NCBI GenBank assembly: GCA_022616725.1
Contig: JAKEEH010000400.1
Coordinates: forward strand, 1 to 32,644
Direction of reading: 5' to 3'
Source: Limisphaerales bacterium
GTDB taxonomy: Bacteria; Verrucomicrobiota; Verrucomicrobiia; Limisphaerales; JAKEEH01
DNA: 32,644 nt
Shown here: positions 1-32,644 of the stretch, one piece after another
How the letters are laid out: each line of letters starts with the position of its first letter
How positions within the stretch are numbered: the stretch's first letter is position 1
The notes under the pieces: generated by a model
What the model was told of the DNA's origin: nothing
Database searches by the model: none
What the model saw: the letters and a program-made list of their open reading frames with translations, nothing else
Program-made: the position numbers and the translations under genes

Positions 1-90
1 GTCTTGGTCGGCTTGGTTGGCTTTTCCTTAAGCCACGCGCGACAACATTCCGCTTTCGTGCTTCTAGACTGCATGCAAGATTTGGAATGC

Positions 91-516
91 ATGAAGGCAA
101 TCGCCGCCATGGCGGTCTTAACCGGGGCGCTAACGTGCCTGGGGGCCGAGCAGGCCGAACTGCGCGGGCGCGTGATCTGCCTCCTCGAAGAACGAAATGG
201 GGCTCAACCCGCAACGAACCACGCGCACGTGTATGGATTCAAAACCGCGGAAAAGGACTGGAAGTTGGTGCGCGCGAAGTTTTCGGAGGCGCTCTTCGTT
301 GACAAGCGCCTCCACGAAAGGGAATTGCTCTTGAAGGGCAAAGTATTGGCCGACGGCCTGAGCTTTGAGCCGATCACAATCCGGTCCATCAAGGACGGGG
401 TGGTTCACGATCTGTATTACTATTGCGAAATTTGCGCCATCGAATCGGTCGCGCCGGAAATCTGCGTCTGCTGTCAGGGACCGGTGGAGCTTGTGGAAAA
501 ACCGTTGCGTTTGTGA
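91..516 (+). CDS. Exported cysteine-rich protein of unknown function
   Basis: I do not recognise the family. The ATG at 91 is preferred over the TTG at 4 because it gives a clean signal peptide: Lys at position 2, a hydrophobic Ala/Leu core and a likely cleavage after CLGA. The product is 141 residues. The mature part starts with a short beta-rich segment (ELRGRVICLLEE), and the C-terminal third carries a cysteine cluster, CEIC followed 11 residues later by CVCC. This arrangement would suit a metal site or disulfides in the periplasm. The ribosome-binding site is weak (ttgga). The gene is followed by another small Cys-containing protein gene in the same direction. A reading frame, signal peptide and cysteine pattern are visible; any metal-binding role is inference. 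Confidence 0.6.
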   Translation: MKAIAAMAVLTGALTCLGAEQAELRGRVICLLEERNGAQPATNHAHVYGFKTAEKDWKLVRAKFSEALFVDKRLHERELLLKGKVLADGLSFEPITIRSIKDGVVHDLYYYCEICAIESVAPEICVCCQGPVELVEKPLRL

Positions 517-603
517 GGCCGCGAGCATGGGTAATGCCTCCGGGCGTAAAATTAGGGGTGTAAAACGGCTTGCAGAACACGATTTGGAGGGTATCTTGAC
601 CCC

Positions 604-804
604 ATGGGCTGGCAGGAGATGGCAGCTTTGGGTATCGTAGCTGCGACGGCAATGGCGTTCGCGTGGCGAACGATGCAGCCGCGTCGAAAGTTCCAAAACA
701 ACGGGCCGTGCGGCTGCAGTTCAAGCGCTTCAGCTCCCCGCCAGAGGATCACGTTTCACGCTCGCAAGGGCGAGCGGCCACAGATCGTGGTGAGAAACAT
801 TTAA
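604..804 (+). CDS. Small single-pass membrane protein with CGC motif (FeoB-associated Cys-rich-like)
   Basis: This 66-residue protein has an N-terminal membrane helix (about residues 5-22), then basic residues, the cysteine motif GPCGCSS at about 35-41, and a basic tail ending GERPQIVVRNI. A GGAGG ribosome-binding site lies about 13 nt upstream of the ATG. The helix/basic stretch/Gly-Cys-Gly-Cys layout resembles the small FeoB-associated Cys-rich membrane proteins. No feoA or feoB lies in the window, and the C-terminal tail is longer than is typical of that family. The cysteines would face the cytoplasm if the positive-inside rule holds. The function is unknown; the case for a real gene rests on the ribosome-binding site, the helix and the sensible composition. 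Confidence 0.5.
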   Translation: MGWQEMAALGIVAATAMAFAWRTMQPRRKFQNNGPCGCSSSASAPRQRITFHARKGERPQIVVRNI

Positions 805-856
805 CCGACGCTTGCCGAGCCATGGAACTTGCGTTACGCTTCGATCTTGATTAGCC

Positions 857-1264
857 ATGTGTAAAGTCAATTCATCGCTCTATCCGCTGCATGACGCGAG
901 TGCGCGGCCCGCGACGGCGGGGCAAACCCACTGGATACCGAACACGGACGTATATGTGGCGGATGAAACGCTGGTTATCAAAGTCGAGTTGGCGGGAATG
1001 CGCCGCGAAGACCTGGAACTGGCCATCGACGGGAGCAGGCTGATGATCAGCGGGCAGCGGCCGGACGGCAGCCGCGGCAACAAGTGCAAGTTTCTCGTGG
1101 TCGAGATCAATTATGGCCCTTTTGAGTGCGTGATCGAGATCCCGGCCGGATACGATCTATCGAAAGCGCGTGCGGCGTATCAGAATGGCTTTCTTAACGT
1201 GGAGGTGCCGCAGGTCGTGGCGCGCGCCAAGCCGAATACCGTCGTCCTTTCCGACGAAAAATAA
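857..1264 (+). CDS. Hsp20 / alpha-crystallin family small heat-shock protein
   Basis: This is an ATP-independent holdase that binds unfolding proteins in the cytoplasm. The 135-residue product has a short N-terminal arm and an alpha-crystallin domain from about residue 28 to 120. It shows the usual start (W-x-P-x-x-D-V-Y), the VELAGMRREDLEL segment typical of class A bacterial Hsp20, an ISGQR strand and the C-terminal NGFLNVEVP that corresponds to the family's A-x-x-x-(n)-GVL motif. A C-terminal I-x-I motif is not obvious. It lies 50 nt upstream of lon on the same strand, a natural pairing of holdase and protease that suggests co-expression under protein-folding stress. I saw no CIRCE element. 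Confidence 0.92.
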   Translation: MCKVNSSLYPLHDASARPATAGQTHWIPNTDVYVADETLVIKVELAGMRREDLELAIDGSRLMISGQRPDGSRGNKCKFLVVEINYGPFECVIEIPAGYDLSKARAAYQNGFLNVEVPQVVARAKPNTVVLSDEK

Positions 1265-1314
1265 CCTTTCTGAACCTTTTGGGCTTCCGGGGCATCTAAT
1301 GTCAAAGTGACTTG

Positions 1315-3723
1315 ATGATGACCTCGCCCGAAACAGAGTTTATTCGCATCCTCGGGGCCGCGCCGGAAACCGGCGACACACGGTTGTTGCGCACGACAGC
1401 CAAGACCCCGCCGACTGTTCTGCCCATTCTCGGCCTGTCAGACATTGTCATCTTCCCGGGGATGGTCGCGCCTTTGCTGGTCGATACTGTCCAGAGCACT
1501 CGCCTCATCGATGACGTAGTCGAAGGCGACCGCCTGCTCGGCCTGGTTCTGCAGCGCAAGCCAGATATCGATAATCCGCAGCCGGAGGATCTCTACGAGT
1601 TCGGCTGTGGCGCGCGCGTTCTGAAGATGCTGAAGTTCCCGGACAACACGGTGCGCGTGCTGGTCGAGGGTTTGTGGCGGATACGGATCAAGGAATATGA
1701 GACGCAGAACCCTTACCTGCGGGCAAAAATCGAGATCCTAAAGGACATTACGCAAGACGACCTCGAAATGACCGCGCTGGCGCGTAATGCGCATCGGCAG
1801 TTCCAGGAGATTATCAAGCTGACGCCCGCGCTTTCGGATCAGGTGAAGATCGCCGCGTTGAATACCGAGGCGCCGGGGAACCTCACGGACCTGATCGCGC
1901 CCAACCTGAATCTGAATCTTGAAGAGCGGCAGGCGCTGCTGGAGACACCTGAAGTCAAGCAACGAATGATGCGTTTGCGTCCGCTGATGGACCGTGAATT
2001 GGAAGTGCTGACGCTTAGCACGAAAATCCAAAACGAGGTCACCAGCAGCATGGCCAAGAGCCAGCGTGACTTCTTCCTGCGCGAGCAGATGCGGGCCATT
2101 CAGCGTGAATTAGGCGAAGGCGACCCGACGGCGACGGAGGTCAACACCCTGCGGGAACAGGTGGAAAGAAACGGATTGCCCGAGGAAGTGCGGAAGGTCG
2201 CGTTCAAGGAACTGGAACGGCTCGGGCAGATGTCTCCGGCCGTGGCCGAATATGCGATCACGCGCAATTACCTCGATTGGCTGGTGAATCTGCCCTGGTC
2301 GAAATCGACCGTGGACACTCTGGATATCGCGACTGCACAGAAAATCCTTGACGAGCAACACTACGGCCTGGAGAAGGTCAAGGAACGGCTGCTCGAATTC
2401 ATTGCCGTGGTAAAGCTGAAACAGGACCTGAAAGGGCCGATTCTGTGTTTCGTGGGGCCGCCCGGGGTCGGCAAGACATCCCTCGGCAAGAGCGTCGCGG
2501 ACGCGCTGGGACGGAAGTTTGTGCGGATCTCGCTCGGGGGAGTGCGCGACGAAGCGGAGATTCGCGGGCATCGCCGGACGTATGTTGGGGCGCTGCCCGG
2601 CCGCATCATTCAAAGCTTGCGCCGCGCGGAGAGCCGCAACCCGGTCTTTCTTTTGGACGAGATCGACAAGATCGGCGCCGACTTTCGGGGCGACCCGGCG
2701 TCGGCGTTACTCGAAGTGCTCGACCCGCAGCAGAACAACGCATTTACGGACCATTACCTGGACGTGCCTTTCGATCTGTCGCACGTGCTGTTTATCACAA
2801 CGGCGAACTGGCTGGACCCAATCCATCCCGCGCTCCGGGATCGATTGGAAGTCATCACGTTGCCGAGCTACACGGCGACGGAAAAGTTGCAGATCGCCAA
2901 GCGCTACCTGGTGCCCCGGCAACTGGAGGAACACGGGTTGCAGCCGCGGCAGGTAAGATTCCCGGACCCGACGTTGCGCCGGCTGATCACCGAATACACG
3001 CATGAAGCGGGCGTGCGACAATTGGAACGCGAAGTGGCGTCTCTGACGCGCAAGGCGGCGCGCAAAATAATCAGCAACACCAAGCCGGCGGACCAGGCAT
3101 TGGTGATCTCAGCCGACACGCTGCCCGAGTACTTGGGCCATCCGAAGTTTATTTCCGAGACGGCCGAAAAAATCAATGAACTGGGGATCGCCATGGGCCT
3201 CGCCTGGACCCCGATCGGAGGAGAAATACTTTTCATTGAAGCAACGCGGATGCCCGGCAAAGGCCGCCTGATGCTCACGGGCTCACTTGGGGACGTGATG
3301 AAAGAGAGCGCGCAGACCGCGTTGAGTTATCTTAGGAGCCAAGCCAAAAACCTGCGCATCGACCCGGCTGAGTTTGACAAATACGACATTCACGTGCACG
3401 TGCCGGCTGGGGCGACGCCAAAGGACGGCCCCAGCGCGGGCGCGACCATCGTCGTGGCGCTGGCGTCGCTGTTTATTCGCAAGCTTGTGCGGTCCGACGT
3501 CGCGATGACGGGTGAGATCAGCCTGCGCGGGCGCATTCTGCGCGTCGGCGGGATCAAGGAGAAAGTGATGGCGGCGGCGCGCTCGGGGTTGAAACAGGTG
3601 ATTTTGCCGGCGGAAAACCGCAACGATTGGCTGGAAGTGCCGGCAGAGGTCCGCGAGAAAATGCAGGCGCATTTCGTCAAAAAGATTTCGGAGTTGATCA
3701 AAACCGCCTTAAAGGGGAAATGA
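1315..3723 (+). CDS. lon: ATP-dependent protease Lon (LonA type)
   Basis: Lon degrades misfolded and selected regulatory proteins in the cytoplasm as a homohexamer. Of the tandem starts TTG 1312, ATG 1315 and ATG 1318, I chose the ATG at 1315, giving 802 residues, the normal LonA length. The N-terminal substrate-binding LON domain spans about residues 30-220, followed by a helical region. The AAA+ module has Walker A GPPGVGKT at 381-388 and Walker B PVFLLDEIDK at 443-452. The C-terminal Ser-Lys protease domain has the catalytic Ser707 in PKDGPSAG and Lys750 in GGIKEK, with the 43-residue spacing seen in E. coli Lon. All key residues are present. The stop codon overlaps the start of the next gene (ATGA), implying translational coupling. 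Confidence 0.97.
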   Translation: MMTSPETEFIRILGAAPETGDTRLLRTTAKTPPTVLPILGLSDIVIFPGMVAPLLVDTVQSTRLIDDVVEGDRLLGLVLQRKPDIDNPQPEDLYEFGCGARVLKMLKFPDNTVRVLVEGLWRIRIKEYETQNPYLRAKIEILKDITQDDLEMTALARNAHRQFQEIIKLTPALSDQVKIAALNTEAPGNLTDLIAPNLNLNLEERQALLETPEVKQRMMRLRPLMDRELEVLTLSTKIQNEVTSSMAKSQRDFFLREQMRAIQRELGEGDPTATEVNTLREQVERNGLPEEVRKVAFKELERLGQMSPAVAEYAITRNYLDWLVNLPWSKSTVDTLDIATAQKILDEQHYGLEKVKERLLEFIAVVKLKQDLKGPILCFVGPPGVGKTSLGKSVADALGRKFVRISLGGVRDEAEIRGHRRTYVGALPGRIIQSLRRAESRNPVFLLDEIDKIGADFRGDPASALLEVLDPQQNNAFTDHYLDVPFDLSHVLFITTANWLDPIHPALRDRLEVITLPSYTATEKLQIAKRYLVPRQLEEHGLQPRQVRFPDPTLRRLITEYTHEAGVRQLEREVASLTRKAARKIISNTKPADQALVISADTLPEYLGHPKFISETAEKINELGIAMGLAWTPIGGEILFIEATRMPGKGRLMLTGSLGDVMKESAQTALSYLRSQAKNLRIDPAEFDKYDIHVHVPAGATPKDGPSAGATIVVALASLFIRKLVRSDVAMTGEISLRGRILRVGGIKEKVMAAARSGLKQVILPAENRNDWLEVPAEVREKMQAHFVKKISELIKTALKGK

Positions 3724-4493
3724 AAGCGACGCTGAGCTTCGCGCTGGCGGCCCTCGTGCTTTGCGCGAGCTCCGCGACGAGCGAACCAACTCTGCCGGCA
3801 GGGGCGGACCCGCGGCAAGTAGCGCAGGAATTGGTGCGCGACTTGCGAGCCTCAAGACCGGCCTCGAACAGCGAGCTCACAGGCGCCTTGAAGATTCGCG
3901 CCGAGGACGGTCCGACGCGATCCGTGCCGATCGAGTGTGCCATCCGCGTCGGCCCTGAATCGTGGCAGGCCGGCTACCAGAGCTATGGCACGAATGGCGT
4001 CCCGGAGCGCGCCCTGATCGTCCATTGGCCGGACAAGCCCAACGAATATCTGTATGGGCGAGGGACAAACGGCTCGGCTCCGCAACCGATCACGCGCGCC
4101 GAGGCGATCCAGCCAATCGGAGGATCGGATTTTTGGCTGATCGATCTGGGCTTGGATTTTCTGCACTGGCCGAGCCAACGAGTTATCAAAACAGAGATGC
4201 GGAGCAGCCGCTGGTGCAACGTTCTGGAGAGCATCCAGCCCAACCCGCCGCCTGGGAGTTACGGGCGGGTGGTTTCGTGGCTGGACAAAGAAACCGGTGG
4301 CCCAATCCTGGCGGAGGCTTACGACACCAACAACAAGCTGCTGAAGGAGTTCTCGATCAAGAGTGTAAAGAAGCTCGATGGCGAGTGGCAGTTGCAGGAG
4401 ATGCAGATTTCCAACCGCAAAACCGGCTCGCGGACGCGGCTCGAATTTGACCTCAAAAGCGGCCAAAAAGAGTCGTTGCCCGCCGGTAAATGA
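3720..4493 (+). CDS. LolA-like outer membrane lipoprotein-sorting family protein
   Basis: This 257-residue protein has an N-terminal signal peptide (about residues 1-21, ending SSATSEP) and a beta-rich body. The order of features, a DLG-LDFLHWP segment, a Cys-V-LES-x-x-P segment, SWLDKETGGPILAEAYD, and a C-terminal R-T-R-L-EFDL strand, is what I know from Verrucomicrobial proteins annotated as outer membrane lipoprotein-sorting (LolA_like). Such proteins are expected in the periplasm, with a half-barrel that could carry a lipidated or hydrophobic ligand. The start ATG overlaps the lon stop codon, so translation is likely coupled to lon. The assignment to the LolA-like fold is by pattern memory; whether it actually sorts lipoproteins is not shown. 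Confidence 0.78.
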   Translation: MKATLSFALAALVLCASSATSEPTLPAGADPRQVAQELVRDLRASRPASNSELTGALKIRAEDGPTRSVPIECAIRVGPESWQAGYQSYGTNGVPERALIVHWPDKPNEYLYGRGTNGSAPQPITRAEAIQPIGGSDFWLIDLGLDFLHWPSQRVIKTEMRSSRWCNVLESIQPNPPPGSYGRVVSWLDKETGGPILAEAYDTNNKLLKEFSIKSVKKLDGEWQLQEMQISNRKTGSRTRLEFDLKSGQKESLPAGK

Positions 4494-4516
4494 TTGCTTG
4501 CAATCGCGCATTTCGG

Positions 4517-4531
4517 GTGGGACAGTCCCAC
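4517..4531. promoter_or_regulatory. 7-bp perfect palindrome just before the antitoxin start (candidate operator)
   Basis: GTGGGAC-a-GTCCCAC ends one base before the antitoxin ATG at 4533. AbrB-type antitoxins commonly bind palindromes over their own promoter or start, so this is a candidate autoregulatory site. In RNA it could only form a poor hairpin because the centre is too short. No -35/-10 pair is clear between 4494 and 4516. Confidence 0.35.
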
Positions 4532-4532
4532 C

Positions 4533-4778
4533 ATGAGATTAACGCCTGATGCCAAACGGCGAGTCGTGCTTCCGCTCCCAATCCAGAAGGGAGACATCCT
4601 CCTCTTGGATGAGCAGGGCAAAAACCAGTGGCTGTTGACCCGTGTGGAAAAGCCGCTCCGAAACACCCGTAGCAAGCTTAAGAGAAAGTCTGTCGCGGAC
4701 GCCCTGGCCAAATCGGCGGGCGCAAATATAGAAGTCATCGAGTTCAAGGGAGAGCGGGTGCGTCCCGTCAGGATGTGA
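4533..4778 (+). CDS. AbrB/VapB-type antitoxin
   Basis: This 81-residue protein would neutralise the PIN toxin encoded next to it. The N-terminal 40 residues (RLTPDAKRRVVLPLPIQKGD then a strand-rich LLLDEQG) fit the swapped-hairpin AbrB/MazE DNA-binding fold. The basic middle and C-terminal tail would be the toxin-binding part. The ATG at 4533 is chosen over the in-frame TTG at 4494 because the AbrB domain begins there. The stop overlaps the toxin start by four bases, the usual antitoxin-first layout. A palindrome directly upstream may be its operator. Confidence 0.7.
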   Translation: MRLTPDAKRRVVLPLPIQKGDILLLDEQGKNQWLLTRVEKPLRNTRSKLKRKSVADALAKSAGANIEVIEFKGERVRPVRM

Positions 4779-5179
4779 TCTATTTGCTCGATACGAATGT
4801 CCTGAGCGAGCGAACCAAAGCACGCCCATCTCCTGCCGTCATGGATTTTTTACGTCGGTTGCCCGCAGCGGATGTTCGCGTGCCCGCGATTGCCCTGGGA
4901 GAAATTAAACAGGGAGTCCAAAGCAATCCGACCCCGGAGTTGTGCCAGTTTCTGGAGGACGTTTTGACATTGCCGGTCGCGCCGTTTGACGAGATGGAAG
5001 CGTTGGTCTGGGGCGAAATGACCGCTGAAGTTCTGGCCAGAGGCAGAACACTCTACGTTCGGGACTCGCTTATCGCCGCCACCGCGCGGGTAAACGCTTG
5101 GACCGTTGCCACGCGGAACGTCGGCGATTTCGCTAATCTCGGCGTGAGGCTTTTCAACCCGTTTACCCAACGGCTTTAG
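4775..5179 (+). CDS. vapC: PIN-domain ribonuclease toxin (VapC/FitB-like)
   Basis: This is a predicted Mg2+-dependent ribonuclease toxin, 134 residues, the usual VapC length. The acidic active-site residues are all visible: Asp6 in LLDTNVLSE, Glu43 in ALGEIKQG, Asp97 in VRDSLIAATA and Asp118 (with Asn115) in TRNVGDF. The R-D-S-L-I-A-A-T-A and VATRNVGDF segments are characteristic of the FitB-like group. Translation starts at GTG 4775, overlapping the antitoxin stop (GTGA), so the two are translationally coupled. The module looks intact. The cellular RNA target cannot be read from the sequence. Confidence 0.87.
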   Translation: MIYLLDTNVLSERTKARPSPAVMDFLRRLPAADVRVPAIALGEIKQGVQSNPTPELCQFLEDVLTLPVAPFDEMEALVWGEMTAEVLARGRTLYVRDSLIAATARVNAWTVATRNVGDFANLGVRLFNPFTQRL

Positions 5180-5278
5180 AAAACTTATAAAACGTATCAA
5201 CTTTTCACCCGCTCGGCCAAATTTCTTTGAAAGAATCGCGCCTCCGCTGCGTTCAAGCAGGCGGTGAATGGCGGACCT

Positions 5279-6265
5279 ATGAACGTTGACCGTGCCGGCG
5301 CTGGCCAGCTAGCTTCCTGTAGCGTGAAGAGCCTTATCCCGTGCGTCACTCCGAGCAAGCTGACCTGGATCGTCGTATCTTTGGGCCTGCTGGCAGGCTC
5401 GATGCACGCTCAACTTTTCAACAACCTGCAGATCCTCACCCAATCGATCCCGGTGGGTAGCGGCGAGACGGACCCCAATACTGGTAAGCGGGTCGATGGC
5501 CCCAAGTGGGTCTGCGCCGCGGACTTTGACCTTGATGGCAATCAGGACTTTGCCACATGCCACCTTAATGGCGAGGTATATGTTGGTTGGGGGCGGGGGG
5601 ACGGCTCCTTTGCCGGCCCCCAAAAGTTCCCAAGCGGCACGTCAGATTTGCGTGCGATTGTCTCAGGCGATTTCAACGGGGACGGACGTCCGGACATCGC
5701 GGCGACCGCGCCATACGATGGAGTGGTGACGTTGTTGTTTTCGACTGTGCCGCGGGGATTCGCGGCGCCGTCGCTCGTGCCAAGCTTCAAACGCGGCCGT
5801 AACCTGGAGCCGGGGGACTTTGACGGCGATGGCATTCTGGATCTCGCGGTGGCGGGACCTGATGAAGTCGTTTCCGGGACAAACACAAATCAGGTCGTAA
5901 CCGGCGTGCTGCACTTGCGGGGCACGGGCGGAGGGGTATTCGTCAGAATGGGCAACGTGGCCGAGGCTGGGCTCGCCCATCTGGAGAACAGCAAACTAAA
6001 GCCGGTATTCTCGCTCGAGTCGTTCCGCCGGCCGGGCGAAACCCGGGACACCCTGGCCGTGACGCACGAACACAGTTCAAAGATTTGGGTCCTGCGCATC
6101 GGCACGAACGGCGTTCTTCAGGTAGCCCATGCCCTCTCCTGGTTCGGTAACCAGGCGCAACCCGACGCATCACCGTACTATGTCGATTCACTCAAGGTAG
6201 GCACTGTCTTCTCTCCCATCACGACTGGTCAGAGCGATCTGATCGCCGTGATGCAACAAGCTTGA
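5279..6265 (+). CDS. Secreted FG-GAP/VCBS beta-propeller protein, N-terminal part (interrupted)
   Basis: The product has an extended N-terminal region, then a hydrophobic segment (TWIVVSLGLLAGS) ending SMHA, a likely signal peptide with a long n-region. After it come FG-GAP/VCBS repeats with calcium-type loops such as DFDLDGNQDF, DFNGDGRPDI and DFDGDGILDL. FG-GAP repeats form beta-propellers in secreted or surface proteins. The ATG at 5279 is chosen over GTG 5264. The frame stops at TGA 6263-6265 in the middle of the propeller. The next open frame (6311-9253) is in the same phase and continues the same repeats, so this is very probably the first third of one gene. See the finding on the break. 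Confidence 0.75.
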   Translation: MNVDRAGAGQLASCSVKSLIPCVTPSKLTWIVVSLGLLAGSMHAQLFNNLQILTQSIPVGSGETDPNTGKRVDGPKWVCAADFDLDGNQDFATCHLNGEVYVGWGRGDGSFAGPQKFPSGTSDLRAIVSGDFNGDGRPDIAATAPYDGVVTLLFSTVPRGFAAPSLVPSFKRGRNLEPGDFDGDGILDLAVAGPDEVVSGTNTNQVVTGVLHLRGTGGGVFVRMGNVAEAGLAHLENSKLKPVFSLESFRRPGETRDTLAVTHEHSSKIWVLRIGTNGVLQVAHALSWFGNQAQPDASPYYVDSLKVGTVFSPITTGQSDLIAVMQQA

Positions 6266-6310
6266 CTATTCGAAACGCGGCGAGGTCTCGCCGCTGAACC
6301 GCCCTTCGAC

Positions 6311-9253
6311 ATGACCTTAGTCGAGCGGTTTCATGTCAATGGCGAGCCGCGGGACGCCGAGTTGACCGACTTCGATGGCGACGACTGGAACGATGTCGTG
6401 ACGATCATCCGGGATGCCGATAAGGTCCAGGCCTACCGCAACCTGCAAGGAGCGTTGGTTTTGTCCGCCGAAGCCCCCGTGGGCCGAAGCCCGCGGGAGA
6501 TCGCCGTGGCGGACTTTAACAATGACGGCTGCGGCGACTTCGTTGTCGTGAATCGGGATAGCTACGATGTTTCGATTCTGCTCGGATGCGGCGCCGACGC
6601 CGTCGGCTTTCAAAAGCTTGACCAGACCTATCCTGTCGATGGCGAAGTTGCCGGGCTGCTGCTGGTGGACCTGAACGGCGATCAACGCGCGGATGTGCTC
6701 CAGTTGCATCGCGCCTCCTCTGAAATCAGCGTCCGCCTCAGCGGCACCAACGGACAGTTGTCGCTCCCGAGCTTTTATCCTACTGGAGACCAGCCTAACG
6801 GAGTTGAGACGGCGGACGTGAATGGCGATGACAAGCTCGACGCCGTGACCGCCAATCTTGGGCAGGAAGGCACGCCTGGCACCGTGTCTGTGTTGCTGGG
6901 CGATGGCCTTGGTGCTTTCGGGCCGCACTCGACCGTCCCGCTGCCCCTGCACACTAATCAGCCCGCCGGCCGTTTGCTGGCAGTGAAGGCGGCTGACTTG
7001 GATGGCGACGGCGACGCCGACCTGGCTGCCAGCTTCGCGGATTCGCGAATCGCGTTTTTCCGCGGGAACGGCGACGGCACGTTCAGCGCAGCGGCAGATT
7101 ATTCCAACGGTTTTCCCGCCTTCATCTTTGCAGTCCGCCAGTTTGCCGCCGGCGACTTCGACCAGGATGGGGACAATGATTTGGCCGGCGTGAGCTTCTT
7201 CGGCGAAGTGGGAGTGCTGGAAAATGATGGCGACCTGATGACGCGAAGTGTCCTGTCGCCAGCTCTTTACACCGCCCCCGAGTTGGAAACTCACATGTGG
7301 TATCGCGGACGGGAGATTCGGCTTGAGGACTTGAATGCCGACGACGATCCCGAACTCGTTGTCGGCCTCGACGCCGGAATCGCGATCTATTATGGCGCGG
7401 AGGACGCTGCGTTTGAACTTGGACAGTTCCAGAGCGGGCCGGGCGTCCCCGTCCAGAACACGTTGCCGGCGGCCGATTTTTCGGTGAGCGGATTTGCCTT
7501 TGGCGATTTCGATACCGACGGCGACAGCGATTTGGCGGTATCATGTTTTGCTGACGGCTGCTTGAGCATCCTGACCCGCGACGACGGAGAATCACTATTC
7601 ATGGAAGCAATCAAGGTCCGTGTGCCTTCGGCCGAGTTTGTCGCTTCAGGCGATATTGACGGTGACGGGCAAGCGGACCTCGCCGGCTCGGGACGGACCG
7701 CGCTCTGGGTGGCCTTGAGCGGTCATCGTCCGGAGATTCGCCCCAGCGAATCCCTTCAGTTCAATCGCGCCCGAATGACGCACGCCGTCATTAACGAAGT
7801 GATGTCCTCAAACCAGAAAACGTTGTTGGGATCGGCGGGGGATCGCTACCCCGATTGGGTCGAGCTTTATAACCCGCAAACGGGGGACATCAATCTGACC
7901 GGTTGGAAATTGGAAGTGATCAAGTCGGACGGCACTGACTCGTTTACGTTTCCCACCGGGCAGGTCTTGCGGGCGAGCGACCGCAAGCTCGTGCTGTGCG
8001 CCAATAATCCCGGCCCCGACCTCTTGGCCACCGGTTACCGTCTGCCTGACAGCGGGGCAACGGTGCGACTGGTGATGCCGAACGGTTCGGCCATTGATAC
8101 CGTACGATACCCGCCGCAAAAGGCCGATATGGCCTATGCGCGCTATGCCGACGGCGTGTTCGCTTTCCACTCAACCGTGATGGCGACGCCTGGTTCTCCG
8201 AATGTTTATACGGGACCCGTGCCTCCCAGCCTGAAGTTCCGTGGGTTCGACACGGTCAACTTCACGGCAAACGTGCCGGTGCGCTTGTTCGCCGAGGCGG
8301 ACGATGACTCAGCCGTGCTGGGCGTCAGTTTGTCCTGGCGGCGCATTGACATTTTGAACCATCCCTGGCAGCGCGTTCTCTTTTACGACGACGGCAAGCA
8401 CGAAGACGGCGGCGCGGCCGACGGTCTGTTCTCCGGCGTGCTTGAACCCGGCCTGCCCAATGGCGCCGCGATCCAGTTTTATCTCGAGGCCACCGACGCG
8501 AACAACAAAACCACCTATTTGCCCACATCCCCTGGAGAGGCGGAGGATTCCGGCAGCAGTGAGCTTTATGTGCTGGCGTTCGGGCAAGGCAGTTCGCCCG
8601 TGGAACTTACCGAAATCGTATCCGATAACGAAGGCGTGTTCCAGGACGAGGGGATGGGGACTCCCGACTATGTCGAAGTCGCGAATATTTCTGGCGAAAC
8701 GGTCCTGCTTGACGAATACGCGCTGATCGATCGGTCGTTGAATCCGGACAACCGTTTTATTTTCCCCGCCGGAACGAGTCTGGAACCTGGCCGCACGATC
8801 CTGGTGCTGTGCGACGACAATCCAGATCAAGGGCCGCTGCACGCCAGCTTCAAAATTGATAACGAGGGAGACAGAATTTATCTGCAGAAACGTGCCACCG
8901 CGGGAGCTTACGTCACCGTCGATGCCATTGAAGTGCCGCCCCTGAGCGCCGACCAATCCTACAGTCGGATGGGCGCTCGCGGCCTGTGGGAGATAGCGCC
9001 AGCAACGCCGAAGGCGCCGAATATTTCCGACCTTAGGTCGCGTTTTCGCGTGCGGACCGCAGACTCGACCAGGGAGTTCATCCTGGTCTTTCCAGTCAAG
9101 ACCGGCGCTCCCTACGTCGTCGAATCGGGCCCAACCGCCAGCGGGCCCTGGACGACCGTAGCAACCGGCCTCGGCACCGAGGTCGTCGGCACCCTGGTCT
9201 TTCCTGTGCAATCCACCGATCGCGGCCGGTTCTTCCGCTCCCGCTCGAATTAG
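6311..9253 (+). CDS. Secreted FG-GAP/VCBS protein with two lamin-tail domains, C-terminal part
   Basis: This 980-codon frame has no signal peptide and begins inside a repeat unit, consistent with being the continuation of the gene at 5279. Nine D-x-D/N-x-D-G type loops (for example DFDGDDWNDV, DLDGDGDADL, DFDTDGDSDL, DIDGDGQADL) give FG-GAP repeats up to about residue 480. A first lamin-tail-like domain follows at about 490-630 (INEVMSSN then YPDWVELYNP and LTGWKLE), then a beta-sandwich at about 635-755, a second lamin-tail domain at about 760-900 (LTEIVSDNEG, DYVEVANIS), and a short C-terminal beta module (PYVVESGPTASGPWTTV to GRFFRSRSN). In all it looks like a large extracellular adhesin- or scaffold-like protein; no enzymatic motif is seen. 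Confidence 0.83.
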   Translation: MTLVERFHVNGEPRDAELTDFDGDDWNDVVTIIRDADKVQAYRNLQGALVLSAEAPVGRSPREIAVADFNNDGCGDFVVVNRDSYDVSILLGCGADAVGFQKLDQTYPVDGEVAGLLLVDLNGDQRADVLQLHRASSEISVRLSGTNGQLSLPSFYPTGDQPNGVETADVNGDDKLDAVTANLGQEGTPGTVSVLLGDGLGAFGPHSTVPLPLHTNQPAGRLLAVKAADLDGDGDADLAASFADSRIAFFRGNGDGTFSAAADYSNGFPAFIFAVRQFAAGDFDQDGDNDLAGVSFFGEVGVLENDGDLMTRSVLSPALYTAPELETHMWYRGREIRLEDLNADDDPELVVGLDAGIAIYYGAEDAAFELGQFQSGPGVPVQNTLPAADFSVSGFAFGDFDTDGDSDLAVSCFADGCLSILTRDDGESLFMEAIKVRVPSAEFVASGDIDGDGQADLAGSGRTALWVALSGHRPEIRPSESLQFNRARMTHAVINEVMSSNQKTLLGSAGDRYPDWVELYNPQTGDINLTGWKLEVIKSDGTDSFTFPTGQVLRASDRKLVLCANNPGPDLLATGYRLPDSGATVRLVMPNGSAIDTVRYPPQKADMAYARYADGVFAFHSTVMATPGSPNVYTGPVPPSLKFRGFDTVNFTANVPVRLFAEADDDSAVLGVSLSWRRIDILNHPWQRVLFYDDGKHEDGGAADGLFSGVLEPGLPNGAAIQFYLEATDANNKTTYLPTSPGEAEDSGSSELYVLAFGQGSSPVELTEIVSDNEGVFQDEGMGTPDYVEVANISGETVLLDEYALIDRSLNPDNRFIFPAGTSLEPGRTILVLCDDNPDQGPLHASFKIDNEGDRIYLQKRATAGAYVTVDAIEVPPLSADQSYSRMGARGLWEIAPATPKAPNISDLRSRFRVRTADSTREFILVFPVKTGAPYVVESGPTASGPWTTVATGLGTEVVGTLVFPVQSTDRGRFFRSRSN

Positions 9254-9364
9254 CCCCCGTCCTTTCTGGCGCGTCTAACGTCACGCGTTGCGCTGCGATC
9301 TCATCCCCACTGTGCGTCCAATTTTGCTCTTTATCCGCGCCGCCGAGGAGTGTATTCGCAGGCC

Positions 9365-10209
9365 ATGCGATCTGCCTCCTTTCTGGCCATAATCTCTGCT
9401 GTGTCGATCTTCCCCGTCGCGCTAATCGGCGCCGAGTCGCCGGCAAATGATGCCAGCCTGCGCGCAGGCACGAACTTCATCGTCACCATGCCTTACTCGG
9501 CCGAAGAGGATGCGCGCACGCTGAAAGCATTGAGGGCTTGCGGGTCGCCGATGTCTGCGACGGTATGGATGCCGTTGGACTGCACAACACCGGTCTCGTC
9601 GATCCCGAGATCCGTCCTTTGTGGAAAGATACGCAGAACTTTACCCATCGATTCATCGGCATCGCTGTGACCGCGCGCTATGTTCCCACGCAGGAACCCA
9701 CCGCGGGAGTTCGTTCCGTCCAGGACTACGACCGCTGGGCCGGCGCCTGGTACGGCAAGCGCTCTCCAGAACCCTTCGTCCCGCTGCTGCGGACCGGCAG
9801 CGCCCTCGTCATCGAAGATGCTGCTGATGCAGATGTCGGTTCGATTGGCTCAAACAACATCCTGAGCTGGAAACTGAAAGGTTGTGTCGGCGTTGTGACG
9901 AGCGCAACCGCCCGCGACACCGATGAGATTATCACCGAGAAAATTCCTTTGTATTTCCGGCGACCCGGCCGGGGCATTCGTCCAGGGCGCAATGAGATCG
10001 AATCGGTCAACCGCCCCATCGTCGTCGGTGGTGTGCTCGTCAAGCCCGGCGACGTGATTGTGGCGGACGGCGACGGCGTCATTGTCGTGCCGCGCGACAA
10101 AGCTATCGACGTGGCCAACTACGCCCGGAAGATCCTGGAAGGCGACAAGCAGGGCCGCCGCAACCTCTACAAGCGGCTTGGTTTGCCCGAAGATCCGTCA
10201 GTCAAATAG
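9365..10209 (+). pseudogene. RraA-like / HMG-CHA aldolase family protein with signal peptide, one-base frameshift
   Basis: Two frames together make one RraA-family protein. The first (from ATG 9365) gives a signal peptide (MRSASFLAIISAVS, cleavage near LIGA) and runs to about ARTLKAL. The second resumes as EGLRVADVCDGMDAVG at about 9532 and continues to 10209. Adding one T in the TT at 9530-9531 restores LKAFEGLRVAD. The C-terminal frame has the family hallmarks: a GSIGSNN loop, GCVGVVTSATARD with the Arg-Asp pair, and VKPGDVIVADGDGVIVVPRD. Cytoplasmic relatives are RNase E inhibitors (RraA) or divalent-metal pyruvate aldolases; a secreted version suggests an aldolase-like role on a small acid, which is inference. 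The break may be a sequencing error rather than gene decay. Confidence 0.72.
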
Positions 10210-10280
10210 ATTGACGTGTTCCGCCTTCCTCACCGTGCGCGAGAGCCTGCCCGGAACTGCAATGGCTTCGTCAGCGCGAA

Positions 10281-12734
10281 CTATTGCCCTCGCGTTTTGG
10301 TTGTCGGGCCGGCCAGGGAATTCTGTTGCAGCGACAGGTAAACCAAGTCCACCAGAATCCGCTTCGTTTCTTCCAACGTCACGTCCATCGCAGGCGTCTT
10401 CTCTTCCCCTTCCTCTGCACCGTCAGCACCCGAAGCCGCGGCTTTCGCGATATGCGCGCTATTGGTCGGATCGACCTTGGCCGTGTGGTTGGTTTTAGAG
10501 ACTGGCGGCGGCAACCCGGGCTCTTCCGCTTGCTTAAGCGAGATCTCATACATTTTCCCCGGCGGTTCCGGGCGTGCCGCTACTTCCTTCTTCCGCGCTT
10601 TCGCTCGCTCGTCGTCTTCCTGTTTTTCCTTCAATCGCTGGGCTTCGTTGAGGGAAACACTCTTCTCGGCGATGCGCTTCTTGTAGCGCTCGATGTCTTC
10701 GCGGATATATGAAAAGTCGCGGTCGATCGCGATGCGGGTATCCGAACGTCTCCGCAATTCCGCCAAAAACGGCTCAACGCGATTCAGCCTGGTGTACTCC
10801 GCCGCCGCAATCGTGTCCCACGGCAGCGGGTTGTCCAGCGATCCTTCGCCGACTTCCAGGTGGTTATTCACGGATGGGAGCACAATGTCCGGCACCACGC
10901 CCTTGAGCTGCGTCGAGGATCCGCTCGCCCGGTAGAACTTGCGAATCGTGATCTTCAGCGCCCCGGGGTTGTTGGTGCCCGCCAGTCCGCGTTGTCGCAT
11001 GTAGGGCGATAGTTGCAGCAGCGATTGCACGGTGCCTTTGCCGTGCGTGGACGAATCGCCCACGATCAGCGCCCGCCCGTAATCCTGCAACGCCCCCGCC
11101 AGAATCTCCGAAGCCGAAGCGCTGAAACGGCTCGTCAGCACGATCAGCGGGCCGTCATAAAATACCGACGAATCCCGGTCTTTCTCAATGATCGGATCGC
11201 CTTCAGGACCTTTCACCTGCACCACCGGCCCCTCCTTGATGAACAGCCCGGTGAGGTTGATCGCCTCTTCGAGGGACCCGCCCCCGTTGCGCCGCAAATC
11301 GAGAATGATCCCGGCGATGTGTTCGTCCGCGAGCTTTTTGATCAGGCGCGCGACGTCAATCGTGGTGCTCTTCGGCTCCGCGCCCGCCTTCTGCCCTTCC
11401 AACTCGAATTGCGAATAGAACGATGGCAAATCAATCACCCCAAGCCGGAGCAGCTTTTCTTTGCCCGCCGGCAATTCAATGATCTTGGCCTTCGCTTCCT
11501 GGTCTTCCAGTTTGATCTCTTCGCGCACGAGGCTGACCACCTTGCGCGCCGACGGATCGGACGCGTCGGCGGGCACCACATTCAGTCGAACCTTCGATCC
11601 CTTGGGCCCGCGGATCAGCTCCACGATCTTGTTGAGCTTCATATCCACGACATCAACGAACTCTTCCTCGTCCTGCGCCACCCCCACGATCTTGTCGTTC
11701 GGCTTCAACTGCTTGCTGCGCATGGCCGGTCCCGGTTTCAGCTCCTGGATTTTGCAGAACCCGTCTTCCGAACGGAGCAAAGCTCCAATGCCGAACAGCG
11801 ACAGCTTCATTCCAATCGAAAAATTCTCCAATTCCGATTTGCCCATGTAATCCGAGTGCGGATCGTACACGTTGGCCAAAGACGTGAGATAGACCTGCAA
11901 CACGTCATCATTGTCGAAGTCGTTGTAAGCCCGCAGCACTCGGGTATATCGCTTAACAATAAGCTTTTTGATTTCTTCTGCGTTCTCCTTCTCCAGCTTG
12001 GACTGCACCGCTCTCGCAATCGCCTCCGGCTTTTCCGACCCCGCCCTTTCCTCCACCAGTTTCGCAATCTCCTGCGCCTTCTCCTTGCTCATTTTGTCCT
12101 GGAGCGCTTTCGCCACTTCTTTGCCCTGTTTTGCCCGCAGCTTTTCCCGCACAATTCCGGCGATCTCTTCGGGCCGTCCAATGCTCAGTTTTTCCGACAA
12201 ATATTCATGTCGCAGCCGGTCCCGCCAGAGTTGCCGCGCTTCCTCGATGTCTTTCGGCCGCGGCATGGTTTTGCGGTTATAAACAAAACGATTTGTGCCT
12301 GCGAAATCGAACTTCTCGGTCTCGAGCAGGTTCGTCACGTAATCATATTGTTGCCGAAGCCGTTCCATAAAGCGGGTGAAGATGGCTCGCGCCGGGCCAG
12401 TCTCCCCTTCCTTTGCCGTCAGGTCGTCCAGCCGGGTCCGATATTTCTCGAACGAGTCGAGATCCGATTTCACAAAATAAATGTGCTGATTGTCCCACGC
12501 GTCCAGATAGCGCTCCAGGAACTTGGATGAAATGTCGTCGTCAAATGGCTCCCGAATGTAATGGCCCTTCTCCAGGATCATCGACACCACCCGCGCGATG
12601 TTCGAGTCGTTCGGCCCCGGCGCCAGCGGTCCGTTGACGTGCTTGCGCGAAAGCAGCGTCGTATCGCTCTCTGCGGCCATCGCGCCGACCGCAAGTTGCA
12701 GCCCCAGAAGGACAAAAATCACTCTCATGAACAT
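10281..12734 (-). CDS. prc: Carboxy-terminal (tail-specific) processing protease Prc, S41 family, with helical repeat insert
   Basis: Prc is a periplasmic protease that clips or degrades envelope proteins from the C-terminus. I start at ATG 12734 (817 residues), which puts MFMRVIFVLLGLQ directly at the N-terminus as a signal peptide; ATG 12728 is equally possible. A helical N-terminal domain includes five 16-residue repeats (residues 188-267). Then come the DPHSDYM linker, a PDZ domain at about 302-390 (FGIGALL, GPAMRSKQLKPNDKIVG) and the S41 domain at about 430-625 with the catalytic Ser540 in SASASE and Lys566 in HGKGTVQ. The C-terminal helical domain is Lys/Glu-rich. The repeat block is not usual for the family. 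No neighbour is close enough for an operon. Confidence 0.93.
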   Translation of the reverse strand: MFMRVIFVLLGLQLAVGAMAAESDTTLLSRKHVNGPLAPGPNDSNIARVVSMILEKGHYIREPFDDDISSKFLERYLDAWDNQHIYFVKSDLDSFEKYRTRLDDLTAKEGETGPARAIFTRFMERLRQQYDYVTNLLETEKFDFAGTNRFVYNRKTMPRPKDIEEARQLWRDRLRHEYLSEKLSIGRPEEIAGIVREKLRAKQGKEVAKALQDKMSKEKAQEIAKLVEERAGSEKPEAIARAVQSKLEKENAEEIKKLIVKRYTRVLRAYNDFDNDDVLQVYLTSLANVYDPHSDYMGKSELENFSIGMKLSLFGIGALLRSEDGFCKIQELKPGPAMRSKQLKPNDKIVGVAQDEEEFVDVVDMKLNKIVELIRGPKGSKVRLNVVPADASDPSARKVVSLVREEIKLEDQEAKAKIIELPAGKEKLLRLGVIDLPSFYSQFELEGQKAGAEPKSTTIDVARLIKKLADEHIAGIILDLRRNGGGSLEEAINLTGLFIKEGPVVQVKGPEGDPIIEKDRDSSVFYDGPLIVLTSRFSASASEILAGALQDYGRALIVGDSSTHGKGTVQSLLQLSPYMRQRGLAGTNNPGALKITIRKFYRASGSSTQLKGVVPDIVLPSVNNHLEVGEGSLDNPLPWDTIAAAEYTRLNRVEPFLAELRRRSDTRIAIDRDFSYIREDIERYKKRIAEKSVSLNEAQRLKEKQEDDERAKARKKEVAARPEPPGKMYEISLKQAEEPGLPPPVSKTNHTAKVDPTNSAHIAKAAASGADGAEEGEEKTPAMDVTLEETKRILVDLVYLSLQQNSLAGPTTKTRGQ
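11934..12173 (-). repeat. Five tandem 16-residue helical repeats inside Prc
   Basis: Read on the - strand, the codons encode PEEIAGIVREKLRAKQ, GKEVAKALQDKMSKEK, AQEIAKLVEERAGSEK, PEAIARAVQSKLEKEN and AEEIKKLIVKRYTRVL. Each unit starts with Pro, Gly or Ala, then has Glu/Ala-Ile/Val at positions 3-4, mostly Ala at 5, Val/Leu/Ile near 7-8 and a basic residue near 11. The period of 16 is not a heptad, so a chain of short helices is more likely than one long coiled coil. Confidence 0.75.
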
Positions 12735-12840
12735 TAATTTAGTTTGCTCCGTTTGCGCATGTGAGAACAGCATAAAATCCTGCCCCTAAAGTCTCACATC
12801 CGGTCCAATCGGCAACCGGAATTCGTGTCCTACCACCTGA

Positions 12841-13881
12841 CTACACCCCCATCGCTGCTTGCGCGCGCTTTCGATCCTGCCGTTCCCAATACCACGCGAT
12901 CCAGACGCTTGCCTCGTAAAGCAGTTGCAGCGGGATGAACATCATCACCTGCGTAATCACCTCGGGGGTCGTCAACACAGCCCCAAGGAGCAGGTTGATT
13001 ACGATCATGTAACGCCGCGCTTTGGACAGGATCCGGTAGTTCAGCACGCCGATCTTGACCAGCGTCAGAATCACCACCGGTAATTCAAAGCCCAGCCCCA
13101 TCCCCAGCATGAATTTGCACACGAATTTGATGTATTCCTCGGCCCGCCACTGCGTCGCGGCAAACCCCAGCCATTGCGAGTACTGTTGTGAGACCGCCAG
13201 CGCCAGCGGCATCAGGGCGAAATAACAAAAGCCGACGCCGGCGCCAAAAAGCAAGCTCCCGAAGCCCAACCCGCGATAAACGTACTTTTTCTCCTTCATC
13301 TTCAGGGCGGGAAACACAAACTGCGCCACAAAGAAGAAGATAAATGGCGCCGCCAGAACCATCCCCCCGTAAAACGCCACTTGCAACGCCACTACAAAGC
13401 CACCTACAGGCCCGAGATTGATCAAGTCGATCTGCATTTTCTGCCCGATCTCGGCGGACGCTTTAGGATCGATCCGCATGGTCAGCGCCCATTCGTTGGA
13501 CCCCACGGGCTTTGGCTCGATCTGCAACGCCAGAACCTGATTCGTCGGCAGATTATAGGCCGCGCGCTGATTGGTGCTGATCTGGAAAACCCCCAGCCGA
13601 TTCGTGCCCAGCAGCGCGGTGATTACCTGGACCTCCGCTGGATACTTGACCTTCGCGTTGTTGAGGGGCCGCTTGAGCAAATCGACGACCTTGTTCCCCG
13701 CGATGAGACACACGATCATCCCCAGAAAAAGCGCTACCCCGCTCTTGATCAGGACCCACCGCAGGTCCTCCAGATGTTCGAGGAACGGCTTGACCGGCCC
13801 GCCTTCCTCTTCTTCAGGCGTCTCGGCCTGGTGGGGTTCGTCCTCGATTTGTGGGCGTGGATCTTCGGTCTGAGTGGCCAT
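12841..13881 (-). CDS. tatC: Sec-independent protein translocase TatC with long periplasmic loop
   Basis: TatC is the multi-spanning receptor that binds twin-arginine signal peptides and, with TatA, exports folded proteins across the inner membrane. The product is 346 residues; typical TatC is near 250. It shows a Glu/Pro-rich cytoplasmic head, the conserved FLEHLEDLR motif before helix 1, and the remaining helices with family features such as LAAPFIFFFVAQFVFPALKMKEK and FELPVVILTLVKIGV. The extra length is mainly about 85 residues between helix 1 and helix 2 (roughly residues 65-150), in the first periplasmic loop. tatA lies 17 nt upstream on the same strand, a classic tat operon. Confidence 0.95.
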   Translation of the reverse strand: MATQTEDPRPQIEDEPHQAETPEEEEGGPVKPFLEHLEDLRWVLIKSGVALFLGMIVCLIAGNKVVDLLKRPLNNAKVKYPAEVQVITALLGTNRLGVFQISTNQRAAYNLPTNQVLALQIEPKPVGSNEWALTMRIDPKASAEIGQKMQIDLINLGPVGGFVVALQVAFYGGMVLAAPFIFFFVAQFVFPALKMKEKKYVYRGLGFGSLLFGAGVGFCYFALMPLALAVSQQYSQWLGFAATQWRAEEYIKFVCKFMLGMGLGFELPVVILTLVKIGVLNYRILSKARRYMIVINLLLGAVLTTPEVITQVMMFIPLQLLYEASVWIAWYWERQDRKRAQAAMGV

Positions 13882-13898
13882 GAAGGGCGCCCGACCGA

Positions 13899-14189
13899 TC
13901 AGGCCTTGTTTTCCGTGTGCGGAACGGCCTTGGATTCAGCGTTTTCAGGCAGATTCTTCTGCGCCGAATAATCGATCTTGCGTGGCGGCGGCGACGAATA
14001 ATTGTCCTCATCCACCGCGCTCTGGATCTCGTCGGTCACTTCCCGCGTCGCTTTCTTGAATTCCTTGATCCCGCTGCCCAGGCCCTTCGCCAATTCGGGC
14101 AGCTTCTTGGCCCCAAACAGGATCAACACCACCGCCAGGATCAATACGATCTCCCACCCACCCAAAAACGCAGCGAACAAAGTATTCAT
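13899..14189 (-). CDS. tatA: Twin-arginine translocase subunit TatA/TatE family
   Basis: TatA forms the protein-conducting assembly of the Tat system. The 96-residue product has the short N-terminal membrane helix ([17 protein letters not shown]), the [14 protein letters not shown] hinge and an amphipathic helix ([13 protein letters not shown]), followed by a polar tail. The FG hinge and the KLPEL segment are diagnostic for the TatA/B/E family. Only one such gene is present here, so it may serve both TatA and TatB roles, as in minimal Tat systems; a tatB elsewhere cannot be excluded. It precedes tatC by 17 nt. Confidence 0.94.
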
Positions 14190-14204
14190 AAAAATTTCCG
14201 ATTA

Positions 14205-14233
14205 AACCTAATCCAGCAGGGATACGGTGTAAA
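14205..14233 (-). promoter_or_regulatory. Candidate sigma70-type promoter for tatA-tatC
   Basis: On the - strand, TTTACA (14233-14228) is followed after 17 bases by TAGGTT (14210-14205). Both boxes are partial matches to consensus, with ideal spacing. Transcription would start about 8-10 bases before the tatA ATG, giving a very short leader. Confidence 0.3.
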
Positions 14234-14368
14234 GCACCAATCCCGCATGTACGACGAACAACCTCAGCCCCCGATTCACAGGAAAAACTGCCTTATCAGG
14301 GTGGTGAGGGGTTTCCGCCACAGTCCAGGCGAGTGGCATCGCGGCTCACCCGAGAGCTTTACGCACGA

Positions 14369-16129
14369 TCATTTGCTGCTCAGCGCGGGCGCGGCTTTCG
14401 GGATGTCGGAAGCCTGGAAGAAGCCAATGAACATTTCGTCCCACGATTGATCGCCCCATTTGACGCGTTTGGCCGGATCGGGATTGGCCGGATTGCGGGC
14501 GGAGTTGTCGAACCCGCCGGTACACAGGAGCCACGTCCCTGCCGGAATGTGTTTGGGTTCGGCGAGGCGATAGGTGGTCTGCCAGTTGAAATCGTAACGC
14601 GGGACCGATAGCAGGACTTCGCGTTTGCCGGTCGGGTAAAGGGCCTCGTATTTCATCCAGGAGCCGCGCAGGTGCATGTGCGGGCTCAGGCCGTATATCA
14701 GCGTATCGCGAGTGAAAGGGTGCATTGAGAATGTGCGCGCGTCGCTTTCGCCCGGGGGGATGGAGAAATCGTTGTTCCATGCGCCGCCGTCCTGGAATGC
14801 GAGAGCCGGCTTTTCAGGCAGGAGGTACAGGCCGATTTCGGTTTCGTCAGTCTGCGGAGAGCCCATAGTCGTGTAGTGCATCTCCAGGTCGAGAGTAGTG
14901 TCTTTGGCGATGAATTTGCCAGTGCCGGCGGGATACCGCGCCGCGGAGGCGCCCGGCGCCCAGCCGACCAGCCACGCGCCACGACCGGAGCCGTCGTCGC
15001 CCGCACTCTTGTATTTCATGCGCGCGATCACGTGGTGGACGACTTTGCGATTGCCGGGACGGACATCGACCGCGCCAAGCCAGGCGTCATGCGGGATCGG
15101 CGATTTCACCAGGATATGCCGGTAGTCGAGCACGCCGGTGGCGGGAATCGCTTCAGGCTTTGGAAGTTTGACGATGTAATCAGGCTTGCCGAGCGTCCAG
15201 TCGCTGGGGGCGGCAACCATCTGTTCCAGCGGATCGCCGCCGTCGCCTCGCGGCGCGCCTTGCTGAATCCAGCGGAGCAAGGTCTGGACCTCCAGCGTCG
15301 TGAGTGACCGGTCGTTCTCGAACTTGCCGTAATGAGGATCGGCGTGCCATGGCGGCATACGGCGGGCGACGATCACTTCCTCGATCATGCTCGCTTTGTT
15401 TTTCACCTTGCGATAGCTGGACATCGCGAAGGGTCCGATGTTGCCCTCGCTGTGGCATGAGACGCATTTGTCTCGAAGAATCGGCGCGACCTGCTTCGCA
15501 TACGAGACCAAGCCGTCCTCGCGCTCCGACACTTTTTCGAAATTGATGGCGCAGCCGTGGACCGCGGTTTTCGGGCGGGTCACTTCCTTGCCGGCGAGGA
15601 ATTCCGTCAGCGCAGTCTCCAGATACCGCTCGGTGGGGGCGGGCTTCTTCGCCCCTTCGGTCAACTGATCATCGATCGCGCCGCGATAAATAATCGTGCG
15701 ATCCTTCGCGTTGACGGCGATTGCCTCGCATGTTCGGCGTACGCCCAGCCCGAGGGCGAGCGCCTGGGATTGGTCGAGAAGGATTGGGATCGAACCGACA
15801 CGAAATTCCTCGGCTTCCTTGCGGATGCCGGCGCGATCGTCCTGCGCGTAGGAGTTAACCATCCAAAAGACCACGCCTTTGGAGCCGAATTTCTGGCGCA
15901 GCTCACGGATTTTGGGAATGCTTTGGCGCGCAATGGGGCAGCCATTTCCGGTGAAAAACAGCACCACTACCTCGCCATTGGCGCGATCCAGCTCCATGGC
16001 TCGGCCGCGCGAGTCGAGGAGAAGAAAATTGGGCACATCCTGAGGGGTCGCGTGGGGTGCTGTGTCCGGTTCGGCCGCAACCAACACTACGAGTCCTCCA
16101 AGGGAAATCAGGCTGGTCAGGAATTTCAT
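14369..16129 (-). CDS. Exported redoxin - cytochrome c - copper monooxygenase-like fusion protein
   Basis: This 586-residue protein combines three parts after a signal peptide (about residues 1-19). Residues 30-180 are a thioredoxin-fold redoxin with a Cys64-Pro motif (TGNGCPIARQSIPKI), so a one-cysteine or peroxiredoxin-like site rather than CxxC. Residues 205-295 form a small cytochrome c domain with a single haem site CVSCH (222-226) and a likely axial Met in ARRMPPW (258). Residues 315-580 resemble the copper type II ascorbate-dependent monooxygenase fold: KVVHHVI (His365-366), MHYTTMG (His418), SPHMHLRG (His484, His486) and DEMFIGF (Met566). The sites together suggest periplasmic electron transfer to a copper centre. 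The substrate is unknown. It stands alone on its strand, between the tat operon and a winged-helix gene. Confidence 0.85.
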   Translation of the reverse strand: MKFLTSLISLGGLVVLVAAEPDTAPHATPQDVPNFLLLDSRGRAMELDRANGEVVVLFFTGNGCPIARQSIPKIRELRQKFGSKGVVFWMVNSYAQDDRAGIRKEAEEFRVGSIPILLDQSQALALGLGVRRTCEAIAVNAKDRTIIYRGAIDDQLTEGAKKPAPTERYLETALTEFLAGKEVTRPKTAVHGCAINFEKVSEREDGLVSYAKQVAPILRDKCVSCHSEGNIGPFAMSSYRKVKNKASMIEEVIVARRMPPWHADPHYGKFENDRSLTTLEVQTLLRWIQQGAPRGDGGDPLEQMVAAPSDWTLGKPDYIVKLPKPEAIPATGVLDYRHILVKSPIPHDAWLGAVDVRPGNRKVVHHVIARMKYKSAGDDGSGRGAWLVGWAPGASAARYPAGTGKFIAKDTTLDLEMHYTTMGSPQTDETEIGLYLLPEKPALAFQDGGAWNNDFSIPPGESDARTFSMHPFTRDTLIYGLSPHMHLRGSWMKYEALYPTGKREVLLSVPRYDFNWQTTYRLAEPKHIPAGTWLLCTGGFDNSARNPANPDPAKRVKWGDQSWDEMFIGFFQASDIPKAAPALSSK

Positions 16130-16265
16130 AACGACGAGACGAGGCTTCTCGAAGACGCCTGCGACGTCAAGGCAAGGAATCTTGAAAAGCGGCAGCGATC
16201 AGCCGCCGCCCGCGCTGACGCAGCGCGAGCGAACGCGCCGGGCGATTTAACGAATCCGGTCGCGG

Positions 16266-16592
16266 CTACATCCCGCGGCGCAAAGCCTCGGCCGCGAGCC
16301 AGAACGGCTGGTCGTCGTCCAGCACATAAGTGGCGCGGCCCAGTGAGTAGTAATGGTTATAGTGTTTGGCCAGCGTCTGGCGGCCGTTCACTTCGGGCTT
16401 GATGCGGCAGTGCCCGTATTCGTTGCACTCGATCAAATCGTCATTGAGCATGCGGTGAAGGATGGGCCGCACCCAATCGCGGTCTTCCATAAAACGCCGT
16501 TTGCCGCCCACTCGTTTCGCGATTTCGGTCGGGGATACAAAAGTATCAAATCTCTTAAGATACTCGAGAATCGCGTGTTCGTCGCTGCCCAT
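16266..16592 (-). CDS. Winged-helix domain protein of unknown function
   Basis: The start is placed at ATG 16592, giving 108 residues; the upstream in-frame TTG at 16634 lies in a transcription terminator and is unlikely to be used. Residues 5-65 look like a winged helix: AILEYLKRFDTFVSPTEIAKRVGG, then a basic KRRF turn, a third helix WVRPILHRMLNDDLIE and a wing ending GHCRI. The rest is a His/Tyr-rich tail (HYNHYYSLG) and a helix ending AAEALRRGM. It may be a DNA-binding regulator or an adaptor; no target is visible. No strong ribosome-binding site is seen. Confidence 0.65.
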   Translation of the reverse strand: MGSDEHAILEYLKRFDTFVSPTEIAKRVGGKRRFMEDRDWVRPILHRMLNDDLIECNEYGHCRIKPEVNGRQTLAKHYNHYYSLGRATYVLDDDQPFWLAAEALRRGM

Positions 16593-16632
16593 ATTGTCTT
16601 GATTTGGTTCACTTAGTGTATCGGAACAGGAC

Positions 16633-16664
16633 AAAAAAACTTAAGGGTGTTTTTTCACGCTTAA
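16633..16664 (-). terminator. Intrinsic terminator of the bamD-lptE operon
   Basis: On the - strand, TTAAGCGTG-aaaaaa-CACCCTTAA forms a 9-bp stem with one C-C mismatch and a six-base loop. After one G it is followed by seven Ts (16639-16633). It lies about 60 bases after the lptE stop and ends about 40 bases before the winged-helix start, separating the two transcripts. Confidence 0.75.
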
Positions 16665-16723
16665 AATAAGGGCTTTTTCGCAGCCTTTAGCGCAGACTCC
16701 GCGAGACACTTTGAGACACTCCT

Positions 16724-17221
16724 TTACCACTCGCCCTCGGTGAGCAGCGAGGCGATGTTGCGCGCCAGGTCCTCCGCGGCCAGGGGGACAGCCTGGCGTT
16801 CGGTGCTCGCAAGGTCCGGGGTAACGCGCAGGGTGGTGTGGCCGACGACATCCCGGTCCAGTAACACGCGGCCATTGCGTTCGCGAGCGGTGACGCGCGC
16901 CGTGATCCGAAGCCGGTAATCGCGCGGAGTGAGCGTGTCCTCCGGATCAAAGGAGATCTCCGAGCGGTCATAGTCGAGCACGGTGCCGCTGACAACGATG
17001 TCGCCCGCGTCGTGAGTATTGAGCCGGTAAGTCCCTTCCTGTTGAAGCTGCCGGCGCAATGAGGTGGTAACGGCGTTGCCGACGCGCGGCTCAAACACCC
17101 GGCTGGAGAACGGGTTTACCTGAACAGAGCGCGCACCCGCCGTCTGCCCGGAAACCGGACCGACCCGGTATCCGGCGCATCCGGCGGTCAGCACCGCCAT
17201 GCTCAGCACGAGCGATTTCAT
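16724..17221 (-). CDS. lptE: LptE-like LPS-assembly lipoprotein
   Basis: LptE plugs the LptD barrel and helps deliver lipopolysaccharide to the outer leaflet. The 165-residue product has a lipoprotein signal with lipobox LTAGC (Cys15) followed by AGYRVGP, which matches the GYxxxx start common in LptE-family proteins. A conserved-type SVQVNPFSSRVFEPRVG strand leads into TSLRRQLQQEG, then the beta-rich body (DIVVSGTVLDYDRS, RDYRLRITARVTARE). The gene overlaps bamD by ATGA. Length and layout fit the family. LptD is not in this window. Confidence 0.82.
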   Translation of the reverse strand: MKSLVLSMAVLTAGCAGYRVGPVSGQTAGARSVQVNPFSSRVFEPRVGNAVTTSLRRQLQQEGTYRLNTHDAGDIVVSGTVLDYDRSEISFDPEDTLTPRDYRLRITARVTARERNGRVLLDRDVVGHTTLRVTPDLASTERQAVPLAAEDLARNIASLLTEGEW

Positions 17222-18210
17222 TGGGAGGCGTGTTGCTCCGGCCGCCGGTTGATCGCTTGCAGTCGCTCCCGCGCCGCTTCGGCGTATTTGGAGTTGGGGT
17301 CCTTGTCCAGCACGTCGTTGTAGTAGATTTGCGCGGCGCGGAGCCGGTTTTTCCGCTCGTAAAACTGGGCGATGTCAAAACTTCCCCGCGCCTGCTCGGT
17401 TTTGAGCGCGTCAATGCGCTTCTGGGCGTCGGAAACCCGGGGATCGTTGGGAAACAACGTCGCAAAGTCCGTAAACGTGCTCATGGCCTGGGTGGCGATG
17501 CTTTGGTCGTATTCGGCGCGCCCGGCCTGCTTATTGTAAGTGAGCCCGACCTTGTATAGCGCGTCAATCCCGACCGGTTGATCGCTGTAGCGGTCGGCGG
17601 CGGTTTCGTAGGCTTTGACGGCCGCTGTGTAGTCGGTCACGATTTTATTTTCGTGCGCCTGTCCAATGTTCATCTGGGCATGAGGCGCCACCTCACTGTA
17701 AGGACCATTCTTAATGATCTGGTTGTAGAGCTTGATCGTTTTGTCCATCGACGGAAACGCGGGAACGTAGTTCCAGAGCTTGAACCATTGCCCGGCGAGA
17801 AATCTGTTAGCGATGATATGCTGGCGCTTGATGACCTCGTCGTAGTTGTCCACCTTTGGATATCGCTCAATGAGCGTTTGATAGGCCTTGAACGCCCGTT
17901 CGTCCTGCCCCTTGGCTTCGTAACTGCGGCCGAGCAAATATTGCGCCTGGCCCGCGTAATCCGAAAATGGCCACTGGGAGACCGTCCGCCGCGCCGCCCT
18001 GGCGGCCAGATTGTAGTCCTTGTTCTCAAAGGCTGTTTGGGCGACTTCAAGCTGGTCTTTGGCCCGACGGCGCACCCAGCCGCCTTCGCCTCCGACCGGT
18101 TCGTAACGCCAGCCTTCGCCCGGAGTGTAAATCAACGGCGCGGGCGCAAGGTTCGGGAACAGGAACATTGCCGCCGCGATTAAGAACGATCGAATGATAC
18201 GACGCTGCAT
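17218..18210 (-). CDS. bamD: BamD-like TPR outer-membrane assembly protein
   Basis: BamD is the TPR scaffold of the beta-barrel assembly machine. The 330-residue product has a signal-like N-terminus (RRIIRSFLIAAAMFLFP) and a series of TPR-type helical pairs starting near residue 50 (QLEVAQTAFENKDYNLAARAA, then YLLGRSYEAKGQDERAFKAY), ending near 320 with AAQIYYNDVLDKDPNSKYAE, a typical YfiO/BamD pattern. It lacks a lipobox cysteine, so it would be soluble or anchored by its uncleaved signal rather than lipidated. The stop overlaps lptE, joining barrel assembly and LPS transport in one operon. It could alternatively be a CpoB-like periplasmic TPR protein. Confidence 0.78.
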   Translation of the reverse strand: MQRRIIRSFLIAAAMFLFPNLAPAPLIYTPGEGWRYEPVGGEGGWVRRRAKDQLEVAQTAFENKDYNLAARAARRTVSQWPFSDYAGQAQYLLGRSYEAKGQDERAFKAYQTLIERYPKVDNYDEVIKRQHIIANRFLAGQWFKLWNYVPAFPSMDKTIKLYNQIIKNGPYSEVAPHAQMNIGQAHENKIVTDYTAAVKAYETAADRYSDQPVGIDALYKVGLTYNKQAGRAEYDQSIATQAMSTFTDFATLFPNDPRVSDAQKRIDALKTEQARGSFDIAQFYERKNRLRAAQIYYNDVLDKDPNSKYAEAARERLQAINRRPEQHASQ

Positions 18211-18218
18211 CGGGTAAA

Positions 18219-18247
18219 ACCGTAGTGACCACGATTTTTCAAGTCAA
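18219..18247 (-). promoter_or_regulatory. Candidate promoter upstream of bamD-lptE
   Basis: On the - strand, TTGACT (18247-18242), a 17-base spacer and TACGGT (18224-18219) resemble a sigma70 promoter. The predicted start would fall almost on the bamD ATG, so the message would be nearly leaderless or the true start is elsewhere. This is weak evidence only. Confidence 0.25.
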
Positions 18248-18474
18248 GCGACCGAGGAGCCCCCTCGTGGATAACAACAAAGGCGCAAAGCTGCAAAGTT
18301 GAAAACCGAACGACTTGAAGGGCTGGCTTCGCAAGTGCTTGCGGCAGAGGCTGTTGGATTTGGAGGTTTTCTGAATCGTTCGGTTTCGTTCGATTTAAAG
18401 ATTGGATTCGGACTTGACAGAGTTCGGAATCGGCAGTCGGAGGTTGAAGCGTTGAATACGGGCCGAGTTTGTTG

Positions 18475-18812
18475 TCAGACGGTTATTGTGGCCATCTTTT
18501 CACACTCTTCGGCACAGCGTTCGCATGCTTTTGCGCACTGGCGACAATGCTCGTAATCATGTTTATGACATTCCTCGGCACAGGCGCGGCAAACCTCGGC
18601 GCACAAACGACAGATTTCGCTGGCGAAATCGGAGCCGCTCGCCATCAGTGATGACGCGGTATAGCAGAGGATCGCGCAATCCCGATCCAGGGGATGCACT
18701 GGGCCATCATCTTCACGTTCTCGTCTTGCAAACAGGCGCTGGCGCAATGTTTACAAGCCACCGCGCACGCATTGCACGCGTCGATACAATCTTCGTATTT
18801 CTGGTGTGGCAT
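18475..18812 (-). pseudogene. Four-helix-bundle copper-binding (Csp, DUF326) protein, one-base frameshift
   Basis: Csp proteins store many Cu(I) ions through cysteines lining a four-helix bundle. The gene starts at ATG 18812 behind a gagag-type ribosome-binding site: MPHQKYEDCIDACNACAVAC, then KHCASAC and KMMAQC. The frame is then lost at the run of four Cs (GGGG on the + strand, 18690-18693). In the next frame the protein resumes as DRDCAILCYTASSLMASG, then ICRLCAEVCRACAEECHKH and a Cys-rich end at KMATITV. Adding one C restores a 112-residue protein of ordinary Csp length with regular CxxxC spacing throughout. No signal peptide is visible, so it would be the cytosolic type. The frameshift may be a sequencing error. 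Confidence 0.82.
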
Positions 18813-19130
18813 AACTTTCTCTCTGGATAAGCGTTAATGTTTCAATGTTTCATCCTCAAATGTTGAGCACCACGCAGGTCGTCCTCAATCATCCGCTTAG
18901 GTAACGAAGCACCGGCAGCGGCCACCACAAAGTAGATAAAGCCCGTAGTGTGGAGCAGTTGAATGCGCCGCCACGGGGGGGAAGATCTAAACGCAAAGAG
19001 GGAAAGGGACTGGTCCCGAGCCCCTCCGTCCCACCACCCCGCTAATGCGAGTGCCGCCCGGCGGGGCACTGATTGCGCTGATTGCGGAAGCTTTTCAACC
19101 GCGTCGTTTCAGCTAAGATGCCGGGACAAC
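18813..19130. other. Intergenic region between divergent csp and phosphatase genes
   Basis: No gene is supported in these 318 bases. They must hold the promoters of both flanking genes, but no convincing -35/-10 pair stands out. Two small structures are visible: a perfect tandem repeat AATGTTTC-AATGTTTC at 18836-18851, 24 bases upstream of the csp start, and a GGGAC-tg-GTCCC palindrome at 19006-19017. A GC-rich stem GTGCC/GGCAC spans 19051-19069. Confidence 0.5.
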
Positions 19131-21101
19131 ATGACACGCGCGCTCCTTGCCGGCCTCGTTATCGCCCAATGCGCCCTGGGTTCGGAGCCGGGCCAGCACC
19201 ATACAAATGTGTTTGCCCGGGGGCCATATGTACAACTGGCGACGCATCATTCGATTTTTGTCGTTTGGCGGACGGAGGCGAAGATCACGCCGGGCGTGCG
19301 TTTTGGGGCTTCGCCCGATCACCTGGATCGGGAGGTGCGCGACGATGACATTATCACGCGGGTCGGGGCGACGAATAAAGCGGTGAAGCTGCCGCCCGGG
19401 CAGTTTCGGCTGCACAGCGCGCCGGAGGGCACTTATCAGTATGAGGCGCATATCACGGGGTTGCAGTCGGACACGCAGTATTATTATGGGGTCTATGACG
19501 GGGACACCCGGTTGACCGGGCGGGACCCGAGTTTTCATTTCCGCACTCATCCGATCCCCGGAACTGACAGACCCATGCGTTTTTGGGTGGTGGGCGACTC
19601 CGGCACGGGGCGGGAGACGCAGTCAATCGTTCATTGGTCGATGACACACTGGACGAAGAAGGAGAAGCGGCCTCTGGATTTTTATCTGCACGTCGGCGAC
19701 ATGGCTTATTCGCGCGGGCGCGACGTGGAGTTTCAGACGCGCTTTTTTGAGATGTACGAACCGACGTTGCGCAACGTGGTGTGCTGGCCGGCGATGGGCA
19801 ATCACGAGGGGGCGACGTCGAAAGGGACGAACGGCATCGGGCCTTATTACGATGCGTATGTGCTGCCGACCCGCGCTGAAGCCGGCGGGTTGGCATCCGG
19901 AATGGAGGCATTTTACTCGTTCGATTACGGGCGGGCCCATTTCATTTGCCTCGATTCGCATGACCTCGACCGGAAACCGACCGGCATGATGGCGCAATGG
20001 CTGAAGGCGGACCTGGAGGAAGCGCGGGCCGATTGGCTGATCGCTTATTTTCATCATCCTCCCTACACCAAGGGCTCGCACGACAGCGACCGGGAGAAGC
20101 AACTGATCGAGATGCGCACACACATCATGCCGATCCTGGAGTCGGGCGGGATTGATGTGGTGTTGACGGGCCACTCGCACATCTACGAGCGGTCGATGTT
20201 GATGGATGGGGCTTACGCGACGCCGACGGTCGCCGAGAACGTGATCCTTGACGACGGCGATGGCGACCCGACCGGGCATGGCCCTTATCGCAAGAGCGCG
20301 GGCATACATCCGAATGAAGGGGCGATCCAGGTGGTTGCGGGCCATGGCGGAACGACGTTGCGGCGCAAGGGCACGATGCCGGTGATGCGCAGAATCATCG
20401 TCGAACACGGCTCGGTGCTGATCGATATCGCCGGGGACACGTTGACGGGGACGATGATCGATAAATACGGCGAGCGGCGCGATCTCTTCAGCCTGGTCAA
20501 GCGCGGCACAGTTACGCCGACGCGCCTGGCGAATCCGTGGCAACCCGAGCCATGGTCGCCGCCGAAACGGGAGAAAGATGCCGGGGCCGAACCGCCGGAG
20601 GATTTCTTCGTCGTCATCGAGAAGCATTCGCAATGGCATTACATGGCCGGGGAGCATCCGGGCACGAACTGGATGAAGCCGGAATACGATGTGTCGGGCT
20701 GGAAGGTGGCCGAGGCGGGCTTCGGGATTGGGGACAACGACGACCGGACGGTCCTTTCGAACATGCGGAGCAACTATGCGACGGTTTACATCCGGCGCAA
20801 TTTCGAGATCGAGCAGGCCGACACCATTGCGGAGATCGGGCTGATGATCAGCTACGACGATGGGTTCATCGCTTACCTGAATGGCAAAGAAGTGGTGCGC
20901 GTGGGCGTTGGGATCGGCAGCGGGCGCAACGCCAGGAATATCAAGGCGCACGATGCGGGCGGGACGTATTCGTACTTCCCGCTGAAAGATTACGAGAAAT
21001 ATCTGAAGGACGGCGTGAACGTGCTGGCGATCGAAGGCCATAACCAGAGCCTTGAAAGCAGCGACTTTACACTTGACCCATATCTGCTGCTTGAGGACTG
21101 A
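19131..21101 (+). CDS. Secreted purple acid phosphatase-like metallophosphoesterase with C-terminal jelly-roll domain
   Basis: This predicted dinuclear-metal phosphoesterase acts outside the cytoplasm. ATG 19131 gives 656 residues with a signal peptide (MTRALLAGLVIAQCALGS). Residues 28-140 are the fibronectin-like N-terminal domain of purple acid phosphatases. The catalytic domain shows GDSGTG (Asp156), GDMAY (Asp190, Tyr193), GNHE (Asn224), YFHHPPY (His308-309) and GHSHIYER (His348, His350), a full set of metal ligands. The Tyr193 position is the one that gives purple enzymes their colour. Residues 500-656 form a beta-sandwich (WKVAEAGFGIG, LMISYDDGFIAYLNG) that may bind glycans. A TPR gene follows 2 nt after the stop, so the two are probably co-transcribed. 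Confidence 0.9.
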   Translation: MTRALLAGLVIAQCALGSEPGQHHTNVFARGPYVQLATHHSIFVVWRTEAKITPGVRFGASPDHLDREVRDDDIITRVGATNKAVKLPPGQFRLHSAPEGTYQYEAHITGLQSDTQYYYGVYDGDTRLTGRDPSFHFRTHPIPGTDRPMRFWVVGDSGTGRETQSIVHWSMTHWTKKEKRPLDFYLHVGDMAYSRGRDVEFQTRFFEMYEPTLRNVVCWPAMGNHEGATSKGTNGIGPYYDAYVLPTRAEAGGLASGMEAFYSFDYGRAHFICLDSHDLDRKPTGMMAQWLKADLEEARADWLIAYFHHPPYTKGSHDSDREKQLIEMRTHIMPILESGGIDVVLTGHSHIYERSMLMDGAYATPTVAENVILDDGDGDPTGHGPYRKSAGIHPNEGAIQVVAGHGGTTLRRKGTMPVMRRIIVEHGSVLIDIAGDTLTGTMIDKYGERRDLFSLVKRGTVTPTRLANPWQPEPWSPPKREKDAGAEPPEDFFVVIEKHSQWHYMAGEHPGTNWMKPEYDVSGWKVAEAGFGIGDNDDRTVLSNMRSNYATVYIRRNFEIEQADTIAEIGLMISYDDGFIAYLNGKEVVRVGVGIGSGRNARNIKAHDAGGTYSYFPLKDYEKYLKDGVNVLAIEGHNQSLESSDFTLDPYLLLED

Positions 21102-21103
21102 CG

Positions 21104-22003
21104 ATGCGCGGCGTTTTTGGACTACAAATTTTTTGTGTGATGTGCGCGCTTGGGGCCGTGGCGCACGACAGCCCCGAGCACCAGATCGAGGCGCTGACGG
21201 CGAAGATGGCGGCGAATGGCAAGTCGGCCGAACTGCTGTCGCGGCGCGCAATAGAATGGCGCGCATTGGGGAAGTTGGAGTCGTCGAAAGCGGATCTCGC
21301 GGAGGCGCTGACGTTAAAGCCGGAATCGAGCGCGCTTTGGGCCGACCTCGCGCGGGTGTGCGCCAGTCTGCGTCAGCCGGATGCGGCGATTGCTGCCATC
21401 GATCAGGCGCTGCGCGTGGCCGCAAAAGAGGCCGATTCCTCGGTGTTGCTCGTTGCGCGCGGGGAGATCCTGGAGAGCGCCGGGAAATTCGAGCTGGCGC
21501 TGGCGGATTGCGAGAAAGCATTTCAGCTCAAGCCGGCCGCGCCGGACTGGTACCTAATGCGGGCGCGGCTGCAATTCCGTTGCGGCAAGCTTTCCGAAGC
21601 CGCTGCCGGCCTCAAGGAAGGCTACGAACGAACCGGAAGCGCGGTGCTCGAGATTGAATGGATCGAGGCAATGATCGACGCCGGGGCGAACGAGGCGGCG
21701 TTGGAACGAATTGAACCGAGAATTGATCGCTCTCGATGGCAGGCCGGCTGGCTGATCCGCCGGGCGCGCGCGCAGCTTGGACTCGGTCAGCAGGCCAGGG
21801 CGAAAGAGGATTTACAGGCGGCGCTCGCCGAATTGTCGCGCCGAATACGTACCGATTCTCCCGATCCAACGCTCATCTCGGAACGAGGTTTGGCGCGCGC
21901 GCTGTTGGGCCAGCGAGATGCCGCACTTGAAGACCTGAAACTGGTACGCAAGCTGTGCGGCGAGAATATGGCGTTGCATCGGTTAGAGGCGGTCGTGCGG
22001 TGA
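21104..22003 (+). CDS. Exported TPR-repeat protein
   Basis: This 299-residue protein has a signal-like N-terminus (MRGVFGLQIFCVMCALGAVA) and TPR-type helical repeats over nearly all the rest. Examples are SRRAIEWRALGKLESSKADL, LVARGEILESAGKFELALAD and RRARAQLGLGQQARAKEDLQ. The start lies 2 nt after the phosphatase stop with a GAGGA ribosome-binding site inside the end of that gene, so translation is coupled. A role as a protein-interaction partner of the phosphatase is inferred from this coupling only. No enzymatic motif is seen. Confidence 0.8.
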   Translation: MRGVFGLQIFCVMCALGAVAHDSPEHQIEALTAKMAANGKSAELLSRRAIEWRALGKLESSKADLAEALTLKPESSALWADLARVCASLRQPDAAIAAIDQALRVAAKEADSSVLLVARGEILESAGKFELALADCEKAFQLKPAAPDWYLMRARLQFRCGKLSEAAAGLKEGYERTGSAVLEIEWIEAMIDAGANEAALERIEPRIDRSRWQAGWLIRRARAQLGLGQQARAKEDLQAALAELSRRIRTDSPDPTLISERGLARALLGQRDAALEDLKLVRKLCGENMALHRLEAVVR

Positions 22004-22090
22004 TTTTTGCGCAGCCTTAGGCAAATAGTGCCGGACGGTGGTAGGTATTTACCCCATGCAAAAGCCTCTCAAAAATCTTCGTTTCTGCGC

Positions 22091-22120
22091 TTGACATTTT
22101 TCGGTGCGATCACGTAATTT
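22091..22120 (+). promoter_or_regulatory. Sigma70-type promoter upstream of the exported protein at 22160
   Basis: TTGACA at 22091-22096 is a perfect -35 box. After 18 bases comes TAATTT (22115-22120); the alternative 17-base reading is GTAATT. Transcription would start near 22127, leaving a leader of about 33 nt with GGAG ahead of the ATG at 22160. No competing promoter was seen for the following polymerase gene. Confidence 0.55.
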
Positions 22121-22159
22121 GGACGCGTTCCACAAAACTATGAACCCCGGAGATTTGTC

Positions 22160-22735
22160 ATGAATAGTGTCAAACAATGTTCGGTGAACGGATTCGGCTC
22201 GGTTTCGAAAGGAGTCAGGAAAAAACTGGGTGTGATCGCAGTGGCTACGGGTTTGGCCGTGGCGGCGTTTGCCCCCGTTTCCGCGCAGGCGGAGACGATT
22301 ACTCAACTTGAATGTCTGCAATGGTTGGCTCAGGTAACTGGCGAGTCCGGCCAGGCGGACTACGTGCAATGGGCCGGCAGCAAGGGCATAAACCCTGCCG
22401 GCGGCATCCAGCCCAACGCGATCCTGACCCGGGAAGCGCTGGCCCAGATAGTGGGGCAGCTTCTGGGACTTAACGGCAGTAAACGTGGCGCGTCGGACTG
22501 GGCGCAACGCTTGCAGCGCGAAGGCATTGAATTGCCAAGCGAACTGGACCGCGCGAGCATCGTCAGCATGATTGGCAGCATGAACGATCGCCTCGGGACC
22601 ATCGCCGCGACCGATCCGAGCCCGCGCCGCAAAGGTAACGCCGGCCGTGGTAATGGTGAAGATCCGCCGCCTCCTGGCTGGAACAAGAATCCGCGCAATC
22701 CGCACTTCGGGGTGCCGGAAGAGCCGGGTCGATAA
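22160..22735 (+). CDS. Exported protein of unknown function upstream of the O-antigen ligase-like gene
   Basis: I do not recognise the family. The 191-residue product has a long n-region, then a signal peptide (KKLGVIAVATGLAVAAFAP) cleaved near SAQAE. The mature part has a helical core (ECLQWLAQVTGE, then LTREALAQIVGQLLGLNG) faintly like one S-layer-homology unit: helix, a loop, then a Thr-Arg-Glu start to the next helix. A second similar helical stretch is WAQRLQREGIELPSELD. The C-terminus is low-complexity, rich in Gly, Pro, Asn and Arg (GEDPPPPGWNKNP). The gene has its own promoter and lies 66 nt before a polysaccharide polymerase or ligase gene; a role in the same surface-glycan pathway is inference. 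Confidence 0.72.
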   Translation: MNSVKQCSVNGFGSVSKGVRKKLGVIAVATGLAVAAFAPVSAQAETITQLECLQWLAQVTGESGQADYVQWAGSKGINPAGGIQPNAILTREALAQIVGQLLGLNGSKRGASDWAQRLQREGIELPSELDRASIVSMIGSMNDRLGTIAATDPSPRRKGNAGRGNGEDPPPPGWNKNPRNPHFGVPEEPGR

Positions 22736-22743
22736 ATCTCCGA

Positions 22744-22806
22744 CTCATAGTAAGGTTCCTGAAGACTTGACTATGACGGTGCAAGCTTAGGAACCTTAGT
22801 CATGAG
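22744..22806 (+). promoter_or_regulatory. Long inverted repeat that can pair the ribosome-binding site and start codon of the ligase gene
   Basis: TAAGGTTCCT (22751-22760) is perfectly complementary to AGGAACCTTA (22789-22798) around a 28-base loop. Outside it, CTCAT (22744-22748) pairs with ATGAG (22802-22806) across a small internal loop. The right arm contains the AGGA ribosome-binding site and the outer pair contains the ATG at 22802. There is no T tract, so it is not a standard terminator. Confidence 0.6.
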
Positions 22807-24676
22807 GAACGTCCTGGCAGGTGCCATGGTAATCACCATGGCACTCTGCCTTATAGTGGGTGTCGTTTGGTTTGGCGCGGTGACTGTCGATGTCGCCGCG
22901 CCTGCTTTTGCCTTTGCGGTCCTGCTTGGGCTCCTCTGGGCCGGGAAGCTCTTCTTCATGCGGGTGGTCTCGTGGAAGAGCTCACCGATGCACTGGCCAG
23001 TCCTCGCCTTCACCGCCTATGCCGTCATCCGATACTTTGCCTCTCCTATAGAATATGATTCCCGGATGGAGCTTTTTAACGTGCTCCTCCTGGCGTTTGT
23101 ATATTTTGTCTGCGCGTTCAACTTTTATCGCTCCCGTGACCGCAACATTCTGTTGATTGCTCTGTTGGCGCTCACGTTGGGAGAAGCGATTTATGGGTTG
23201 TGGCAGTTCGGCACCAAGTCCGATGCTGTTCTGAACGAATTGCGCCCGCTGAGCTATCGTGGCAGGGCCAGCGGGACTTACTTCTGCCCGAATCACCTCG
23301 CCGGCCTCCTTGAAATTGTGATTTGCCTGGCCATCGGCCGGATTGCGGTGCAGCGGTTTTCGCGCAAATCGGTGGAGAAATCGGCGCTGCAGAAAATAGT
23401 CATTCTTTACATCACCCTGTTCCTCATTACGTGCCTGATCGTGACGTTGTCGCGCTCAAGCTGGGCCTCGCTCGCCGTCGCGCTGGCCACACTGTTCTTC
23501 TGGGGCGACTGGGATTGGCGTGTAATGTGGCCGCGCCTGGCGGTAGCGTTTGCCGCCGTGTGCGCTATCGGGCTGCTCGTTTACAACATCACGCCGGTCC
23601 GAATTTATGTGCAGGAAACCCTCTCCGGGGAACAGGCCAAGGACGGCTCGGCGTTTCGCGATCCAAGCTTTGGCGGGCGGACTCTCATGTGGGGCGCGAC
23701 GGCCGGCATGATCAAGGACTACCCGGCATTAGGGACCGGTCCGGGGACCTGGCAATGGTTTCATCCCAAGTATCGCCCCCAGGAGCTTCAGGCGCATCCG
23801 GAGCATGCGCACAACGACATTTTGCAACTCGCCTCGGATTACGGCTTGATCGGGTTCGGAATCGTCGTTTGGGCATTTGTGGCCTTCTATCGTCACGCCG
23901 GGTTGCTGGCGCGGCGCAATACGTCTTCCGAGCAACGCTCCTTTGCCGTCGGTTCCGCCCTGGCAGTGACCGCAACGCTGGTTCACTCCTGGTTCGATTT
24001 CAACATGCATATCCTGGCCAACGCCCTCCTGCTGGTAACGCTTATGGGCTTCACCGTGGCGATGGACGACAGTGGAGAGCGTTACAAGAGACAGGAATTG
24101 CCACGCCTGCCCAGGTTTGCCCTCGGCCTCGCGATTCTGGCGCTTTGCGCGGGGGCGATCTGGTTTGTGCGCCCGGCCGCTCTGGCGTTTTCTTACACCA
24201 CCGAAGGCGACGATTCGAAGGACATCCTGCAATGGGATCGCGCGCTCGCGCTCTACAACACGGCTATGCGGTTTGATCCAAAACTGCCCGACGCCTACTA
24301 CAAAGCCGGCCAGGTTGCCGCCTCGAAAGCCCGCTGGCGGATCGGCCCCGACAAGGCTGAAGAGCGGAAACAACTCGCCCGCGAGGCCGTCGGTTATTTT
24401 GAGCGCGCCGTGGCGCTGAACCCTTTCCACACGTTCGCGATCATCCGGCTGGGGCAGGCGTATGAGATGGCGGGCGATTTTGAAGCTGCCGCCCGGTGTT
24501 TCAAGCGCGCCATCGAGCTGGAGCCGACCAGCGCCTACGTTTACGAACAAATGGGACTTTTCAGCCGCCGTACCGGCGACGAAGCTGCCGCCCTCGAAGC
24601 GTTTGAAAAGTCGCGCAAGCTGCGATGGGACATCGTTGCGGAGCTTAACATTTTAGACCTGAAGGCGCCCCAATAG
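22802..24676 (+). CDS. O-antigen ligase / polymerase family (Wzy_C) membrane protein with C-terminal TPR domain
   Basis: This family transfers or polymerises lipid-linked glycans on the periplasmic side of the inner membrane. The 624-residue product has about ten to twelve membrane helices over residues 5-460. Family signatures are CPNHLAG (164-167), TLSRSSWASL (Arg218), the periplasmic loop LGTGPGTWQWFHPKYRP (310 onward) and EHAHNDILQLASDYGLIGF (His335, His337), where catalysis is thought to occur. Residues 470-610 are TPR repeats (AALEAFEKS, EAAARCFKRAIELEP). The ATG at 22802 sits in an inverted repeat; ATGs at 22826 and 22838 lie in a second hairpin. Distinguishing ligase, polymerase and protein glycosyltransferase is not possible from sequence alone. 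Confidence 0.88.
   Translation: MRNVLAGAMVITMALCLIVGVVWFGAVTVDVAAPAFAFAVLLGLLWAGKLFFMRVVSWKSSPMHWPVLAFTAYAVIRYFASPIEYDSRMELFNVLLLAFVYFVCAFNFYRSRDRNILLIALLALTLGEAIYGLWQFGTKSDAVLNELRPLSYRGRASGTYFCPNHLAGLLEIVICLAIGRIAVQRFSRKSVEKSALQKIVILYITLFLITCLIVTLSRSSWASLAVALATLFFWGDWDWRVMWPRLAVAFAAVCAIGLLVYNITPVRIYVQETLSGEQAKDGSAFRDPSFGGRTLMWGATAGMIKDYPALGTGPGTWQWFHPKYRPQELQAHPEHAHNDILQLASDYGLIGFGIVVWAFVAFYRHAGLLARRNTSSEQRSFAVGSALAVTATLVHSWFDFNMHILANALLLVTLMGFTVAMDDSGERYKRQELPRLPRFALGLAILALCAGAIWFVRPAALAFSYTTEGDDSKDILQWDRALALYNTAMRFDPKLPDAYYKAGQVAASKARWRIGPDKAEERKQLAREAVGYFERAVALNPFHTFAIIRLGQAYEMAGDFEAAARCFKRAIELEPTSAYVYEQMGLFSRRTGDEAAALEAFEKSRKLRWDIVAELNILDLKAPQ
22821..22844 (+). repeat. Perfect 10-bp stem, 4-base loop hairpin at codons 7-15 of the ligase gene
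   Basis: GTGCCATGGT-aatc-ACCATGGCAC forms a strong RNA hairpin starting 19 bases after the ATG at 22802. It contains the two alternative ATG codons (22826, 22838). As coding sequence it gives GAMVITMAL, an ordinary hydrophobic segment, so the perfect palindrome is not forced by the protein. Confidence 0.6.
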
Positions 24677-24744
24677 GTCACGCGAGGTCTTCGCGGATGG
24701 GCGCCGCCCTGCACGGCCACATCGGGCTTGCAGACCACTCGTAA

Positions 24745-25974
<1,230 letters not shown>

Positions 25975-26025
25975 ATTTGTAACTGGGGCAGAGCCGCTGT
26001 CTTCGCAGGGTGTCTTCCTTGACAG

Positions 26026-26049
26026 TTTGGCCGTATGAATGCGGCCAAA
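26026..26049. repeat. 8-bp inverted repeat between the esterase and deacetylase genes
   Basis: TTTGGCCG-tatgaatg-CGGCCAAA forms a stem-loop in the 143-bp gap, about 50 bases after the esterase stop. No clear T tract follows on the + strand, so a terminator role is uncertain; it could be an operator or a processing site. The TTGACA at 26019-26024 has no matching -10 box. Confidence 0.4.
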
Positions 26050-26117
26050 AAGAGTTGCGTCTTGCGGAAATCCGCCAAGAATAGGGTCGATTCAGCAAAC
26101 CGACGAAAGGAACTCTT

Positions 26118-27044
26118 ATGCTGCGCTCGATGATTCATTCTCTGGCCTTCCTCACGGCGTTTTTCATCTCATTTCAGATGGCGCACTCAGCCATCGAAGG
26201 CGTCACAATGCCGCCCGAGGACGGCAAACTGCGCATCATCTGTTTTGGGGCACACCCGGATGACTGTGAACTCCAAGCCGGCGGCACCGCGGCCATGTGG
26301 GCCGCGAAAGGACACCATGTGCTGTTCGTGTCGGTGACGAATGGTGATATTGGCCATTGGCGCGAAGCCGGCGGGCCGCTGGCGCTGCGCCGCAAGGTCG
26401 AGGTGAACAAAGCCCATAAGCTCCTCGGCATTCAGGGGGTGATTCTGGACATTCATGACGGCGAATTGCTGCCGACGGTTGATAACCGGCGCATGTTGAC
26501 GCGGCTGATTCGCGAATGGAAAGCCGACATCGTCATGGGCCATCGGCCCAATGATTACCATCCCGACCACCGTTACACCGGGGTGCTCGTGCAGGACGCC
26601 GCTTACATGGTCACGGTGCCGTTTTTCTGCCCGGATGTACCACCGCTGAAGAAGAATCCGGTATTCCTGTATTACCAGGACCGATTCCAAAAGCCGAATC
26701 CGTTCGACCCGGACGTGGTCGTGGCGGTTGATTCCGTGATGGATAAGAAGCTCGATGCGCTTGGCGTCATGGTGTCGCAATTCTACGAGGGCGGGGCCAA
26801 TGGTTCGGAGGAACTGGTGCCTTCCGACCCCGAGAAACAGAAAGCCCGCCATCAGCAGGTGCGAGACGGCTTCTCGAGGCGCAACCAGTCGATCGCAGAC
26901 CGGTTTCGCGAAAAGCTTCAGGACTGGTATCCGCAGAGCGACGCCGCGAAGGTGAAGTTTGCCGAAGCGTTCGAAGTCTGCGAATACGGCAGTCAGCCGG
27001 ATAAGGCGCAGCTCAAGCGCTTGTTCCCGTTTTTTGAGAAATAG
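26118..27044 (+). CDS. Exported PIG-L family de-N-acetylase (LmbE-like)
   Basis: PIG-L/LmbE enzymes are zinc-dependent hydrolases that remove N-acetyl groups from GlcNAc-containing compounds. The 308-residue product has a signal-like N-terminus (HSLAFLTAFFISFQMAHSA) followed by the Rossmann-type PIG-L domain. Zinc ligands and catalytic residues are visible: AHPDD (His46, Asp48 catalytic base, Asp49 ligand) and HRPNDYHPDH (His142, His148, His151). A ribosome-binding site AAAGGA precedes the ATG. The signal peptide places it outside the cytoplasm, unlike many LmbE proteins. The next gene, an HGSNAT-like acetyltransferase, begins 15 nt downstream; opposing acetyl chemistry in one operon is notable. 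Confidence 0.88.
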   Translation: MLRSMIHSLAFLTAFFISFQMAHSAIEGVTMPPEDGKLRIICFGAHPDDCELQAGGTAAMWAAKGHHVLFVSVTNGDIGHWREAGGPLALRRKVEVNKAHKLLGIQGVILDIHDGELLPTVDNRRMLTRLIREWKADIVMGHRPNDYHPDHRYTGVLVQDAAYMVTVPFFCPDVPPLKKNPVFLYYQDRFQKPNPFDPDVVVAVDSVMDKKLDALGVMVSQFYEGGANGSEELVPSDPEKQKARHQQVRDGFSRRNQSIADRFREKLQDWYPQSDAAKVKFAEAFEVCEYGSQPDKAQLKRLFPFFEK

Positions 27045-27059
27045 AACGGGTTCGTGAGC

Positions 27060-28196
27060 ATGAGTACTGCGACGCTTCCTGAACCGATTGCGCGATCGGC
27101 GCCTGTCCAGCCCGAATCGATCAGTCGCACCGCGTCAGTGCGGCTCGAATCGCTCGATGCGTATCGCGGCCTGATCATGCTCACGCTGCTGGCCGGGAGT
27201 ATCTTCCAATCCCTGAAGGGACATCCTGTTTGGCATTGGCTTTACGTGCAGAACGAACACGTCGCGTGGGAGGGCTGTGTCTATTGGGATCTCATTCAGC
27301 CCTCATTCATGTTCATGGTGGGCGTAGCAATGCCGTTTGCTTTTGCCCGGCGGTCGGCGCTGGGCGATTCCTGGCGCCGCCAGTTCCGGCACGTGCTCAT
27401 TCGCGCGGTCAACCTCTGCGCCATTGGCATTCTGCTTGATCATATCGGCGCGCAGAAAATCCAGATCGGGTTCATCCGGGTGCTGCAGCAGATTGCGTTT
27501 GGCTACGTTTGCGCGTTTTTTGTTCTTGGGCGGAGTTTTCGCACGCAGGGACTCGTCGCCGCAGCGATACTCGTCGGCTACAACCTTCTCTGGATGTTCA
27601 ACCCGTGGAACGGTCCCGGGGGGCCCTGGGCGATGGGCAATGAAAATATCGGCAGCGCCTTCGACCGTTGGATGCTTGGCCGAAATTATTCCGGCTACTA
27701 CGTCGGAATGAACGCCATTCCGTCCACCGCCACGATCATTTTCGGGGTGATGGCCGGCCAACTTATTTTACAGCGGCGGCCGCACAACCGCACCATGCTG
27801 ACGCTGCTCATCGCCGGGATGAGTGGCATCGCGCTGGGGCTTGCGGTCAGTCCATGGCTGCCGTTGATCAAACGGATCTGGACGCCAAGTTTTGCCGTGT
27901 TCGCGGCGGGTTGCACTACGTTGATCCTGCTGGCCTTTTATTGGGCGATTGAAGTGATGAACTGCAGGCGCTGGGCGTTTCCATTGGTCGTGGTTGGAAT
28001 GAATTCCATCACCGCTTACGTCCTCGGTAGCGCATTTGGCAACTGGTTTCGGAGCGCCAGCGGCGCGTGGATCGGATGGTTGAAGGAGCCGCTGGGCGAT
28101 GCGTGGTTTCCTGTGTTTCAAAAGGCGCTTTTTGCCCTCGCCGCCTGGGGCGTGTTGTACTGGTTGTATCGGCGGAAGATTTTCTTCAAATGCTAA
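27060..28196 (+). CDS. HGSNAT-like transmembrane acyltransferase (DUF5009/YeiB-related)
   Basis: Members resemble heparan-alpha-glucosaminide N-acetyltransferase, which carries acetyl from cytosolic acetyl-CoA across a membrane to an amino sugar. ATG 27060 (378 residues) is preferred over GTG 27054. After a short cytoplasmic head comes the family signature RLESLDAYRGLIM at about 28-40, then the periplasmic HVAWEGCVYWDLIQP whose His67 aligns by eye with the histidine of the HASWNG motif in human HGSNAT. About ten membrane helices follow, with IRVLQQIAFGY and VGMNSITAYVLG as further conserved-type segments. It sits between a secreted deacetylase and a DUF1080 protein. The acceptor is unknown. 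Confidence 0.85.
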   Translation: MSTATLPEPIARSAPVQPESISRTASVRLESLDAYRGLIMLTLLAGSIFQSLKGHPVWHWLYVQNEHVAWEGCVYWDLIQPSFMFMVGVAMPFAFARRSALGDSWRRQFRHVLIRAVNLCAIGILLDHIGAQKIQIGFIRVLQQIAFGYVCAFFVLGRSFRTQGLVAAAILVGYNLLWMFNPWNGPGGPWAMGNENIGSAFDRWMLGRNYSGYYVGMNAIPSTATIIFGVMAGQLILQRRPHNRTMLTLLIAGMSGIALGLAVSPWLPLIKRIWTPSFAVFAAGCTTLILLAFYWAIEVMNCRRWAFPLVVVGMNSITAYVLGSAFGNWFRSASGAWIGWLKEPLGDAWFPVFQKALFALAAWGVLYWLYRRKIFFKC

Positions 28197-28214
28197 ACCT
28201 CAACATGTGACGCT

Positions 28215-28946
28215 ATGAACTGGAATTCCTTGCTGCCAACGACTGCGTTCGCCGTTCTTGCATGCGGTGTCGTCCTTAACGCCGCCCCGGCGGAACTGAA
28301 TCAGTTAACAGAAGCCGAAAAAGCAGCCGGCTGGAAACTGCTGTTTGACGGAAAGACCACGACTGGGTGGCGCGGATACAAGATGGACAAGATGCCACCC
28401 GGTTGGTCGGTGGTCGATGGCGCGTTGGTCCGGCTCAAAGGCGGCGAGGGCGGCAAAGGCGCTGGCGGCGGGGACGACATCGTCACGACCGAAGAATACG
28501 AAAGCTTCGACCTGCAATTGGAATGGAAGATCGTTGCCAACGGGAACAGCGGCGTCCTGTATCATGTCTCCGAAGAGCCAGTCACGGCCTGGCATTACGC
28601 TCCTGAAGTGCAGATCCTCGACAACGGCCCGCACAAGAATCGCACCAAGACGCAGCATGCCGCCGCGTTATACGACTTGTACGCGCCCTCGAAGGACACT
28701 ACCAAACCCGTCGGGCAATGGAACCACATGCGGGTTCTCGTCAATGGCGTTCACGTCGAGCACTGGCTCAACGGCGAAAAGGTGGTCGAATACGAAGTGG
28801 GGAGCAGTGATTGGAAGGAACGCATCGCAAAAAGCAAATTCAAGGACAAACCGAAGTTTGGAACTCTTAAAAAGGGACCGATTTGCCTGCAGGATCACTC
28901 TGATCGGATTGAATTTCGGAATATCAAGATTCGGGTGATCCGATAA
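28215..28946 (+). CDS. Exported DUF1080 protein (3-keto-disaccharide hydrolase domain)
   Basis: DUF1080 is a concanavalin-like jelly-roll domain; characterised members hydrolyse 3-keto-glycosides. The 243-residue product has a signal peptide (about residues 1-26, ending NAAPA), then AGWKLLFDGKTTTGWRGYK, the typical start of the domain, NSGVLYHVSEE, APEVQILDNG and WNHMRVLVNGVHVEHWLNG, followed by a C-terminal IEFRNIKIRVI strand. All are standard DUF1080 features, with the usual length. The start lies 18 nt after the acyltransferase stop, in line with one operon. No 3-dehydrogenase (GMC or Gfo/Idh) partner is in the window, so the keto-sugar role is only family-based. Confidence 0.92.
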   Translation: MNWNSLLPTTAFAVLACGVVLNAAPAELNQLTEAEKAAGWKLLFDGKTTTGWRGYKMDKMPPGWSVVDGALVRLKGGEGGKGAGGGDDIVTTEEYESFDLQLEWKIVANGNSGVLYHVSEEPVTAWHYAPEVQILDNGPHKNRTKTQHAAALYDLYAPSKDTTKPVGQWNHMRVLVNGVHVEHWLNGEKVVEYEVGSSDWKERIAKSKFKDKPKFGTLKKGPICLQDHSDRIEFRNIKIRVIR

Positions 28947-29099
28947 TGATGCCACCAACGAGGAGTGGCGTTTAGCAGCAGGAAAACCCTTGCCCTTGAG
29001 GATGGGTTGCAAGAAGGCTCTCACTGGAAGCGATCTGTCCAGCGCATCCTTTCGGCGTTATGCCGAATTTCGCATTTCGGATGGCAACCTACTAAACTA

Positions 29100-32000
29100 T
29101 CACGGCTTCACGATCTCGATTGCGTTAATTGCCGCGCGGTATTGACCATCTATTCCCATCTTAGGCACCAGTTTAATATTGACAGGACTGGCAAAGGCCT
29201 GAATCGTGACCTCGTATATGTAAGCGCGGTTGGCCGCTCCCGCGACAGCACGGATGTCGAAGTTCTCGTATTGGAGAACGTTGTTCACGCAGATGTCGAA
29301 AACCTGGTAGCCAATCATGTTGTTCCAGTATATTTCGGCGAAATGAAGCCTCACCGTGTAAAATGTGCCGTTTGGTTGGGGAACCTCAAGACCGTAGGAA
29401 ATCGGTTCGGTAGATGTTTCTGGGTCATAGTCGTCCCAGCGGACCCGTATGGATTGATAGACTTTTTCTGGCGCCGGGTCGGTCAGACCTGATCGGTTGA
29501 TGGCATTGATGTTGTAATAAACTGCCGGTTTTGTACTCGAAGACAACTGGACTGCAATGGACTGTTCATTGCCTTGGAAACCATTGTCGTTATCGAACGG
29601 TGGAAGATACTCGATGGCGTCGTCAAAACTTGCACCGTTATTTGAAGTCCGTCCCAAGTTTACAGCGATGATCCGCTTGGTGCCCGCAGTATTGCGAGTC
29701 ACGTTGGCCGGCAGCAGGTTCCCGGCAACGTCTTTGACCCCGCTCAACACTTTAATTGTCACCGTCCCGGAAGCAATAATGTCACCGCTGTTCCAGACCA
29801 GCCGATAGACAGTTGGCATAATGCGCAGCACTTTGTTTGGATTGAGGGTCAATGAACCCTGGCCTACTGTGATCTGGTATTTTGTAGGGTCTTCTGCGCC
29901 TTCGCCCATCGGCTCGCTAAATGTCACGTCCACTGCCCGATGGTTAATCGTTTGCGCCAGCGTGAAGGTCGGAGCTGTTGTATCAGCCGTCGTTGCCGCC
30001 AGCGCAAGCTGTGCGTTGAGCCGGCCATGTCCATAGTAATCATTTCGCGTCAGCGGCGGCGTGCCGGTGTAAGCAACGGGTCCAACTTTGTCACAGTTCT
30101 GGGTCAGTTTGGAAACTACACTGGCACGCGTCAGGTTGCCGTCCTTAGAAAGAACCAAGGCGGCGATTCCAGCCGCCAGCGGCGCCGCGGCTGACGTACC
30201 GCCGAAATCCAGACGATAATCGTCCCAGCCGAGGTAGCCGTAACTCCCTGTTCGATCCGTTGTCGCGATTGCGCCGTAACCGCCGTCGCTGGGAGCCAGG
30301 AAATCCAAACTTGGTCCGTACTGACTGTAAGAAACCCGGTAATCGAAATCGCCAGAGGCACCGACTGCCAGCACATAGCTTAAGTTCGCAGGGTAGTTGA
30401 CCGCCGTTTTCGGGTTACGGGGTTTACCAGACAACTGATTTAACGGAGGCACGCCCGAAAGAGGGTTTCCGCTTGCGTCAGTGATGCGCATCAACGCTAC
30501 ATCGCCGCCCTCGGACTCAAGCCATCTTCTATGCATTATCGTGCTTTGCTGCGAAGTGATATTAAAAGGCCGGGTAACAATCGCGGACCATTGGTTATGT
30601 CCAATGGTTCCCGATCTCCAGGCATAGGGCGTAGTGCCATGCGCATGCGCTGGATCAATGGAGCCTGACCATAATAATTGGGGCTGCGGGGGCTGCGTCG
30701 GCGTTGCAACGGTGAACCAATTGGATGGTAATGTATCGCTGTCCAATCGCTCCCGCGTTCCGTCGGGAAATGTGACATCCGCAAGCCAAAAGCAATCATT
30801 GGGTGTCGCGGACCCAACGCCATCTTTGTTGTATTCGAATCGCACTCGGCAGGTCTGGGGTTGACCGAGCACATCGAAAAGAGGCTCCTCCCACGGACCC
30901 CAGAGGTATTTGTAACTATTACCATCGAGATAATCCTCCCCGTCTGCCTTATTCCCGGACGAACACAAAACGGGGCAACCTTTCCCACCGCGGCCATAAT
31001 TCCACGCGTACCAAAAACCTGAGGAGACGGTGCTACTCGGAGTATCCAAGTGCCAACTGCAATTGATCACATCCGCGTTATCGGCCGCGTAAACAATGGC
31101 TCGGTACATATCGACAGGTGTGGCGCCAAGCATCCGGACCGGAAGGATTCTGCATTTACCCGCGACGCCGGCCACTCCAGTCAAATTGTTCACCTCGGCG
31201 GCTGCAATACCAGCGACCGCTGTTCCGTGATTGTCGTTGTCCCAATGCGGGTTTGGATCATTCTCATTGTCCCAGAAATCAAAGCCCGGAATGATGTTGT
31301 CATTCAAGTCGGGATGGCTTGTTTGCACGCCGTCATCCAGAATGGCAATCCGAATGCCTCGACTGCCGTAGCCCTGGCTGCCATTCCAGGCCTCTTCCGC
31401 ATAAACGTCGGCGTCCAAAACACCTCCGGTTTGTTGTGTGTTCCGCAAATTCCACTGGTTGCCAAACAGCGGGTCGTTAGGAAGCACGTCTTTCTGGACT
31501 TCCTGCGCCATGTTAGGCTCTGCCCAAAGGACCTCGGGACGCTGGCGGAGAGCATGACACACTGTGAATGGATTGAAATTCTTCGGCTGAAGGAACCTCA
31601 AAACATATATACCTAGGCCGACACTAAGAGTATCGATCACTTCCACGTCGAACCCCGCGAAAAGGTGGAGCTGGCTGGGATCCAACTGTGCGTTCAGGCG
31701 AACCACGAATTCGTCGTTTAGAAAGTGACGCACGCCGGAAACAGGATGGACGTAAACTGGATAAGCGAAGCGGACATTGGGATCCTGATTCAGCGAAGTG
31801 ATCGCCTCCTTGCTTGCAGCTTCGTTCACCGGACCGTCAGACTGCATTTTGTAAAACGGTAGCGTGACTGCCTGCTCGCGTTCCTTATCGAACCTGGCGC
31901 CATTCGGAGCCGTGAGTGTGTCTGCGACGGCCGGCTGACGGGTTGGACCGAGCCTCACTGTCACCTCGCCCGGTTTTTGCTTCAGGACAATGGGAACGCC

Positions 32001-32126
32001 ATCGACGACGTAACTTTCCTCAGGCGCGAATGTCTTCAGGTCTGCTGGTTCAGCAGCATTAAGCCCCTGGCCCGTGATCAATATGCTTATTACGCTGAGT
32101 GACAAACGACGGATAACTGTTTTCAT
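29100..32126 (-). CDS. Secreted subtilisin-like S8 protease with inserted beta domain and C-terminal malectin domain
   Basis: ATG 32126 (1008 residues) is chosen because it starts a clean signal peptide (KTVIRRLSLSVISILITGQ) behind an AAGGAG ribosome-binding site. An N-terminal propeptide-like region spans about 40-215. The S8 catalytic domain has Asp264 (AILDDGV), His300 (DNDNHGTAVAG), the oxyanion Asn392 (CSSGN) and Ser645 (GGTSAAAP), so the triad is complete. About 180 residues between Asn392 and the Ser form an extra beta-rich domain. After it come a bacterial Ig-like domain (720-815, VDVTFSEPMG) and a malectin-type domain (817-1006, VNLGRTSNNGASF, FYTVRLHFAEIYW) that usually binds glucose-based glycans. 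It is probably an extracellular, glycan-anchored protease. Confidence 0.9.
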   Translation of the reverse strand: MKTVIRRLSLSVISILITGQGLNAAEPADLKTFAPEESYVVDGVPIVLKQKPGEVTVRLGPTRQPAVADTLTAPNGARFDKEREQAVTLPFYKMQSDGPVNEAASKEAITSLNQDPNVRFAYPVYVHPVSGVRHFLNDEFVVRLNAQLDPSQLHLFAGFDVEVIDTLSVGLGIYVLRFLQPKNFNPFTVCHALRQRPEVLWAEPNMAQEVQKDVLPNDPLFGNQWNLRNTQQTGGVLDADVYAEEAWNGSQGYGSRGIRIAILDDGVQTSHPDLNDNIIPGFDFWDNENDPNPHWDNDNHGTAVAGIAAAEVNNLTGVAGVAGKCRILPVRMLGATPVDMYRAIVYAADNADVINCSWHLDTPSSTVSSGFWYAWNYGRGGKGCPVLCSSGNKADGEDYLDGNSYKYLWGPWEEPLFDVLGQPQTCRVRFEYNKDGVGSATPNDCFWLADVTFPDGTRERLDSDTLPSNWFTVATPTQPPQPQLLWSGSIDPAHAHGTTPYAWRSGTIGHNQWSAIVTRPFNITSQQSTIMHRRWLESEGGDVALMRITDASGNPLSGVPPLNQLSGKPRNPKTAVNYPANLSYVLAVGASGDFDYRVSYSQYGPSLDFLAPSDGGYGAIATTDRTGSYGYLGWDDYRLDFGGTSAAAPLAAGIAALVLSKDGNLTRASVVSKLTQNCDKVGPVAYTGTPPLTRNDYYGHGRLNAQLALAATTADTTAPTFTLAQTINHRAVDVTFSEPMGEGAEDPTKYQITVGQGSLTLNPNKVLRIMPTVYRLVWNSGDIIASGTVTIKVLSGVKDVAGNLLPANVTRNTAGTKRIIAVNLGRTSNNGASFDDAIEYLPPFDNDNGFQGNEQSIAVQLSSSTKPAVYYNINAINRSGLTDPAPEKVYQSIRVRWDDYDPETSTEPISYGLEVPQPNGTFYTVRLHFAEIYWNNMIGYQVFDICVNNVLQYENFDIRAVAGAANRAYIYEVTIQAFASPVNIKLVPKMGIDGQYRAAINAIEIVKP

Positions 32127-32228
32127 AGGGATTATTGGCTCCTTGATCGTTAGTTTGTTGTTGCAACTGCTGACTTCATCCACTGAGGTCAAATCGAGAT
32201 TCCGTTCCGGCCTCATTTGTCGAGTGTT

Positions 32229-32644
32229 TCAATGCGCCACTGCGCGATAGAATTGGCTGGATTGAACCGGGCTTGGATCAGAGAGCGTGATCGGGTCACC
32301 ACCCAGAATGACATTTGTCCAGCTTTGCCAGCCAAGCAAATCCGAACTGCGCTGGATTTGAACTGGTAACCCCGATAATCCCTGGAGTGAAAGCTCCAGC
32401 GAGTTCATGGAGTGCCGCCATTGCGCCGACAGGGAAATTGCCGGGCCCGAGAGTGGCGCGAATGAATTCAAAATGACAAGACCTTCTATTCCACCGGCCA
32501 CCACGACCTTATCTCCGCTGACAATCGACTCATTCGCGGCAAAGAGCTTATTCGCTCCCGCGAGCCGAGGATTGGTAGGGTCGGAGACGTCGATCACCTG
32601 CACACCGAACCACACATCACTGATGTAAACGTAGTCGCCGGATA
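32229..32644 (-). CDS. LVIVD-repeat beta-propeller protein, 3' part only
   Basis: The frame is open to the window edge, so the start and most of the protein lie outside. The visible part begins GDYVYISDVWFGVQVIDVS, an LVIVD-type repeat with DPTNPRLAG, followed by another blade (SIVSGDKVVVAGGIEGLVIL). The protein ends in a C-terminal beta module (LPVQIQRSSDLLGWQSWTNV to SSQFYRAVAH) like that of the FG-GAP protein at 9.0-9.25 kb. Such proteins are exported beta-propellers of unknown ligand. It is on the same strand as the S8 protease, 102 bases upstream of it. Confidence 0.8.
   Translation of the reverse strand, partial: SGDYVYISDVWFGVQVIDVSDPTNPRLAGANKLFAANESIVSGDKVVVAGGIEGLVILNSFAPLSGPAISLSAQWRHSMNSLELSLQGLSGLPVQIQRSSDLLGWQSWTNVILGGDPITLSDPSPVQSSQFYRAVAH

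Follow-up and report, generated by a model that had tools for sequence, protein, structure and literature searches.

Comparison of related loci indicates that the conserved element at the junction between a small exported-protein gene and an O-antigen-ligase-like gene of a Limisphaerales bacterium is an RNA hairpin inside the ligase gene (hairpin 2), not the inverted repeat in the gap between the two genes (hairpin 1). The synonymous codons of the ligase gene are biased toward keeping hairpin 2. The reading that we tentatively put forward is that of a two-hairpin control element, in which hairpin 2 would be a partial terminator (attenuator) and hairpin 1 would reinforce it, with most transcripts ending behind the exported-protein gene.

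The window, which is the whole stretch of DNA analysed, comprises 32,644 nt (contig JAKEEH010000400.1, assembly GCA_022616725.1) from a genome of 583 contigs that is 86% complete (G000). The two genes and every element of their junction described here lie on the + strand. The exported-protein gene (22160–22735, stop codon 22733–22735) was identified as an open reading frame of 191 aa with homologs directly upstream of the ligase gene in two other genomes, G019 and G038. No Pfam family was found for this protein, and no homolog of its gene was found elsewhere in the window's genome. The ligase-like gene (22802–24676) begins after a gap of 66 nt and encodes a membrane protein of 624 aa, in which a Wzy_C domain (Pfam PF04932, E 1.6e-24) is followed by TPR repeats that matched TPR families. 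The Wzy_C family spans both ligases and polymerases. The start at 22802 appears a better choice than the ATGs at 22826 and 22838, because the related ligase of G039 retains the residues RNVL..AM upstream of the next ATG. A second Wzy_C and TPR-like protein, with 32% identity to the window ligase, is encoded in the same genome (L043, contig C120). Elsewhere in the window a Lon protease gene is preceded by an Hsp20 gene at a distance of about 50 bases (857–3723), and neighbouring TatA-like and TatC genes occupy 12841–14189 of the - strand. At 4494–5179 a PIN-domain gene (Pfam PF01850) overlaps an upstream frame of 94 aa, which gave no Pfam match, in an arrangement that resembles a VapBC-type pair.

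A ligase-like match was present in 242 of the 293 genomes of the order, and the exported-protein gene was found in three of the 293, these being the window's own genome, G019 and G038. In G019 and G038 the exported-protein gene lies directly upstream of the best ligase, with ligase identities of 45% and 38%, respectively. The ligase of G039 (43% identity) lies at a contig edge, and no homolog of the exported-protein gene was found in that genome. G019, G038 and G039 each belong to a different family of the order. The flanking genes vary among the loci that carry the pair, so that the conserved unit is the exported/ligase pair and not a larger operon. The start of the G019 ligase is less certain, since a further in-frame ATG lies upstream of it at 1372. 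No further relatives were found in the window's own family or in that of G019, the 384 genomes of the class gave no additional cases of the gene pair, and the scan of genome contigs returned only an unrelated TPR match. Other classes of the phylum contain distant homologs of the exported protein whose genes (loci L076–L094) directly precede a porin-like gene. Across the phylum such relatives, in 28 genomes besides that of the window, precede a gene for a beta-barrel porin-like protein, which corresponded to Pfam BBP2_2 in the two cases tested (L082 and L087), and no hairpin 2 was found in the porin-like genes that follow the distant homologs. The data suggest that the exported protein belongs to an export-linked family that has no Pfam entry.

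Hairpin 2 (22816–22850; GGCAGGTGCCATGGT AATC ACCATGGCAC T CTGCC), which was absent from the original prediction for this DNA, was recognised by folding, by a test on synonymous codons and by a terminator scan of the relatives. It occupies codons 5–17 of the ligase gene, nine nt past hairpin 1, and folds at −28.1 kcal/mol (z −5.0); the two hairpins contribute equally to the folding signal of the region. A hairpin at the same codons was found at every locus with the pair, namely in the window, on contig C488 of G019, on contig C33 of G038 and in the copy on contig C12 of G019. All nine core pairs are retained in all four sequences (9/9 in 4/4), and one U-A pair is replaced by C-G in a double change that is synonymous at both third positions. 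In each of the three lineages the hairpin starts approximately +15 to +19 from the ligase start codon, with one AUG in each arm. The pair is known from these three lineages only, and covariation measured by pair count alone falls within that of shuffled sequences (114/500). The palindrome follows in part from a peptide common to the proteins (AM..TMA), and the bare pattern GCCATGG-6-CCATGGC is unspecific, occurring somewhere in 46 of 286 genomes of the order.

The contribution of the peptide was removed by a test in which the amino acids were fixed and the codons were redrawn 5000 times from the usage of the gene itself. Draws that folded as well as the native sequence numbered 50/5000 for the window, 11/5000 for G019 and 6/5000 for G038, giving p values of 0.010, 0.0022 and 0.0012, which combine to approximately 5e-6 by Fisher's method if independence is assumed. 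For the ligase of G039, which is without an exported-gene homolog, 4123 of the 5000 draws folded as well (p 0.82). The window ligase was the only open reading frame at p ≤ 0.01 among 79 tested, all of at least 200 aa and taken from the window and the other loci. These p values bear directly on the explanation that neither hairpin has a function, hairpin 2 being a side effect of the conservation of a membrane-helix peptide (AMxxTMA, which gives CCATGG twice) and hairpin 1 a product of chance. The amino-acid motif is indeed common to the three proteins and the hairpin 1 regions of the relatives reach only z ~−1.8, but the low p values persist once the peptide effect is taken out, and hairpin 1 of the window stands at z −4.1, which makes this explanation very improbable. 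Hairpin 2 might also be a DNA operator, a symmetric protein-binding site (GTGCCATGGT-4-ACCATGGCAC) that falls within the coding region by chance. The dyad is near-perfect and its 7+7 core is identical across all copies; however, the identity of the core is largely dictated by the peptide AM..TMA, beyond the core G038 keeps the pairing with different letters and the outer stem differs, and no promoter match was found near hairpin 2. We consider an operator decidedly improbable.

The terminator scan, which was based on a consensus, called hairpin 2 at three loci of the relatives, L039 (G019 C488), L040 and L042 (G019 C12), on the sense strand only and with the tails TTGCTTTTTC, TCTTTTTACG and TTGCTTTTGA, respectively. 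The same scan did not call hairpin 2 in the window, where the U-tract is poor (TCTGCCTTAT); the pyrimidine-rich stretch after the stem (TCTGCCTTATAGTG, 22845–22858) is by its sequence a weak U-tract compared with those of the relatives. In G019 the ligase gene stands between tandem copies of the exported-protein gene; the second copy begins at the end of contig C488 and continues on C12, the two contig ends being identical over more than 50 nt. The second copy retains both hairpins, its ligase ATG is changed to ATC and the body of the ligase gene is lost. Homology to the first copy stops just past CTTTGCTTTT, and the genes that follow are trpF-like and trpB-like as judged by reading of the sequence. 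A duplicated unit that ends at hairpin 2 and its U-run would weakly suggest the end of a transcription unit; the retention of the hairpins in this copy is weak evidence because it is a single case and the coding parts are closely similar.

The target of the hairpins could instead be RNA stability or the ribosome and not termination, a reading that is plausible although on balance unlikely. They would then shield the cleaved exported-protein message at its 3' end, or hairpin 2 would slow the initiating ribosome and hide the AUGs at 22826 and 22838, resulting in low ligase output from the start at 22802. The constant onset of hairpin 2 in the three lineages, the single AUG in each arm and the weak U-tract of the window are consistent with such a role. 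The U-rich tails in the relatives argue against it, as does the G019 copy in which hairpin 2 and the U-run are retained with neither a ligase start codon nor a ligase body.

Hairpin 1 was identified by repeat search and folding. It consists of a left arm (CTCATAGTAAGGTTCCT, 22744–22760) and a right arm (AGGAACCTTAGTCATGAG, 22789–22806) that contains the likely SD (AGGA, 22789–22792) and the start codon of the ligase gene. The inverted repeat was exactly as described in the original prediction: TAAGGTTCCT (22751–22760) pairs perfectly with AGGAACCTTA (22789–22798) over 10 pairs, CTCAT (22744–22748) pairs with ATGAG (22802–22806), and the left arm begins at position +9 from the stop codon. Burial of the AGGA and the start codon was likewise confirmed by ensemble calculation, which gave a probability of 0.006 for an unpaired AGGA and a cost of 13.5 kcal/mol for opening the region from the SD to the AUG. 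The segment 22700–22860 folded with an MFE of −73.6 kcal/mol, far stronger than shuffled sequences (z −5.4, 0/200), and hairpin 1 alone (22736–22812) folded at −28.8 kcal/mol (z −4.1, 2/2000 shuffles). The 120-nt segment beginning at 22741 was the most structured of 4338 such segments from both strands after correction for GC content (−5.2 sd). A scan of 22500–23100 with the Rfam covariance models gave no match at E ≤ 1, and hence no known RNA family. Hairpin 1 was rejected as a terminator in its own right, as no U-run could be read after it on either strand. A transposon end, which had been offered as another possibility, was not supported, and a dispersed repeat or mobile-element end was also rejected, since the stretch is single-copy in the 86%-complete genome.

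The sequence of the gap is unrelated between lineages. The arms of the gap hairpin are GGAGUGGCC/GGCCGCUCU in G019, GGAGUGG/CCACUCC in the second copy of G019 and CGCUC..CCC/GGG..GAGCG in G038, and these hairpins are weak relative to shuffled sequences (z −1.7, −1.7 and −1.9). Conservation of the arms is therefore largely absent, as relatives that keep both genes have unrelated and weaker hairpins, an outcome that the original prediction had named as counting against it. In the window and in G038 the fold buries the ribosome site, which in G019 is roughly half open. Such burial is therefore not conserved, and a fold in the gap may be tolerated or favoured. The best reading of hairpin 1 is that of a less conserved translational lock in the lineage of the window.

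It had been proposed that a ribosome ending on the stop codon of the exported-protein gene would open this fold and that ligase translation would depend on that of the exported protein. Standard toeprint geometry places the 3' edge of a ribosome holding the stop codon in its A site at about +15 from the P site, only ~22745, and in the calculation the 10-pair core stays closed. Masking of the sequence up to this position left the probability of an unpaired SD at 0.006, with an opening cost of 14.5 kcal/mol (from 13.5), and masking of 15 nt beyond it raised the probability to only 0.13. The distance between stop and start, 66 nt in the window, 93 nt in G019 and 38 nt in G038, also compares poorly with published limits: a distance of +38 nt removed all or nearly all reinitiation in E. 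coli (80–100% loss; PMC10666635), and phage f1 lost its coupling with a stop located well upstream of the hairpin (PMC12548453). Synthesis of the ligase coupled in this way, the ribosome site being closed by hairpin 1 and opened again when the exported protein is translated, would be consistent with the pairing of the ribosome site and start codon in the window. It would also fit G038, where the site is partly paired, the left arm begins 7 nt past the stop and a stop-bound ribosome would increase the opening of the SD from 0.010 to 0.167. Set against the closed SD of the window, the length of the gaps and the unconserved arms, this reading is improbable. The calculation, made with the ribosome halted on the upstream stop, makes translational coupling unlikely; ribosomes moving beyond that stop may still open hairpin 1.

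The repeat search and nascent folding also gave an alternative early hairpin (22745–22778, TCATAGT/ACTATGA with AAGGT/ACTT) that is nested in hairpin 1 and mutually exclusive with it. In the nascent-folding calculation it forms at −13.4 kcal/mol, with the SD free until transcribed (~22790). The early hairpin was not significant relative to shuffled sequences (z −1.7) and was not evident in the nascent folds of the relatives; a kinetic switch that frees the SD is a minor idea.

In the two-hairpin control element that we favour, the gap and the first ligase codons would operate within one exported-protein/ligase transcription unit. Hairpin 2 and the U-rich stretch would form a partial intrinsic terminator that provides the 3' end of most exported-gene transcripts, and only a fraction of transcription would run on into the ligase gene, lowering the expression of the ligase relative to that of the exported protein. 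Prompt initiation at the ligase gene would hold hairpin 2 open and allow transcription to continue, since the leading edge of a start-bound ribosome falls just short of the stem (~+15). Hairpin 1, by burying the ligase ribosome site, would reduce initiation and so strengthen the brake. A more specific proposal, that the first ligase codons double as a translation-sensitive terminator of the exported-protein gene, kept by synonymous choice in three family-level lineages and reinforced in this lineage by hairpin 1, is doubtful. If true, the continuation of RNA polymerase would depend on whether ribosomes enter at the ligase gene. On the two-hairpin reading a membrane polysaccharide enzyme may be kept scarce beside an exported partner that is presumably abundant, with no need for a promoter of its own. 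This reading would further mean that a terminator function can constrain the early codons of a gene. A point for scans of this kind is that the more conspicuous hairpin lay in the gap and the conserved one inside the gene.

Partial terminators and processing hairpins internal to operons set unequal expression of neighbouring genes. The present arrangement is similar in that a hairpin would lie between the abundant and scarce products of one transcript, but hairpin 2 lies within the coding sequence of the downstream gene, where the choice of synonymous codons maintains it. Translational coupling by RNA unfolding is known from MS2 coat/lysis, f1 VII/IX and rpmI-rplT (reviewed in PMC12548453), where, as here, an RNA fold shuts the downstream ribosome site in a co-oriented gene pair. 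In those systems the upstream frame enters or nearly reaches the fold, whereas the fold in the window is wholly within the 66-nt gap, and the core of hairpin 1 lies outside the footprint of a stop-bound ribosome and is unconserved. In the bmrB-bmrCD system of Bacillus subtilis an intrinsic terminator inside a coding region takes part in ribosome-mediated attenuation (PMC4191407). For hairpin 2 the analysis found no antiterminator fold. The resemblance to bmrB-bmrCD lies in a terminator-like hairpin that is situated within an open reading frame and whose folding may be governed by ribosomes; the bmrB terminator is located in a leader peptide ahead of the regulated genes, whereas hairpin 2 is located in the first codons of the very membrane-protein gene whose expression it would lower.
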